Assembly (NCBI RefSeq): GCF_039645965.1
Contig: NZ_CP147917.1
Coordinates: 1,426,001 to 1,490,000, forward strand
Origin: Sulfurimonas sp. HSL3-2
Lineage (GTDB): Bacteria; Campylobacterota; Campylobacteria; Campylobacterales; Sulfurimonadaceae
Length of the DNA stretch: 64,000 nucleotides
Direction: 5' to 3'
The notes under the pieces were generated by a model that saw nothing but the letters and a program-made list of their open reading frames with translations, made no database searches and was not told the DNA's origin. Each line of letters begins with the position of its first letter. Within the stretch, counting starts at the first letter, position 1. Shown in pieces: positions 1 through 64,000 of this stretch. Position numbers and translations under genes: made by a program.

Positions 1-1118
1 TTGTATGACTTTCTATTATTTACTTTGGTGAGTTCATCTATATATGCCTGATTTTCTATCTCTTTTTGTACAAGATGCAGTTCAGTCAAATCTCTGCTGA
101 TCCCTAAAATACCTGCATCCCCATCCTCATCATAATAAAAAGGTATCTTTTGAGTTAAAAGGTACACCTTTGTACCGTTTGGATAGGTGACCCACTCATA
201 ATTTGAACGAGTCTTCTTCTCTTGTAACATCTTTTCGTCCATATCTCTGAAGAGTTTTGCCATCTCATGCGGAAACAGCTCAAAATCATCATGACCTATC
301 ATCTCCTCTTTCGATTTTCCTACAAATCTTAAAAATGCGTTGTTACAGCCAAAATACTTAAAGTCTTTATCTTTAAAAAATATCAGATCATCTGTCTGAT
401 TGATTATTGAATCGAGTAATATATTTTTAGAATTGATCTCTTTTATATTATTGAAGATACTTTTATCGATATTGTCGATATCTATCAGAGGAAAGTTTGA
501 ATAGTTGAAGTCCTTCTTTTCTAGCTTCTCATTAATGATATTTATAGGGTTGATAAGAATTTTATTCAACATAAATATCAACATAAATAAAGAGATGACA
601 GACATTGTGACAATGGCGATTAATTTATAACTCAATGTACTGCTTATATATCTTTTAAAATTTTTGGGATTTATCTCTACAAGTAAAATATAGTGTTCAG
701 GTTTAGAGAGATTCGTTGTTGTAAGAGTTTTACAGACCAGCCTATTTACACTGAAGTCATGCACCTGTATGAACTCATCTACTCCTATACATTCAAAAGA
801 GTTATAGTCTCTGTCTATATAATTAGTATTTGAAGAGAAATAAACCTTATCATTCTTTACCAATGACAATGAGAGGATCATATTATTTATATCGCTGTTG
901 GATTTAATGTACCGGGATATCTTGTTTGAATCATTTTCATCTATAAGCAGAGACAGATCATTGTTAAAACTGTCTATCTCCCGTACGATATCATCTTTTT
1001 CATGTTTTGCGAGATTATTATAATCTAGAGTATATTCGATTACTGAATATATAGAGGATGCTATAAACATGGCAAAAAATAAAATTAGCCAAAAAGTCTT
1101 TAAACTGTATCTACCCAT
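1..1118 (-). CDS. PAS-GGDEF membrane sensor, 3' end outside window
   Basis: The reading frame opens at the ATG complementary to 1116-1118 and is still open at base 1, giving about 372 visible residues. It has a TM helix at about residues 9-27, a periplasmic sensing segment to about 158, a second TM helix at about 160-186, and a PAS domain at about 230-345. The last visible residues (YIDELTKVNNRKSY) are the opening DELTxxxNR segment of a GGDEF domain. This is the architecture of a membrane diguanylate cyclase making c-di-GMP in response to a periplasmic or PAS-bound signal. Whether the GGDEF signature is intact, or an EAL domain follows, cannot be seen because the gene runs off the window. Confidence 0.85.
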   Translation of the reverse strand, partial: MGRYSLKTFWLILFFAMFIASSIYSVIEYTLDYNNLAKHEKDDIVREIDSFNNDLSLLIDENDSNKISRYIKSNSDINNMILSLSLVKNDKVYFSSNTNYIDRDYNSFECIGVDEFIQVHDFSVNRLVCKTLTTTNLSKPEHYILLVEINPKNFKRYISSTLSYKLIAIVTMSVISLFMLIFMLNKILINPINIINEKLEKKDFNYSNFPLIDIDNIDKSIFNNIKEINSKNILLDSIINQTDDLIFFKDKDFKYFGCNNAFLRFVGKSKEEMIGHDDFELFPHEMAKLFRDMDEKMLQEKKTRSNYEWVTYPNGTKVYLLTQKIPFYYDEDGDAGILGISRDLTELHLVQKEIENQAYIDELTKVNNRKSY

Positions 1119-1210
1119 CTATTTTCTAGCCTTATATTATATATCGTTAATAAAGACTTTACTGATTAGATCATAAAACTATGCTGAAAGAATTATTTAT
1201 GTAAAAAAGA

Positions 1211-1257
1211 GAAGAAGAGGCTTACATGTAAAGGTTTACATGTAAGCAGACCTCTTT
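1211..1257 (-). terminator. Hairpin terminator after oadB, built from two TTACATGTAA palindromes
   Basis: Just past the oadB stop codon, two copies of TTACATGTAA (1222-1231 and 1236-1245) are separated by four bases and flanked by AAGAGG / CCTCTTT, so the whole block folds into one long stem. On the minus strand it is followed by a pyrimidine- and T-rich tract (TTCTTCTCTTTTTT), as expected for intrinsic termination of the oad operon. Each 10-mer is also a copy of the dispersed palindrome described in the findings. Confidence 0.65.
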
Positions 1258-2586
1258 CTATTTGAAGAGAGAAAGAAGTACACCTGCTGCAACAGCAGAA
1301 CCGATAACACCTGCAACGTTTGGACCCATTGCATGCATTAAAAGCATATTTGTTCTGTCATACTCCATACCGACTTTGTTCGATACACGAGCTGCCATAG
1401 GAACCGCTGAAACTCCAGCTGAACCGATAAGAGGATTGATCTTTGTTCCAGGGAACATATTCATGATCTTCGCCATAAGTACACCCGCTGCAGTTCCTAC
1501 TGAGAATGCAACGATACCAAGTGCTAAGATCGCAAGAGTATCCGGTACTAAGAACTGATCAGCTGCAAGTTTAGAACCTACACCAAGACCTAAGAAGATA
1601 GTAACGATATTGATCAATGCATTTTGCATAGTATCTGAAAGACGATCAACAACACCCGACTCTTTTAAGAAGTTACCGAACATAAACGCACCGATTAGAG
1701 GCGTTGAGTCTGGAAGAACTAAAATAGAAAGCGTTAAAACCACAATCGGGAAGATCAGCTTTTCTATACGAGACACGTGACGAAGCGTAGTCATCTTGAT
1801 ACGACGCTCTTTATCATTTGTAAGCGCTTTCATGATCGGAGGCTGGATGATAGGAACCATAGCCATGTACGAATATGAAGCAACCGCGATAGCACCTAAA
1901 AGTTCAGGAGCAAGGTTTGTAGCGATAAAGATCGAAGTCGGACCGTCTGCCCCGCCGATGATCGAAATAGCAGAAGCTTGTTTCAACGTGAAATCAAAGA
2001 TATCAGTATATTGTGCAAGTGCAACTGCACCGACAAGTGTTCCAAAGATACCAAATTGAGCCGCACCGCCTAGAAGTGCCGTCTTAGGATTTGATAAAAG
2101 TGGACCGAAATCCGTCATCGCACCGACACCCATAAAGATTAGGATAGGGAAAAGCTCATTTGAAAGCCCTGCTTGATAGATAACACCCAAGAACCCGTGA
2201 GGTCCTGCAATATCTGCTACAGGGATATTTGCCAAAAGTCCACCAAAACCGATAGGTAAAAGAAGAAGCGGTTCAAAACCTTTTTTGATCGCTAACCAGA
2301 AGATCAAGAAAGTAACAAGGATCATGATCACACGACCAAATCCTTTATGAAAATCACTCATCGGTTTACCAGTAGAGCTTAGTTCATCCGGATTTGGGTT
2401 GAATAAAACATATATACCTGTAGATTCAAGGAATGAGTCCACCATATGAGTAAAGTTCTGAGGAACATACTTTTCTTGTTCTACATTAGCTTGAGGAGCT
2501 GAAGATGCTTCGTGCTCATTTGCACTAGCACCTACAAAACCAAGCAGGACGAAAAGAGTTAAAAGCCTAACAAAAAATATTTTCAT
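1258..2586 (-). CDS. oadB: Oxaloacetate decarboxylase, Na+-pumping beta subunit
   Basis: 442-residue polytopic membrane protein of the OadB/MmdB/GcdB family. This subunit decarboxylates carboxybiotin carried by OadA and couples the reaction to Na+ export. An N-terminal signal-like hydrophobic stretch and a roughly 60-residue extracytoplasmic segment precede the conserved core. The family motif [10 protein letters not shown], carrying the essential Asp, is at about residues 210-219, and [15 protein letters not shown] lies near the C terminus. The gene starts 4 bases after oadA, so it is the last gene of an oadG-oadA-oadB operon, and a strong hairpin follows it. The set may serve anaplerosis or Na+ bioenergetics; the physiological direction is inferred. 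Confidence 0.93.
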
Positions 2587-2590
2587 AAAA

Positions 2591-4408
2591 TTATCCTATT
2601 ACTGCTACGACTTGACCTTCAACTACCTTGTCGTTTACGTTAACATTGATAGATTTTACAACGCCGCCTTTTGGAGCTACTACGTCTATCTCCATTTTCA
2701 TAGATTCAAGGATCAGAATCACATCACCTTCATTAACACTTTGGCCCGGATTAGCAACGATTTTCCATACTGCACCCGGTAGTAATGCTTTTATCGTCGT
2801 ACCTTCAGTTGATGAAGGCATAGTAGGTACCGGAGTTGATAGACTCTCTCCGTTTACCGCTGTTACTTGGATGTTTGCATCACCTTCTGCTACTTGAACA
2901 CTGAATCTTTGTCCATCTACTACTACTGTATAACTTCCTGTACCCATATTTGTTACTCCTTCATTGCTTTCATTATTATTGCTTTCGCTAGTTTGCATTG
3001 TTGATTTTTTTCTTACGTTTACTTCAGCCTCACCTTTTAAGAAAGTGATACCTTTCTCTTGACAAGCTGCTGCAATAAAGATATTTTCTTCAGTCGTCTC
3101 TATACCGTTTTCTTCAAGTATTTTAGTCCAGTGTGCCAATGATTTTGTCTCATCTGCATCTGCCAGATCTAAAGCTTTTTCAGTCGTCGGCTCTAAGTGT
3201 AACTTTTCTGAAGCTATTTTCACGACCTCAGGATCCGGAGCGACAGGAGTCTTACCGAAATATCCAAGAACCATTCTTCCGTAGCCAGGAGCTATCGCTT
3301 TCCAAGGACCTTGCATAACGTTGTTTAGTGCTTGTTGGAAATAAAACTGAGAAACTGGAGTTACAGAAGTACCGTAACCACCCTTTTCTACTACTTCACG
3401 CATAGCATCTATCACTTCAGGATATCTGTCTAAGATGTTGTTATCACGCATCATCTGAGTGTTTGCAGTAAGTGCACCACCCGGCATAGGCGAGAATGGG
3501 ATAAGAGGTGAAACCATTGTAGCTTCAGGTGGCATAAAATAGTCGTCTAAACAACGTTCTACTTCTTTCTCATACGCTAGTATCTTATCGATCTCTAAAC
3601 CGCCAAGGTCATAATCCATTCCCTTAGTAGCGTGTAGCATCGTAAGAATATCTGGTTGGCTTGTTCCGCCGCTTACCGGAGAAGCAGCCATATCAATACC
3701 GTCGATCCCTGCTTCAAGTGCAGCTAAATATGCAGCAACTGAAACACCTGCAGTCTCATGTGTATGAAGGCGAAGGTGAGTTCCTTCAGGCACTAAGCCA
3801 CGAGCCATTTTAATTGTCTCATATACTTTTTTAGGACTAGACGTACCGCTTGCATCTTTAAAACAGATACTGTCATACGGGATACCGCTGTCTAGGATAT
3901 CGCGAAGAGTCTTTTCATAAAAAGTAACATCATGAGCGCCTACACATCCCGGAGGAAGGTCCATCATTGTCACGACTACTTCATGTTTAAGTCCGTGATG
4001 AGAGATTCTTTCCCCTGAATATTTTAGGTTTTCAACATCATTTAATGCATCAAAATTACGAATTGTTGTAGTTCCATGTTTTTTGAACATTTTAGCGTGT
4101 AGATCGATAAGCTCTCTTGAGCCTGTATCTAACATTACTGTATTTACACCGCGAGCTAAAGTCTGAAGGTTTGCATCAGGACCAACGATTTCACGAAATC
4201 TGTCCATCATTTTAAATGCATCTTCATTTAGGTAAAAGTAAAGTGATTGGAATCTTGCTCCACCACCAAATTCAAAGTGTGTAATTCCAGCATGTTTTGC
4301 TGCTTCTACAGCTGGGAAAAAATCATCCATAAGTACGCGACCACCAAAGACCGATTGAAATCCGTCTCTAAATGTCGTATCCATGATATCAATAAATTTC
4401 TTGGCCAT
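2591..4408 (-). CDS. oadA: Oxaloacetate decarboxylase alpha subunit, biotin carrier
   Basis: 605 residues. The N-terminal carboxyltransferase TIM barrel (about 1-300) opens with [12 protein letters not shown], the metal-site motif of the family (usually DTTLRDGxQS). A conserved carboxylase domain runs to about 470, followed by a flexible Ser/Asn/Thr-rich linker and a C-terminal biotinyl domain (about 530-605). The ESMKMEI motif there puts the biotinylated lysine at about 571. The enzyme transfers CO2 from oxaloacetate to biotin for OadB. The start ATG at 4408 has AAGGA upstream and lies 2 bases from the oadG stop. A pyruvate-carboxylase B-like role is the alternative, but adjacent oadB and oadG make the Na+ pump much more likely. 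Confidence 0.92.
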
Positions 4409-4410
4409 TT

Positions 4411-4656
4411 CTATCCTTGTCTGTGATGCATAATCGCAGCCGTGATGGCGGCGACTATTCTTTTGTTGTTTTGTGCAGTCTGTGTTCCTGCATTTTGAGT
4501 ATGCTCTTTAGGTACGCTGACCGGTTCCGGGAAAAATCTATTTACAATCTTAGAGACAGCATTTGTCACTAAAATCATAATGATCAAGAACACGAAAACC
4601 GTTCCCATACCAAGAAACATAAACTTTGTTCCCTCTAGAACTAAATTTGTCTCCAT
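4411..4656 (-). CDS. oadG: Oxaloacetate decarboxylase gamma subunit
   Basis: 81-residue protein with one N-terminal TM helix (about 12-35: FMFLGMGTVFVFLIIMILVTNAV) and a short basic tail, as for OadG, which holds the alpha-beta complex together at the membrane. The frame could extend to 4695, but AGAAGGTGG sits the right distance before the ATG at 4656, so METNLV is taken as the start. It is first in the oadGAB operon; an AT-rich divergent region separates it from ppa. OadG is poorly conserved, so the call rests on size, topology and position. Confidence 0.8.
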   Translation of the reverse strand: METNLVLEGTKFMFLGMGTVFVFLIIMILVTNAVSKIVNRFFPEPVSVPKEHTQNAGTQTAQNNKRIVAAITAAIMHHRQG

Positions 4657-4793
4657 ATAATCCACCTTCTGAAATAATCCATTATAATAGTACAAATTAC
4701 TTTAAACTTTTATGGAATATGCGCGAAATTATATCTTTTTAAATTCTTTGTTACTTTTTCAAATTCTTTTAATAACATATAAACTTTAAACGA

Positions 4794-4799
4794 TATAAT
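4794..4799 (+). promoter_or_regulatory. -10 box for ppa
   Basis: TATAAT in an AT-rich context, 33 bases before the ppa ATG. An AAAAAGG Shine-Dalgarno lies at about 4816-4823. There is no clear TTGACA -35, as is usual for Campylobacterota sigma-70 promoters. Confidence 0.6.
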
Positions 4800-4831
4800 T
4801 TCGTCAACAAAACTCAAAAAAGGTAAATTTT

Positions 4832-5350
4832 ATGAACTTAGATAAAATCGGTTATGGTGAAAATCCAGATAAAGTAAAAGCTATCATAGAGATCCCATGT
4901 GGCTCAAACATTAAATATGAAGTAGAAAAAGAGAGCGGTGCTATCGTTCTTGACCGTGTTATGCACTCGGCTATGTATTACCCTGCAAACTACGGTTTCG
5001 TAAACCAAACTCTTTCTCAAGACGGTGACCCGGCTGACGTTTTAGTTCTTGCTGAGTACCCTATGCAAGCAGGCTGTGTAGTAAACTGCCGTTTAGTAGG
5101 TGTTTTAATCATGGAAGACGAAAGCGGAATAGATGAGAAACTTTTAGCAGTTCCGACTTCAAAGATCGATCCTACTTTTGATGAGATCCAAGATCTTGGC
5201 GACATCCCTAAACACACTTTAGCAAAGATCAAAAACTTTTTTGAAACATACAAAATGCTTGAGCCGAACAAATGGGTAAAAGTAAAAGGTTTTGAAGACA
5301 AAGCAAGTGCTACTAAAATCCTTCAAGATGCTATAAACAACTATAAATAG
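4832..5350 (+). CDS. ppa: Inorganic pyrophosphatase, family I
   Basis: 172 residues, typical of soluble family I pyrophosphatase, which hydrolyses PPi to two phosphates and pulls biosynthetic reactions forward. The signature DGDPADVLVL, with the three Mg2+-binding Asp residues, is at about 65-74, preceded by YPANYGFV at about 50-57. It is transcribed alone or with the small membrane gene that begins 12 bases after its stop, divergently from oadG. Confidence 0.96.
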   Translation: MNLDKIGYGENPDKVKAIIEIPCGSNIKYEVEKESGAIVLDRVMHSAMYYPANYGFVNQTLSQDGDPADVLVLAEYPMQAGCVVNCRLVGVLIMEDESGIDEKLLAVPTSKIDPTFDEIQDLGDIPKHTLAKIKNFFETYKMLEPNKWVKVKGFEDKASATKILQDAINNYK

Positions 5351-5362
5351 GACGTATAAATT

Positions 5363-5656
5363 ATGATAGCTGGAATGTATGAACAGGATTTTATTGCTTA
5401 TTTCATATTTGGGATAATACTAAATTTTGTTTTTTCCATACTTTTTGGGATCTATCTGAGTAAAAATATCGGTATGCAGGAGATGGTAGAGAGCAAAGGC
5501 GAAAAAGAGCAATCTTCACTTATCGCCATCTCTCTTTTCATCCCGTATGCGAAGATGATCATTACCCTCTACAGAGTCGCAGTACTTCAGTTTTACTTTT
5601 TAAACAAAGGTAAGACTCACAAAGAGTTCTGGATCTATATGACTCACGAAGAGTAG
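5363..5656 (+). CDS. Small membrane protein of unknown function
   Basis: 97 residues with two likely TM helices (about 9-30 and 50-75) joined by a charged loop (ESKGEKEQSS). It follows ppa by 12 bases with AGGACG before the ATG, so the two are probably co-transcribed. The 3' end nearly meets the convergent flippase gene. I do not recognise a family. Confidence 0.65.
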   Translation: MIAGMYEQDFIAYFIFGIILNFVFSILFGIYLSKNIGMQEMVESKGEKEQSSLIAISLFIPYAKMIITLYRVAVLQFYFLNKGKTHKEFWIYMTHEE

Positions 5657-5663
5657 ACAAACT

Positions 5664-6905
5664 TTAATCTACTCTTTGCAACCCTTTTAATATCTTTCTC
5701 TCCATATATAACGACACCAGGAACATAGATATATAACTGCCGATAAGCGCTACGATAACGGCGATGATGTTTTTCGAATAAAGAAAATAGATCCCGTAAA
5801 AGATGATGACCAGCGATGCAATACCCCAGAGGCGTATAAAAAGTGCCGATAGGAAATCTCCGCTGGCTTTGATAAACGATATCTGATACGCGTTTAAGAT
5901 GACAAAGATAAAAAAGAACGAGACATGTATGATCATCAAAGATGCTTCTGCATACTCTTTTGAAAACAGAAACAGGACAAGCCTGTCTGCAAAAAGCAGC
6001 GACAGTACTATGAACGATATACTTACACTCAGCGCAAACTTCAGTACCCATCTTTTTATCTCCCGCAGTTCATCAAACTTCTTCTCACTGAAAAGCTTTG
6101 AGAGTTCCGGCAGGACAAAACGAAATATCGGGAATACGAAAAGCATGATCATATAGGTAAATATCGGTTTGACAATGACCTGAAAATCTCCCAGTTCATC
6201 AAGAGTAAAATATCTCATGATCAAAAGCACGGCGGTGTACATCATCACGATTCCCGAACCGAACTCGATGGTCGAGATAAGAGAGTTTTTCAAAAATTTA
6301 TGCGTGTCGTGTTTATGCTTAGGCTTGTCCACAGGTACGCTTTTTATCTCCTGCGTCTTTTTGATGTAGATGTAAAGAGATACCGTAAATGCTGTCATGA
6401 TCGTCGATATAAACAGAGGCTGTAATCCATGAGTGTGCGCAAAAAAGTAAGCTATCAAGAACCAGACTATAAGCATCGCAGGCTCTAAAAAAGTCACGAA
6501 GTTAATGACTTTATACATCCTGTACATAGCTATTAAGTTCGTATAGTAGACGCTAAAGCCAAGCGATATAACGGTAAATACAAGATACCAGTAGTCTACA
6601 TGCACACCGATCTTGTGCTTTAAATAGGGAATGATAAATCCCCATACGGCAAGAACAGTCAAAAACAGTACGCCTTTAAAGACCTTTAGTATCTTGTAGT
6701 CATCTTTTGTCTGAGCAAAGGTCACGACCATAGAACTTCTAAAACCGACAAGTACTAGAAGCGTCATGGTAAAGATATCGATGGCCGTAAAATAAAGTGC
6801 AAGATCTGCTTTTGAGATGAACTTTGCCAAAAAGATCTTAAACCCGAAGTTTAGCGATACACTGAGTAAAGATATCCATATACTGTGATAGATCGCTTGT
6901 TTCAT
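5664..6905 (-). CDS. Polysaccharide/lipid-linked oligosaccharide flippase-like membrane protein
   Basis: 413 residues, about 12 TM helices spaced as in the MOP/MATE superfamily (Wzx-like), with an N-terminal SLLSVSLNFGFKIFLAKFISKADLALY segment that resembles flippases moving undecaprenyl-linked glycans across the inner membrane. A charged cytoplasmic loop (VPVDKPKHKHDTHK) lies near the middle. No glycosyltransferases flank it, so the substrate is unknown. The ATG overlaps the end of the upstream nuclease-like gene by 4 bases, suggesting translational coupling. Confidence 0.78.
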   Translation of the reverse strand: MKQAIYHSIWISLLSVSLNFGFKIFLAKFISKADLALYFTAIDIFTMTLLVLVGFRSSMVVTFAQTKDDYKILKVFKGVLFLTVLAVWGFIIPYLKHKIGVHVDYWYLVFTVISLGFSVYYTNLIAMYRMYKVINFVTFLEPAMLIVWFLIAYFFAHTHGLQPLFISTIMTAFTVSLYIYIKKTQEIKSVPVDKPKHKHDTHKFLKNSLISTIEFGSGIVMMYTAVLLIMRYFTLDELGDFQVIVKPIFTYMIMLFVFPIFRFVLPELSKLFSEKKFDELREIKRWVLKFALSVSISFIVLSLLFADRLVLFLFSKEYAEASLMIIHVSFFFIFVILNAYQISFIKASGDFLSALFIRLWGIASLVIIFYGIYFLYSKNIIAVIVALIGSYISMFLVSLYMERKILKGLQRVD

Positions 6906-7399
6906 TTATATAACCCCGTAATACATGCCTGCAGCTTTTTATCACTCCAGATACCGGCGCTTCTTCGTTTTGCACGCTCTTGTGCTTTTGTGTAAAGATA
7001 TCTGAACTCGTCATCATTAAAATTGGTCTGTGTTATGGCAAGTCCCTGCTCTAGCAGTGCTTCAGAGAGCGTCTTTTGCCCGAATGCATAGATGACACAT
7101 CTTCTCTGCTTAAACACAATATGGTAGTTTTGTCTCAGATAAAGAGCCATATCTATAAAATATTTTTTTGTCGGATTTGCCAAGTAGTAGTTTTCGATCT
7201 CTTGTTTACATGTAGATGTCAGGGCTTGATTTGCAAGAACCTCTTCCAGAGGTACTACACCGTAGGGTTGACAGATAAAACTTGTCATTCCTATACTAAA
7301 CTTCTGCATATCGTTTGAATAAACTTTTCTAAGTTCCGCGATCTGTATCGATTCTGCATTAAGAGTAAAAAAGATCATAAGTAAAAAAATTGTTTTCAT
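6902..7399 (-). CDS. Secreted staphylococcal-nuclease-like protein, probably degenerate
   Basis: 165 residues from the ATG at 7399; the frame extends further upstream, but MKTIFLLMIFFTLNAES is a clear signal peptide. The C-terminal half (ALLEQGLAITQTNFNDDEFRYLYTKAQERAKRRSAGIWSD, about 110-155) matches the end of SNase domains, where a helix ends in AGIW. The N-terminal catalytic half (Arg-Glu-Arg of SNase) is not recognisable, so it may bind nucleic acid or have lost activity. It contains three or four Cys. It overlaps the flippase gene start by 4 bases. Confidence 0.6.
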   Translation of the reverse strand: MKTIFLLMIFFTLNAESIQIAELRKVYSNDMQKFSIGMTSFICQPYGVVPLEEVLANQALTSTCKQEIENYYLANPTKKYFIDMALYLRQNYHIVFKQRRCVIYAFGQKTLSEALLEQGLAITQTNFNDDEFRYLYTKAQERAKRRSAGIWSDKKLQACITGLYK

Positions 7400-7456
7400 G
7401 CCGTTATAATAACATTTAATCTTGTTAATATTAAAAAAATCCATTCTACTTTCTGA

Positions 7457-7462
7457 TATAAT
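7457..7462 (+). promoter_or_regulatory. -10 box of the porin-PBP-cyclase operon
   Basis: TATAAT 34 bases before the TTG start at 7496. The leader contains AAAGGG at 7485-7490 as ribosome binding site. A divergent gene starts at 7399, so this short gap serves both directions. Confidence 0.55.
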
Positions 7463-7495
7463 TATAAAATGTTATATTCTACGTAAAGGGTATGT

Positions 7496-8482
7496 TTGAA
7501 ATTACTTTTTATATTTATTGCACTCCTGTTCACCTCCCTTTATGCCGAAAATTATGAGATGGGGCGAGGTCTTACTTTAAGTGAGAAACTTCACGTCGGC
7601 GGTTATATCTCTACAGATTATGAATCTAGCAATGACAAAAAGCAGTTCAGACTCGATGATGTCGCAGTCCTGGTATACGGACGGGTACTTCCTGAACTTT
7701 CTTACCTGGTCGAATGGGAAGCGACTCCCTTTTATCAAAAAAACTACACGACTGAAGCTGAAGAGTATAATCCTAGATTTTACTACGAACGTGCGTATGT
7801 GGATTATGCTTATTCGGAGATGTTCAATTTCCGCGGCGGGAAACAGATAACTCCTATCGGTTACTGGAATCTTGAACCTATAAACGTACTAAGAGATACG
7901 AGTTCAGATCCGCTTTACAGTTATGAGATGTTTCCTAAGTTCTTAACCGGACTGGACATTTACGGCTATCTGAATGAGTCAGCATCAGTGAAATACCATC
8001 TTTTCGGACAAAAAAACAATAATCTTGATGATAGCACGTTAAACATACAGGCGGATCAATTTTTTGCTATTTCCCTGGAGCATGAAATAACTTCAGAGTT
8101 CAGTTACGGAGGTTCGATAGGAAACTTTGTGACAAAAGACAAAAAGCATACGAACTTTATCCAGTTAGACGGCAAATATGATGCATACCCTTTTGTTTTT
8201 CAAGCAGAAGCGGCATATAACGATAATGAAGACACACTGCTTGATGAAAAAAACTATAAGACTGCCGGTTATGCACAAGCTCTTTATCATATAAATATGA
8301 AACATGCTCTTATCGGACGTTATGAGTATTTCCATGACAGCAGCGACTCAAGAACGAACAATATCGGAGTCTTGGGGTATAGTTACAGACCTATATATCC
8401 GGTGTCTTTAAAAGGCGAGCTGCAGTACAACTCCGATGAACGCTTGAACAAATTTATCATCTCATTTTCGGTGCTGTTTTAA
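7496..8482 (+). CDS. Outer-membrane porin, OprO/P-like
   Basis: 328 residues with a signal peptide (MKLLFIFIALLFTSLYA) and alternating beta-strand sequence ending in a terminal aromatic (FSVLF), typical of an outer-membrane barrel. Segments such as FRGGKQITPIGYW and LDGKYDAYPFVFQAEAAY resemble phosphate-selective porin O/P. The start is TTG at 7496, preceded by AAAGGG; the nearby ATG at 7492 is out of frame. Its stop overlaps the start of the PstS-like gene (TAATG), indicating a tightly coupled operon. The substrate is inferred to be an anion, possibly phosphate, only from family resemblance and the neighbour. Confidence 0.75.
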   Translation: MKLLFIFIALLFTSLYAENYEMGRGLTLSEKLHVGGYISTDYESSNDKKQFRLDDVAVLVYGRVLPELSYLVEWEATPFYQKNYTTEAEEYNPRFYYERAYVDYAYSEMFNFRGGKQITPIGYWNLEPINVLRDTSSDPLYSYEMFPKFLTGLDIYGYLNESASVKYHLFGQKNNNLDDSTLNIQADQFFAISLEHEITSEFSYGGSIGNFVTKDKKHTNFIQLDGKYDAYPFVFQAEAAYNDNEDTLLDEKNYKTAGYAQALYHINMKHALIGRYEYFHDSSDSRTNNIGVLGYSYRPIYPVSLKGELQYNSDERLNKFIISFSVLF

Positions 8483-8883
8483 TGAGAGTGTTATTCCTGA
8501 TCTTCATCTTTTCAATGACGCTCACAGCATCTGAATATGCAGTCATCACCTCTTCAAAAAGCACGATCAGTGAACTGTCGTCCAAGCAGGTCAAAGATAT
8601 ATTTATGATGAAATTACACTACATCGACGATGTAAAAGTGATACCGATAAACGCCTCGGCAAGCGCAGCAATACGCCAAGAGTTTGAGAAAAATGTTTTA
8701 AAAACAGATAGACAGCGTCTAAACAACTACTGGATAAAACAACACTTCCAAGGTATAAGCCCGCCGGTCACCCAGCCATCTATACAATCGGTGAAGATGT
8801 TTATAAAAAATGTAAACGGTACTATTGGTTATATCCCTATGGATATGGTCGATCCCGATGTGAGAGTCTTGTATGAGTTTTAA
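8482..8883 (+). CDS. PstS-like periplasmic substrate-binding protein, short form
   Basis: 133 residues with signal peptide MRVLFLIFIFSMTLTASE. The mature part (YAVITSSKSTISELSSKQVKDIFM ... NYWIKQHF ... GTIGYIPMDMVD) matches the PBP-like domain of small phosphate ABC transporter binding proteins, but is about half the length of PstS. It overlaps the porin by one base (ATG at 8482 within TAATG) and the cyclase by 11 bases. With a porin before it and a membrane cyclase after it, it probably delivers or reports a periplasmic ligand; no ABC permease is encoded nearby. Confidence 0.72.
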   Translation: MRVLFLIFIFSMTLTASEYAVITSSKSTISELSSKQVKDIFMMKLHYIDDVKVIPINASASAAIRQEFEKNVLKTDRQRLNNYWIKQHFQGISPPVTQPSIQSVKMFIKNVNGTIGYIPMDMVDPDVRVLYEF

Positions 8884-10609
8884 ACTAAAAGCGGTACTGC
8901 TGATACTTTCCATCGCATTGATCCCCTACATTACGATCATGTTCTATATAGGGAACATGCTTCGCGATACATACAATCAAAACCTGACAAAAGAGATGCA
9001 GACACAGCTCTCACTTACGACAAAAAGCATTGAACAGTATATACAGACACTTCAAAACGATATGCAGTTTATGGTCAGACTTGACATGATGAACGATATA
9101 TTTTCAGGAGACCTTGATAGACGGATAAGTAAACTTCTGGAAGAGAAAAAAGATGAACTGAAACTTTACGGTGATTTTTACATAGTCGATAAAGAGAATA
9201 AGATCATAGCATCCAGCGACAGTTCAAAACTTAACAAACCGATCAGCTTCAAGCCATTTTTTACATACCCTGTTCAATCCACATTCGATAATACTACGAT
9301 AGGAAATCTGGTCTTAGAGTTTTCACCAAAAAACCTGACCTACTTTTTCAACAATACAAAGGACAGGATCTATTACATCGTCTTAAACAAAGAGAACACG
9401 CTTTTTAAAGAAAGAACTTTCAAGCAGGCATTTGTCGTTAAAAGTGCATTAAAAAGCAATCCGGATATAGAGATAGTACTTGAACAGGACAAAGAGCTGT
9501 TCTTAGAGCTTTTAAAAAAATATGAATATTGGTTTATTGCGACTATTCTGATCGGTGCTTTCATCATAACCGTCATCGCCATGTTTTTTATAAACCATCT
9601 TATAAGACCTATTATCTCTTTATCTCATACAGCTGATGAGATCACGCAAAAGCAGGACTACACATATAGAGTCGACAGCTCTTCAAATGACGAGATCGGA
9701 AAACTTTCAAAGTCGTTTAACAAGATGCTGATAGGGATGTCCGAAACTCTCCATAAACTAAAAGAGGAAACAAAAAACAGAGAAAAGCTGATAGAAGAAC
9801 AGAGTAAAAACGAGATGTTAAAACAGCTTTCTCATAAACTCTCAAAATATCTCTCGCCTCAAATATACGAATCCATATTCTCAGGTGCACAAGATGTCAC
9901 ACTAACGTCTAAGCGTAAGAAACTGACTATCTTTTTTTCAGACATCGTAAACTTTACCGATACGACTGAGACCATGGAGTCCGAAGATCTCAGCGAACTT
10001 TTAAACGACTACTTGAACGATATGACTCAGATAGCACTTAAATACGGTGCGACAGTAGATAAATACATCGGTGATGCGATAATGCTCTTTTTTGGAGACC
10101 CCAAATCAAAAGGGATAGAGGAAGATGCAACAGCCTGTGTCAATATGGCACTGGAGATGCAGGAGCATATGGACACACTCCACAAAAGATGGAATAAAAA
10201 AGGATTTACAAAACCGTTTAAGATCCGCATCGGTATCCATACAGGCTACTGTACCGTCGGGAACTTCGGCAGTGAGAACAGACTTGAGTATACCATCATC
10301 GGTTCCTCTGTCAATCTTGCAAGCCGAATAGAATCATCGGCTAGTCCAAATGAGATACTTATATCAGAAGAGACTCAGCTTTTAGTAGACAGTAAGTTCG
10401 ATTGTAAAAGATCAAAAGAGATAACTCCAAAAGGATTCACTCGTCCTATATCTCTTTATAGTGTTTATAGAAAAACAGATAACACTGAAGATGAGATAAT
10501 CATCCAGGAGGACGGGCTGAATCTGCAGGTAAATATGGATAAAGTATCCCAACAGAACAAAGAACTTTTAAAAGAAAGACTTGTTAATATACTCAACAAA
10601 CTTTCTTAA
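8873..10609 (+). CDS. Membrane class III adenylate/guanylate cyclase with HAMP domain
   Basis: 578 residues. TM1 is at about 7-25, a periplasmic sensor at about 26-217, TM2 at about 220-243 and HAMP at about 243-295. A coiled-coil linker then leads to a class III cyclase domain at about 345-535. Both metal-binding Asp positions are present (SDIVNFTD and KYIGDAIMLFFGDP), as is the transition-state motif (NRLEYTIIGSSVNLASRIES). It should therefore be active, making cAMP or possibly cGMP; the purine choice cannot be decided by eye. The ATG at 8873 lies inside the PstS-like gene. The operon suggests control of cyclase activity by a ligand that enters through the porin. Confidence 0.88.
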   Translation: MSFKLKAVLLILSIALIPYITIMFYIGNMLRDTYNQNLTKEMQTQLSLTTKSIEQYIQTLQNDMQFMVRLDMMNDIFSGDLDRRISKLLEEKKDELKLYGDFYIVDKENKIIASSDSSKLNKPISFKPFFTYPVQSTFDNTTIGNLVLEFSPKNLTYFFNNTKDRIYYIVLNKENTLFKERTFKQAFVVKSALKSNPDIEIVLEQDKELFLELLKKYEYWFIATILIGAFIITVIAMFFINHLIRPIISLSHTADEITQKQDYTYRVDSSSNDEIGKLSKSFNKMLIGMSETLHKLKEETKNREKLIEEQSKNEMLKQLSHKLSKYLSPQIYESIFSGAQDVTLTSKRKKLTIFFSDIVNFTDTTETMESEDLSELLNDYLNDMTQIALKYGATVDKYIGDAIMLFFGDPKSKGIEEDATACVNMALEMQEHMDTLHKRWNKKGFTKPFKIRIGIHTGYCTVGNFGSENRLEYTIIGSSVNLASRIESSASPNEILISEETQLLVDSKFDCKRSKEITPKGFTRPISLYSVYRKTDNTEDEIIIQEDGLNLQVNMDKVSQQNKELLKERLVNILNKLS

Positions 10610-10657
10610 AAACACTATTTAAATACATTTTATTAGACTTTTTATGCACTTTTTTGA

Positions 10658-10663
10658 TATAAT
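10658..10663 (+). promoter_or_regulatory. -10 box for the transglycosylase-like gene
   Basis: TATAAT in TTTTGATATAATTCC, 27 bases before the TTG start at 10690. The T-rich stretch upstream fits the periodic AT signal that replaces the -35 box in Campylobacterota. Confidence 0.55.
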
Positions 10664-10689
10664 TCCACTCTTTTTTATATGGAGTGGTT

Positions 10690-11214
10690 TTGAAATTATT
10701 ATTATTAATATCATTTATATTTACGATCTCATTATTTGCTATCACCGATGAGCAATTAAATACTCTTCAAATAGTAAGAGACGTTGCGAGAACCGTACCT
10801 GCAAAAAACGGTGAGACTTACGAAGACACACTAAGTGCGATCTGTCTTACTGAAAGCAGTGCAGGAAAGAACCTTATAGGCGACTTCAATAAGAACGTCA
10901 TCTTGACTAAAGCTTCTCTTGGAGTTATGCAGGTTCAAGTTGCGACCGCACGTTATGTTGCAAAAAGAGTCGAAAGTATGAGCTGGATACTTTCTATGAC
11001 AAATGCACAGATAGCGAACCGTCTGCTTACGGATATAGAGTTTTCAGCACGTATCGCCACTCACTACTTCATTATCCTTAAAGACACTCGAGAAAAATAT
11101 CTTCATTCTGTAAGCGGATACAACGGCGGAATGGTCAATATGCCCTATTACTCGAGAGTTATGAGAAATCTGACAATTATAAATAAGCTAAAAGCTAAGA
11201 AAAAGCTATCTTAA
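10690..11214 (+). CDS. Secreted lytic-transglycosylase-like (SLT fold) protein
   Basis: 174 residues with signal peptide (MKLLLLISFIFTISLFA). The lysozyme-like order is complete: LTESSAG with the putative catalytic Glu at about 53, GVMQVQ (the GxMQ motif) at about 80, and a helix followed by SGYNGG (usually AYNxG) at about 150. This points to peptidoglycan cleavage in the periplasm. A GTG at 10684 is in frame, but it lies within the GGAG ribosome binding site, so TTG at 10690 is the better start. It is short for a full lytic transglycosylase and lacks other domains. Confidence 0.75.
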   Translation: MKLLLLISFIFTISLFAITDEQLNTLQIVRDVARTVPAKNGETYEDTLSAICLTESSAGKNLIGDFNKNVILTKASLGVMQVQVATARYVAKRVESMSWILSMTNAQIANRLLTDIEFSARIATHYFIILKDTREKYLHSVSGYNGGMVNMPYYSRVMRNLTIINKLKAKKKLS

Positions 11215-11260
11215 TCATTTCGTAAGTCTGCTGTAAACAAATATCTAGTAAAATCATTCT

Positions 11261-11437
11261 ATGAATGATTTTAAAATAAAGATTCTTATCAGCATACTAA
11301 GCGGTTTAATTTTTTCTTTTATTTTTGTACTTTTAGCATTAGTACTGCCTGTAAAAGATAAAGATGAAAGTCACTTTACTGCGCAAAAACCAAAAGGTAA
11401 ACTTGCTGAAATATCACATGCCATGAAACATCGATAA
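11261..11437 (+). CDS. 58-residue single-pass membrane peptide
   Basis: ATG at 11261 to TAA at 11435-11437. One strongly hydrophobic helix (about 8-30, ILISILSGLIFSFIFVLLALVL) is followed by a hydrophilic, basic tail (KDKDESHFTAQKPKGKLAEISHAMKHR). It starts 46 bases after the transglycosylase-like gene and ends 5 bases before a convergent gene. No family is recognised. Topology, codon pattern and fit into the gap support a real gene, but there is no strong Shine-Dalgarno. Confidence 0.45.
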   Translation: MNDFKIKILISILSGLIFSFIFVLLALVLPVKDKDESHFTAQKPKGKLAEISHAMKHR

Positions 11438-11441
11438 AATA

Positions 11442-12272
11442 TCAGTTTTTTATGGTTTGAAGTATTTTCTCTTTATTTGAGTGAAGTTTTTTAAATCTTT
11501 TCAGATCCTCGATAGAATCAAACATTGTTTCGCAGGCTTTTGTCGGCTTAAGTTTGATCGCACAGCTTATTAAAAGCTCCAGATACTGAGACAAACGTTC
11601 CAGATTATCCTCTTCTTGTATTGCACTTAGCAGAGTTTTCGCATCTTCTATACGCAGATTTTTTGCTACTCCAAGATTTTTATGCGCCAGATCTCTTAAA
11701 GGCTCATAATCAAGAGTCTTTTCTAAAAGATCTTGTTCCCATAAAGATGAGATATGAAGTTGAAACTGACCGTATGTCCTAAGTATCTGCTCGACATAAT
11801 CTTCCAACAGTTCATCTACCAGCTCTTCAGGAAGTCCAAGCTCTTCGATAGCTTCTTCCGGTTCATAGATATAATCCGGATCGCATAAAGATTTAATATC
11901 TTCGTTATCGATATTTTCATAAAGTGTATGTGAGAAATCCAGAAAGTTAAACTCCAGATTATCTAAAGTATTCAGTTCGGAGATGTTCATGATATCAATA
12001 TCAAGATTCTTATTTTTCAGCTTAGTAAAGATATCTTTTACGTAATTATTATATTTTATAGGTTTTTTTAACTCTTCGTTTTCCAATTGTTCTTGTGTAT
12101 AACGAGCTTCCGGAAATTTATGGACGGCATGAAAAATCTTATAAATATATGATGATAGTTTCGGATTGCTGATTGTGACATTGTTGAGTGCTGTTTGTAT
12201 GTGACATAGCCTTACGGTATCACTGTTTTCATACAACGCTCTTGCTTTTGCAATCAATAAAATATTTTTCAA
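11442..12272 (-). CDS. Helical protein of unknown function
   Basis: 276 residues, soluble, highly charged and rich in Leu/Glu/Lys, predicted almost wholly alpha-helical. It opens with MKNILLIAKARALYENSDTVRLCHIQTALN; the stretch RALYENSDTVRLCHIQTAL resembles the first helices of Clp N-domain proteins, but this is only a loose likeness. An acidic region (YEPEEAIEELGLPEELVDELLEDYVEQIL) lies at about 130-160. It is separated from truD by a 64-base AT-rich gap and may have its own promoter. Function not known. Confidence 0.7.
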   Translation of the reverse strand: MKNILLIAKARALYENSDTVRLCHIQTALNNVTISNPKLSSYIYKIFHAVHKFPEARYTQEQLENEELKKPIKYNNYVKDIFTKLKNKNLDIDIMNISELNTLDNLEFNFLDFSHTLYENIDNEDIKSLCDPDYIYEPEEAIEELGLPEELVDELLEDYVEQILRTYGQFQLHISSLWEQDLLEKTLDYEPLRDLAHKNLGVAKNLRIEDAKTLLSAIQEEDNLERLSQYLELLISCAIKLKPTKACETMFDSIEDLKRFKKLHSNKEKILQTIKN

Positions 12273-12336
12273 ATTTCACCCCTAAAACCTTAATACTATA
12301 TTATCATATAAAAATAATTTATAAATTAAAATTTCA

Positions 12337-13332
12337 CTAAAAATTCCTATTTGCTATATTTTCTATAAAAATAGTAGCATATGACGCCTTTGGAAGTACG
12401 AAGGAAAGCTCCATAGTCGACTCTTTTTTATTATATTTACATGTAAGAGCTTCCGGATATATCCATGCACGGCGTCTTAAGCCCTTTTCTACAAGCAGCT
12501 CATCATCATATTTTATCTCTATCTCTCTGGCTTCATCTCTTGCACGAAATACTTCACGTCCGACAAGAAGACCTGTCGGTACGATCTTTTTATCTTTGAA
12601 CTCTTTTATTGAAGGTGTCTTTGGTGTAAAAAGCTTGTCATCGTCGCTCATCATCACGTCACCGTTTAAAAGTTTAAATCCATTCTCGGCATCCGCTTTG
12701 CTGATCTGGACACGCTCTTTTAGCCACTCGTTAAACTTCTTGCTCTGATATACACTGATAAGGAACTTCTTTAACTTCTTATCCTTAATGAATATCTCGC
12801 CGTCTATCATCTGCTGAGCCTGCGTTATACTGTCCTGACCAAACCTTTGGTATCCGAAATAGTTCGGAAATCCGATCTTTTCGATGTTTCTCGCAAGTTT
12901 CTCTATCTTACCTGCTTTTATGTCGTCAACATTACGTAATGTGATCGTAAACCTGTTTGATTTCAGGTCACCGATACTTATCTTCTTGCTGTCTTTAAAG
13001 GTCTCTAGTATCGTTATCTGCTTGTCATGAAACCGGCTTAGCTGCTTCTCATATTTTAAAGGAAGGGAAAGGTACTGAGAGGTAGTTGCATATTTATCTT
13101 TGAGACCTGCATATCCAATGGAACTCGCAGGTATATTTAAAAATGATGCGATCTTGTCTATCGTATCCCAAGTCGTAATATTCACCTTCTTGATATGGAG
13201 GATCAAAAAGTTCCCTTTAGTCTTAAAAGGTTTTTCAAATAGCTCATCAACTATAAAGTCATCTCTGTTTTGTTCAAAAAGGAAGTCTATCGGTTCATGG
13301 TCTTGTAAAAAGACTCTTGTCATCTCGCTCAT
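12337..13332 (-). CDS. truD: tRNA pseudouridine(13) synthase TruD
   Basis: 331 residues. TruD converts U13 of certain tRNAs to pseudouridine. The catalytic-Asp motif GYAGLKDKYATTSQY is at about 72-86, and NYFGYQRFGQ, the conserved family segment, at about 155. The C-terminal VGREVFRARDEAREIE also matches the family. The ATG overlaps the ribF stop by 4 bases, in a ribF-truD pair typical of compact Campylobacterota chromosomes. An exact TTACATGTAA (12437-12446) lies in the coding sequence and encodes part of LTCK. Confidence 0.93.
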   Translation of the reverse strand: MSEMTRVFLQDHEPIDFLFEQNRDDFIVDELFEKPFKTKGNFLILHIKKVNITTWDTIDKIASFLNIPASSIGYAGLKDKYATTSQYLSLPLKYEKQLSRFHDKQITILETFKDSKKISIGDLKSNRFTITLRNVDDIKAGKIEKLARNIEKIGFPNYFGYQRFGQDSITQAQQMIDGEIFIKDKKLKKFLISVYQSKKFNEWLKERVQISKADAENGFKLLNGDVMMSDDDKLFTPKTPSIKEFKDKKIVPTGLLVGREVFRARDEAREIEIKYDDELLVEKGLRRRAWIYPEALTCKYNKKESTMELSFVLPKASYATIFIENIANRNF

Positions 13333-14168
13333 AGTTCTAGCATCTTTAATTCTCTTTTCGCAATATTTATATCTTTATTGATCTGTTTTTTCAGTTCGTC
13401 CAACGCATCATATTTTATGTTCTCACGTATAAAATCTACAAAGCTGATAGTCGCATTCTCGCTGCATTGTACCTGACCGTCAAGAAGATGAGTCTCGACT
13501 GCGAATGTGCCGTCAGTGCTCATTCTATGGCCTATAAAACTGACAGAAGGATGAAAGTGTTCTTCGTTGTCTATACGGGTCAATGTCACATAAACACCCT
13601 CTTTTGGCAGTATATAATCTCTTACATGTAAGTTTATTGTAGCGACCAACTCTTTTGCTCCGATCCCCTGGCCTTTTATAAGTTCCCCGTGGATCGAATA
13701 GTTGTGTCCAAGAAGAGAATTGGCAGTTTTGATATCTCCGTGAGAGAGCTTTTTTCTGATGGTACGGGAGTGAACGGATTCTCCGTTTACTTTGACCTCA
13801 TCTATGACTAATACTTCACCCTCAAACATCTCTTTGAGGTCATCATAATTATATGCCCTGTCTTTACCGAAATGAAAATCATAACCGACGACGATCTTCT
13901 TTAGTTTAGGAAAATGTTCTTTTAAATGCTCCAAAAATCCTGCGGCGTCAAGATGGCGTATATCTTCAAGAGTAAAATAGAAAATAGGATAGTGTGTAAA
14001 CTTTTCTCTGTTTCTTTTTGGAGTAATGTTGGCATACCCTGAGTCTATAACGACGACGCATCCGTTATCTCCAAGTTCACGAAACAGATGCTGATGCCCC
14101 ACATGCATCCCGTCAAATCCGCCTATTGCGATCGTGTCACTGTTTTTTATAGTAGTAGCAGTACTCAA
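13329..14168 (-). CDS. ribF: Bifunctional riboflavin kinase/FAD synthetase
   Basis: 279 residues from TTG at 14168. This start is chosen because AGGAGG (14175-14180) lies 6 bases before it; the longer open frame to 14213 has no such signal. The N-terminal FAD synthetase domain carries IGGFDGMHVGHQHLF with the HxGH nucleotidyltransferase motif, and SRTIRKKL follows at about 145. The C-terminal riboflavin kinase domain has GQGIGAKELVATINL. It makes FMN and FAD. The gene overlaps the 3' end of tlyA by 32 bases. A TTACATGTAA (13622-13631) encodes LHV within the kinase domain. Confidence 0.9.
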   Translation of the reverse strand: MSTATTIKNSDTIAIGGFDGMHVGHQHLFRELGDNGCVVVIDSGYANITPKRNREKFTHYPIFYFTLEDIRHLDAAGFLEHLKEHFPKLKKIVVGYDFHFGKDRAYNYDDLKEMFEGEVLVIDEVKVNGESVHSRTIRKKLSHGDIKTANSLLGHNYSIHGELIKGQGIGAKELVATINLHVRDYILPKEGVYVTLTRIDNEEHFHPSVSFIGHRMSTDGTFAVETHLLDGQVQCSENATISFVDFIRENIKYDALDELKKQINKDINIAKRELKMLEL

Positions 14169-14849
14169 GGTTACCCTCCTTTCCTGTGAGTTTTGAAGGT
14201 GATTTAACAACAAGGGTCCAACCTTTTATCACACAGGCATCCTCAAAATGTATCATCGCTTTTTGTATGACCTTCTCATCTACAACGACGCCGTTTTTAT
14301 CTCTTTTTGCCTCACGTCCGACTTCAAACTGCGGTTTAAAAAGAAGGATGATCTTATCGTTTGCCAAACGGTCTACATCGTCTAAGATGTTTAGCAGCGA
14401 TATGAAAGAGACATCGCTCGTGACAAGTTCGAACTTTTCATCTGAGCGAAACTCTCTGATATCCTGATTTTCAAAAACACTTACTCTTGCATCCTCGCGC
14501 AGAGATTTGTGCAGCTGATCTTTTCCCACGTCGACACAGCTTACATGTAAAGCTCCGTTTTCTAAAAGAACCTGTGTAAAACCGCCTGTAGATGAGCCTA
14601 TATCAAGAGCATTCACTCCCTCTAGATCTATGTCGATTTCATCTAAAAAAGCCGCCAGTTTAAATGCCGCGCGGCTGACATAATCTTTATGCTCTTTTAC
14701 TTTTATAGCCGATTTTTCGCTGTCTACTTTGAGTGAGCTTTTGAGCATCACGATTCCGTCAACAGAGACAAGTCCCTCTTTGATGATGTTTTGCGCTTTA
14801 TTTCTAGTCTCTGCTAAACCCGCTTCGACAAGGTATTGGTCTAGACGTA

Positions 14850-14853
<4 letters not shown>
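14137..14853 (-). CDS. tlyA: TlyA-family rRNA ribose 2'-O-methyltransferase
   Basis: 238 residues. An N-terminal S4 RNA-binding domain (about 1-60, MIRLDQYLVEAGLAETRNKAQ) is fused to an FtsJ-like Rossmann methyltransferase with SAM motif DIGSSTGGFTQVLL at about 83-96 and a KDK(E)-type core. TlyA methylates cytidines in 16S and/or 23S rRNA; hemolysin is an old name. It overlaps the upstream beta-barrel gene by 4 bases and ribF by 32. One exact TTACATGTAA (14541-14550) encodes LHV in ALHVSCVDVG. Confidence 0.9.
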
Positions 14854-19581
<4,728 letters not shown>

Positions 19582-19591
<10 letters not shown>

Positions 19592-19911
19592 GAAGAGGCG
19601 CTGACCATATCACTGTAATACGGTGTATTTTCTTTCCCTATAAATGTGTAAGTACCCACACTAAGCGTGTAGAATGTGGAGTTTATATCTTTTCCGTTAC
19701 AGACAAGAGTCTTTCCGTTTTCAAACTCTCTTACAGTTTTAAGTATCTTCTCCTGCTCGTTTTGTGAAGAGCTGTTGTACAGATATGCCAGCAGGACAAA
19801 GACTCCAAATAGTGCCGAAACGGCAAATTTCTGTTTATTGTTCAGTTCTGTAAAATAGTGTAAAAGTGTAAATAGTAATCCAAGAACAATTAAACCGTAA
19901 ATATATCCCAC
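19582..19911 (-). CDS. Two-TM membrane protein of unknown function
   Basis: 109 residues: TM1 at about 4-20 and TM2 at about 28-46, then a periplasmic-facing domain with a conserved-looking Cys (TLVCNGKDINSTFYTLSVGTYTFIG) and a C-terminal SASSCR. It directly follows murC (zero gap) and overlaps mutS2 by 10 bases, so it is read in the murC-mutS2-ligA transcript. No family recognised. Confidence 0.7.
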
Positions 19912-21222
19912 TTAAATAATCCCTCTTAATTGATATGTAATATCTCCCGCACCAAAACCGATGATAAGTCCGTTATCAAGTGTTTTGAAGATATGCTGGT
20001 CTTTTATCAGATCTATCTTGTTTTCTTCTCTTTTTATATTGTCCGCCATTGTCAGGTTATAACGGCTGAACTTGTCTGCAAAATCTATCTCTCTTACCGC
20101 TTCGCCCGCTGCCCATACCGGAAGTATGATAAGTTCCTGCGCACCGTCAAAACACTTGATGAACTCATCGAGGTTATCGATAGTCCTTGAGTATTTATGC
20201 GGCTGCCAGATAGCCGTTATCTTGTCAAAACCTTTAAGTCTTGCATATTCTTTTACAGACTGCAGAGTCGCACGAATCTCTGTCGGATGATGCCCGTAGT
20301 CGTCGATCATGATGCTGTTTTTATGCATATTTATTATATCAAAACGTTTTTTAATCCCTTTAAAATTCAGGATATTTGCACGGATCTCTTCGATATCCAT
20401 CTCTTCATGAGCCGCTAAGATAGCCAGTGACGCATCAAGCGCGATATGTTCACCGAATCCCCAGACATCAAAAGAGCCAAGGTCTTTAAGTTCGAATCTT
20501 GTATGAGGCTCATCGTTTATGAGGACATACTCGATATTTTTTATATCTTTGCTCGGATACAGACGAATGGCATCGATATCCGTTAGTGTCGCTAAAAACG
20601 GGTCTTCTGCGTTTATGACTCTGTATTTTGCAGAGGTGATAAATCTGCGGTATGACTCATAAAAAAGCTCATAGTTGTAGTCGTAATACTCCATATGTTC
20701 AGGTTCTGTATTGATGACTATCGAGCAGTAAGGATTTGAGTTGATAAAACTTCCGTCACTCTCATCTGCTTCAAACAGCATCACATCCGTGTCTTTGTCG
20801 TATCTTACGTTTGAACCGAACTCTTTTGCTTCGGCACCGATGATCGCCGAGCCTTTCATTATGGCAGTAAGGATCGCCGTTGTCGTGCTTTTTCCGTGTG
20901 CTGCCGCGACTGAGTAGACTTTTCTGTCGTCAAGTATCTCTAAAAGTGCTTCACGGCGTGCAAGGACACGTATACCCTTTTCAACAGCCGCTTCGACTTC
21001 CGGATTATCCGGACGGATGATCGCAGAATGGACTACAAGGTCCTGATCTGTTATAGCATCTGCCGAATGCGGGATATTTACATCTATACCAAGCGTTCTT
21101 AGTTTTTTCGTGATGACCGTATCTTTTATATCCGAACCGCTGACTTCATGCCCTTTGTAATGCATATATTGTGCTAATCCTGATATCCCTATTCCGCCGA
21201 TTCCTATAAAATGGATCTTCAT
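19912..21222 (-). CDS. murC: UDP-N-acetylmuramate--L-alanine ligase
   Basis: 436 residues, Mur ligase fold: N-terminal nucleotide-binding GIGGIGISGLA at about 7-17, ATP-binding AAHGKSTTTAILTA at about 108-121 (variant of GTHGKTTT), EADESDGSF at about 170, and DDYGHHPTEI at about 307. It adds the first amino acid of the peptidoglycan stem peptide in the cytoplasm. The Ser in HGKSTT in place of the usual Thr is seen in some MurC. The adjoining genes are packed without gaps, suggesting one transcript. Confidence 0.95.
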   Translation of the reverse strand: MKIHFIGIGGIGISGLAQYMHYKGHEVSGSDIKDTVITKKLRTLGIDVNIPHSADAITDQDLVVHSAIIRPDNPEVEAAVEKGIRVLARREALLEILDDRKVYSVAAAHGKSTTTAILTAIMKGSAIIGAEAKEFGSNVRYDKDTDVMLFEADESDGSFINSNPYCSIVINTEPEHMEYYDYNYELFYESYRRFITSAKYRVINAEDPFLATLTDIDAIRLYPSKDIKNIEYVLINDEPHTRFELKDLGSFDVWGFGEHIALDASLAILAAHEEMDIEEIRANILNFKGIKKRFDIINMHKNSIMIDDYGHHPTEIRATLQSVKEYARLKGFDKITAIWQPHKYSRTIDNLDEFIKCFDGAQELIILPVWAAGEAVREIDFADKFSRYNLTMADNIKREENKIDLIKDQHIFKTLDNGLIIGFGAGDITYQLRGII

Positions 21223-21720
21223 CTACTTCTCCATCGCTATTTTTGAATCATTTAGCAATTTTTGTGCCTCATTTGTAAAAGCACTGACATAAAATGTACC
21301 GGCACTCTGAGTCGCCTCTATATCTGCTACTTTATTGATGAAATCATCCAGACTCATTTTGGCATCTGCGGCTTTTTGATGTATCTTCATCGCCTGTGAG
21401 AACTCTTTGTCCAGACTAAGCCCGCTGAGTACTTCAAAAAGTGCAGACGCATCATGCAGACTGTCTGCACTGTAGTGTTCGACCGCATACTCATACAGGG
21501 CTCTTAGCGTTGCAAAGTCCTGTACTTCGGTTATGTCCATTCTGATCTTTTTTTCCAGTACATCGGTCAAACGTTCAAGAGCGAGTTCCAAGATATTTGA
21601 ATAGTAACGCATCAACTCATCTTCATTCAGCTCATCTTGTGCACGCTGTTCCAGTACATAAAGTTTTGCTATATCACCGCTCTCTTGAGCTTTTAAGACC
21701 TCTTCTTTTAAATCTCTCAT
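21223..21720 (-). CDS. Helical protein of unknown function
   Basis: 165 residues, almost all alpha-helical, acidic, no signal or TM segment. It begins MRDLKEEVLKAQESGDIAKLYVLEQRAQDELNEDELMRYY. The start is set at ATG 21720, because AAAGGAG lies properly before it while the GTG at 21729 lies inside that site. It overlaps the end of the aminotransferase gene by 4 bases and abuts murC. The position between dapC-like and murC genes suggests a link to envelope synthesis, but there is no direct evidence. Confidence 0.7.
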   Translation of the reverse strand: MRDLKEEVLKAQESGDIAKLYVLEQRAQDELNEDELMRYYSNILELALERLTDVLEKKIRMDITEVQDFATLRALYEYAVEHYSADSLHDASALFEVLSGLSLDKEFSQAMKIHQKAADAKMSLDDFINKVADIEATQSAGTFYVSAFTNEAQKLLNDSKIAMEK

Positions 21721-22856
21721 GATAAACACTCCTTTATGCGCTCTAAAGCTTCTTTTGTCTTTTCTTCACTCTCTACAAGTGCTATACGTACATATCCGCG
21801 TCCCGGATTAACACCGTTTTCATCCTCGCGTCCCAAAAACTCACCCGGCAGTACTTTTACATTATAGTTTTTATACAGCTTACATGTAAAGTTTAAAGCA
21901 TCATCGACATTCAGCCAGATATAAAAAGTCGCATCCGAGACATCACATCCGAGTATCTCGCGTGCAAGTTCAAAGTTTCTTTTATATATCTTTCTTGAAA
22001 CTGCCACATGTTCTTCATCGTTCCAAGCTGCAGCTGCGGCACTTTGAAGAGGAAGCGGAGAGGCACAGCCTACATACGTCCTGTATTTCATATACTCATT
22101 AAGTATCTCTTTATCACCGGCGATAAATCCGCTGCGAAGCCCCGGCGCGGATGAACGTTTGGAGATCGAGTTTATGACAAGTACGTTTTTAAAACTCTCA
22201 TTGCCTACATGTAAAGATGCTTCTAAAAGAGATGGTACCGGTTTATCCGTATATATCTCACTGTAACACTCATCGTTCATCAAGACAAAATCATACTTCA
22301 ATGCAAGCTTGACCCACTCGCCAAGCTCATCGATATCTAGAACAGAAGCTGTCGGATTGTTAGGAAAGTTGATGATGACCAGGTCGCATCTTTTAAGACT
22401 TTCTTCATCTATTTCAGGTTTAAAACTGTTTTTCTCTTCAAGGTTGATGTAAATTGTCTCAGCACGTGAAGCGATAGCCGATCCCTCATATATCTGATAA
22501 AATGGATTTGTATACGCCATAACAGGCGCTTTTTTATCATACAGCAGGAACTGAGGAAAGTTAAACAGCACCTCGCGTGTCCCAAATGTCGGTATTATCT
22601 CATCATCTGCTAAAGAGACGTTAAATCTTTTTTGAACAAACGCTTTCATGCTCTCTAAAAGGTATGTCTCACCGCTAGTTTTTGGGTATCTTCTTAACTG
22701 TTCTGAACTTTTACAAAGTGTCTCTTGTATAAATTTCGGCGTCTCAAACTGCGGTTCGCCTATTGTCAATGTTATGGCTTCATAATCTTTTGATGGTGTA
22801 ATATCTTTTAATAGTGTATTTAATTTTTCAAACGGATACGGTTCAAAGTTTATCAA
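21717..22856 (-). CDS. dapC: PLP-dependent aminotransferase, probable succinyldiaminopimelate transaminase
   Basis: 379 residues of fold-type I class I/II aminotransferase. The PLP-lysine motif NSISKRSSAPGLRSGF is at about 229-244, with NFPNNPTASV and NDECYSEIY upstream. Related Campylobacterota proteins are annotated as DapC, acting in lysine/meso-diaminopimelate synthesis, which fits a neighbour (murC) of the peptidoglycan pathway. Substrate specificity cannot be proved from sequence; another amino-acid aminotransferase is possible. Palindrome copies lie at 21880-21889 (exact) and 22205-22214 (one mismatch). Confidence 0.75.
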   Translation of the reverse strand: MINFEPYPFEKLNTLLKDITPSKDYEAITLTIGEPQFETPKFIQETLCKSSEQLRRYPKTSGETYLLESMKAFVQKRFNVSLADDEIIPTFGTREVLFNFPQFLLYDKKAPVMAYTNPFYQIYEGSAIASRAETIYINLEEKNSFKPEIDEESLKRCDLVIINFPNNPTASVLDIDELGEWVKLALKYDFVLMNDECYSEIYTDKPVPSLLEASLHVGNESFKNVLVINSISKRSSAPGLRSGFIAGDKEILNEYMKYRTYVGCASPLPLQSAAAAAWNDEEHVAVSRKIYKRNFELAREILGCDVSDATFYIWLNVDDALNFTCKLYKNYNVKVLPGEFLGREDENGVNPGRGYVRIALVESEEKTKEALERIKECLS

Positions 22857-22941
22857 TAGTTCTTACCTTATAAAACAGATGTGCAATTTTAACATAATAT
22901 TGGGTTAGTTTTGATCAGGTTATTAAAAGTAAATTTTGTGG

Positions 22942-22947
22942 TATAAT
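22942..22947 (+). promoter_or_regulatory. -10 box for the 133-residue membrane protein gene
   Basis: TATAAT preceded by an AT-rich region. Because transcription would start near 22954, the in-frame TTG at 22950 cannot be the start codon, and ATG 22980 is preferred. Confidence 0.5.
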
Positions 22948-22979
22948 GTTTGAAAGATGATATTATAAGTGAAAATAAG

Positions 22980-23381
22980 ATGGCACAAAATAAAAATAGA
23001 ATCGGAAATCATATAGTAGACAGCAGCGGAGCCAATGACGCACAAAAATATCTCAATCGCATGAAAGGCGTGAGAAAAGTAAAAAAAGAGAGTTTCGGTT
23101 CGCAAAAAGTAGATATTAACGATTATATACTTTCTCCTGAAGGGTGGGAAGGATTGATGTTCTTTCTCTACTTTGTGTCGATACCATACCTTATAGGTGC
23201 ACTCTTTTTATTTATATTTATCGCTCAAGGCAGTGTAATAAACTTTTTTGTACTCGATATAAGTGCATTTTTTATTGTGTGGGCTATAGGTTATGAGGTC
23301 ATAGCTTCGCTGATACTGATCACTATTTTCTTCTCTTATCTGAACTATGTGCGAGAATCTATGACTAGCAAGATCCACTAA
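22980..23381 (+). CDS. Two-TM membrane protein of unknown function
   Basis: 133 residues from ATG 22980 (MAQNKNRIGNHIV). A basic, hydrophilic N-terminal half (KYLNRMKGVRKVKKESFGSQ) precedes two TM helices (about 60-85 and 95-122). The start was set by the -10 box at 22942-22947. It is divergent from the aminotransferase gene and precedes another plus-strand unknown. No family recognised. Confidence 0.65.
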   Translation: MAQNKNRIGNHIVDSSGANDAQKYLNRMKGVRKVKKESFGSQKVDINDYILSPEGWEGLMFFLYFVSIPYLIGALFLFIFIAQGSVINFFVLDISAFFIVWAIGYEVIASLILITIFFSYLNYVRESMTSKIH

Positions 23382-23415
23382 AACAGATTGTAATCTTCTG
23401 TAATCTTTAATATAC

Positions 23416-23421
23416 TATAAT
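23416..23421 (+). promoter_or_regulatory. -10 box for the 132-residue gene
   Basis: TATAAT in ATATACTATAATTATG, 18 bases before the ATG at 23440, with AAAAAAGGAG in between. Confidence 0.5.
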
Positions 23422-23439
23422 TATGAAAAAAGGAGTTCT

Positions 23440-23838
23440 ATGGCTTATTTTGACAAGGTAAAAAAAGGAGACAAACTTTACGGTTTGGTATTTGGTAAAG
23501 GCAAAGTCATCGAAGTGTTCGAAGACAGCCACTATAAGATGATGGTATCTTTTAAAAACGGTTATGAAGTTCCTTATACTGAAGAGGGTATTCCGGGTTG
23601 GGGAAACTTTAAAAAACAGACTATTTTTTATAAAGAAGATATCGATCTTACAGATGTAGATTTTACTCCTACGAAAAAGATCCTGTCACCTAAAAAGATC
23701 ATAAAACTAAGAGAGAAGAAAAAACTTCAGGTAAGACTTCCTTCAGGGATATGGACAGATTGTACAAAATGTGTAAAAGGCTACATCGAAGATATGCTTG
23801 AAAAAGAGAAATACCACCTTTTCAGAAAGAAAAAATAA
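23440..23838 (+). CDS. Small basic protein with SH3-like N-terminal region, unknown function
   Basis: 132 residues. The N-terminal half (KKGDKLYGLVFGKGKVIEVFEDSHYKMMVSFKNGYEVPYTEEG) has the strand pattern of a KOW/SH3-like barrel, where GKGKV marks a turn. The C-terminal third is very basic and has a CTKC pair (about 108-111). No signal or TM segment. AAAAAGGAG precedes the ATG. A nucleic-acid or ribosome-associated role would fit the charge and fold but is only an inference. Confidence 0.65.
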   Translation: MAYFDKVKKGDKLYGLVFGKGKVIEVFEDSHYKMMVSFKNGYEVPYTEEGIPGWGNFKKQTIFYKEDIDLTDVDFTPTKKILSPKKIIKLREKKKLQVRLPSGIWTDCTKCVKGYIEDMLEKEKYHLFRKKK

Positions 23839-23862
23839 GTCAAAAGGCTGATAGCTAAAACT

Positions 23863-24681
23863 ATGAAAATATTTTTAACACTAATCATTGTTTTACTATC
23901 TTTAGTCAGTGTCACGCCCTATGTGGACACTGCAGCACTCTCTTTACATGACACTTCATTTCAAAGATCATTAGCCGCTTTTGGAATCGCTAAAGCGTTA
24001 AATGCCGTTATCTCCGTTTTTCAAGGTACAGAGCTCTCCTTTACACCCATCGGCATGGGAGTAAATGTCAGCATCGGCGAGATTCTCGATCCTTTAAACG
24101 ATCTGATCGAACGCTTCTCATGGGTTATGCTTGCGGCTACTATCTCTCTGGGTATTCAAAAGTTTTTTCTGCTTATAGGCACAAAACTGTTTGTTCAACT
24201 GGCATTCTTTTTAAGCGCGATGTTTTTAGTGATGCTTTTATGGATCAAAAAGATCCAAGACCACAGATTAATAGTTATCTCTATACGACTCTTTATCGTA
24301 CTCTTTATCTTCAGATTTGCTACAATCCTCTTCATCTATTTTAATCAGTTTGTATATACTTCACTGCTTCAAGATGATTATGACAAAGCCTCTGTCACTC
24401 TGTCGCAGACGAATCAGCAGCTAGACAAAGAATTTAATGTTGAGCAGGCAGGTGAACACAGTATAAAAGATATGTTTGACGTAAATAAAAAGCTAGAAAC
24501 ATTAAAATCAACTATAGACGACGCGTCAAGACAGATCATTACACTCACAACTATCTTTGTGCTCAGCAGTATTATTTTACCTCTGCTTTACATATGGATA
24601 TTTGTGATTTCCATACGGTTTGCCATAGTGGGTAAAATCGAAACTGAAACTATCCTGCAACTAATAACAAAACAAACTTGA
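23863..24681 (+). CDS. Multi-pass membrane protein with periplasmic coiled-coil loop
   Basis: 272 residues. A signal-anchor helix (1-20) is followed by an extracytoplasmic stretch with SLHDTSFQRSLAAFGIAKALN, TM helices at about 85-105, 110-130 and 142-165, a charged helical loop (about 170-225) and a final TM at about 228-258. It follows the basic small protein by 24 bases and may share its promoter. I recognise the general pattern (VDTAALSLHD...ALNAVISVFQGTELSFTPIGMGVNVSIGEILDPLNDLIERFS) only as a conserved hypothetical membrane family. Confidence 0.65.
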   Translation: MKIFLTLIIVLLSLVSVTPYVDTAALSLHDTSFQRSLAAFGIAKALNAVISVFQGTELSFTPIGMGVNVSIGEILDPLNDLIERFSWVMLAATISLGIQKFFLLIGTKLFVQLAFFLSAMFLVMLLWIKKIQDHRLIVISIRLFIVLFIFRFATILFIYFNQFVYTSLLQDDYDKASVTLSQTNQQLDKEFNVEQAGEHSIKDMFDVNKKLETLKSTIDDASRQIITLTTIFVLSSIILPLLYIWIFVISIRFAIVGKIETETILQLITKQT

Positions 24682-24707
24682 TAATTATTCTTTAACCATA
24701 TTAGACC

Positions 24708-24713
24708 TATAAT
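24708..24713 (+). promoter_or_regulatory. -10 box for the cytochrome c gene
   Basis: TATAAT 38 bases before the ATG at 24751; AAAAGGAAAAAAGA serves as ribosome binding site. Confidence 0.5.
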
Positions 24714-24750
24714 TTGAATCAAATATGGGAACCTTTAAAAGGAAAAAAGA

Positions 24751-25254
24751 ATGAAATATATTTTACCTATCGCTGTATCATTGATCTTTACTGCTTGTAA
24801 TGATTCTAATACAAGTAGCACGGAGAAGTTAAGTTCCAACTCGACAGTCATAGAACAGGCTATAACTAATGTTAAACAAGAGGAACCGAAAATTGAGCAA
24901 GCCGTGCCAAAGGCTGAAGTAGAGAAACCGAAAATAGAACAAACCGTGACAAAGACTGAAGTAGAGAAACCAAAAGTGCAACAACCGCAAGCAGAAGTCG
25001 CTGCAAAAGTGGAAGTAAACGGTGAAATGATATTCAGCAAATGTAAAAGCTGTCATGGGAACAGTGCAGAAAAAAGAGCACTCGGAACTTCACAGATAAT
25101 CAAAGGCTGGGAAATAGCGAAAATAGAAAAAGCACTTATAGGATACAAAGAGGGAACTTACGGCAGAGCGATGAAAAACATCATGTCTGCTCAGGCAAAA
25201 GCTCTCTCAGATGAAGAGATCAAAAAAGTCGCTGTCTATATCCATTCACTATGA
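24751..25254 (+). CDS. Lipoprotein monohaem cytochrome c with repetitive linker
   Basis: 167 residues. The signal peptide ends in lipobox FTAC, so the protein is lipid-anchored on the periplasmic side. A charged linker (about 38-85) carries imperfect repeats of EKPKIEQ/EVEKPK units. The C-terminal class I cytochrome domain has haem-binding CKSCHG (about 98-103) and a Met ligand candidate in YGRAMKNIMSAQAKALSD. It resembles the small cytochrome c553-like electron carriers of Campylobacterota. The linker repeats mean length may vary between strains. Its partner is not encoded nearby. Confidence 0.88.
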   Translation: MKYILPIAVSLIFTACNDSNTSSTEKLSSNSTVIEQAITNVKQEEPKIEQAVPKAEVEKPKIEQTVTKTEVEKPKVQQPQAEVAAKVEVNGEMIFSKCKSCHGNSAEKRALGTSQIIKGWEIAKIEKALIGYKEGTYGRAMKNIMSAQAKALSDEEIKKVAVYIHSL

Positions 25255-25261
25255 TTAGAAC

Positions 25262-25286
25262 GATAAAGGAGCAAAGCCCCTTTATC
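25262..25286. terminator. Hairpin between convergent genes
   Basis: GATAAAGG (25262-25269) pairs perfectly with CCTTTATC (25279-25286), extended inward by GC/GC around an AAA loop. It lies between the cytochrome c stop and the convergent ThiF-like gene. There is no T-run on either strand, so it may act as a weak bidirectional terminator or a transcript-end stabiliser. Confidence 0.4.
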
Positions 25287-25335
25287 TACGCTAGGCGCTA
25301 TGCCACTGAAGTTTGATGCTGACGCATCAGAAGTG

Positions 25336-26007
25336 TTAAGCTGTTGGCAGTGAGAACTTTTGAGTGACGAGTTCTCCCTCTTGATTAAAAAATATGTAGT
25401 ATAAAAAATCTTTCTTTACGCTAAGCCCTGCTAAAAAACGCAAAGCCAGGTTTGCCTGAAGCGATGCGATATGCATTACTATCGGAGCAGCGATACCCGC
25501 AGGAGTCTTTTGCGTTATCTTAAATACATCATTAAAAGATGCTCTGTCAAAAAAACACACCTGTCCGTTAAACGCTTCCACACTTCCGTATACCCATGGC
25601 GTATTTACACTTTTTGCATAGCTGTTAATGTCACCGCGTGTCGGAAGGTTGTCTGTCGCATCGATGATGAGATCGACCTCTATGTTTTTCTCTTTAAATC
25701 CGTTGAAGTCACACTCATGAGCTATCACCTCTACATAAGGCGATCTTTCTCTTATGATCTTAGCGTTTATTACAGCTTTGTTCTGTCCTTCATCCCCGAC
25801 TTTAAAAGCGATCTGACGATGAATATTATGGATGCTCACCTCGTCAAAATCGACCAGATGTATCTCGCCTATTCCGCTGGCACCAAGAGCAAATGCAAGA
25901 GATGAACCGAGCCCGCCGCATCCTATGATGACTATCTTTTTATCCTGCAGTGAGCGTTGCGTCTCTTCGCCCCATAGTTGGACTTGACGATGGAAATATT
26001 GCATCAT
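25336..26007 (-). CDS. ThiF/MoeB/HesA-family ubiquitin-like protein activating enzyme
   Basis: 223 residues, E1-like fold. The Rossmann ATP-binding motif GCGGLGSSLAFALGASGIG is at about 29-47, followed by VDFDEVSIHNIHRQ (family: DxDxVexSNLxRQ) and ATDNLPTRGDIN with the adenylation Asp. It lacks the zinc-binding CxxC pairs of full MoeB, so it is a short ThiF-like form that would adenylate the C terminus of a sulfur carrier (ThiS or MoaD). No carrier gene is adjacent. AAGGAA precedes the double ATG (26004/26007). A one-mismatch palindrome copy lies in its leader at 26019-26028. Confidence 0.85.
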   Translation of the reverse strand: MMQYFHRQVQLWGEETQRSLQDKKIVIIGCGGLGSSLAFALGASGIGEIHLVDFDEVSIHNIHRQIAFKVGDEGQNKAVINAKIIRERSPYVEVIAHECDFNGFKEKNIEVDLIIDATDNLPTRGDINSYAKSVNTPWVYGSVEAFNGQVCFFDRASFNDVFKITQKTPAGIAAPIVMHIASLQANLALRFLAGLSVKKDFLYYIFFNQEGELVTQKFSLPTA

Positions 26008-26093
26008 TTCAAAATTCCTTACATGTAGATTTTCTATTTTATCACTTTAACGGCTAAATCCAAACTATTGCAAGTCTGGTTATCAGGAATTAA

Positions 26094-26882
26094 CTAATAC
26101 TTTGTATTAAGATCTCTAAATCCCCATGCACGTTTTGCTTCTATCACTTCAGAATGGCTCATCTCTACTATCATCAACTCTTCGCTGTTGCCCAGTTCGT
26201 TTACGACATCACCGTTAGGATCGATCATAAAAGAGTCACCGTAGAACTTCCACGTGTACTCTTTTTCTTTGTACTCGCCTATTCTGTTTGCACGAAGCAC
26301 ATAGCAATTATGTGTAAAAGCACGCATCTGTGCAAGATTTTTCCATCTTGATGCCGACTCAAATGTTGAAACGCTCGGGATGATGACCGCATCCACGTTT
26401 TTTTGTGAAGCAAAATGCCAAAGTCTGTCTACGTGCATCTCAAATCCGCTCATCACGGCAAACTTAAAACCATCGACACTAAAGACCATAGGAGATTTTA
26501 AAAATGTCGTCTCATTGGCAAAGAACTTTGCTTCGTTCCAGTGAGGATAGTTGATCAGGATCTGCTGGTAGTAGTATGAGGTGGATGTCGGAGAAAACTT
26601 TGCTATACATTTGTAAGGCTGCTTTTTTTTCACGATGATCAGCGGTGCGATTATCGTCATTGCATACGTATTTGAAAGCTCTTTTAGTATCTTTATCTGG
26701 TGTTCTGACTGCTCTTTTATCATCGCTGTCGACATAGACTGGAGTTCTTTAAAAAAGGAGTTTAGAAGGTACTCTCCCAAAACCAGTACCTTCACGCCCT
26801 TTTTATTGGCTATACGGATATAGTGGTAGAGTTTTGTAGAGCTCATCCCGATCGCGGGAAGTTGTAGTACGGCAGCTATCAT
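26094..26882 (-). CDS. Carbon-nitrogen hydrolase (nitrilase superfamily)
   Basis: 262 residues. It contains the superfamily pattern, but the catalytic residues are atypical: GEYLLNSFF (Glu candidate), AKFSPTSTSYYYQQ (Lys region) and AVMSGFEMHVDRLWHFA where a Cys-containing CYExxFPE motif is normal. Ser replaces the catalytic Cys at MSGFE, so amidase activity is doubtful. The fold is otherwise clear (VIIPSVSTFESASRW, RAFTHNCYVLRANRIG). It overlaps xseB by 4 bases and belongs to the metX-xseB transcript. Confidence 0.75.
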   Translation of the reverse strand: MIAAVLQLPAIGMSSTKLYHYIRIANKKGVKVLVLGEYLLNSFFKELQSMSTAMIKEQSEHQIKILKELSNTYAMTIIAPLIIVKKKQPYKCIAKFSPTSTSYYYQQILINYPHWNEAKFFANETTFLKSPMVFSVDGFKFAVMSGFEMHVDRLWHFASQKNVDAVIIPSVSTFESASRWKNLAQMRAFTHNCYVLRANRIGEYKEKEYTWKFYGDSFMIDPNGDVVNELGNSEELMIVEMSHSEVIEAKRAWGFRDLNTKY

Positions 26883-27067
26883 TTTGAGATTTTGATCTCT
26901 TGGATTTTCAACTGTGCATCTTCAAGCATCTTTTGTGCGTCTTGAAGCTCTTTCATCCCTTCTTCGTAAGCCTTGACACTGTTTTCAAGAGTTATTTCAG
27001 GATTCATCAATGTCTCTAGTATCTTTTTTGAGTTTTCCAGTTTTGTCTCAAAATCATTCTTTGCCAT
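26879..27067 (-). CDS. xseB: Exodeoxyribonuclease VII small subunit
   Basis: 62 residues with the characteristic XseB pattern: FETKLENSKKILETLMNPEITLENSVKAYEEGMKELQDAQKMLEDAQLKI, two helices forming a coiled hairpin. It partners with XseA (not in this window) to degrade single-stranded DNA. It overlaps metX by 14 bases and the nitrilase-like gene by 4. Confidence 0.92.
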   Translation of the reverse strand: MAKNDFETKLENSKKILETLMNPEITLENSVKAYEEGMKELQDAQKMLEDAQLKIQEIKISK

Positions 27068-28166
27068 CTAATACCTCTTTCACATAGAAATCAAATTTCT
27101 TTAGTTCGACCAGGAAAGCATCATGACCGTAATCGCTGTCGACTTCAAAATAATTATGCTTTTCGTTACCGATACTTTTTAATGTATCGCCAATGACTTT
27201 CATCTCTTCACTTAAAAACAGCATATCGCTTTTAAATCCTATCAGATGCAGCTGGGCATTGATATTTTTAAGAGCATCCTCTAATGAATCATATCCGCGT
27301 GCCAAGTCATAGATATTGATCGCTTTTGTGATGTACAGATATGTAAGCGGATCAAACCATTTTGTAAAGTTGTTTCCGTTGTACTCCAGATACGACTCTA
27401 CCTGAAACTTTCCGAAAAGTTCAAAAAGACCGTCGTTTCTTTTGTATTCACGACCGAATTTTTCACTCATCGAATGGTGTGACAAGAAGCTTATATGCCC
27501 TGCCATACGTCCTATAGCCATGCCGCTGAGCCCGTTTTCTTTGATGTCTTTTGGGTCATAATACCCGTTTTTAAAATCCGGGTCTTTAAGGATCGCTTCA
27601 CTTGCCACTTTGTTAAAAGCTATCGCCCATGGCTGTGTTGCGTAAGTCGCTGCCATAGAGACCACTTTTTTAGCAAAATTAGGAAAGTTGATAGCAAATT
27701 GCAGTGCCTGCATTCCACCCATAGAACCGCCGATGATAGCTTCCACGGAATGGATCCCCAGTCTGTCAAAAAGTATGCGCTGCGCTTTGACCATATCTTT
27801 AATCGAGACGACGGGGAATTTGTAGCGGTAAGGTTCATGATGCGGATGCATCGTAGACATAGGACCTGTTGAACCGAAGCAGCTTCCAATGACATTCGTA
27901 CAGATAACAAAATACTTGTTAGTATCTACCGCTTTATTTGGACCGATGAAACCGTCCCACCATCCGGCTTTGCTCTCACCTTCGTAAGTACCTGCAGCAT
28001 GGTGTGAACCCGTCAATGCATGACAGATAACGACCACATTACTTTTATCGTCGTTTAGAGTCCCGTATGTTTCATATGTGATGTCATACGGCTCTAAAAT
28101 ACGCCCGCTCTCTAAGTAAAGCGGATTAGTAAAATGCTCGGTATGTGTTTGCAGGTTCAATGACAA
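27054..28166 (-). CDS. metX: Homoserine O-acetyltransferase
   Basis: 370 residues, alpha/beta-hydrolase fold. The nucleophile elbow GGSMGGMQAL is at about 143-152, and the catalytic Asp (SDMLFLSEE) and His (DYGHDAFLVE) lie at about 314 and 346. It acetylates L-homoserine with acetyl-CoA, the first committed step of methionine synthesis by the direct sulfhydrylation route. The sulfhydrylase metY lies 7 kb away in this window (35126-36391). metX heads the metX-xseB-nitrilase-like group. Confidence 0.94.
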   Translation of the reverse strand: MSLNLQTHTEHFTNPLYLESGRILEPYDITYETYGTLNDDKSNVVVICHALTGSHHAAGTYEGESKAGWWDGFIGPNKAVDTNKYFVICTNVIGSCFGSTGPMSTMHPHHEPYRYKFPVVSIKDMVKAQRILFDRLGIHSVEAIIGGSMGGMQALQFAINFPNFAKKVVSMAATYATQPWAIAFNKVASEAILKDPDFKNGYYDPKDIKENGLSGMAIGRMAGHISFLSHHSMSEKFGREYKRNDGLFELFGKFQVESYLEYNGNNFTKWFDPLTYLYITKAINIYDLARGYDSLEDALKNINAQLHLIGFKSDMLFLSEEMKVIGDTLKSIGNEKHNYFEVDSDYGHDAFLVELKKFDFYVKEVLDGKE

Positions 28167-28238
28167 TTTCTACATTCTCCAAAAAATAATTATGTTATTT
28201 TAGCGAAAATGACTTAATACAAATTCAATTTTACTTTT

Positions 28239-28793
28239 TTATACCCAGTATCTTGGATAATGTCTCTTCGGATTGCTGGAAAGATTGTTTACAAAAAGAG
28301 CTACGACAAGCAAGATCACCGCTCCCGTAGCGATCGGCGAGAGTACAAACATATAGCCGCTGCTATGAACCTGAGCGCTTCCGATCACTGCGATGAGTGC
28401 CGTCGCACCTCCGGGGGGATGCAGAGTACGTGTGAAATGCATAGCTACGATAGAGAATGAAACGGCAAGCGCTCCTAAAACTGCTATATCTAAAGAGAGG
28501 TACTTATATATGCTCACCCCTATAATGGCAGAGATCACGTGTCCGCCTACCAGATTACGAGGCTGGGAGAACTCGACCTGCGGAGCACCGTAGATAAGAA
28601 CAGCTGAGGCTCCAAAGGAGCCGACCAAGAACATACTGTTTAAAAGATCAAGATGCGTCAGTCTGCTCATAACGGACACAAGATATATCCCCAGAAATGC
28701 ACCAAGCCACGACCACGCAATCTTGCTAAAAGGTTTTCTCGGCGGGCATGTCTCCCCGCCTCTCATCCTTTTAAAAAAAGAGTTCATTCTCAA
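28239..28793 (-). CDS. HPP-family membrane protein
   Basis: 184 residues with four TM helices and the family signature TLHPPGGATALIAV at about 125-138, after which HPP proteins are named. The N terminus has GGETCPPRKPFSKI. Some HPP proteins transport nitrite in plastids; bacterial roles are mostly unknown. It overlaps the efflux outer-membrane gene by 4 bases and is the last gene of the RND operon, so it is probably induced together with the pump. Confidence 0.85.
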   Translation of the reverse strand: MRMNSFFKRMRGGETCPPRKPFSKIAWSWLGAFLGIYLVSVMSRLTHLDLLNSMFLVGSFGASAVLIYGAPQVEFSQPRNLVGGHVISAIIGVSIYKYLSLDIAVLGALAVSFSIVAMHFTRTLHPPGGATALIAVIGSAQVHSSGYMFVLSPIATGAVILLVVALFVNNLSSNPKRHYPRYWV

Positions 28794-30214
28794 TCATCGC
28801 TTTTTGTCACATTATTATCGTAGTTACGGCTCCATCCGCCGCCTAGTGATTTATACAGCGTCACCTCATCTATAAGAAGCTGGGCATTGGTACTGACATT
28901 TGTAAGTCTTGCGCTTAAAAGAGCTTTCTGGGCAAGCAGTACATCAAGATAGCTAGCCGTTCCGCGTTCGAACTTTTTGCTTGCAAGCATATACGCCTGA
29001 TCATTTGCTTTGACCTCTTGCTCTACTGAGTCGCATTTGAGTTTTGAAACACGGATGGTGCCAAGTGCGTCATACACCTCTTTATAAGCAGTCTTTACGA
29101 CTTTATCATAAGATATCAATGCAGTCTTTTGATCCGCTTTACTAACTTTTACCGCTGCACTTATTCTTCCAAAATCAAAAATAGGCATATTAAGACTCGG
29201 TCCAAACCCCCAAACAGATGAACTTCCGCTTATAAGATTGTCAAAGTTTTGGCTTTGATAACCGTAATTACCCGTCAGACTGATACTTGGAAAATATGCC
29301 GCTTTAGCCACTCCGATAAGTGCCGTTTTTGCTCTTATGTTTTCCTCTGCAGCTTTGATGTCCGGACGGTTTTGCAAAAGAGTCGCAGGCAGACCTGCAG
29401 GGATCTCAATAGACTGCGGCAGGCTTTTTGAAGAGACTACCATCTTTTCAAATATCTCTTTTGGACTGCGTCCAAGAAGTAGTGCAAGAGCACTCTGTGT
29501 TTTTACTTTGCTGGTCTCGATCGTCTGAACCAAAGTATTTGCCGAAGCTACCTGAGCTTTTGCCTGAGCGACTACAAGTTCATCGACGACTCCATGCTTT
29601 AACTGCATCTGCCTGTATTGCAGAGTCTCTTCATAGCTTTTTAGACTCTCTTTTGCGATGTTCAACTGCTCGTTGATCGATACAAGGTTAAAATAGTATG
29701 TAGCAACATCGACGATAAGAGAGATACGTAATGCCTCTTTATCCGCATCGGTTGCCAGCAAAGACGAAAAGTCTGCACTTCTTTGATTTCGTGCCCTGCC
29801 CCAGAAGTCCAGTTCATACGCAACAGATGCAGAGACACTGTAGTTGTTGTATATCCCGCCGAAATTACTAGGAAATGCATTTGAACTCTTTCTTTGACGT
29901 GCTGCAGATGCATCCAGATCAAGCCTAGGGTACATATCTGCTTCGCTGATGCCGTACTGTGCACGCGCTTTTTGTACATTTGCTACAGCCAGTTTCAGAT
30001 CGTCATTGTTTTTCAGTGCTTCTTCGATCAAAACATTTAAGTTCTCATCATGAAAGTTCTTCCACCATGACATCTCTACCGTTGCATTCTTATCACTGTT
30101 TTTATCAAACGATGAAGGCACTTCGACTTTAGGAGTCTTCATATCTGGCGCCATAGAACAGCCCGAAACGGCCAAAGCCGCTGCTATTAAGAGCAATAAT
30201 GTTTTAGTGCGCAT
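28790..30214 (-). CDS. Outer-membrane efflux channel, NodT/OprM (RND OMF lipoprotein)
   Basis: 474 residues. The signal peptide ends with lipobox VSGC, so the channel is lipid-anchored in the outer membrane. Two OEP repeats follow (helical hairpins with LNVLIEEALKNNDDLKLAVANVQKARAQYGI and RPDIKAAEENIRAKTALIGVAKAAYFPSISL), typical of TolC-like trimers. The ATG overlaps the RND permease by 11 bases. It completes a tripartite pump with the two preceding genes. Confidence 0.93.
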   Translation of the reverse strand: MRTKTLLLLIAAALAVSGCSMAPDMKTPKVEVPSSFDKNSDKNATVEMSWWKNFHDENLNVLIEEALKNNDDLKLAVANVQKARAQYGISEADMYPRLDLDASAARQRKSSNAFPSNFGGIYNNYSVSASVAYELDFWGRARNQRSADFSSLLATDADKEALRISLIVDVATYYFNLVSINEQLNIAKESLKSYEETLQYRQMQLKHGVVDELVVAQAKAQVASANTLVQTIETSKVKTQSALALLLGRSPKEIFEKMVVSSKSLPQSIEIPAGLPATLLQNRPDIKAAEENIRAKTALIGVAKAAYFPSISLTGNYGYQSQNFDNLISGSSSVWGFGPSLNMPIFDFGRISAAVKVSKADQKTALISYDKVVKTAYKEVYDALGTIRVSKLKCDSVEQEVKANDQAYMLASKKFERGTASYLDVLLAQKALLSARLTNVSTNAQLLIDEVTLYKSLGGGWSRNYDNNVTKSDD

Positions 30215-33200
30215 CTACCTCTCCTTTATCAAAAAATCTCATCTTAAACCTCATTATCAGATAGTAAAACAGAGGTACGAAAAATATCCCGATCATCGTA
30301 AGGGCTATCATCCCGCCCACGACCGTAGTACCGATGATATGACGGCTGTTCGCGCCTGCACCTATACTAAGTGCCAAAGGCAGCGACCCCATGATGAATG
30401 CAAACGATGTCATGACGATCGGTCTAAAACGTATCTTCGCACCTTCTATCGTCGCTTCAAGAAGCGGATAGCCCTCTTTGAGTTTCTGCATAGCGAACTC
30501 TACCATCAAGATGGCATTTTTTGCCGAAAGCCCGACAAGCGTAATAAGACCGACCTGATAATAGATATCGGCCTCCATACCTCGTAACCAGAGTCCTAAA
30601 ACAGCACCGAAAAATGCGAACGGGACGGCTAGTATGACCGCAAAAGGGATACTCCAGCTCTCATACAGCGCAGCAAGGATCAAAAATACGAACAGTATCG
30701 CATAGACAAACGCCAGATTACCGCTTTTTTCAAGTTTTTTCTCCTGGTACGATGTTCCTGCCCAGCTGATCGTATAACCTTCCGGCAGTACGGATCTTGC
30801 GACCTCTTCTATCGCTTTTAGTGCATCTCCGGAACTGTATCCCGGTTTTGCCATTCCCGATATGCTTGCCGCATCGAACATATTAAAACGCTGGATGACG
30901 CTTGGTCCCACAATGCGTTTGATGTCGACTATCGTACTGATAGGGATCAGACTTCCGCTCGATGACTTTACAAAGACGTTATCGTAACTGTTCAGCCCTT
31001 CACGGTAGGTAGTATCTGCCTGCAAATTCACATGGTATGTACGCCCGAACAGGTTGAAATCGTTTACATATGTATGACCGAATGTCGCCTGCAGCGTCAT
31101 AAACACGTCAGCTACCGTCACGCCTAAAGCTTTTGCTTTTGCCTCATCCACTTTGACCATATACTGAGGCACATTTGTGTTAAGTGTCGTACGGACACCC
31201 ATAAGTTCAGGACGCTGATTTGCTTTTTGCAAAATCTCTTGTATATAACCGTTTAGTTTACTTAGTTCACCGCCTGTACGGTCTTGCACATACATCTCAA
31301 AACCACCAGTCGTACTCATCCCGCGTATCGGCGGAGGAGTGACGGCAAATAAAAATGCTTCTTTGTTCTGCGAGAACTGCCCCATATATTTACCTGCTAT
31401 TGCAGAAGCTGCAAGCTCAGGTGAACGGCGCTCGCTCCAGTCGGTCAAATGCACAAACGAGATCCCCGCATCCGTCTTGTACGCGAATGTCGTTATATCC
31501 AGACCGCTCAGACCTGCTGCTTTTGTCACTTGTTTATCTGCCAGAAGCTGATCGTTGACCTCATCGGTCACGGCTTGCGTCCTTTGCAGCGAAGCACCAG
31601 GCATCATATTTTGGATGACCATGATCACCCCTTGGTCTTCACCCGGAACAAGTCCGCTAGGAAGTCTTAACATCAATGTATATGCCACACCGATCATAGC
31701 TACGAACAGAAGCAGGTTTATGACCGCTAGTTTAATGACACGCTTGACACCGTTTGTGAAACTGACTGTCGCTCTATCGAACATCTCATGAAACTTACGG
31801 ATCGGCCAAAACGGTGTCGGTTCTTCATGTTTTAAAAACAGTGCACACAGTGACGGTGTCAGTGTTAAAGCGACGATTCCAGAGATACTCACCGACATAA
31901 CTATGGTGATGGCAAACTGCTGGTAAAGCTTACCGCTGAACCCGCCCATGAACGATGCAGGAATAAAGACGGCGGAGAGAACCAAGACGATGGCGATAAC
32001 CGGACCCGTAATCTCGTTCATCGCTTTGATGGTAGCCTCTTTTACGCTCATATTCTTATTGTCACGCAGTATACGCTCCACGTTCTCTATAACGACGATG
32101 GCATCATCCACGACAAGCCCGATGGCAAGAGTGAGTCCAAACAGCGTCAGCAGGTTTATGGAAAAGCCTGCCGCATAAAACCCTGCAAACGTACCGATGA
32201 TAGAGACCGGAATGGCAAGGACCGGAATGATCGTCGCTCTTACATTTCCTAAGAAAAGATAGATGATAAACACGACCAGTAAAATAGAAAGTCCAAGAGT
32301 AAATACGACCTCTTCTATAGACTGTTTTACAAACTCCGTAGGATCATACGGTACACTTACTTTTACATCTGAGGGAAAGCTTTTAGACAGCTCCTCCATC
32401 GTCTTATCAAGCGCTGCTGAGACTTCTAAAGCGTTTGCACCCGGTGCAAGGAAAACCCCGACAGGGATCATCGGCTCTTTATTGTATTTCGCTTTGAAGT
32501 AGTATGACTCAGAACCAAGCTCGACACGCGCCACATCTTTTAATTTTAAAGCTGAACCGTCGCTGTTTGATCTAAGAATGATGTTTGAGAACTCCTCGGC
32601 ATTTTTCAGCCTTCCCTGCGCACGAACAGTGTATGTATAGACAGGATGATCGGCGATCGGTTCCTGCCCCAACTGACCTGCTGAGTACTGGTTGTTCTGA
32701 CTTTTTATCGCGTTTACGACGTCAGTGACCGTCAGCTTATAGTTCGCAAGTCTGTCGGGATTGAGCCATACGCGGATAGAGTAATCCTGATTACCGAATA
32801 TATACGCGTCTCCGACTCCCGGGATACGTTTGATATCATCAAGTACGTTGACTAGAACATAGTTTGAAAGATAGATCGTATCGTGCTTTTTTCCCTCAGA
32901 GGTAAAAGCAAGAACTTTTAGCATATCGGGTGAGCGTTTACGTACACTTATCCCCTGATCGCGGACAGACTGAGGAAGCTTGCTGATCGCCAGCTGTACA
33001 CGGTTGTTTACATCCACATTTGCCTGGTCTGGATCTGTACCTATCTTAAAAAGTACGCTGATAGAAACCGTACCGCTGGGTGAAGCCGTCGATGTCATAT
33101 ATATCATGTTATCGACACCGTTTATCGCTTCTTCAAGAGGTGCAGCGACTGTCTTTGAAAGCGTCTGTGCATCAGCTCCGGGATATGTCGCAGATACGTT

Positions 33201-33335
33201 TATCTGAACAGGTACGACACTCGGATATGCCTGAACAGGCAGTGATTTTATGGAGATAAAACCTGCGATCAAGACTATGATGGAAAGAACCGCTGAAAAT
33301 ATCGGTCTGTTTATAAAAAATTTAGAAAACATCAC
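30204..33335 (-). CDS. RND efflux permease, HAE-1 (AcrB-like)
   Basis: 1043 residues, standard AcrB length with 12 TM helices and two large periplasmic loops. The N terminus MFSKFFINRPIFSAVLSIIVLIAG is typical; the proton-relay Asp pair is in GLVVDDAIVVIENVER (about 403-418), with VGLSAKNAILMVEFA in the second half. It exports hydrophobic drugs, bile-salt-like compounds or solvents driven by protons. It lies 5 bases downstream of the adaptor gene. The substrate range cannot be inferred. Confidence 0.95.
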   Translation of the reverse strand: MMFSKFFINRPIFSAVLSIIVLIAGFISIKSLPVQAYPSVVPVQINVSATYPGADAQTLSKTVAAPLEEAINGVDNMIYMTSTASPSGTVSISVLFKIGTDPDQANVDVNNRVQLAISKLPQSVRDQGISVRKRSPDMLKVLAFTSEGKKHDTIYLSNYVLVNVLDDIKRIPGVGDAYIFGNQDYSIRVWLNPDRLANYKLTVTDVVNAIKSQNNQYSAGQLGQEPIADHPVYTYTVRAQGRLKNAEEFSNIILRSNSDGSALKLKDVARVELGSESYYFKAKYNKEPMIPVGVFLAPGANALEVSAALDKTMEELSKSFPSDVKVSVPYDPTEFVKQSIEEVVFTLGLSILLVVFIIYLFLGNVRATIIPVLAIPVSIIGTFAGFYAAGFSINLLTLFGLTLAIGLVVDDAIVVIENVERILRDNKNMSVKEATIKAMNEITGPVIAIVLVLSAVFIPASFMGGFSGKLYQQFAITIVMSVSISGIVALTLTPSLCALFLKHEEPTPFWPIRKFHEMFDRATVSFTNGVKRVIKLAVINLLLFVAMIGVAYTLMLRLPSGLVPGEDQGVIMVIQNMMPGASLQRTQAVTDEVNDQLLADKQVTKAAGLSGLDITTFAYKTDAGISFVHLTDWSERRSPELAASAIAGKYMGQFSQNKEAFLFAVTPPPIRGMSTTGGFEMYVQDRTGGELSKLNGYIQEILQKANQRPELMGVRTTLNTNVPQYMVKVDEAKAKALGVTVADVFMTLQATFGHTYVNDFNLFGRTYHVNLQADTTYREGLNSYDNVFVKSSSGSLIPISTIVDIKRIVGPSVIQRFNMFDAASISGMAKPGYSSGDALKAIEEVARSVLPEGYTISWAGTSYQEKKLEKSGNLAFVYAILFVFLILAALYESWSIPFAVILAVPFAFFGAVLGLWLRGMEADIYYQVGLITLVGLSAKNAILMVEFAMQKLKEGYPLLEATIEGAKIRFRPIVMTSFAFIMGSLPLALSIGAGANSRHIIGTTVVGGMIALTMIGIFFVPLFYYLIMRFKMRFFDKGEVDAH

Positions 33336-33340
33336 TGTAC

Positions 33341-34468
33341 CTATTTATTTATAGTTTTATCTATACTCACTGGTGCGCCCGGTTTGATGCGGAAAAAGTT
33401 GTTCACAACGACCACATCTTTAGGATTGACACCTTTGACTATAAAATTCTGATCTGCCGTATCCACGATCTTCACAGGTTTTACTGCGACTTTGCCGTCA
33501 ACGACTACAAATACTACCGTTCCAAGAGGATTTTGCAAAACCGCTTTTTGAGGGACTGTGATAACCTGTTTTGAAACAACGCCTATGATCTTTATCGTAG
33601 CGAACTGCCCTGCGATCAGCTGTGCAGAGGCATTGTCAAAAACAGCGCGGGCTTTTAAAGTAGAGGTTGCCGCATCCACGTTTGTATCTATAAAGTCGAC
33701 TTTTCCAAGTTCCGTATACGGTTTACCGTCGACTGTGAGCGAAGCTTTCAGACCCGCTCCCTGCATGTTTGACCAACTGCCGTTTTCAAGTTCATACTTT
33801 TGTTTGATCGCATTGATATCCGGGATAGAGAAATCCGCATAGATAGGATTTGTCTGCGTAATGCTTAAAAGCGCCGTTCCCTCTTTAACATAATCTCCTA
33901 CATCCACAAGCTTCACGCCAGCGACTCCGTCGATCGTCGCTTTTACCTCTGTGTAGTTAAGGTCTACAGAGACTCTTTGAAGTTCTGCTTTTGCTACGTC
34001 CACACTCGCTTTTGCAGTCTGGTATGCATAGTATGCCGTGTCTTTATCCTGCTCACTGATCGCTTTGTCTTTGTAGAGTCCATCAGCACGGTCCCACTCT
34101 TTTTTCGCCTTTTGAAGTTTTGCATTTTCCAGATCAAGCGTCGCCTGCGCACTGTTAACCGCTGCTTGATAGATATCAGGTTCTATCTTATAAAGAAAAT
34201 CACCCTTATGAACAGTCGCACCCTCCGTAAAATGTTTTTCCTCTAAGACACCGGCAACTCTAGAAGTTATCGTCACGTTTTTCACAGAACTAATACGAGC
34301 CGGATATTCTAAAGAGACAGGAGTGTCTGTTGCCTCTGGTACGACATAGACGTCAACTTTTGGTGCAGGCATAGCAGCAGGTTTAACATCTTGTGCCAGC
34401 AGTGAGCTTCCAAAGACCATCCCGCCGATCAACATCGTTTTTGATAAATATCTACTAAATAATTTCAT
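33341..34468 (-). CDS. RND periplasmic adaptor (membrane fusion protein)
   Basis: 375 residues with an N-terminal signal peptide (ending around LLAQDVKP). The order is half-lipoyl domain (VEEKHFTEGATVHKGDFLYKI), alpha-hairpin (about 95-165), second lipoyl half (VKLVDVGDYVKEGTALLSI) and beta-barrel/membrane-proximal domains, as in AcrA. It bridges the permease and the outer-membrane channel. The ATG overlaps marR by 4 bases, so regulator and pump are co-transcribed. Confidence 0.93.
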   Translation of the reverse strand: MKLFSRYLSKTMLIGGMVFGSSLLAQDVKPAAMPAPKVDVYVVPEATDTPVSLEYPARISSVKNVTITSRVAGVLEEKHFTEGATVHKGDFLYKIEPDIYQAAVNSAQATLDLENAKLQKAKKEWDRADGLYKDKAISEQDKDTAYYAYQTAKASVDVAKAELQRVSVDLNYTEVKATIDGVAGVKLVDVGDYVKEGTALLSITQTNPIYADFSIPDINAIKQKYELENGSWSNMQGAGLKASLTVDGKPYTELGKVDFIDTNVDAATSTLKARAVFDNASAQLIAGQFATIKIIGVVSKQVITVPQKAVLQNPLGTVVFVVVDGKVAVKPVKIVDTADQNFIVKGVNPKDVVVVNNFFRIKPGAPVSIDKTINK

Positions 34469-34923
34469 CTATAGCTTCCTTTGCTTATATTCATATTTTG
34501 ACTCTCTTTTAGAATAGTATCGAGAACTTTAAAAAAGGTCTCTACCTCTTCTTTACTTAATTTACTTTTTACAGTTTCATTGAATTTTTGTGATAACGGT
34601 ATCGCTATCTCAAGAATATGTTCAGCCTTTGGTGTTAAAACGACTCTATTTGCTCTTTTGTCACTCTCGATATCTTCTCTTGCAAGCAGACCCTTCTTTA
34701 AGAGAGACTCTATCGATCTGCCGACGGTCGTCTTATCTTTTCCAAGCAGTTCGGCGATGCGTGTCTGCGTCACTCCGTCATCTTCTTTGATGATCTTTAA
34801 AGTGGCGAACTGCTCTGCCGCAATACCGCACTTCGACTGCAGAAGTTTTGTGAAATTTGTCTTGACTGTCGTAGCTACAAGATTGATACTGTAGCCGATA
34901 GAATCTTTTAACATATATTCCAT
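34465..34923 (-). CDS. MarR-family transcriptional regulator of the RND operon
   Basis: 152 residues from ATG 34923 (MEYMLKDSIGYSIN), chosen because GGAGAG precedes it; an upstream in-frame ATG at 34968 lies inside the operator palindrome. The winged-helix core is GVTQTRIAELLGKDKTTVGRSIESLLKKGLLAREDIESDKRANRVVLT, with the DxRxxxVxLT wing changed to SDKRANRVVLT. It probably represses its own operon by binding the paired palindromes at 34953-35005 and releases on ligand binding. The last genes of the operon are the adaptor, permease, channel and HPP genes. Confidence 0.9.
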   Translation of the reverse strand: MEYMLKDSIGYSINLVATTVKTNFTKLLQSKCGIAAEQFATLKIIKEDDGVTQTRIAELLGKDKTTVGRSIESLLKKGLLAREDIESDKRANRVVLTPKAEHILEIAIPLSQKFNETVKSKLSKEEVETFFKVLDTILKESQNMNISKGSYR

Positions 34924-34952
34924 AAACTCTCCAAACCTAAAATATTTCCAAA

Positions 34953-35005
34953 ATAGTAGCATATGCAACTTTAATAAAACTTAATATAGTTGCATATGCT
35001 ACTAT
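34953..35005. promoter_or_regulatory. Paired palindromic operators upstream of marR-RND operon
   Basis: A perfect 18-bp inverted repeat: arm 1 ATAGTAGCATATGCAACT (34953-34970), arm 2 its reverse complement (34988-35005), with a 17-bp spacer. Each arm contains its own palindrome GCATATGC (34959-34966 and 34992-34999). The palindrome centres are 33 bp apart, close to three helical turns. Read on the minus strand, TACTAT in arm 1 could be the -10 box, so binding would block transcription of marR. It is most likely the site of the adjacent MarR protein. Confidence 0.8.
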
Positions 35006-35125
35006 ATTTCAAATTAAGATAAAAATGGCTTGTCAGATTTTTTTATGATCTCTTACATGTAAGGTATAAATGTTTGTAGAAAAAGAGGGAAACAGCAGTA
35101 AAAGACTGCTGTTGTAATTGTACTA

Positions 35126-36391
35126 TTACGCTTCTAGCGCTTGTTTTATATCGTCTATAAGATCAGATATATCTTCAAGCCCGCAGCTGATACGGATAAG
35201 TCCTGCAGGCACGCCGCATGCATCAAGCTCAGTCGGGCTTAACTGTTGGTGAGTCGTCGAAGCGGGATGAGTGATAATCGATTTTGAATCGCCTATGTTT
35301 ACGACAAGCGAATAAAGTTTTGTCGCATCCACGACTTTTACCGCTGCATCAAAACTCTCTAACTCGAAACTAAGCAGTCCGCTGCATGCTCCGCCTGTAA
35401 AATACTTCATCGCATTTTCATAGTTCGCATTGCTTTTTAGACCAGGATAGTTCACTTTTTTGACTTTCGGATGAGACTCTAAAAACTCAGCCAGTGCCTG
35501 TGCATTTGCAGAGTGTTGTTTCATACGAAGTGAAAGATGCTCGATCCCCTGAATGAACAGCCATGAGTTAAACGGAGAGACGACTGCACCAAGATCGCGT
35601 AGCAGGCTTAACCTAGCACGAAGCGTAAAGATAGGAAGAGGCACGTCTACATACACAAGCCCGTGGTAAGAGTGGTCAGGCTCGTTGAAGTGAGCATATC
35701 TAGGATTTGCTTTTATCTTCTCTAAAAGCCCTTTTCTCTCAACCAAGATACCGCCGATCGCAAGTCCCTGACCTGTCGTGTATTTACTCGCGCTGTGAAC
35801 GACTACGTCCACTCCATGCTCTAACGGACGGCAAAGAATAGGTGTAGCGACTGTGTTGTCAACTACCGTGATGATATTATACTCGTTTGCAATCTTTGTA
35901 AGAGCTGCTATATCCGCGACATCGATGCTCGGGTTTGTAAGCGTCTCGAAAAAGATCACTTTTGTCTTTTCGTCTACAAGTTTATGTATCTCTTGGGGAT
36001 TGTGGACATTGAAAAATCTCGCCTCGATGCCAAAACGCTTCAATGTGTGAGCCGTCTGAGTCAGAGTCCCGCCGTAAAGCTGTGAAGCACAGACGATATT
36101 GTCCCCTGCTTCTGCACAGTTTGCTATGGCATAAAAGATAGCACTCATACCGCTTGACGTAGCAAGAGCGGCTTCACCGCCTTCCAGTGCTGCAAAACGT
36201 TTTTCAAAGACATCCGTAGTCGGATTGTTCAGACGTGTATAGATGTTCCCCAGCTCTTTTAATGAAAAAAGGTTTGCCGCATGTTCCGCATCACGGAACT
36301 CATACGCAGTCGTCTGATAAATTGGCACAGCCATAGTACTTTGAGAATCTTTGTCGTATCCTACATGTAAAGCTTGTGTTTGTTGTTTCAT
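35126..36391 (-). CDS. metY: O-acetylhomoserine sulfhydrylase
   Basis: 421 residues, Cys/Met metabolism PLP enzyme family. The PLP-lysine motif HSASKYTTGQGLAIGG is at about 202-217 and the substrate motif NPTTDVFEKR at about 54. The C-terminal SLVVNIGDSKSIITHPASTTH is diagnostic of the family. It converts O-acetylhomoserine and sulfide to homocysteine, completing the route started by MetX in this window. A one-mismatch palindrome copy (36361-36370) encodes LHV in QALHVGYDKD near the N terminus. It stands alone with a roughly 190-base upstream gap. Confidence 0.94.
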   Translation of the reverse strand: MKQQTQALHVGYDKDSQSTMAVPIYQTTAYEFRDAEHAANLFSLKELGNIYTRLNNPTTDVFEKRFAALEGGEAALATSSGMSAIFYAIANCAEAGDNIVCASQLYGGTLTQTAHTLKRFGIEARFFNVHNPQEIHKLVDEKTKVIFFETLTNPSIDVADIAALTKIANEYNIITVVDNTVATPILCRPLEHGVDVVVHSASKYTTGQGLAIGGILVERKGLLEKIKANPRYAHFNEPDHSYHGLVYVDVPLPIFTLRARLSLLRDLGAVVSPFNSWLFIQGIEHLSLRMKQHSANAQALAEFLESHPKVKKVNYPGLKSNANYENAMKYFTGGACSGLLSFELESFDAAVKVVDATKLYSLVVNIGDSKSIITHPASTTHQQLSPTELDACGVPAGLIRISCGLEDISDLIDDIKQALEA

Positions 36392-36583
36392 AGAGAGTGC
36401 CTCTTAATTTATTAATTTTTATAATTTTATCCAAAATCACTTAAGTTGCCATCTAATCATGAGTGGATTAGTCATACATCCATTTTTACTGAACAGAATA
36501 TTTGATAAATTTGATATTGTATTTAAGTTTAAAAATATTATTTTTCGATAATCTTCACATCACATTTTACTTTTAGGGAATAC

Positions 36584-37135
36584 ATGAAAAAAATCACACT
36601 AGCCATATTGTTTATAACGATCGTCATCTTCTCAGGATGCTCCGGTAACACTAAATATGCTGTGCAACCGACACCTCTTAAAAAAGGCTCCTCTCAATAT
36701 TATCTCAAAGATATCAATGTTACTCTTCATAAAGATGGTTTTGAAAATCAAGAGAACAAAACATTTTATAATCAAGCCAAGCTACAAGCAGAATTTAAAG
36801 ATGACTTGCAAAAAGATCTAAATACAAAAAACATGAATTCTTCTCAAGGTTTTGGTCTAGTAATAAATCTGGATTACACACGAATATATCTCTACGGCGG
36901 CAATGCACTTGCAAAGCCAAAGTTCATCTATTCAGTTGATGTTTACACAAATGACGGAAATACTTTACTTGCCCACTATTCAATTCCAGAGAGTACAACA
37001 AAATATGCATATCTAGAAGATGTTGCCGTTAATACGAAAGTGATGCTGTTTCAATGGAATGCGGAAAATGAACCTAAAGATATTGCATTAATATCAGATG
37101 TTTTAACAAGAGAGATCTCTGAACTTGGAGATTAA
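36584..37135 (+). CDS. Lipoprotein of unknown function
   Basis: 183 residues. The lipobox is FSGC after a hydrophobic signal segment (ITLAILFITIVIFSGC). The mature part is hydrophilic with predicted strands, e.g. GFGLVINLDYTRIYLYGGNAL and PKFIYSVDVYTNDGNTLLAHY. It heads a run of three small lipoprotein genes (36584-37913) on the plus strand, the next starting 5 bases after its stop. The region is more AT-rich than its surroundings and may have been acquired. Confidence 0.7.
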   Translation: MKKITLAILFITIVIFSGCSGNTKYAVQPTPLKKGSSQYYLKDINVTLHKDGFENQENKTFYNQAKLQAEFKDDLQKDLNTKNMNSSQGFGLVINLDYTRIYLYGGNALAKPKFIYSVDVYTNDGNTLLAHYSIPESTTKYAYLEDVAVNTKVMLFQWNAENEPKDIALISDVLTREISELGD

Positions 37136-37139
37136 AATA

Positions 37140-37457
37140 ATGAACTTTTACTTTTTTAAAACATTTTTCTTTTTTCTTTTGATATTTGCTATAACCGGTT
37201 GTGCTGCAAAATGGGCTAATATAGACAATACGCCAGCAGATGATTTGAAGATTAAACACGCAAAGTCAAAATGCCATTATGATGAAGAACTATACAACCT
37301 CTCTATAAAAATGAATATAAATGATTATCTAAAGTTTCACTTAGATAATCCAAAAGCTGATGAGGCGATAGACAATTACGAAAAGCAAGAGACCTTAAAA
37401 GTACATACAAAACTAAATACATGTATGAAGGAAGAAGGTTTAAAAGAACTTGATTAG
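37140..37457 (+). CDS. Small lipoprotein of unknown function
   Basis: 105 residues from ATG 37140; GGAG at 37127-37130 decides this over the upstream in-frame codons. Signal segment with lipobox ITGC (FFFFLLIFAITGCAAKW). The mature part is short, charged and helical, with two Cys (KSKCHYDEE and NTCMKEEG) that could form a disulfide. It is the second of three consecutive lipoprotein genes. Confidence 0.65.
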   Translation: MNFYFFKTFFFFLLIFAITGCAAKWANIDNTPADDLKIKHAKSKCHYDEELYNLSIKMNINDYLKFHLDNPKADEAIDNYEKQETLKVHTKLNTCMKEEGLKELD

Positions 37458-37478
37458 GCAACTACAAAAGGAAAAAAT

Positions 37479-37913
37479 ATGAAAAAAATTAAATTAGGTT
37501 TATTGGTTTTAATACCATTTGTATTTCAAGCATGTGTAACAAATAAACATCTTTCAAATGCTGAGATAATTCAAAAATCTACACTTGGATGTCCCAGTCA
37601 TGATATGACAATTGTGACTATTCCTTCACGAGGTTTGGCTGGTGATGCTCTAGCAATCGCTGCTGTTAAAACTACGGGAAGTGATGGAGGTTTTTCTGAT
37701 GATTTTTCAAAGTTTTTAAAATTAAATATCAAAAATGTTACAGTAGTATGTTCTAATCCAGAAAAACTAGAAGCTATACTTCTTAATAATTTTAGTTTGT
37801 ATAAAAATGATGAATTAAAAGATATCAACATCTGTACTATTGGTATCACAAACAGTACAAGGTTAGTCAATGAAGCAAAGAGAACAGGTGCTACAGTGAC
37901 GTTTGTACAATGA
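37479..37913 (+). CDS. Lipoprotein of unknown function
   Basis: 144 residues with lipobox FQAC. The mature part contains IVTIPSRGLAGDALAIAAVKTTGSDGGFSDDFSKFLKLNIKNVTVVCSNPEKLEAILL, with predicted alternating strands and helices, and ends GATVTFVQ. GAAAA before the ATG is a weak ribosome binding site. It is the third gene of the lipoprotein run. Function unknown. Confidence 0.65.
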   Translation: MKKIKLGLLVLIPFVFQACVTNKHLSNAEIIQKSTLGCPSHDMTIVTIPSRGLAGDALAIAAVKTTGSDGGFSDDFSKFLKLNIKNVTVVCSNPEKLEAILLNNFSLYKNDELKDINICTIGITNSTRLVNEAKRTGATVTFVQ

Positions 37914-37939
37914 AGATATAGAAAACAAAAAAAAATAAT

Positions 37940-37959
37940 GTATACTCTTCCCGGAATTT
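37940..37959 (-). repeat. Inverted copy of the CCGGGGACA repeat
   Basis: The sequence matches, at 18 of 20 positions, the reverse complement of the unit at about 38402-38420 (AAATTCCGGGGACAGTATAC). It lies just after the lipoprotein run and bounds the repeat region on the left. Confidence 0.55.
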
Positions 37960-38017
37960 GGGATAGGAACTAAACTATATCAAATGTACTAAGATAGTCA
38001 AAATGGGGATAATCCTG

Positions 38018-38230
38018 ATGAATAGAGAAATAAGTATAGGTTTTTTTATAATATTGATAATTGCTTCATCAGTTAAGATTTTTTTTAATTACAATATAAA
38101 TATAAATATTATACGTTGGTCTATTGATTCTACTGTAACCAATATTTATATATTAATTAGTTCTTTTTTAATAGTATTAGGATTAATATTCGTCTCAAAA
38201 AATAAAGGGTCAGATAATAACCATCACTAA
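38018..38230 (+). CDS. Small two-TM membrane protein, tentative
   Basis: 70 residues from ATG 38018, with GGGGAT 8 bases upstream. Two hydrophobic helices (about 6-25 and 43-62) are followed by a hydrophilic tail NKGSDNNHH. It is extremely AT-rich and lies among repeats, so a spurious frame is possible. No family recognised. Confidence 0.4.
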   Translation: MNREISIGFFIILIIASSVKIFFNYNININIIRWSIDSTVTNIYILISSFLIVLGLIFVSKNKGSDNNHH

Positions 38231-38240
38231 TTTTGTAGTG

Positions 38241-38274
38241 AAAAATACACCCATGGATTGAATATCCACTTTTA
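38241..38274 (+). repeat. R2 repeat, copy 1 (degenerate)
   Basis: AAAAATACACCCATGGATTG continues into AATATCCACTTTTA, a variant of the 33-bp R2 unit whose best copy is at 38977-39012. The three near-consensus copies share the ends (AAAATACACCC and TCCACTTTTA) and a palindromic core ACCCC-GGGGT or its variant. Confidence 0.6.
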
Positions 38275-38304
38275 CATGTAGACTAAAGAGGCAGATAAAC
38301 AAAA

Positions 38305-38425
38305 AATCCGGGGAAAATCCGGGGACAGGATACTTAATTGAAATTCCGCGAAAATCTGGGGACAATTGGAAAATCCGGGGACAATTGGGGAAAATCCGGC
38401 AAATTCCGGGGACAGTATACATAAT
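38305..38425 (+). repeat. Cluster of five AATCCGGGGACA-type units (REP-like)
   Basis: Within 120 bases the unit AATCCGGGGA or ATTCCGGGGACA occurs at about 38305, 38316, 38372 and 38403, with degenerate copies at 38343 (ATTCCGCG) and 38354 (ATCTGGGGACA). One unit continues ACAGGATACTTAATT and another ACAGTATACATAATT. Similar GGGGACAGTATACTTAATT sequences accompany REP-associated tyrosine transposases in other bacteria (from memory, not searched). No transposase gene is present here. Confidence 0.6.
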
Positions 38426-38550
38426 TACAAATTGTCATATATTGAGAGAGGTAGATTTTATTTTTGTATGATAAGATTAAAACAATAATGGGAGTTTTTT
38501 ATAAAAACAAAAAGCCGGACGACCTAAAAAAGACAAGAATTTCTAATTAA

Positions 38551-38573
38551 TTAGTATCCTGTCCCCGGAATTT
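38551..38573 (-). repeat. Inverted copy of the CCGGGGACA repeat, right boundary
   Basis: TTAGTATCCTGTCCCCGGAA plus TTT is the reverse complement of the unit at about 38314-38338 (with a small insertion). With the copy at 37940 it brackets the direct cluster at 38305-38425. Confidence 0.55.
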
Positions 38574-38586
38574 GAAAGGAAATAGA

Positions 38587-38859
38587 ATGATAAAAAAAAT
38601 CAGTCTCTCTAATGAAGAATACACTGAAGTTCACAAAAATACTATGAAAGAATTTGAAAAAGTTACAAAAAAATTTTTGGAACTAGCTGAAATGAAATTA
38701 AATTCTTTACAGGTAGAATCAATTCAAAATTTAATTAGTGAGAAAAAATATAACATTGCATTTATGAGATGGCTTGAATTAATTGAAGAATTGAATATTG
38801 AGTTGGATGAAAAAGAAGAAATAATTGTGCTTGATTGGTATTCACTTTTAGGTAGATAA
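38587..38859 (+). CDS. Small helical ORFan, open in frame beyond its stop codon
   Basis: 90 residues from ATG 38587, with AAGGAA before it; the upstream in-frame start at 38572 falls in the repeat. Helical and charged (MKEFEKVTKKFLELAEMKLN ... NIELDEKEEIIVLDWYSLLGR). The TAA at 38857 is followed in the same frame by 50 further sense codons with protein-like composition, so the gene may be the front half of a longer gene broken by one nonsense change. No family recognised. Confidence 0.5.
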   Translation: MIKKISLSNEEYTEVHKNTMKEFEKVTKKFLELAEMKLNSLQVESIQNLISEKKYNIAFMRWLELIEELNIELDEKEEIIVLDWYSLLGR

Positions 38860-39012
38860 ATCCATGAAAAAGATACATTTCATTATTTTGATCAAGGAGG
38901 TATTGGATTAAGTTGTATAGATTGTAAATTTTGCAATAAAAAGAATATACCTGAAGATTGGCCAACTGATGATTTAAAAAATACACCCCAGGGGTTGAAA
39001 ATCCACTTTTAA
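38860..39012 (+). pseudogene. In-frame continuation after the TAA, CxxC-containing remnant
   Basis: Directly after TAA 38857-38859 the same frame reads IHEKDTFHYFDQGGIGLSC and IDCKFCNKKNIPEDWPTDDL with no ATG, GTG or TTG to start it. The CxxC pair in CIDCKFC looks like a metal-binding knuckle. The last 12 codons (KNTPQGLKIHF and stop) are supplied by the R2 repeat, so the 3' end has been replaced or truncated by that element. Confidence 0.4.
38977..39012 (+). repeat. R2 repeat, copy 2
   Basis: Near-consensus copy: AAAATACACCCCAGGGG continued by TTGAAAATCCACTTTTA. The core ACCCC-A-GGGGT is palindromic. The same unit appears inverted at 57338-57371 and 58817-58851, and in weaker form at 38241 and 56469. 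Confidence 0.75.
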
Positions 39013-39118
39013 CTGGCAACAACACTATGACCTTAAAAACAAACACCTTACATGTAAGCCCTTGGCATTATCTATGTCAATAGAATATTTAAAAATTATA
39101 GATTCTCAAAAACAAGTG

Positions 39119-39124
39119 TATAAT
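39119..39124 (+). promoter_or_regulatory. -10 box for the DUF502 gene
   Basis: TATAAT in AAGTGTATAATAAAC, 47 bases before the ATG at 39172. Confidence 0.5.
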
Positions 39125-39171
39125 AAACTCTAATTTATGCAACCTATGCAAAATATGGAGTGGAGTAGAGA

Positions 39172-39828
39172 ATGCAAAGCAGTAAACTAAGACACTTTTT
39201 CGAGCTTATGATACAGGGATTTTTTTGGATCCTTCCTTTGGCAGTCATCACGATGATCGTGCTTTGGCTGTATAAGAAGGTAGACGTACTCGTAGAGGGA
39301 GTGTTTAGCCTTGTTGGTTTTCATCCGCAGACGAACCAGTCTTTATGGTTTATCTTGGTCATCTTCACATTTATGGTGCTGCTTTATGTCGTGGGGCATT
39401 TTGTCGAGACAAGGCTTGCTGAGTGGACGCAGAACATCTTAAACAAGATACCGGGATATTCTACCATCAAAGACATCATCGGGATATTTAACTCCTCTAA
39501 GAAAGGCGAAACGCAGGTGTTGGTAGTCGCCATTAAAGGTTTTGCAGCCGAGGGCTACAATATCGGGCTTATGTACTCTCAAAAAGAGAGCATCATTAAA
39601 GAGCATTACACCGTCACACTTTCACAGACGCCCATACCAAACGGCGGGTATATGTTTGAAGTACACAAAGACAACATCTATGTCATAGAAAAAGCGACGT
39701 TTGATGACAACCTCCAGTATCTGCTCTCCATGGGTGTTAAAAGTCTGGCAGACATCTTAAAGACAGAACCACGCAATCTCGATGAGCTTACTTCTTTAGA
39801 CAGATGGCTGGAAGAAAATAAAAAATAG
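39172..39828 (+). CDS. DUF502-family membrane protein
   Basis: 218 residues. Two TM helices (about 13-33 and 60-82) and a cytoplasmic/peripheral domain carrying the family pattern IPGYSTIKDIIGIF at about 101-114 and LPNGGYMFEV-like IPNGGYMFEVHKDNI at about 155. DUF502 proteins are widespread inner-membrane proteins of unknown function. TGGAGTGGAG-type purine runs precede the start. Confidence 0.82.
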   Translation: MQSSKLRHFFELMIQGFFWILPLAVITMIVLWLYKKVDVLVEGVFSLVGFHPQTNQSLWFILVIFTFMVLLYVVGHFVETRLAEWTQNILNKIPGYSTIKDIIGIFNSSKKGETQVLVVAIKGFAAEGYNIGLMYSQKESIIKEHYTVTLSQTPIPNGGYMFEVHKDNIYVIEKATFDDNLQYLLSMGVKSLADILKTEPRNLDELTSLDRWLEENKK

Positions 39829-39922
39829 GAGTATCTAAAAAACTGCTCGTTCACCATTTAGTTAAAAAAAAGTATTACAATTTTCTTGTGCGCACTATTT
39901 CAATTCAAAAAGGAGATAGAGT

Positions 39923-40408
39923 ATGAAAGTTATACATACGACTTTAATGGCGATGGTTTTAGGCGGTCTTTTAGTAAGTGCCGATGCACAGCAACAAAAG
40001 CCTGTAAACGATCCTTTTTACAATGACTTTGTAAAACTGCAAAAAGATATGGACAAGATGTTCATAAACTTTCATCAAAAGTATTTCAATGATGAAAAGT
40101 TCTCCGACAATATGGAGATATCCGTAAAAAGCGACTTTAAAGATGACGGCAAACAATATGTCGTCAACATGGATCTGCCGGGATTTGACAAGTCAAACAT
40201 CAAAGTAAAGACAAAAGAGAATGTTCTTTACGTCAAAGCAAAAAATGATGCAGACACTGAAAAGAAAGATGAGCATTTTTATGAAAAAGAACGCTACAGC
40301 GGCAGTGTATATAGAAGCTTCACTCTTCCAAAAGATGCTGATACCGGCAAACTCAAGACAGAATTTAAAAACGGGGTCTTGACCATAGACATCCCTAAAA
40401 AATCCTGA
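39923..40408 (+). CDS. Exported Hsp20-family small heat-shock protein
   Basis: 161 residues. The alpha-crystallin domain (about 60-160) is complete: NMDLPGFDKSNIKVKTKENVLYVKA, then RSFTLPKDADTGKLKTEFKNGVLTIDIPKK, with the GVLTIDIP signature. Unusually for this family, the protein begins with a signal peptide (MKVIHTTLMAMVLGGLLVSADAQ), so it should act as a chaperone in the periplasm. It has its own Shine-Dalgarno (AAAGGAGAT) and is followed by a clear rho-independent terminator, so it is monocistronic. Confidence 0.88.
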   Translation: MKVIHTTLMAMVLGGLLVSADAQQQKPVNDPFYNDFVKLQKDMDKMFINFHQKYFNDEKFSDNMEISVKSDFKDDGKQYVVNMDLPGFDKSNIKVKTKENVLYVKAKNDADTEKKDEHFYEKERYSGSVYRSFTLPKDADTGKLKTEFKNGVLTIDIPKKS

Positions 40409-40410
40409 TT

Positions 40411-40435
40411 ATCCCCTCTTTCGGGGATATTTTTC
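40411..40435 (+). terminator. Rho-independent terminator of the hsp20 gene
   Basis: ATCCCC (40411-40416) pairs with GGGGAT (40423-40428) around TCTTTC, followed by ATTTTTCTG. It starts 3 bases after the Hsp20 stop codon. Confidence 0.8.
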
Positions 40436-40513
40436 TGTCTATTCCTCTTTACATGTAATAGACATGTAACAAACAAAAAATACAATGATAAAAATCAACA
40501 ATGGTGCAGTACT

Positions 40514-41407
40514 TTGAAAACATCTAGGTTTAAATCTGTGTATAAACAGTTCAAAAAAAAGTTTAAACAGCTGAAGATAGACAAGAGCTCCGACAGTAAA
40601 CTCAAAGAGTCATACAAGGAGTTAAAAAATGCATATAATGCACTTGAAGAGTATAAAACTGTTTTAGAGAATAAAGTTCAGAAAGAGATAAAAAAGAGAC
40701 TCGAACACGAGATCCTGATGCTTGAAAAGATCAGGTTTATCACTATGGGAGAGATGATGGATGCAGTCGCTCATCAATGGGTCCAGCCGCTTTCTCTCAT
40801 CTCGATGTATACCGACGATCTTAAACAAAATATTAAAGACGACACTATCGACAAAAACCATTTTTTAAAGAATCTGGACTCCATAGAAAAACAAAACGAG
40901 CATATGGAATCGACACTCAAAGAGTTTAGAAACTTTTTAAGTCCTGTCAATGACGACGACATGTTTAAACTCAATAAAGTAGTCAAAAGCTCTTTAAAAC
41001 TCTTAGAAGACGAACTAGAATTCGCAGATATAAAGATCCAGTTTAAAAAAGATGAAGAGGTCTCCATAAAAGGAAACGGCAAAGAGTTACAACACGTCAT
41101 CATAAACATCCTGCACAATGCAAAAGATGCCTTTACCATCAGAGAAAAAGAGGATCGTACCATACGGATATCTACAAAGCAAAAAGAGTCTAAAGTCATG
41201 CTTCAGATAGAAGACAATGCCGGGGGCATCGACGTGCTGATGCTTGATAAGATATTTAACCCTTATGTCACTACGAAAAAAGCTTTTGGAGGTTCAGGCA
41301 TCGGTCTGTATATGAGCAAACTCATCATGGAAAAACACCATGCAGAGATCAGAGTCCAAAACTCTCAAGACGGAGCAGTATTTACTCTCTGTTTTGAGAA
41401 GTCATAG
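40514..41407 (+). CDS. Sensor histidine kinase without recognisable sensor domain
   Basis: 297 residues from a TTG start; the ATG at 40501 is out of frame. A long N-terminal coiled coil (about 20-75) leads to the dimerisation helix with the phospho-acceptor His in GEMMDAVAHQWVQPLSLISMY. The HATPase_c domain has N box HNAKDAF, G1 IEDNAGGID and G2 GGSGIGLYMSKLIM. The HQWRQPL-type H box is common in Campylobacterota cytosolic kinases. No response regulator is adjacent, so the partner is unknown. Confidence 0.88.
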   Translation: MKTSRFKSVYKQFKKKFKQLKIDKSSDSKLKESYKELKNAYNALEEYKTVLENKVQKEIKKRLEHEILMLEKIRFITMGEMMDAVAHQWVQPLSLISMYTDDLKQNIKDDTIDKNHFLKNLDSIEKQNEHMESTLKEFRNFLSPVNDDDMFKLNKVVKSSLKLLEDELEFADIKIQFKKDEEVSIKGNGKELQHVIINILHNAKDAFTIREKEDRTIRISTKQKESKVMLQIEDNAGGIDVLMLDKIFNPYVTTKKAFGGSGIGLYMSKLIMEKHHAEIRVQNSQDGAVFTLCFEKS

Positions 41408-41418
41408 AGAGTGTTTTA

Positions 41419-42180
41419 TTAGCTGTTTTTAAAAAGTGTCCCTTTATTATGGACACCTTCCATTAAAAATTCTCTTGCTGCCGAGAGGTCGTAACCGCTG
41501 CAGAGAAACATCTTTCTATTCTTGTCAAGAAGATAATCTGCTGCTTTGAGTTTTGTGACGATCCCGCCTGTTGCAAACTCGTTATTTGGTGTATGACTCT
41601 GATTTAATGCTTCTTTTGAAATACTATTTACTACTTTTAAAAGCTTTGCATCTTTATTTTCATGAGGATTTGAGTCATAGTAACCGTCTATATCGCTTAA
41701 AATAATGAGGATGTCTGAGTTTGTGTGATGTGCGACATGTGCTGAAAGCTGATCATTGTCTCCAAATACCTGATCCGGTGTCGTAGATATATCATTCTCG
41801 TTTATAATAGGAAGTATGTCGTTTTCCAGTGTCGTGTCTATGATCTGACGAAATATTTCCGTTCTTTTTCTTGAGTCAAAATCATCTTCGGTCAAAAGTA
41901 TCTGAGAGATCTCAACCTCAAAGGTATCGAACTTCTTTTTATAACTACTCATAAGGATAGGCTGACCCACAGAGGCCAATACTTTTTTGCCGATCTGTTT
42001 TTTTCTGTCCAGTTTTAAAGAGGTGTATCCTGCAGCCACTGCGCCAGAACTCACTAAAATAACATCATATTTTTCTCTGATCTCAGCTATAAGTGTGACT
42101 AATTTCAACATCCTCACTTTTGCTATACTGTTTGACTCTGTTAAGACTCCGCTTCCGACTTTTATTACTATTCTTTTCAT
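41419..42180 (-). CDS. proB: Glutamate 5-kinase, short form without PUA domain
   Basis: 253 residues, amino-acid kinase fold: KVGSGVLTE at about 5-13, VSSGAVAAGYTSL at about 45, NENDISTTPDQVFGDNDQLSAHVA with the substrate-binding Asn/Asp, and SDIDGYYDSNP. It phosphorylates glutamate in proline synthesis. Many bacterial ProB have a C-terminal PUA domain; here the protein ends after the kinase domain, as is normal in Campylobacterota. It overlaps the RDD gene by 4 bases. Confidence 0.93.
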   Translation of the reverse strand: MKRIVIKVGSGVLTESNSIAKVRMLKLVTLIAEIREKYDVILVSSGAVAAGYTSLKLDRKKQIGKKVLASVGQPILMSSYKKKFDTFEVEISQILLTEDDFDSRKRTEIFRQIIDTTLENDILPIINENDISTTPDQVFGDNDQLSAHVAHHTNSDILIILSDIDGYYDSNPHENKDAKLLKVVNSISKEALNQSHTPNNEFATGGIVTKLKAADYLLDKNRKMFLCSGYDLSAAREFLMEGVHNKGTLFKNS

Positions 42181-42677
42181 ATTTCCCTTTCATCTTCATC
42201 GTAAATAACAGCAGTTCCTGCCAATAGGTCATGAAATGCTCTCTTATCTTTTCGAAATGCAACGATTATAAATCCAAGTAAAAATGGTATCGTTGAGATG
42301 ATATACCCGAGTGAACGGGTAATAGCTTGTTTATTTGTTATATCATCAAATGTTTTTGCATCTACGATCTTAATTTTGACTATCTTTTTACCGGGAGTGG
42401 CACCACGCCATCTTCTCCAAAAAACGATAGTCACAACTAAAACAGATATCTCAAAGATAAGTTCCCACGTAAATGAGGTTTGAGGTTGGTGTGCAAGTGC
42501 TGCTGCGGCATTGCCGTTCATCGCATAGATCAAGTTTTGCTGATAGATTGAGAGGTCGAACCAGTTACCGTTACTTAAAAAGTAGATAACCACTGCCACG
42601 GGCAGAGCTAAGAAAAGAGTGTCTAAAAAAGAGGCGGTAAATCTTACCCAAAAACCTGCGTATTTTATATTATCCAT
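42177..42677 (-). CDS. RDD-family membrane protein
   Basis: 166 residues with three TM helices. The RDD signature is present: YAGFWVRFTASFLDTLFLALP at the N terminus and TPGKKIVKIKIVDAKTFDDITNKQAITRSLGYI in the middle. RDD proteins are inner-membrane proteins; some act as Na+(Li+,K+)/H+ antiporters, but the role is usually unknown. It lies between guaB and proB on the minus strand. Confidence 0.88.
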   Translation of the reverse strand: MDNIKYAGFWVRFTASFLDTLFLALPVAVVIYFLSNGNWFDLSIYQQNLIYAMNGNAAAALAHQPQTSFTWELIFEISVLVVTIVFWRRWRGATPGKKIVKIKIVDAKTFDDITNKQAITRSLGYIISTIPFLLGFIIVAFRKDKRAFHDLLAGTAVIYDEDEREI

Positions 42678-42730
42678 ATGCTAATCTTTTACTTTGTCGG
42701 CACCTGCGTAAATGTGCAGATGCCATAAAA

Positions 42731-44248
<1,518 letters not shown>

Positions 44249-44285
44249 TTAAAAAAAGGTAAAGTGTTTTTTTCACCCTTAAGCT

Positions 44286-45098
44286 TTAAATTCCAAGCAC
44301 CTTCATCGCCCCTCGAATAACCGGTACCATAGTCGTTTCAAGAGTTTTGTTCAGATTTAACGGCTGCATCGTCATCTTGATCGCCATAGAATAGGGATAA
44401 TGTTTTTTTGCAAGTTTATTGAGCTCTTTTTTAAAGAGTTCATAAGATGATCTGTCAAAAACAGCATCGTTTTGTATCTCGTAAATGCTTTGAAACCCCA
44501 TCTCGATATCTTCACTGCTAGCCTCTTTTAACCGTTGGACTATGACTTGAAGTATCTCTTTTCGTCCCAGATTCTCGCTTTGGTTGTAGTATTTAAAGTA
44601 GCGGTCAAAGTAGCTGTAATGATTTACTTCATCTTTATATATGTAGTGTGTAAGACCTGCTAGAACAGGTTCGTCAAGGCTTTTGGCATAGTCTTCAAAC
44701 GCCCTGTACATAGTGGATGTCCCTGTCTCTACTATCATGCGTGCGAGCATCTCCAGACCGCGTGTCGGCTGAAAGGAACCGGTATTGCAAAGCGGCAGAT
44801 AGAGTTCTAAAAACCTCTCATACGCTTTTTGCCAGGGAAACTCCGGCCATACATGTAAGACATATCTTTTTAATGCCTCTCCGTGCTGAATCTCCTCTTT
44901 TTCCCAGTCCTCCTGTAGCCATTGTACGGCTTTAGGGTTGTCATCATAGTACTCTGAGAGATTTTTTGCATATGTATCGGAGGTTATCTCGATAAACGAT
45001 GCTATCGTAAGGAGTTGAAAAAGAAAGCTGTCGCCTCTCACCTTCTGCATATCTATTGCATTGTAATCGATATCTTTTTTATAATCCCATCTTGCCAT
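44286..45098 (-). CDS. Ferritin-like di-iron protein
   Basis: 270 residues, all-helical, no signal. Candidate di-iron ligands lie in two ExxH units, EKEEIQHGE (about 66-74) and YKDEVNHYSYF (about 150-160), plus E in FIEITSD and MIVETGTS, matching the four-helix bundle of ferritin-like/acyl-desaturase-type enzymes. The helical content and spacing suggest an oxygen-activating or peroxide-handling protein. Substrate unknown. A one-mismatch palindrome copy falls inside (44849-44858). Confidence 0.7.
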   Translation of the reverse strand: MARWDYKKDIDYNAIDMQKVRGDSFLFQLLTIASFIEITSDTYAKNLSEYYDDNPKAVQWLQEDWEKEEIQHGEALKRYVLHVWPEFPWQKAYERFLELYLPLCNTGSFQPTRGLEMLARMIVETGTSTMYRAFEDYAKSLDEPVLAGLTHYIYKDEVNHYSYFDRYFKYYNQSENLGRKEILQVIVQRLKEASSEDIEMGFQSIYEIQNDAVFDRSSYELFKKELNKLAKKHYPYSMAIKMTMQPLNLNKTLETTMVPVIRGAMKVLGI

Positions 45099-45211
45099 TG
45101 TTGTTACCTCTTTTTATCAAAGTCACTTCATCTTAAGGCCGAAAAATTATCTTTAAAAATATTCTACTACATAATGGTTAATACAAAAAACCGGAATAAG
45201 GATCAAGATCT

Positions 45212-47869
45212 TTACATCCCTTCCATATTGAATGTAAACCCTTTTTTATTAAACACGTTCATACAGGCATCGACGACATCGGGATCATACGCACTGCCCC
45301 TTCCCCGTTCTATCTCTTCAAAGGCGACACTCAATCCCATCGCAGGACGGTACGGACGGTGTGAAGAGATCGCTTCTACGACATCTGCAACGGTAATGAT
45401 CCTCGCCTCGAGCAAAATCGCGTCACCGATAAGTCCCTGCGGATAGCCTGTTCCGTCGATCTTTTCATGATGCTGCAGGATGATATCTGCGATCGGCCAC
45501 GGAAACTTGATGTTTTTTAAGATGTCATATCCCGTCTGCGGATGCATCTGGATCAGTTTATACTCCAACTCGTTGAGCCTGCCCGGCTTGGAGAGGATCT
45601 CTGCCGGAACATGGATCTTTCCTAGATCATGGATCACCCCTGCGAACTCCACCCCTTTTATCTGTTTTGCAGAGAGGTTCATCTCCCTTGCAATTGCGGT
45701 TGCCAGTTCACTGACACGCCTTTGATGACCGGCAGTGTACGGATCTCGCGATTCAAGTGTAGCTGCGATAGCCTGAATGGACTCTTCCAGACTCTCTTGC
45801 AGCAGTAATGCCTGTTCTTCATGAGCAGCGCGTGCACGCAGATTGACAATACCGTATGCCAGATCACTTGCAAGCTCCTCTAAAAGTTTCACCTCTTCAT
45901 CATCATAAGACTTGATCTCCGAAGAGTAGATGCACAATGCACCGAATGTCTTCTCCCCGTCAGATAAAGGGAGAGCAATGTTAGAGACATAACCAAGAGC
46001 CAAAGCACCCTCTTTCCAAGCTTTAAAAGCCGGGTCTACAGCGATATCATGACTGATATGTGTCTTGCCTGTACGTATGGCTCTTGCGACCGGCAGCTGT
46101 CCCTCTTGAACATCAGCCCAGCTTAAGTTCCGAATCCAAAAATGACGTTTTTGCAATCCTGCCCATGCTTTTGGTATGATCCTTTTTGTTTCATCATTAT
46201 CTGCATAATCCACGACTGCCAGACTGTATTCACCCTTTTCAACTATGACTCGTGTGACCTCATGTATCAGCTCATCCTCACTGGAGGCTCTGACAAGTGC
46301 AAGGTTTCCTGCCGATAATGTTCTAAGAGCGCGATTTAAACGTTTTAAAGAAGACTCTGACTGCTTTCTTTCGGTTATATCCCTGTCTATCCCGCGGTAA
46401 CCTGCGAACTCTCCGTTTTCTTCAAAGAAGGGTGTCCCGCTTGTCTCAAGAACGACATCATGTCCATCTTTATGAACATTGGTATTTTCTACTGAGATCA
46501 GCGGTGCACGTTTTTCTACATATTCCTGAAACATATCGACAAACTTTTTGACTTCACTTGGGGGCATGAGATCAAAAGGTGTTTTGCCTACTATCTCTTC
46601 AGGCTTATATCCAAGCAGTTTTTCGACCTGAGGACTGACGTATGTGTATTTACCATTCTTGTCGATCTCCCATATCCAGTCATTTGTCGATTCGACAAGT
46701 GAACGGAACTTCTCCTCACTTTTTCTCAGTAACTCCTGTGACTCTCGGCGCTCTGTAATATCCATGCCGATACCTATGACATTAACTCCATATTGTGTTT
46801 CGAGTCTATACCCTGTAATGCTATAGTAACGAACACCGCTTGTAAGGAGCATGCGGACTTCTGCAGATGCATAGCCTGTTTCAAAAGCTTTTTGAAGATT
46901 CTGCATCGCATAGGCTTTATCATCTTCATGCATGAAAGTCATAGCATTGACTCCCAATATCTCTTCTGATGAGAGTCCTGTCAGTTCTTCAAGTCTTCTG
47001 TTCCATTGTATCATGCCGGCATTTTGATCGACAAGAAAAAAGATACCCGGCAGACTTTGGATCAAAGTCTCAGAGAACATCTTTGTATCGCGAAACTTTT
47101 GTTCAGCCTTCTTACGCTGTGTTATATCTCGGATAAAACCTATGGCATTCCATCTGCCCTCTCTTTTTACGGCAGAAAGTGATAACTCGATAGGAAACTC
47201 CGTCCCGTCTTTTTTTAAAGCAGAAAGTTCGACAGTCTTACCGATAGCAGGGCCTTCCCCCGTCTTTTTAAAATGCTTAAAACCGATATGGTGGGCTTCT
47301 AAAAAACGCTTTGGAGTAAGAAGATCATGCAGTACCTGTCCAAGTACCTCTTTTTGTGAGTAACCGAAGATCTTTTCAGATGCAGGGTTCCAGTAAGATA
47401 TCTTCCCCTCATCATCCATTATGATGATGGCATCTTGAGCAGAAGCGGTAATACTTCGAAACTTCTCTTCACTCTCAAGCAGCGACATCTCCATCTTTTT
47501 AAACTCGGTGATGTCTTCAAGTGTATGCATAGAGTAAAGGTGTTCGCCATGTTCGTCTGTGATGCAGTATGAGCGTGAACGAAGAAATCTGCCGTCTATC
47601 AGCAGCTCCTCTTCATGCCCTTTTGGAGTAAGAGTCTCTATCGCTTCGGCACAACTGTGAAGCGGAGCATCTGTCTTAGGAAACACCTCAAAATATTTGC
47701 GGCCGATGATCTCTCTAAACGGGATTCCCGCATATTTTTGATATGCTTTGTTACAGCGTAATATACGGAAATCTTTATCATGCATAAAGATCGCATCTTC
47801 AAATGAATCGATCGCAGACATCCACTCTTCATATGCATGCCCTACTCTCTCACATACCGTTTCATTCAT
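45212..47869 (-). CDS. Multi-PAS/GAF HD-GYP c-di-GMP phosphodiesterase
   Basis: 885 residues, no TM segment. Four PAS domains in series (about 20-130, 135-260, 265-385 and 388-510), each ending in an IT(E/Q)R(K/R)-type PAC motif, are followed by GAF (about 525-690) and HD-GYP (about 705-885). The HD-GYP core is intact: HDLGKIHVP, HPQTGYDIL, HHEKIDGTGYPQGL and the VADVVEAISSHRPYRPA segment. It should hydrolyse c-di-GMP under control of several signals. It stands alone and is the counterpart of the GGDEF protein at the left edge of the window. Confidence 0.92.
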   Translation of the reverse strand: MNETVCERVGHAYEEWMSAIDSFEDAIFMHDKDFRILRCNKAYQKYAGIPFREIIGRKYFEVFPKTDAPLHSCAEAIETLTPKGHEEELLIDGRFLRSRSYCITDEHGEHLYSMHTLEDITEFKKMEMSLLESEEKFRSITASAQDAIIIMDDEGKISYWNPASEKIFGYSQKEVLGQVLHDLLTPKRFLEAHHIGFKHFKKTGEGPAIGKTVELSALKKDGTEFPIELSLSAVKREGRWNAIGFIRDITQRKKAEQKFRDTKMFSETLIQSLPGIFFLVDQNAGMIQWNRRLEELTGLSSEEILGVNAMTFMHEDDKAYAMQNLQKAFETGYASAEVRMLLTSGVRYYSITGYRLETQYGVNVIGIGMDITERRESQELLRKSEEKFRSLVESTNDWIWEIDKNGKYTYVSPQVEKLLGYKPEEIVGKTPFDLMPPSEVKKFVDMFQEYVEKRAPLISVENTNVHKDGHDVVLETSGTPFFEENGEFAGYRGIDRDITERKQSESSLKRLNRALRTLSAGNLALVRASSEDELIHEVTRVIVEKGEYSLAVVDYADNDETKRIIPKAWAGLQKRHFWIRNLSWADVQEGQLPVARAIRTGKTHISHDIAVDPAFKAWKEGALALGYVSNIALPLSDGEKTFGALCIYSSEIKSYDDEEVKLLEELASDLAYGIVNLRARAAHEEQALLLQESLEESIQAIAATLESRDPYTAGHQRRVSELATAIAREMNLSAKQIKGVEFAGVIHDLGKIHVPAEILSKPGRLNELEYKLIQMHPQTGYDILKNIKFPWPIADIILQHHEKIDGTGYPQGLIGDAILLEARIITVADVVEAISSHRPYRPAMGLSVAFEEIERGRGSAYDPDVVDACMNVFNKKGFTFNMEGM

Positions 47870-47960
47870 CTTTTAACTCCGCATAACTCAAACAATCAAA
47901 AGAATTGATCTTTTTAACGACTATTGTAACACAAACAAGACTGATATTTGTTGACTACAT

Positions 47961-48419
47961 CTATCCGTTTTTTCGCACAAGAGAGTTGTACTGAACTTTT
48001 GCCAGCCCGCCGTAAGAGAACCAGAGTGCGATCCAGTTTATTGCCAGCGTAAAAAATATGATACCAAATACCACTCCGCTATGCAGTTTTGCGAAAAGTG
48101 CAAATATTACAAGAAGTTGGTTTAACTGTCCGATGACACCCAGAAACAGTACGATCAGTACTGCCGAGACCAAGACACTCGTACCTAATGAGAGCCATGT
48201 GAGATGCTTTCTCTCTCTTTGACTTGGAACCCGTTCATAGTCTCTTACAAACTTGGATACGGCAGCAAGTACACTCACCATGATCGCTGCGATAGATGAG
48301 CCTATGCCTGCACTGTCTATCTCTGTAAGTGTCGTAAATACGGCAAGAAGTACAAGAGCAGCAGCATACGTGAATGTATAACGGATCACGTAGGGAAAAA
48401 CTTTAACATCTTTAGTCAT
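47961..48419 (-). CDS. Four-TM membrane protein of unknown function
   Basis: 152 residues with four TM helices (about 10-30, 35-55, 78-100, 108-135). It resembles the ABZJ_00895-type small membrane family in layout only. A perfect 9-bp inverted repeat (AATGTTCTC 48420-48428, GAGAACATT 48454-48462) brackets its ribosome binding site and could be an operator. Confidence 0.65.
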   Translation of the reverse strand: MTKDVKVFPYVIRYTFTYAAALVLLAVFTTLTEIDSAGIGSSIAAIMVSVLAAVSKFVRDYERVPSQRERKHLTWLSLGTSVLVSAVLIVLFLGVIGQLNQLLVIFALFAKLHSGVVFGIIFFTLAINWIALWFSYGGLAKVQYNSLVRKNG

Positions 48420-48488
48420 AATGTTCTCCTTTCAAAACTTTTTTAAAGCAAAAGAGAACATTATAACACATAATCAAATATGCCTGTT

Positions 48489-49520
48489 TTACTCAAACCT
48501 CTTTATACATTCATAACTTGCACCGTCGTGGCGTCGTGTGCTTTGCATCAATTCAAAAACCGTCTCTACTGTTCCTACTTCTTTTTCTTTATAAGCTTGA
48601 AGCATCTTGTCAAAAGCTGCTATGTCTTTGAGTGATTTTCCCCGCATCAATGTCACATGAGGGATGAACTGTTTTGCCTCGCCGAGTGAGAAAGCGTCAT
48701 TTAGGGAGGAGACAAGAGAAGCTAGTTCTAGGCTCTCCCCTTTGGCGTAAAGGATCTTGTTTGACCCGAAGTAGTCCAAACCGCTGAGTTTAAAAGGCGC
48801 TATGGGTGCAAGAAGCAAAGAGAGCCTTTCGATCAACTCCTCTTCTGTGAACTTGTCTCCAAAAAAAGCTACGGTTACATGCAGGTTCTCACTCGGGATC
48901 CAACGCCCGTTGATGAGTCCGGAAAAATCCTCTTGCAGTCTATCGTAGTCGTAAAGTTTGGCTTTCATTGCTAAGAACAGAGGTTTCTTATGAGTCAGTT
49001 CTTTAAAGTGCCGATAATCCTCTTGTGAGTGGACAAAAACTACCACATCCATCTCGAGATCTGCTTTTAAAAAGCTCTCCTGTATCATCAAAAACACTTT
49101 CTCTTTTTCGAGTCCGCCGACACCGCATCCAAGTAGCGGGATGACAAGCTTCGGATCTTTTATCTGCTCGGTTTCGACTCTCTCCTTGAGTATCTCTATC
49201 ATCTTGTTTAAAGCAGTCTGTATATGTTCATAAGAGGGCATCGGGCTTATTGAACTGTCGGAGTAGTTCATGACCGCTACATGTAAGGCATACAAAAAGT
49301 TAGTCGCAGTGCCCGGACTTGAGAGGACGACATCCCCCTGCTTTAGAGTTCCAGCTTTGTGTTTTAATGCATAAAGTTCCTGCTGATACTCCGACCCGCC
49401 GCAATGTTCATAAAACGCTCTGGAGACTCCGCTACCAAGACTCAGCTCGGTATTTGAAGCATTGACGATGAACGTCGCTTTCTCTTGGACGAGATCTCCC
49501 TGCTTTACCCTGAACTTCAT
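48489..49520 (-). CDS. Macrodomain fused to 2H phosphoesterase (LigT-like)
   Basis: 343 residues in two parts. Residues about 1-165 form a macrodomain: IVNASNTELSLGSGVSRAFYEHCGG and VIPLLGCGVGGLEKEKV are its ADP-ribose-binding loops. Residues about 180-343 form a 2H domain with both HxT motifs, HVTVAFFGD and HVTLMRGKS, as in 2'-5' RNA ligase/cyclic phosphodiesterases. Both domains handle ADP-ribose or 2',3'-cyclic phosphate products, so the fusion could process ADP-ribose 1''-phosphate or cyclic phosphates from tRNA repair. A one-mismatch palindrome (49277-49286) encodes ALHVAVM. Confidence 0.85.
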   Translation of the reverse strand: MKFRVKQGDLVQEKATFIVNASNTELSLGSGVSRAFYEHCGGSEYQQELYALKHKAGTLKQGDVVLSSPGTATNFLYALHVAVMNYSDSSISPMPSYEHIQTALNKMIEILKERVETEQIKDPKLVIPLLGCGVGGLEKEKVFLMIQESFLKADLEMDVVVFVHSQEDYRHFKELTHKKPLFLAMKAKLYDYDRLQEDFSGLINGRWIPSENLHVTVAFFGDKFTEEELIERLSLLLAPIAPFKLSGLDYFGSNKILYAKGESLELASLVSSLNDAFSLGEAKQFIPHVTLMRGKSLKDIAAFDKMLQAYKEKEVGTVETVFELMQSTRRHDGASYECIKRFE

Positions 49521-49544
49521 AGTCCGTCTCTCCTCTAAAAAAAG

Positions 49545-49799
49545 TTAGATCTCATTATTCTTCCAAGCTTCCGCAGCTTCGACGATATTTGCAAATCCGC
49601 TGACCCGTCCGATGATAAAGATCTCATCAAAGACATAGCAGCAGACGTTGCCGTTAGGCTCAAGCATAAAGACGGCGTACTCATCACCCTTCACATCTTT
49701 TGAGATCACTCTCATGCCGTCGACCATGTCATTTATCTCGACGATCGCGTCATACTCGACATCAAGCAGTTGTTTGCCGTTACTTGTATATACAGCCAT
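49545..49799 (-). CDS. Small acidic protein of unknown function
   Basis: 84 residues, soluble, beta-rich then helical: MAVYTSNGKQLLDVEYDAIVEINDMVDGMRVISKDVKGDEYAVFMLEPNGNVCCYVFDEIF. It lies 24 bases upstream of the macrodomain gene and may be co-transcribed. An AAAGGTAAAA ribosome binding site precedes the ATG. An exact TTACATGTAA (49833-49842) lies in its leader. Confidence 0.6.
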   Translation of the reverse strand: MAVYTSNGKQLLDVEYDAIVEINDMVDGMRVISKDVKGDEYAVFMLEPNGNVCCYVFDEIFIIGRVSGFANIVEAAEAWKNNEI

Positions 49800-49897
49800 A
49801 TTTTTACCTTTTTACAATAATTGAAACTATGTTTACATGTAAGAAAGCAAGATGCATTCTCAAAGTGCTACAATTATGCAAATCAAATTTTTGAAGT

Positions 49898-50515
49898 ATG
49901 GGTAGAACTCAAATGATAGTATCTTTTAGCGAAGGGTTTTTACTAGGGCTTGGTGCTGCCATCCCTTTAGGTCCCATCAACATCCTCATCATGAATAACG
50001 CATTAAAAAGCTACAAGGCGGGAGTCGCTCTCGGTTTTGGAGCTATGAATGCCGACATACTTTATCTGTCTTTGATCTTAGCAGGATTTCTAAAACTTTT
50101 TAACAGCCCTGATATCTTGAATATCATAGGGGTTCTGGGAAGCTCTTTCTTACTCTATCTTGCATATGACATCTATAAAAACAGGGCTAAAAAAATAAAA
50201 CTGCACACTCAGCCTATTCCCATCAAAAACCTCTCTAAGATCTATATTCAGGGAGTGTTGTTAACGCTTCTAAACCCCTACACCATCGTTTTTTGGTTTA
50301 GCATCGCAGGATATGCCGCGACTAAGAACCTGAACACGGGTTTTACCATACTCGGCATGATCAGTGCCATCACTCTTTGGACGACTTTAATGCCCTATCT
50401 GGTTCACAAGACAAAGCACAAGATATCTCAAAGAGCCGCAACATACCTCAGCATCTTCTCTGCACTCATTCTTTGCGGGTTTGCTCTATCGCTGTTTGTA
50501 CATGTGATCTTTTAA
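49898..50515 (+). CDS. LysE-family amino-acid exporter
   Basis: 205 residues, six TM helices. The start could be ATG 49898 or the in-frame ATG at 49913 (MIVSFSEGF), which gives a more usual N terminus. The family motif GAAIPLGPINILIMNNAL (GPxxxxV/I region) is near residue 20, and LLNPYTIVFWFSI matches the second conserved half. Substrates are typically lysine, homoserine or threonine. A TACAAT -10-like element is at 49869-49874. Confidence 0.85.
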   Translation: MGRTQMIVSFSEGFLLGLGAAIPLGPINILIMNNALKSYKAGVALGFGAMNADILYLSLILAGFLKLFNSPDILNIIGVLGSSFLLYLAYDIYKNRAKKIKLHTQPIPIKNLSKIYIQGVLLTLLNPYTIVFWFSIAGYAATKNLNTGFTILGMISAITLWTTLMPYLVHKTKHKISQRAATYLSIFSALILCGFALSLFVHVIF

Positions 50516-50586
50516 TCCGCGCTAAAAAAACCATATCAAAAAAACACTAAATAAAAATTACTATTAAAGAAAATAAAGAGTATAAA

Positions 50587-50607
50587 TCCCCAAGCAAAGC
50601 TTGGAGA
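50587..50607. terminator. Hairpin between convergent LysE and gatA genes
   Basis: CCAAGC (50590-50595) pairs with GCTTGG (50599-50604) around AAA, extended outward with one mismatch. It sits in a gap of 114 bases between convergent genes. No strong T-run follows, so bidirectional termination is only a suggestion. Confidence 0.4.
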
Positions 50608-50629
50608 TAAAAGAGGAAAAAAAGAAGTT

Positions 50630-51976
50630 TTACGCGTTATATTTTACTTGTTTTTCTAAACTCATAGCACCGTCGAAAAGCGTTTGCTCGTCGTATGCGT
50701 TTGCTATAAGCTGTAAGCCTACTGGCATTCCGTTTGCCGCATTTGCAACAGGTACAGAGATCGCCGGAAGACCTGCAAGGTTTACAGAGATAGTGTAGAT
50801 GTCGCTTAGGTACATCTCTATCGGGCTTTCAAGTTCTCCGAACTTGTTTGCAGTGCTTGGAGCTACCGGTGAAAGGATAAGATCAACATCTTCAAATATC
50901 TTCGCATAGTTGTCTTTGATAAGGTGACGTACTTTTTGCGCTTTTACGTAGTAAGCATCGTAGTACCCGGAAGAAAGTACGAAGTTTCCAAGCATGATAC
51001 GGCGTTTTACCTCATCTCCAAAACCTTCGCTGCGTGTCTGGATGAAAGTGTCTTCAAGGTTCTTGCCCACTTTACGGTTACCGTAACGGATACCGTCGTA
51101 ACGTGCAAGGTTTGTAGTCGCTTCTGCAGTAGCTGTGATGTAGTAAGCAGAGATGTCGTATTTCGGGTTCATCATCTCTTTTTCTACGATGGTATGACCC
51201 GCAGCTTTTAGTGCTTCTATGGTGTCGGCATACGCTTTTTGAACATCGTCGCTTGCGTCTTTTACATACTCAGGAAGTACCGCGATACGAAGTTTTCTCT
51301 CAGGGTTCAGTTTGTCGCTGACTTTTTCGCATGCGATATTCGCACTTGTAGAATCTTTTTCATCGTAACCGCAGATGATATCGTAAAGGATCGCCGCATC
51401 TTCGACGTTTTGCGTCATCGGTCCGATCTGATCAAGACTAGAAGCGTACGCGCCAAGACCGTAACGGCTGACCCTACCGTAAGTAGGTTTCATCCCTACT
51501 ATCCCACAAAATGCAGCAGGCTGACGGATAGACCCGCCCGTGTCGCTTCCAAGAGCTGCAATAGCAAGACCTGCAGCTACAGCTGCTGCGCTTCCGCCTG
51601 AACTTCCGCCCGGTACGCAGTCACGGTTTTTAGGGTTTAAAGTCTTACCGTAAAAACTGCTCTCAGTCGTAGAACCCATAGCGAACTCGTCCATATTTGT
51701 ACGTCCAAACGGGCTAAGACCAGCGGAGAGCATCTTTTCGATGACAGTCGCGTTGTACGGAGCGATGTAGCCTTGAAGGATGTTCGAACCTGAAGTCACA
51801 GACCACTCTTTTACCTGGATGTTGTCTTTGATGGCGATAGGCACGCCCTCGCCTACATTGTTTACATCTATGTACGCGTTTAACTCTGGATCAGCTTCGA
51901 TTTTGGCTTTGAGTTCGTCTTTAAATTTGTTTAGTTCGTCTTTACTAAGAGATAATGCTTCTTTTAATGTAATCAC
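50630..51976 (-). CDS. gatA: Aspartyl/glutamyl-tRNA amidotransferase subunit A
   Basis: 448 residues, amidase signature family. The Ser-cisSer-Lys triad is visible: IAIKDNI (Lys at about 51), the [36 protein letters not shown] block with both Ser (about 126 and 150), and [10 protein letters not shown]. GatA liberates ammonia from glutamine to amidate mischarged Glu-tRNAGln/Asp-tRNAAsn, needed in bacteria without GlnRS/AsnRS. gatB and gatC are not in this window. A one-mismatch palindrome lies at 51985-51994, just upstream of the start. Confidence 0.95.
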
Positions 51977-52046
51977 CGGTTTTCCTACATGTAAAAATTA
52001 TTTTTTGTATTATATCGAAAAATGATTTTATTAATCTGATAGCGCC

Positions 52047-52709
52047 TTAATCGCCACCGCCGCAACTTCCGCCGCAGCTGCTATCTCCAAATCCGTCTGA
52101 GATGTTATCTCCGCCGATATCCCCAGAACATCCGCTTGAACATCCTATGTCACTCGCGCAGTATCCGTTTCCATACATCGGCGATGCAGGGTTTTTACAG
52201 TCGAGCACGTATGTGTAGCCGTCGGGGATGTTCAGCAAAGCGTCTATGCCAAAGAGCATGGGAAGTCTCTCAGGTGTAGAGGGACTGATGCTTTCATGTT
52301 TACACGCAAGCTGCCATGCGCGCTTGATCCCCTCGCCTGCCGATGTAGGGCTTTTCATCACCTCAGTGGGCGTATGGTGCAGGAACTTTCCTAGTGCTTT
52401 TGTACAAAACTCTTTATACTGACGGGTGGAGAGGATGAACTCATGCCACGCGACATCCACCACCTGAGAAGGCATAGCCACCATCTTTTGCTTTGCCATA
52501 TTGCAGATATGGAAGTAGTCTTTTAGCGTGTCAAATACCGTCGTCACTTGCTCCTCGCTCAGATGAGGATAACGGCTTTGAAGCTTTTTTCGTAAAGAGG
52601 GATGAAAACGGTACCCCTGCAGGTATTCCAGCCGACTAGTGCGGCTGACTCTTTTGTAGATATAAAACATAAGACCCATAAAAAGGGCAAAATAGATTAC
52701 TTTTTCCAT
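52047..52709 (-). CDS. Membrane-anchored protein with glycine/cysteine-rich C terminus
   Basis: 220 residues with an N-terminal TM helix (about 3-18) and a cytosolic-type helical domain containing VDVAWHEFILSTRQYKEFC, a motif of glycine-rich-domain-like (GRDP/DUF1399-type) proteins. It ends in a Gly/Ser/Cys tail (CASDIGCSSGCSGDIGG and SSCGGSCGGGD, about 185-220). The Cys-rich tail could bind metal or be lipidated. Function unknown; no close partner on either side. Confidence 0.75.
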   Translation of the reverse strand: MEKVIYFALFMGLMFYIYKRVSRTSRLEYLQGYRFHPSLRKKLQSRYPHLSEEQVTTVFDTLKDYFHICNMAKQKMVAMPSQVVDVAWHEFILSTRQYKEFCTKALGKFLHHTPTEVMKSPTSAGEGIKRAWQLACKHESISPSTPERLPMLFGIDALLNIPDGYTYVLDCKNPASPMYGNGYCASDIGCSSGCSGDIGGDNISDGFGDSSCGGSCGGGD

Positions 52710-52833
52710 GAAAAAAGTATAGCGAAATGTATTTATTTTTTTCTTTTATAGTGTTTTGAAACAGGAAATCAAACCTCATTGATTTCCTGTGTCTTGTTAT
52801 ATATCCACATTACCGATAGATGTTGAAATTTCA

Positions 52834-53172
52834 TTAGTTTGAAAAACAACTCGATCCATCGCAGCACACTGATCCAGTACAGTGTGTTGATGTAGGAGTA
52901 TAAACAGGGCCAAGTTGACTAGTTATTGTTTGAATAAAATTCTTACAGGAATTAGACAACTTTCCTTGTCGATTTTCTAATTCTCTTGTCTTGTCCATTA
53001 GCTTCTGAAAATCCAAAGTGATCCCAGCTTCATAACCAGCAAATAATGCTTCATAAATAATGTTCAATGATTCTTCTTTCTCCTGACCTTCACAAGCCAT
53101 CGCCGGAAAGCTGAATGTGGCAATCAAGAGAACTACGATAAAAACTTTGAACCTTCTGAGTAGATTTGACAT
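52834..53172 (-). CDS. Small secreted Cys-containing protein of unknown function
   Basis: 112 residues with a signal peptide (VFIVVLLIATFSFPAMAC). The mature part is helical and charged, with a C-terminal THCTGSVCCDGSSCFSN rich in Cys. The ATG is preceded by AAAGGAGG. Its upstream gap (53173-53382) contains a 45-base stretch resembling the R1 repeat of the 56-62 kb array (AACTATTTAT at about 53267 to TATATATTAAAC at about 53308), but much more diverged. No family recognised. Confidence 0.6.
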   Translation of the reverse strand: MSNLLRRFKVFIVVLLIATFSFPAMACEGQEKEESLNIIYEALFAGYEAGITLDFQKLMDKTRELENRQGKLSNSCKNFIQTITSQLGPVYTPTSTHCTGSVCCDGSSCFSN

Positions 53173-53382
53173 GTGTGAATCCTCCTTTATTTAAGTGATT
53201 CATTTACTCTTAAAAGAGCTTTTTTGTTTAGCATGTGTCATCCTAAACTACATATCTAGTGCAGAACTATTTATCCTACAAATACTATAACATATATATA
53301 TTAAACAAAAAAATTTTAAACTTTACAACCAATCCAGACTTAATAATAATATAATAATACAAATACAAAAAAGGGATGAAGT

Positions 53383-54057
53383 ATGGAAGAACAGATATCG
53401 CAGAACAGTCCGCTGGTAAAAAAGACGACGGCTGTTTTGTTTATCGTATTTTTTGCCATGTTCATCCACTTCAAGCCTTACGAACACAACGGTGAGGTCA
53501 TACATGGCGCAGGGCATATGATCTTTGCTCTTTACAATTTTATAATCTACCAGACACTCGGGATAGTACATGAAGGAGGTCACGGCGTATGTTATGTGCT
53601 TCCGTGTCCTGAGTTTATCATGGTACTTAACGGCACACTATTTCAGTGGCTGTTTCCCTTTCTCATCGGTTACTATTATAAAAGACGGGGACAGATGCTC
53701 GGTTATTATATCGGGCTTTTTTTTCTAGGTATGTCTATGCAGTACACTGCTTGGTACATCAGTACCGCACATGAAGGGCTCTACATGAGTGCAGACAAAT
53801 CATTTTTAGGAGTAGACGGCTATCATGATTTCAACTATATGCTCTCGGCATTAGGGCTGTTGGAGTATGAGCGCAGCATCACCTTTTTGACAAAAGCAGC
53901 ATCTTACATACTTATGTTTTACAGTGTCATAGCCATGTATCTTTTTGCATTTCTCTCATCGCCTCTTACAAGTAAAAGCAGACTGTCGCGAAGAGAGCGC
54001 CACATACAGCGATCTCGCGAGAATGAAAGAGATAACACTAGCTTAGAAGAGGAGTGA
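53383..54057 (+). CDS. Multi-pass membrane protein with HEGGH motif, M50-like candidate
   Basis: 224 residues, about five TM helices. HEGGHGVCYVLPCPEF at about 64-79 carries the HExxH zinc-protease signature next to a TM segment, and FLIGYYYKRRGQMLGYYIGL follows, as in compact M50-type intramembrane proteases. No distal Asp-containing LDGG/NxxPxxxLDG motif is obvious, so the assignment as protease is tentative. The C terminus is very basic and Arg/Ser-rich. It stands alone. Confidence 0.6.
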   Translation: MEEQISQNSPLVKKTTAVLFIVFFAMFIHFKPYEHNGEVIHGAGHMIFALYNFIIYQTLGIVHEGGHGVCYVLPCPEFIMVLNGTLFQWLFPFLIGYYYKRRGQMLGYYIGLFFLGMSMQYTAWYISTAHEGLYMSADKSFLGVDGYHDFNYMLSALGLLEYERSITFLTKAASYILMFYSVIAMYLFAFLSSPLTSKSRLSRRERHIQRSRENERDNTSLEEE

Positions 54058-54064
54058 AGACACT

Positions 54065-54403
54065 TCATACCCCTGCAAGGGAAAAGACTCTCTTTGCAGA
54101 GTCGTTTTTCGAGAGTGTGAGACGTATGACGCTCTGCTCATATGCTTCGAGTGAATGGGGAACGTTGGCATCGAAATAGATCATATCGCCGCTTAAAAGT
54201 TCTGCACTCTCCTCTAAAGAATCGATGCGGACTCTGCCCGCTAAAACCATGATGGTTATCGCACCGGGAGCCGTGTGTTCGCGCATCGTGTTGCCCTCTG
54301 CCATGCAGATGCGGATCTCTTTGGAAAAAGGGGTCTCGAACATCTTATCGATCTGCACTTTTTCGCCGAAACGGGTATCTTTCAAGAATCTCATAGTATC
54401 CAT
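54065..54403 (-). CDS. Cupin-domain protein
   Basis: 112 residues, small all-beta cupin. MREHTAPGAITIMVLAGRVRI is motif 1 with one His, and MIYFDANVPHSLEA is motif 2 with the second His (usual G(X)5HXH(X)3,4E is reduced). It resembles the stand-alone cupins annotated as acetylacetone-cleaving-like, function unknown. The 3' end meets the convergent M50-like gene. Confidence 0.8.
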   Translation of the reverse strand: MDTMRFLKDTRFGEKVQIDKMFETPFSKEIRICMAEGNTMREHTAPGAITIMVLAGRVRIDSLEESAELLSGDMIYFDANVPHSLEAYEQSVIRLTLSKNDSAKRVFSLAGV

Positions 54404-54481
54404 ATAAAGCCTTTTTTTGATTGGCAGTATAGAGGATTATTGAGTATTAAAGATTGATACTGATCAAGTTTTTACAGATAG

Positions 54482-55306
54482 TTACTCGAGCTCACTACGT
54501 TTGCGCTGCAGACGTTCAACAGTATGTACAAAGGTGTTCAAAGGCAATCCATACTGCTCTACCTTTGTTTTCGCTGCTTCAAAACTCGATTCACTCATGA
54601 TCTCTCTGACGTTTATGCATGTCCGAACCACATCAAGCGCTTTGATGTAGTGAAGGTACTCTTTAGCCTCATCAGCATCCATATTGTCAAGATAACGTAC
54701 GGTATTTACAAAGATATCATTGAAATTCCAGTGTTCAAAGAGCATTGCCGCTATCTCGGCAGAAGTAAAGTCGGTAAAAAAGCGTTCAGTCTGCGTAATC
54801 CCCTCTTGTGCGATCATCTCCGAGAACTGTGCTACATATTCGCTCTCGGCCACCTCTTTTGCGATAATGATCTTACCCATCTCCATTAAAAAAGCGATGG
54901 GAATGAGGTCTCTGGACATCTCTACATCGATGCTCATATACCACTGAAACATCAAAGCACTCTGCAGTGAACTGACCTCTTGAAACTCGGCATTATTAAG
55001 ACCGTAGGGGGACATGTCGAAACTGAAACTCTGGTCGATCAGTGACTTTAGTACAAACCCGCGTATCTGCGCGGAACCAAAAAGGATAACGGCCTGCGTT
55101 ACCGATACGATGTTTCTCCTCATACCATAGTAAGGTGCGTTGACGCGTGCCAAAATATCCGCCGTAAGTACGGGGTCTTTCTCGATGATCTTTGAAAGCA
55201 CACGCATGTCCGGTTCACCCTCAGCATACAACTTTTCAATTTCCAAAACCGATTCGGGAAGAGGAGGCAGTGACTCTATAAGGTTGACTATGGTCTCAAA
55301 CTCCAA
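54482..55306 (-). CDS. HDOD-domain signalling protein
   Basis: 274 residues, all-helical. The HDOD pattern is clear: LPPLPESVLEIEKLYAEGEPDMRVLSKIIEKDPVLTADILARVNAPYYGMRRNIVSVTQAVILFGSAQIRGFVL at about 13-87. HDOD domains are catalytically inactive relatives of HD hydrolases found in chemotaxis or c-di-GMP circuits. No second domain is present. It is followed on the minus strand by the cupin gene after a gap. Confidence 0.9.
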   Translation of the reverse strand: MEFETIVNLIESLPPLPESVLEIEKLYAEGEPDMRVLSKIIEKDPVLTADILARVNAPYYGMRRNIVSVTQAVILFGSAQIRGFVLKSLIDQSFSFDMSPYGLNNAEFQEVSSLQSALMFQWYMSIDVEMSRDLIPIAFLMEMGKIIIAKEVAESEYVAQFSEMIAQEGITQTERFFTDFTSAEIAAMLFEHWNFNDIFVNTVRYLDNMDADEAKEYLHYIKALDVVRTCINVREIMSESSFEAAKTKVEQYGLPLNTFVHTVERLQRKRSELE

Positions 55307-55367
55307 TCTACGCTCCTTGGCACCCTTTTATATTGCAGTAATTGTATCAAAATTTGATGGCGGATGT

Positions 55368-56087
55368 TTAGTAAATAAACGGTATCAAACGATAGCGTAC
55401 CTGCTTTGCATAATCTTTATACCCCGACAGTTCTTCCTGAAGAGTCCGGTCTTCTAAAGCGGTTCTGATCACTGTAATGATGAGCGCCGCCATGGCAGGG
55501 ATGAGTATCCATACCGAGCTAAAGGCCAACACCATGCCCGGAAGTGCCAGCAGATTTCCGGCATAGCCGGGATGGCGCACGAAGCGATAAGGGCCGCTGT
55601 CACAGACCGTATGTCCCCTATCCTTTTGGATATACACCGTAGTGGAGAAAAAGCGGTTCTCTATGAAAGCCCAGGTGGCAAATGCGTACCCAAGTGCGAT
55701 GAGAACAAGACCGAGAATGTTAAACCATGTCGAAAACAGAGGTGTCCACTCATAGCGGTGGTCGAGTCCCGCGACGATAACAAGGGGGAATGAGAAACTC
55801 ACTGCCATCAGTGGAGCCAGCACCTTATCCCACGGCTTCGCATTCTGCAGTTTTTCAAAGTTGACCCGTTCTGCCAGCAGACCCGGATGCCGCCATTCCG
55901 TCAATATGCGCCCACCGATGCCGGATACTAGTATCAAGAAAGTATATATCCACGCCTGCCACCACCAAAGATCCCCTCCGCACACCAAGAGCAAAAGAGG
56001 GATGAAAAGATAGACCAAAATCATACGAATCCACTGAAAAGGAGTCATTGTCTGAACACTCTGTTGATCGTTTGTCTGTGATGCCAT
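55368..56087 (-). CDS. Isoprenylcysteine carboxyl methyltransferase-like membrane protein
   Basis: 239 residues, five or six TM helices. The C-terminal motif GPYRFVRHPGYAGNLLALPG plus EDRTLQEELSGYKDYAKQVRYRLIPF is the SAM-dependent ICMT/phospholipid methyltransferase core; bacterial members methylate membrane or unknown substrates. It lies at the outer end of the cassette array. Its upstream region contains a degenerate R1 copy (56104-56140), which could serve as its promoter. Confidence 0.85.
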   Translation of the reverse strand: MASQTNDQQSVQTMTPFQWIRMILVYLFIPLLLLVCGGDLWWWQAWIYTFLILVSGIGGRILTEWRHPGLLAERVNFEKLQNAKPWDKVLAPLMAVSFSFPLVIVAGLDHRYEWTPLFSTWFNILGLVLIALGYAFATWAFIENRFFSTTVYIQKDRGHTVCDSGPYRFVRHPGYAGNLLALPGMVLAFSSVWILIPAMAALIITVIRTALEDRTLQEELSGYKDYAKQVRYRLIPFIY

Positions 56088-56103
56088 AGCCTTCCTCCCG
56101 ATA

Positions 56104-56140
56104 CTATTTACGAATATTATATATCAAACAGCTTGCATAT
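56104..56140 (-). repeat. R1 repeat, copy a (promoter-like), upstream of the methyltransferase gene
   Basis: Plus-strand sequence opens CTATTTACGAATATTATATA and continues TCAAACAGCTTGCATA, matching R1 copies b-d. Read on the minus strand it contains TATAAT as a -10 box, 26 bases or so before the 56087 start. It is also the sequence directly downstream of the first 80-residue gene. Confidence 0.6.
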
Positions 56141-56142
56141 TA

Positions 56143-56385
56143 CTAAACGGGAGTCCATCCGCTGATATCATCGGGAACACCAAGGTCGCTCGGGTCAAGA
56201 GGGTCACCCATCTCGGGATGCATGACCGTAAATGAGCTGTCGTTGGCAACTCCCTCTATGGCATCTACTAGAGTATCGTAACGTCCCAAGTCATGTTCAT
56301 CATAGTAAGGATGGTAACTGCCATCGACATGTTTAACAATATAAAAAGTCCCTACAACTGTATTGAAATAGAGTATTTTTGTCAT
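56143..56385 (-). CDS. 80-residue cassette protein, copy 1
   Basis: 80 residues from ATG 56385, with AAAAGGG properly placed; GTG 56388 would overlap it. The sequence (TKILYFNTVVGTFYIVKHVD ... GDPLDPSDLGVPDDISGWTPV) is small, acidic and soluble. It is about 95% identical (four differences) to the gene at 58558-58800, while a third fragment lies at 57289-57318. An R1 copy and a degenerate R2 copy lie upstream. No domain recognised; the tail GDPLDPSDLGVPDDISGW looks like a small ligand- or protein-binding unit. Confidence 0.75.
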   Translation of the reverse strand: MTKILYFNTVVGTFYIVKHVDGSYHPYYDEHDLGRYDTLVDAIEGVANDSSFTVMHPEMGDPLDPSDLGVPDDISGWTPV

Positions 56386-56416
56386 CACATCCCTTTTGGT
56401 GTAAATTACCGCTTCA

Positions 56417-56460
56417 CTATTTATCTAACGAATATTATATATCAAATAATTTCTAATTTG
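56417..56460 (-). repeat. R1 repeat, copy b (promoter-like)
   Basis: CTATTTATCTAACGAATATT then ATATATCAAATAATT, nearly the same as copy d. On the minus strand TATAAT lies within, about 50 bases before the 80-residue gene. The junction that reads GTTAGGC in copy d is GTGAAGC here, so it has decayed as a recombination site. Confidence 0.7.
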
Positions 56461-56468
56461 TTCACTTT

Positions 56469-56518
56469 ATAAAAAGTGGATCTTTAACACTTGGATGTAG
56501 TTTCTAGTGTATTTTTTT
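56469..56518 (-). repeat. R2 repeat, degenerate copy 5
   Basis: The ends AAAAGTGGAT and GTGTATTTTT match the R2 ends, but the middle is longer and changed. It lies between the 80-residue gene and the 251-residue membrane gene, on the side from which the first is read, as for the better copies near the other 80-residue sequences. Confidence 0.4.
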
Positions 56519-57259
56519 TATTTTTGATACCCATTTTATACCTAAATAACCATCTTTTATATATTCATTTACTTTATCTGAAACTTCCATTTTTCCATAT
56601 GTTGAAGTGGGTACTTCCCTTTCTTCGCACCCTGAATAAGTTACATAATATAAATGACCACGTCCTGACTTATTATATGCACTACCTACTCTTTTGCTTT
56701 CAACAAATCCTTCAACTATTTTAGGTTTAGATTTATCAAAGTACATATTAATTTCTTTTAAACTGACTGCTACTGTTAAAGACAAACCAACTACTCCTAG
56801 CAGTGTATTTACCATAAGTTCTGATAGTGAATATGTACTTTTAGAAGAAAAAATAAAAATGATATATGGAATGATTACAATCAATGTAATTGTCAAAGAC
56901 AACATCACAAATTTATACTTATTTATTAGAAACGGAAGATCAACTATATTTACCAACCCTGCTTCGGATAATAATTGAAGCATTCCATTCATAAAAAGAG
57001 CAATAGTTATAGCAAAGACAATATGATGTAACTTATTAGAATCATTCAAATCCTTAGTTGTATTTTTCCTTTTTAAAACATAAATAATATATATTATAAG
57101 GAGTGTGACAATGACCCCTATTCTTGTGATTGGCATATATATGATAAATAGTATCCTGAAAAAATCTCTAAAGAATTCTAGTGGAAAAACAAATCCGAAA
57201 ATTAAACATACAATTAAAAATGTAAAAAATAATCTTACGCCTAAATCCCTATTGTACAT
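56504..57259 (-). CDS. Membrane protein with soluble C-terminal domain, unknown function
   Basis: 251 residues, with TM helices at about 10-28, 34-55, 72-95, 104-125 and 138-160. The soluble C terminus (KPKIVEGFVESKRVGSAYNKSGRGHLYYVTYSGCEEREVPTSTYG) has the strand pattern of DUF3592-like domains. Strikingly AT-rich, unlike the housekeeping genes nearby. No attC-like site is recognisable on its 3' side. It is most likely a cargo gene of the array. Confidence 0.6.
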   Translation of the reverse strand: MYNRDLGVRLFFTFLIVCLIFGFVFPLEFFRDFFRILFIIYMPITRIGVIVTLLIIYIIYVLKRKNTTKDLNDSNKLHHIVFAITIALFMNGMLQLLSEAGLVNIVDLPFLINKYKFVMLSLTITLIVIIPYIIFIFSSKSTYSLSELMVNTLLGVVGLSLTVAVSLKEINMYFDKSKPKIVEGFVESKRVGSAYNKSGRGHLYYVTYSGCEEREVPTSTYGKMEVSDKVNEYIKDGYLGIKWVSKIKKIH

Positions 57260-57288
57260 TTACAATACCTTATATTGTTATATTTAAA

Positions 57289-57318
57289 ATCGTCGTAGTA
57301 AGGGTGGTAACTGCTATC
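57289..57318 (-). pseudogene. Fragment of the 80-residue gene
   Basis: On the minus strand GATAGCAGTTACCACCC followed by TTACTACGACGAT encodes DSSYHPYYDD, matching GSYHPYYDEHD of the two intact copies. Base identity is 22 of 26 over the core. It is bounded by R2 copy 3, and no start codon precedes it in frame. Confidence 0.5.
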
Positions 57319-57522
57319 AACCGCTTACATACAAAGATAAAAGTGGATTTTCAACCCCTGGGGTGTATTTTGCTTTTTTGCCTTGTTTTACAAGAGCTAC
57401 ACCAATAGCCGACTTCTGTGAATTGCGAAAAGAAGCCAATCTTAGCGAAAGGGCTAGATATAAGGAGGACGAAAGTATCAAGAGTGTGATGAATAGATAT
57501 ATGATTGTTTCCTTGCTTAGAC
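57317..57522 (-). pseudogene. Remnant cassette: TM peptide whose end matches the ileS-adjacent gene
   Basis: The frame from just after the attC site at 57523 reads TIIYLFITLLILSSSLYLALSL, then LRLASFRNSQKSAIGVALVKQGKKAK, then R2-encoded residues. IG(V)ALVKQGKKAK and the underlying bases (27 identical near 57372-57399) match the end of the 39-residue gene at 61879-61998. The only start codon is TTG within the attC site or a TTG later in the helix, so it is probably a broken or chimeric gene. Confidence 0.45.
57338..57371 (-). repeat. R2 repeat, copy 3
   Basis: Near-perfect inverted copy of the unit at 38977-39012. On the minus strand it directly follows codons for KQGKKAK, so it has replaced the 3' end of a small membrane gene like that behind ileS. 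Confidence 0.75.
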
Positions 57523-57593
57523 TGCTAACCTTTAAAATGAGCAATCAAAAAGCCGCTCGCGGGTTTTTGATTGACTCGACTGATTTGTTGGGT
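57523..57593 (-). repeat. attC-like site 5
   Basis: On the minus strand it opens with ACCCAAC (RYYYAAC) and closes with GTTAGCA. An internal hairpin pairs GCAATCAAAAAGCCGC with its partner around CTCGC, giving a roughly 71-bp site. The stop codon of the lipoprotein gene (57593-57595) touches the R'' end, as in integron cassettes. The sequence is close to sites 2 and 4. Confidence 0.7.
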
Positions 57594-58336
57594 TATTTCG
57601 CTAACTTCCTGATTTCTTCCTCATTAGAAGGAGTTGCATCAGTAATTGCCACAAGATGAGGTGTAATAGTTACATCTTTTTCCCATAGCTTTGCCTTAAC
57701 CGAAGCCAATGCTTGTAGAGCAGATTGTATGGCTGTTTGATCTATTTCTGAAGTCATAGGAATCAGATTAGTTACACCTTCAGAATCAATACCAATAATA
57801 TCAACTGAGATTCCACCAGATAAGTTACCTTGATTAGCTTCTATTCCAAGGGAAAGAATACTTCCAAGATTAAGGTTTGCTTTGTTGGTTTTCACCTCTG
57901 CTTTTATACGTAAGCCAACACCTATTCGCCCATTCCCAAGAAATTTTCCCGTACTATCAAGTACTTCTTCGACTCTATATTTCATATAGTCCATTACAAC
58001 ACTATATTCACCTGTTTCTCCTGATATACTGGCTGTCAAATAGCTTACATTACCAGATCTGTCGAGTTTTTTGACAGATACTTGAGATGATTGAATTGGC
58101 AACAAACTTCTTTTTTCTTTTTTATCAGAGATTGATGCCCAATACACTTCTTTTTCAGTATTAGTTGAAGAGTCGTATTTTTTAACTTTTGACACAGGGA
58201 GCGGATCAATTGTTCGATAACCTTGATAGGAAGATTCATTAATGCCTTCTGGTATCACGGCCTTTGTTTGCATTGAAGCACAACCTGTTAACAGTATTAT
58301 GCTCAATGTTAACATACTTTTTTTCATGATTTTCAT
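57593..58336 (-). CDS. Cassette-borne lipoprotein of unknown function
   Basis: 247 residues. Lipobox LTGC after a signal segment (MLTLSIILLTGC). The mature part contains RSLLPIQSSQVSVKKLDRSGN and KFLGNGRIGVGLRIKAEVKTNKANLNLGSILSLGIEANQGNLSGGISVDIIGIDSEGVTNLIPM, a beta-rich pattern with Gly repeats. ATG 58336 has AAAGGAGC upstream and begins 32 bases after the GTTAGGT end of site 4. The stop codon abuts attC-like site 5. Confidence 0.7.
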   Translation of the reverse strand: MKIMKKSMLTLSIILLTGCASMQTKAVIPEGINESSYQGYRTIDPLPVSKVKKYDSSTNTEKEVYWASISDKKEKRSLLPIQSSQVSVKKLDRSGNVSYLTASISGETGEYSVVMDYMKYRVEEVLDSTGKFLGNGRIGVGLRIKAEVKTNKANLNLGSILSLGIEANQGNLSGGISVDIIGIDSEGVTNLIPMTSEIDQTAIQSALQALASVKAKLWEKDVTITPHLVAITDATPSNEEEIRKLAK

Positions 58337-58367
58337 CGTAGCTCCTTTAATTAATTGTGTGTACGCA

Positions 58368-58427
58368 ACCTAACGTATAAAATGAGCAATAAAAAAGCTA
58401 CTCACTAATTTTTGATTGGCTACTAAC
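58368..58427 (-). repeat. attC-like site 4, one end hybrid with R1
   Basis: On the minus strand the R' end is a perfect GTTAGGT, and the internal hairpin arms (AGCAATAAAAAAGCTAC and partner) resemble sites 2 and 5. The opposite end, where RYYYAAC is expected, is the R1 junction GTTAGTA instead. It looks like a recombinant of an attC half with an R1-type site. Confidence 0.55.
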
Positions 58428-58480
58428 TATTTATTCAAAAACCATTATATATTAAACAACTTGAATAAAGCTAAATATAT
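58427..58480 (-). repeat. R1 repeat, copy c
   Basis: CTATTTATTCAAAAACCATT then ATATATTAAACAACTTG and AATAAAGCTAAATATA, matching copy d over about 54 bases with few changes. The homology with copy d seems to extend another 40-50 bases upstream on the minus strand. It lies between site 4 and the second 80-residue gene. Confidence 0.7.
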
Positions 58481-58557
58481 GAACACATAAAATGTTTATT
58501 TTAATGAGAAAAATGGAGAAGTTAAGGAGAGAATAAAACTCATTTCGACTGGTTTTG

Positions 58558-58800
58558 CTAAACGGGAGTCCATCCGCTGATATCATCGGGAACACCCAGG
58601 TCACTTGGGTCAAGCGGGTCACCCATCTCGGGATGCATTACCGTAAATGAGCTGTCATTAGCAACTCCCTCTATGGCATCTACCAGAGTATCGTAACGTC
58701 CCAAGTCATGTTCATCATAGTAAGGATGGTAACTGCCATGGATATCTTTTACAATGTAAAAAGTCCCTACTACCGTATTAAAATAGAGTAATTTTGTCAT
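58558..58800 (-). CDS. 80-residue cassette protein, copy 2
   Basis: 80 residues, differing from copy 1 at four positions (L for I at 4; DIH for HVD at 20-22), with many silent changes, so the pair has diverged under protein constraint. R2 copy 4 lies just upstream of its ATG, and AAGGAAATAGG-type purines serve the start. It lies between attC-like sites 3 and 4. Function unknown. Confidence 0.8.
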   Translation of the reverse strand: MTKLLYFNTVVGTFYIVKDIHGSYHPYYDEHDLGRYDTLVDAIEGVANDSSFTVMHPEMGDPLDPSDLGVPDDISGWTPV

Positions 58801-58816
58801 TTTAGTCCTATTTCCT

Positions 58817-58851
58817 TAAAAGTGGAGATTCAACCTCAGGGGTGTATTTTT
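58817..58851 (-). repeat. R2 repeat, copy 4
   Basis: TAAAAGTGGAGATTCAACCT then CAGGGGTGTATTTT, one or two changes from copies 2 and 3. It ends 17 bases before the ATG of the second 80-residue gene on the minus strand. Confidence 0.7.
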
Positions 58852-58913
58852 AATGGATTGCTAATAGTTTTGATTTTTTCAATCATTTCTTTCCCTTTCA
58901 GGCTGATTTTAAG

Positions 58914-58969
58914 ATATAACGTTTGAATTCACCGACAGTTTTCCTGTTCGGTGCTAGGATTTGTTAAGA
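58914..58969 (-). repeat. attC-like site 3, end of the restriction-modification cassette
   Basis: Plus-strand ends are ATATAAC and GTTAAGA; the inner arms CACCGACAG and CTGTTCGGTG pair with one unpaired base (T), the asymmetry typical of attC. Minus-strand ends TCTTAAC/GTTATAT depart from consensus at one or two positions. The HNH gene stop codon (58964-58966) lies in it. Confidence 0.6.
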
Positions 58970-59689
58970 GTCATTTTCAACATGTTTTTGAATTAAATCT
59001 TTAACAAACTCAGGTATACTCTTATGTGATTGTTTAGCATTGCTTTTTAAAAGTTCATATTTTGCAATTTCATCTTCTTCCCAAATTAAATCAACTCGTC
59101 TTACTTGTTTCATTGCAATATGCTCATAGTCTTCAGGATAAGCCCAATAGCATGATAAACATACTTTTTCATTTTTTTCATTTTTCCAATTTTCACAGTT
59201 CTCACATGACCATGATTTGGCACGATTTGCAGAGGCAGATAAAAGCATAAATTCTTCAGATTCAAATTTTCCATTTCCATCGCCAAAGACTTCAAAAGGT
59301 ATTCTATGATCAATTTGTAGATTTTTCTCTTCTGTAGTTTCTAAGTAAATAAAACATTTACATCCATATTTTGCAATTAGTTCTTCTTTTATTTTTTTTG
59401 ATAGAGCTGTTCTACCAGATAATTTTGAAAAACGAGCTTCTTCAAAATTTCCAAATTTATAAGCTGCAATTTTTTTACCATTTCTATCATCAACTTTATA
59501 AGTTTCTATTGGAATACCCTGTTCTCTTACATCTCTTACTGCTCTAGGTGGATGGTCATATCCATACTTAATCTTTAAATCTTCAGTTGTTATAAATCCA
59601 TGCTTTAATATATGGTCGATTACTGTTTTTGCACGTTTAGCCGTTATTGATTTTAATAAATCTAAAAATTCTTTAGGATAATCAGGCAT
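58964..59689 (-). CDS. HNH-type restriction endonuclease
   Basis: 241 residues. An N-terminal winged-helix-like region (KRAKTVIDHILKHGFITTEDLKIKYGYDHPPRAVRDVREQGIPI, about 17-60) precedes an HNH nuclease: LQIDHRIPFEVFGDGNGKFESEEFMLLSASANRAKSWSCENCENW, with the His, Asn, then a zinc-binding set CENC ... CLSC (about 125-180). It overlaps the methylase gene by 8 bases, so both form one unit. The recognition site is probably a short adenine target, but cannot be read from sequence. It lies in the cassette array. Confidence 0.85.
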   Translation of the reverse strand: MPDYPKEFLDLLKSITAKRAKTVIDHILKHGFITTEDLKIKYGYDHPPRAVRDVREQGIPIETYKVDDRNGKKIAAYKFGNFEEARFSKLSGRTALSKKIKEELIAKYGCKCFIYLETTEEKNLQIDHRIPFEVFGDGNGKFESEEFMLLSASANRAKSWSCENCENWKNEKNEKVCLSCYWAYPEDYEHIAMKQVRRVDLIWEEDEIAKYELLKSNAKQSHKSIPEFVKDLIQKHVENDS

Positions 59690-60578
59690 ACTTTTTCTCT
59701 GCTGTAATTAAAGTGTTTTGGTTTGAATAAGTGATTCTTTCTTGTAAAGCAGGTGATAAATATAATGATTCATAAGTTATATCTTGTTTTCCAAGTAGCG
59801 TTGCTTGAGAAGAGCGACCAGCATTAACTTCTAAGTGTTTTAAATTTAAATGCTTAGGCATGGGTTCTCCGTATTTTTTATCTCCTAGTCTTCCATCATA
59901 ACTGATTATAAAAGAAATGTTTTTATTATTTAGCTCTTCTAGAAAGTTTATGAACTCATTATGATCTATACCTGAATAATATCTTGAATCTCTATTCGAA
60001 CAAACGCCTTGATACGGTGGATCCATATATACTAAATCTTTTTCAGTCACATCATTAATTAATAATTTATAATCTTCAGATTTAAACTGTACCTTACCTT
60101 TTAGTAAAGATGAAACACCTTTAATATTTTTATTCATTCTATCAGGCATAGCTCCTTTTCGTCTTTTATCAGGACTTTGATTAAATTCCCCATTTTTGTT
60201 ATATCTTACTGCTCCTTTTGCACATCTTGCCATGAGATATAAAAATAATGAACTGTCTTTGGATTTATTAAATTTTTCTCTTATTTCGAAGTAATGTTCA
60301 ACACTATTTAGATGTTGTTCATTCCAAATTTTTTCATAGTTACTTGAAATTTTATCTGGATGTTCTACAATCAGTTCTAATAAATCTAATAGAGGTTTAT
60401 TTAGGTCATTAATAATAAATTTTTTTGCATATCTATAATGTGCAGCGGCTACACTAATTGCTGCTGAACCTGCAAATGGCTCAATCAATGTTTCAATATC
60501 TGATGGAAAATACTGAAGGATTTGTGAAGCCAAATTTCTTTTACTTCCTTGATACTGTATCGGATGTGGTAATTTCAT
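59682..60578 (-). CDS. Dam-type N6-adenine DNA methyltransferase
   Basis: 298 residues, alpha-class. HPIQYQGSKRNLASQIL (motif X) is at about 5-21, FAGSAAISVAAA (motif I) at about 36-47 and DPPYQGV (motif IV, DPPY) at about 192-198. It protects host DNA from the adjacent HNH nuclease. AGAAGGAGAA precedes the ATG and a TATAAT box (minus) lies at 60604-60609, so the pair carries its own promoter. Dam-like sequence suggests a GATC-like target, unproven. Confidence 0.92.
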   Translation of the reverse strand: MKLPHPIQYQGSKRNLASQILQYFPSDIETLIEPFAGSAAISVAAAHYRYAKKFIINDLNKPLLDLLELIVEHPDKISSNYEKIWNEQHLNSVEHYFEIREKFNKSKDSSLFLYLMARCAKGAVRYNKNGEFNQSPDKRRKGAMPDRMNKNIKGVSSLLKGKVQFKSEDYKLLINDVTEKDLVYMDPPYQGVCSNRDSRYYSGIDHNEFINFLEELNNKNISFIISYDGRLGDKKYGEPMPKHLNLKHLEVNAGRSSQATLLGKQDITYESLYLSPALQERITYSNQNTLITAEKKYA

Positions 60579-60603
60579 AAGGTTCTCCTTCTAATTAGTT
60601 TGT

Positions 60604-60609
60604 ATTATA
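60604..60609 (-). promoter_or_regulatory. -10 box for the restriction-modification genes
   Basis: ATTATA on plus, TATAAT on minus, 26 bases before the methylase ATG. A GTCATA/TATGAC inverted repeat (about 60647-60662) lies just upstream and could be a control site. Confidence 0.5.
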
Positions 60610-60663
60610 TCAATTATTCGTATAGGACATGGTTAATATTACAAATTGTCATATTATTATGAC

Positions 60664-60735
60664 TTTTAACGTTTAAAATGAGCAGTCAAAAAGCCGCATG
60701 CGGTTTTTTGACTGCTCTCTACTAATTTGTTAAAC
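60664..60735 (-). repeat. attC-like site 2
   Basis: On the minus strand it opens with GTTTAAC (matches RYYYAAC) and closes with GTTAAAA (one change from GTTRRRY). The central hairpin arms GAGCAGTCAAAAAGCCGC and its complement meet at ATG. The stop codon of the 165-residue gene (60730-60732) lies in the R'' box. Total 72 bp. Confidence 0.75.
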
Positions 60736-61227
60736 ATTGGCAGTTTTTTTCCAAATATAAGTATCCGTGTTAATTTTATTATTTTTATTTGAATGACCTG
60801 CCCAACGCCCAAGCATATTTGCCGAATTAACTATTTTTAGTTGAAATGCGCCATGGTAGCCAAGCGGATCTTTTTTGTCCCAGTAGTTACCTGTTAAATA
60901 TGAATTTTTGCTTTTGGCGAAAAAGCAATAAGTACGACTATTCGCTTTGTACTCACAAAAGATATAATTGCTAAATTGATAGATATTTGCTGTTTGTTTT
61001 CTACCTATCGGATTAATAAAATCTTGACTATCTGTTTCCCAATAAACATCCCAACTACCAGAAAGAGAAGGAGGTAAGTTTCTAAAAATTGCCCTGCTGA
61101 CTGGATTAATGTAACTCAGCCACTTAACTAAAATTGGGGCAAGATTTAAATCCAAAATTAGTTTAACTACAATTCCTACCACAAAAATCAGAACCCCACT
61201 AACTAGGGACATAAAGTTAAATTCCAT
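60730..61227 (-). CDS. TM-beta-barrel protein, Cap15-like candidate
   Basis: 165 residues. One N-terminal TM helix (about 6-28) and an amphipathic stretch lead to a beta-rich C-terminal domain: SLSGSWDVYWETDSQDF, ANIYQFSNYIFCEYKANSRTYCFF, SYLTGNYWDKKDPLGYHGAFQLKIV and MLGRWAGHSNKN. The repeated GxW and G-(K/R)W positions recall the barrel of Cap15/TM-beta effectors of CBASS, but this is by-eye resemblance; no cyclase is present. It opens 20 bases after attC-like site 1 and its stop lies in site 2. Confidence 0.65.
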   Translation of the reverse strand: MEFNFMSLVSGVLIFVVGIVVKLILDLNLAPILVKWLSYINPVSRAIFRNLPPSLSGSWDVYWETDSQDFINPIGRKQTANIYQFSNYIFCEYKANSRTYCFFAKSKNSYLTGNYWDKKDPLGYHGAFQLKIVNSANMLGRWAGHSNKNNKINTDTYIWKKTANV

Positions 61228-61246
61228 ATTTCTCCATACTTCTTAT

Positions 61247-61309
61247 GTCTAACGTTTAAGCTGTGGGGTGCGACGTAAGAAGCGTCCCACACGAGCACCT
61301 TGGTTAGGC
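61247..61309 (-). repeat. attC-like site 1 (best match)
   Basis: 63 bp. On the minus strand, GCCTAAC opens and GTTAGAC closes it, both perfect RYYYAAC/GTTRRRY ends that are nearly complementary. The internal arms (GTGGGGTGCGACG and CGTCCCACACGAGC) form an imperfect stem. The next gene starts 20 bases after it on the minus strand and the 141-residue gene ends 3 bases before it. Confidence 0.85.
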
Positions 61310-61311
61310 GC

Positions 61312-61737
61312 TTATAGTTCACTAACTGCTTGTTCTGGTTTAATATTATTTCCAGCTGCATCAGTTAATGGATAAATATTTTTACATGGTTTGCAGTAAT
61401 AACCCCAACCTGCATGATATTTATTATAAGCACCTATAGGTATTTTGCAGTTTGGGCAATGTGGGTTTTTATCTTTATCCCAATAAATGCCATACTTAAG
61501 TTGAAATTCGCTTTTCTTTCGAGTAACCCAAAACAAAGCCAAAAATATAATATTGAGAGCTAATGATGCTAACAACACAGAAATGAGTAATGATTTTGAT
61601 AAACTGGCTTCTAAGGCAGGTAAAATAGCAGGGCCTACTTTAAATGAGACCCAGATAAGAATTACACTAACAGACAGCGCTAAACCTTCTGCCGCTCTAG
61701 CTATTAGTGCTTCTTTTACTTTTTCTCCGAAACTCAT
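61312..61737 (-). CDS. Membrane protein with C-terminal zinc ribbon, first cassette gene
   Basis: 141 residues. Two TM helices (about 15-36 and 47-70) are followed by HCPNCKIPIGAYNKYHAGWGYYCKPCKNIYPLTD, a CxxC-CxxC zinc ribbon (about 94-127). AAAGGGATA precedes the ATG at 61737. It begins 26 bases inside the GTTAGGC junction of R1 copy d and ends 3 bases before attC-like site 1, the layout of the first cassette next to attI. Role unknown. Confidence 0.75.
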   Translation of the reverse strand: MSFGEKVKEALIARAAEGLALSVSVILIWVSFKVGPAILPALEASLSKSLLISVLLASLALNIIFLALFWVTRKKSEFQLKYGIYWDKDKNPHCPNCKIPIGAYNKYHAGWGYYCKPCKNIYPLTDAAGNNIKPEQAVSEL

Positions 61738-61769
61738 AAGTATCCCTTTAGTTTTTTATTAACGCCTAA

Positions 61770-61824
61770 CTATTTATTTAACGAACATTATATATCAAAC
61801 AACTTGAACAAAGCTAAATAGATA
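61770..61824 (-). repeat. R1 repeat, copy d: attI/promoter-like boundary of the array
   Basis: On the plus strand: CTATTTATTTAACGAACATT then ATATATCAAACAACTTGAAC and AAAGCTAAATAGATA. On the minus strand it carries TATAAT and ends in ATA-GTTAGGC, a perfect integron core site, exactly where the first cassette begins. It can be read as an attI-like site with embedded cassette promoter, or as the last remnant of one. Copies a-c are related duplicates. Confidence 0.65.
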
Positions 61825-61878
61825 AACAAAAAAAATGAGAAATTAGAGTGAAAAAAGAAATTAATGAAGAAGCAAAGC

Positions 61879-61998
61879 TTAGTGCTTTGCTTTTTTGCCT
61901 TGTTTTACAAGAGCTATGCCTATGCCTATGATGACGAAGATGACGCCTATAGTCTCTATGATGAAGCTCATAGAAACCGGTTGAGTAAAGTCAAGCAT
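61879..61998 (-). CDS. 39-residue membrane peptide translationally coupled to ileS
   Basis: ATG 61996-61998 follows the ileS stop TAA with no gap (TAAATG), so ribosomes ending ileS can restart on it. The peptide MLDFTQPVSMSFIIETIGVIF plus VIIGIGIALVKQGKKAKH is a single TM helix with a basic tail. Bases coding for ALVKQGKKAK recur at 57372-57399. It is below usual gene-calling length limits, but the coupling and duplicated end support it. Confidence 0.6.
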   Translation of the reverse strand: MLDFTQPVSMSFIIETIGVIFVIIGIGIALVKQGKKAKH

Positions 61999-64000
61999 TT
62001 ACTTTACTACCTTTGCACAACGCTCACATACACACTCTTCGTTTGCCGCTTGGAACTTCCAGCATCTTGGACATTTTGCTCTTGTCGCTTTTACGACTAC
62101 GAACTCATCGCCATCTACCGTAAAGTGACCAAGCTCTTCATCTGCAACGTCGTTGTTGTTTACGCTTGAAACGACGAACCAGTCTTCAGCTTCTGTCGCG
62201 TTCATAGAAAGAAGGATGTTTGAACCAGTAGAGATCTCGACCTCTAGTGTGCTTTTTATCTTCTTCTCTTTTTTAAGCGCATCGACGATCTCGAAGAATG
62301 CGTCTCTTGCTTTTAGCATATATGCTTCGTTGAACTCAGAAGCTTCTACATGTAAAGGTGCGTACTCAAGGTCGAAAATGTCCTCTGCGTCGCCTTTTAT
62401 GACAGCAGGAGCGTTTTCTAAGATCTCATCAGCCGTATATGTTAGTATCGGCGCGATGATAGTCAGAAGCGATTTAGCGATGATAGCTAACGCACTCTGA
62501 GATGAACGTCTGTGCATATCGTCTTTTGCATCACAGTAGAGTCTGTCTTTTGTGATGTCGATGTAGATACCGCTCAGGTCGTTTACGACAAAGTTGTTCA
62601 GCAGGCTCATCGCTTGGACGAAGTTGTACTCGTTGAAGTTCTTCATCACGTCTGCGAATACTTTACTTGCTTTTGCCAGTACCCATCTGTCTAGAACGCC
62701 CATATCTTTTACATCTACAAGCGTCTCTAAGTCGTTGATGTTTGCAAGCATAATACGGAATGTATTACGAAGCTTACGGTAGTTCTCCGCTATCTGTTTT
62801 AAGATGTCGTCAGAGATTTTGAGGTCCCCTTGGTAGTCGCTTGATGCGACCCATAGTCTAAGGATCTCAGAACCGAACTCTTTGAGTACTTTATCAGGTG
62901 CTACGACGTTGCCTTTAGACTTACTCATCTTCTCACCTTTGGCATCGACCGTGAAACCGTGAGTAAGAACTGTCTTATAAGGCGCTTTGTGTTGTACAGC
63001 CGCACTTAGAAAAAGTGAAGACTGGAACCATCCGCGGTGCTGATCGCTACCCTCAAGGTAGATATCTGCAGGGTATTCGCCCGCGTCGTAGTTGCGAGAT
63101 TTTAGTACCGCGTTCCAAGTCGAACCGCTGTCAAACCAAACATCCAGGATGTCTGTGACTTTTTCAAGCTCTTCAGGTTTGTAGCCGCTTCCCGGGTAAA
63201 GAAGTTCAGCGATATCCATAGAGTACCAAACGTCACTTCCCTGCATCTCAAATATCATCGCAACGAAGTTCAGTACTTTCTCATCCAGCAGTACTTCGCC
63301 GGTAGCTTTCACTCTGAAAAACGCGATAGGCACACCCCAGTCACGCTGACGAGAGATACACCAGTCTGGACGGTTCGCTACCATAGAGTTTAGACGGTTA
63401 CGTCCTGTCTCAGGGTAAAAAGCTGTCTTTGCCACTTCATCTGAAGCGATCTGGCGTAGAGTCTTGCTCTCACCTTTTGGAGTCTCATCCACAGAGATGA
63501 ACCACTGCTTAGTCGCTCTATAGATAAGCGGAGTATGGCTTCTCCAACAGTGCGGGTACGAGTGCACAAAACGGCTTACATGTAAGACGCTTTCCCCTAG
63601 TAGCTCGATGATAGCTTCGTTTGATTTGAAGATATGCTTGCCTACGAACTCTTCTGCGTTAGGCATCAGTTTCAGTCCTACTACAGTCTCGTCGTAACAT
63701 CCGGTCTCATCGACAGGCATGATGACTTCAAGGTCATACTTTAGACCTACACGGTAGTCATCCTCACCGTGACCCGGTGCAGTGTGAACCGCTCCAGTAC
63801 CATTGTCCATAAGAACGTGCTCGCCAAGGACGAGTTGAGAGTCTCTGCCGTTTAGCGGGTTGACAGCTTTCAGGTTTTCAAACACGGTCGCATCGAAAGT
63901 CTGAGCTATCTCGCCTTTTAGTATGCCTGCTTTTACTAGTGCATCGTGCAGTTTTTCCGCCACGATGTAACCGTCAGTCGTGAGAGCATACTTCTCTTCA
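61999..64000 (-). CDS. ileS: Isoleucyl-tRNA synthetase, N-terminal part outside window
   Basis: About 667 visible residues; the frame is open at base 64000. It contains the class I KMSKS motif (GEKMSKSKGNVVAPDKVL), the connective-peptide editing region, the anticodon-binding domain and a C-terminal zinc finger CPRCWKFQAANEECVCERC. The HIGH motif lies beyond the edge. It charges tRNAIle and is the upstream gene on the strand of the cassette array. One exact TTACATGTAA (63576-63585) encodes LHV in VLHVSRF, and a one-mismatch copy is at 62346-62355. Confidence 0.97.
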   Translation of the reverse strand, partial: EEKYALTTDGYIVAEKLHDALVKAGILKGEIAQTFDATVFENLKAVNPLNGRDSQLVLGEHVLMDNGTGAVHTAPGHGEDDYRVGLKYDLEVIMPVDETGCYDETVVGLKLMPNAEEFVGKHIFKSNEAIIELLGESVLHVSRFVHSYPHCWRSHTPLIYRATKQWFISVDETPKGESKTLRQIASDEVAKTAFYPETGRNRLNSMVANRPDWCISRQRDWGVPIAFFRVKATGEVLLDEKVLNFVAMIFEMQGSDVWYSMDIAELLYPGSGYKPEELEKVTDILDVWFDSGSTWNAVLKSRNYDAGEYPADIYLEGSDQHRGWFQSSLFLSAAVQHKAPYKTVLTHGFTVDAKGEKMSKSKGNVVAPDKVLKEFGSEILRLWVASSDYQGDLKISDDILKQIAENYRKLRNTFRIMLANINDLETLVDVKDMGVLDRWVLAKASKVFADVMKNFNEYNFVQAMSLLNNFVVNDLSGIYIDITKDRLYCDAKDDMHRRSSQSALAIIAKSLLTIIAPILTYTADEILENAPAVIKGDAEDIFDLEYAPLHVEASEFNEAYMLKARDAFFEIVDALKKEKKIKSTLEVEISTGSNILLSMNATEAEDWFVVSSVNNNDVADEELGHFTVDGDEFVVVKATRAKCPRCWKFQAANEECVCERCAKVVK

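Follow-up and report, generated by a model that had tools for sequence, protein, structure and literature searches.

An operon for a porin-like barrel, a single-lobe PstS-like protein and a Cache-HAMP adenylate cyclase as a candidate envelope-sensing module

Within a 64,000-nucleotide stretch of the Sulfurimonas sp. HSL3-2 genome (the window), three overlapping genes encode a porin-like outer-membrane barrel, a secreted single-lobe relative of PstS (half-PBP) and a membrane adenylate cyclase. We propose that this operon is a three-part envelope-sensing module in which the half-PBP serves as co-sensor of a Cache-HAMP transmitter, here controlling cAMP, and we regard this reading as the probable one. 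A signalling function is well supported by the genomics, and the recurrence in other bacteria of the three-part front end with at least two other outputs, and of a looser version with more, suggests a reusable module of envelope sensing not described before. The original prediction treated the trio as a relay responding to phosphate or another anion; missing from it was the observation that the front end is not cyclase-specific, the same porin and half-PBP serving HD-GYP and kinase sensors as well. The trio is real, conserved and more general than first noted; we read it as a variant of SBP-coupled tripartite signalling, and that it belongs to something broader is plausible.

The operon and its products

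The reported gene overlaps, at TAATG and by 11 bases, proved exact to the base (Table 1). The porin and half-PBP frames share a single base (TAATG), and most cyclase and HD-GYP triads retain the 11-base overlap between half-PBP and sensor. The porin frame opens with TTG and is preceded by AAAGGG at 7485-7490. The trio appears to form an operon of its own, because its left-hand neighbours lie on the opposite strand and 74 bases separate it from the next gene on the right. Its neighbours are pyrophosphatase, multi-pass membrane protein (no Pfam match), nuclease-like and lytic transglycosylase-like genes; the permease genes PstC, PstA and PstB are not among them, in agreement with the prediction that the PstS-like protein has no permease. 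Promoter and terminator scans around the operon gave a signal no better than shuffles, and an Rfam search returned no match. The SLT lytic transglycosylase-like frame (window 10684-11214, GTG start, 74 bases past the operon) sits behind the best promoter-like match of its strand, in a scan that overall did no better than shuffles. The source genome is a single contig of 2.24 Mb, and most of the closest named relatives of the trio come from Sulfurimonas and Sulfuricurvum MAGs.

Table 1. Features of the operon, in window coordinates
Feature	Position	Strand	Size, architecture or basis
Porin-like outer-membrane beta-barrel gene, first of operon	7496..8482	+	328 aa; ORF, Pfam, family alignment
Half-PBP gene (secreted single-lobe PstS-like periplasmic protein)	8482..8883	+	133 aa; AlphaFold model, structure match
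Membrane class III adenylate cyclase gene (predicted)	8873..10609	+	578 aa; TM, Cache-type periplasmic domain, TM, HAMP, linker, catalytic domain
Overlap of 11 bases, half-PBP end (YEF stop) and sensor start (MSF)	8873..8883	+	sequence
Sensor N-terminus (residues 1-206): first TM helix and Cache-type periplasmic domain	8873..9490	+	homologous to HD-GYP and histidine kinase inputs
HAMP domain of cyclase (residues 238-286)	9584..9730	+	Pfam HAMP
Predicted adenylate cyclase catalytic domain, CyaB-like (residues 344-532)	9902..10468	+	3r5g Z 28.9, 52% identity

The barrel carries a signal peptide and a C-terminal Phe, and matches Pfam BBP2 below the cut-off (E 9e-5). Members of its family are divided between BBP2 and Porin_O_P, with weak matches throughout, which gives little backing to the idea that the porin admits an anion. 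The Pfam matches of the window barrel are porin models, not OmpA/Pal lipoprotein.

The AlphaFold model of the half-PBP (pLDDT 94.7) superimposes on residues 77-187 of the 241 residues of PstS 4q8r (Z 14.8, rmsd 1.7 Å over 104 residues). This segment is lobe II only, and the same lobe was matched in many other PstS proteins. As modelled, the half-PBP is thus one complete PstS lobe and not a random truncation of full PstS; the description of it as half-length holds for its size and fold, at 133 aa and one lobe covered instead of the two lobes and about 240-320 aa of PstS. In sequence the relation is faint. A phmmer search of the half-PBP against PDB sequences gave no useful match, a Pfam scan of the half-PBP and 48 relatives gave none at E 0.01 (YfiR family included), and TIGR02136 was matched only weakly (E 0.0025, profile positions 123-225 of 295); the link to PstS came from profile search. 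In PstS, an R-x-x-G-S-G-T-R loop coordinates phosphate. A profile of 49 half-PBP relatives aligns to PstS with this anion loop replaced: the Arg position is A58 in the window protein and mostly Leu in the family, S-G-T is A62-A63-I64 and often D-P-L in the family (L..DPL), and R65 and F68 are conserved. Phosphate as the ligand is therefore unsupported, given a single PstS lobe and a phosphate-binding loop that is not conserved, and the ligand is probably not phosphate; the predicted binding of phosphate or another anion is likewise unsupported, on the same two points. Compared with PstS of PstSCAB, the half-PBP shares the one-lobe fold but is half the size, has no permease and does not conserve the anion loop. 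In one further cyclase triad (L084:5664-7818, genome G202), the half-PBP frame is broken by stops while porin and adenylate cyclase are intact, reflecting either a sequencing error or a decaying half-PBP.

In the cyclase, Pfam detected HAMP (E 6e-11) and Guanylate_cyc (E 3.5e-32). The periplasmic domain, earlier called uncharacterised, scores dCache_1 at E 1e-7, although this lies below the Pfam cut-off. Structure searches with the full cyclase gave essentially catalytic-domain matches only. The product should be cAMP, judging from the 52% identity to Pseudomonas aeruginosa CyaB (3r5g, over 192 residues) and from the presence of both metal-binding Asp residues (D357, D401), the adenine-selecting K397 and T474, and the transition-state residues N481 and R485. 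Of the two products first suggested, cAMP and cGMP, the latter was rejected since K397 and T474 fit adenine. All six adenylate cyclase triads tested carry the class III catalytic motifs. CyaB has a MASE2 membrane domain. The window cyclase resembles it in the catalytic domain but has Cache and HAMP for its membrane part, and MASE2 was not found among Pfam matches up to E 1. Nor did Pfam find a GGDEF output in the window sensor, which has the Guanylate_cyc domain instead.

A survey reported that all adenylate cyclases identified in Campylobacterota carry CHASE2 (PMC9239204). The window cyclase is class III like these enzymes, but Pfam found no CHASE2 in it, only the sub-threshold dCache_1 and HAMP. 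Two more cyclases are encoded in the same genome, both of them CHASE2 proteins with catalytic domains 35-39% identical to that of the window cyclase. Each lies directly downstream of a gene for a small secreted-looking protein of 246 or 236 aa (L045:2321-5103 and L046:2241-5078), perhaps the FecR-domain partner described for Campylobacterota. The genome also encodes three cNMP-binding proteins that could act as cAMP readers; one candidate (L099:1030-1794) has 254 aa and no obvious DNA-binding domain.

Conserved triads with an exchanged output

Relatives were collected by the half-PBP alone, and gene neighbourhoods were read afterwards. When subfamily-specific models of the porin, the half-PBP and the sensor were each run over the same 298 Campylobacteria genomes, each gave strong matches at 22 loci, and these were the same 22 loci, 17 of which had contributed nothing to the models. 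A single extra strong porin match is a fragment at a contig end (L089), and the weaker half-PBP matches belong to a more distant subfamily. The triad is thus obligate in the Campylobacteria subfamily, and the trio can be taken as a conserved unit, as had been suggested; cyclase homologues routinely found apart from the other two genes, which would have spoken against it, were not seen among the strong matches. Since the three models are subfamily-specific, this count applies to the subfamily, and remote homologues living alone could be missed. Chance adjacency was considered and rejected, as 22 of 22 loci keep the trio, and with it an SBP gene adjoining a receptor gene. Strong matches at no more than 22 loci in 298 genomes mark the triad as accessory.

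Gene order is porin, half-PBP, sensor throughout, a receiver gene sometimes standing ahead of a kinase. Pairwise divergences of the three genes correlate (r 0.88-0.94), partly through species history. Genome G257 has two triads, one with an adenylate cyclase (L081) and one with a histidine kinase (L082), and each of their genes is closest to its counterpart in a triad of like output from another genome, and not to that of the other triad in G257.

Across triads the Cache-HAMP input is homologous and the outputs differ. An adenylate cyclase output was found in the window and in L025/L047, L048, L055, L070, L081 and L084; about 21 Sulfuricurvum and Sulfurimonas loci have an HD-GYP output with HDIGK and HHEKxxGxGYP motifs; the remaining triads have a histidine kinase, which a receiver gene often separates from the half-PBP. 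Homology between the window sensor and the HD-GYP sensors continues through HAMP to about residue 296, beyond which the output differs. In a tree of porin, half-PBP and sensor input from 43 triads, the histidine kinase type forms one side of a fully supported branch and the adenylate cyclase and HD-GYP types interleave; a single clade was rejected for either of these (AU p 5.5e-57 and 1.2e-53), and they likewise interleave in a tree of porin and half-PBP only. The output domain has thus been repeatedly exchanged behind a conserved input. If the root is assumed to lie between the histidine kinase type and the rest, the most parsimonious history has one change between histidine kinase and adenylate cyclase and two replacements of adenylate cyclase by HD-GYP. 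The adenylate cyclase domains are 57-94% identical and the HD-GYP domains 76-92%, the attached inputs having diverged much further; by these identities each set of domains looks like one lineage. At L026:3411-5420 and L051, a second Cache-histidine kinase gene directly adjoins an HD-GYP triad, which suggests that one porin/half-PBP pair may serve two sensors.

Proposed mechanism and its alternatives

In the module as we propose it, an outer-membrane barrel, a dedicated single-lobe half-PBP that serves no transporter and a Cache-HAMP transmitter in the inner membrane would work together. Most likely, the half-PBP would dock on the Cache domain and switch the transmitter, the trigger being either a solute entering via the barrel or the state of the barrel itself, and HAMP would relay the change to the catalytic dimer, altering cAMP. 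We infer the contact between half-PBP and Cache domain, the role of the porin in signalling and the direction of control. SBPs act on chemoreceptors, kinases, c-di-GMP enzymes and Ser/Thr kinases, and adenylate cyclases are absent from those lists (PMC9602780, PMC11113362). In PstS-CtpL, TorT-TorS, NspS-MbaA and ScrB-ScrC, as we suppose here, a periplasmic binding protein is presented to the periplasmic domain of a receptor. To our knowledge, all of these systems use full-size SBPs and have no obligate porin gene.

The main competing explanation follows YfiBNR (TpbB) of P. aeruginosa, in which YfiB lies in the outer membrane, YfiR is a small periplasmic repressor and YfiN is an inner-membrane PAS-like/HAMP/GGDEF protein (PMC2837407, PMC4655355). 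By analogy, the half-PBP would inhibit the cyclase in the periplasm and the barrel would sequester the half-PBP on envelope stress, no diffusible solute being sensed. The topology is the same, with an outer-membrane protein, a small periplasmic protein and an inner-membrane HAMP nucleotide cyclase in one operon, and a single lobe devoid of the phosphate loop may bind no solute at all. Yet YfiB is an OmpA/Pal lipoprotein and the barrel is porin-like, YfiR belongs to another family and the half-PBP matches neither that family nor any other in Pfam, the output of YfiBNR is GGDEF only, and PBP ancestry suggests a small ligand. Searches found no homology between the YfiBNR families and the parts of the trio, which would best be read as analogous to YfiBNR and not homologous with it. 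We consider a repressor-sequestration scheme of this kind unlikely, though it deserves to be taken seriously.

Two further readings concern a transported or sensed solute. If porin and half-PBP formed an uptake or scavenging route, the sensor would merely regulate it or be co-transcribed. Pairs of Alteromonadales that have no same-strand sensor would fit this, but no ABC permease is linked, we know of no transporter partner for a single-lobe protein, and all 22 loci of the Campylobacteria subfamily include the sensor, which makes a primary uptake function improbable. Sensing of phosphate or another oxyanion, with the anion entering through the porin and being bound by the PstS-like protein for the cyclase to respond, draws on the PstS fold of the half-PBP, on the weak resemblance of some family porins to Porin_O_P, and on the precedent of PstS driving the MCP CtpL in P. 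aeruginosa (PMC4926252). The half-PBP, however, is one of two lobes with a replaced anion loop, phosphate-transport genes are absent next to the trio, and the genome encodes a separate full-length PstS-like protein, itself below its family cut-off; we give phosphate sensing very little credence. The relay of the original prediction thus survives in its arrangement and as a conserved unit, and loses its phosphate or anion signal. Its view that this is not a described system stands, in that we found no description of a porin, half-PBP and sensor module in the open-access library that was searched.

Distant relatives and breadth

Distant half-PBPs retain the pattern of outer-membrane protein, half-PBP and sensor, the sensors being HAMP-GGDEF (L074, with L075, L076 and L079 alike), MCP (L073) or histidine kinase (L042, L043). 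In a survey of Pseudomonadota that covered plasmid and chromid records, an outer-membrane protein and a half-PBP of about 135 aa adjoin an MCP in Massilia, Ideonella, Pseudoalteromonas and P. aeruginosa megaplasmids, and a Cache-GGDEF-EAL protein in Caballeronia. These loci are linked to the window by the sequence similarity of their half-PBPs, with the barrels and sensors only as putative counterparts of those in the window. The MCP of Pseudoalteromonas and P. aeruginosa lies on the opposite strand or upstream of the pair, and several pairs have no obvious sensor alongside; the pair of outer-membrane protein and half-PBP may therefore have a function of its own.

More tentatively, and as a possibility that we would not yet favor, barrel and single-lobe protein could constitute a widespread and so far undescribed envelope-receptor class, a reusable input cassette for at least six outputs (adenylate cyclase, HD-GYP, histidine kinase, GGDEF, GGDEF-EAL and MCP) in two phyla, with the binding site of the lobe made complete only by contact with the barrel or the Cache domain. 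Such a class would count among its members the first adenylate cyclase under the control of a periplasmic binding protein. If the proposed module is real, it would be a modular tripartite receptor from outer membrane to cytoplasm whose input has been connected variously to cAMP, c-di-GMP, phosphorelay and perhaps chemotaxis outputs, and a natural series for studying the coupling of a single periplasmic input to different outputs through HAMP. Beside the CHASE2 enzymes, so far the only kind in the picture of cAMP signalling in Campylobacterota, it would place a PBP-linked class with Cache and HAMP, and it would account for many small proteins that carry the annotation 'phosphate ABC transporter substrate-binding protein' but probably neither bind phosphate nor take part in transport.

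On the P. aeruginosa megaplasmids (L103, L104) the cassette consists of MCP, porin and half-PBP, and on the Alteromonas plasmid MRG65-300 (L096) a half-PBP and, downstream of it, a hypothetical protein of some 386 aa lie beside type IV CRISPR csf genes. At L041:6031-8265, an outer-membrane protein and half-PBP are followed by a caspase/FGE-sulfatase domain protein in the transmitter's place. In L077 and L078, the gene after a distant half-PBP encodes a protein of 416 aa, without a Pfam match in L078, and an HD-GYP protein comes next; the sensor may here be split over two genes.
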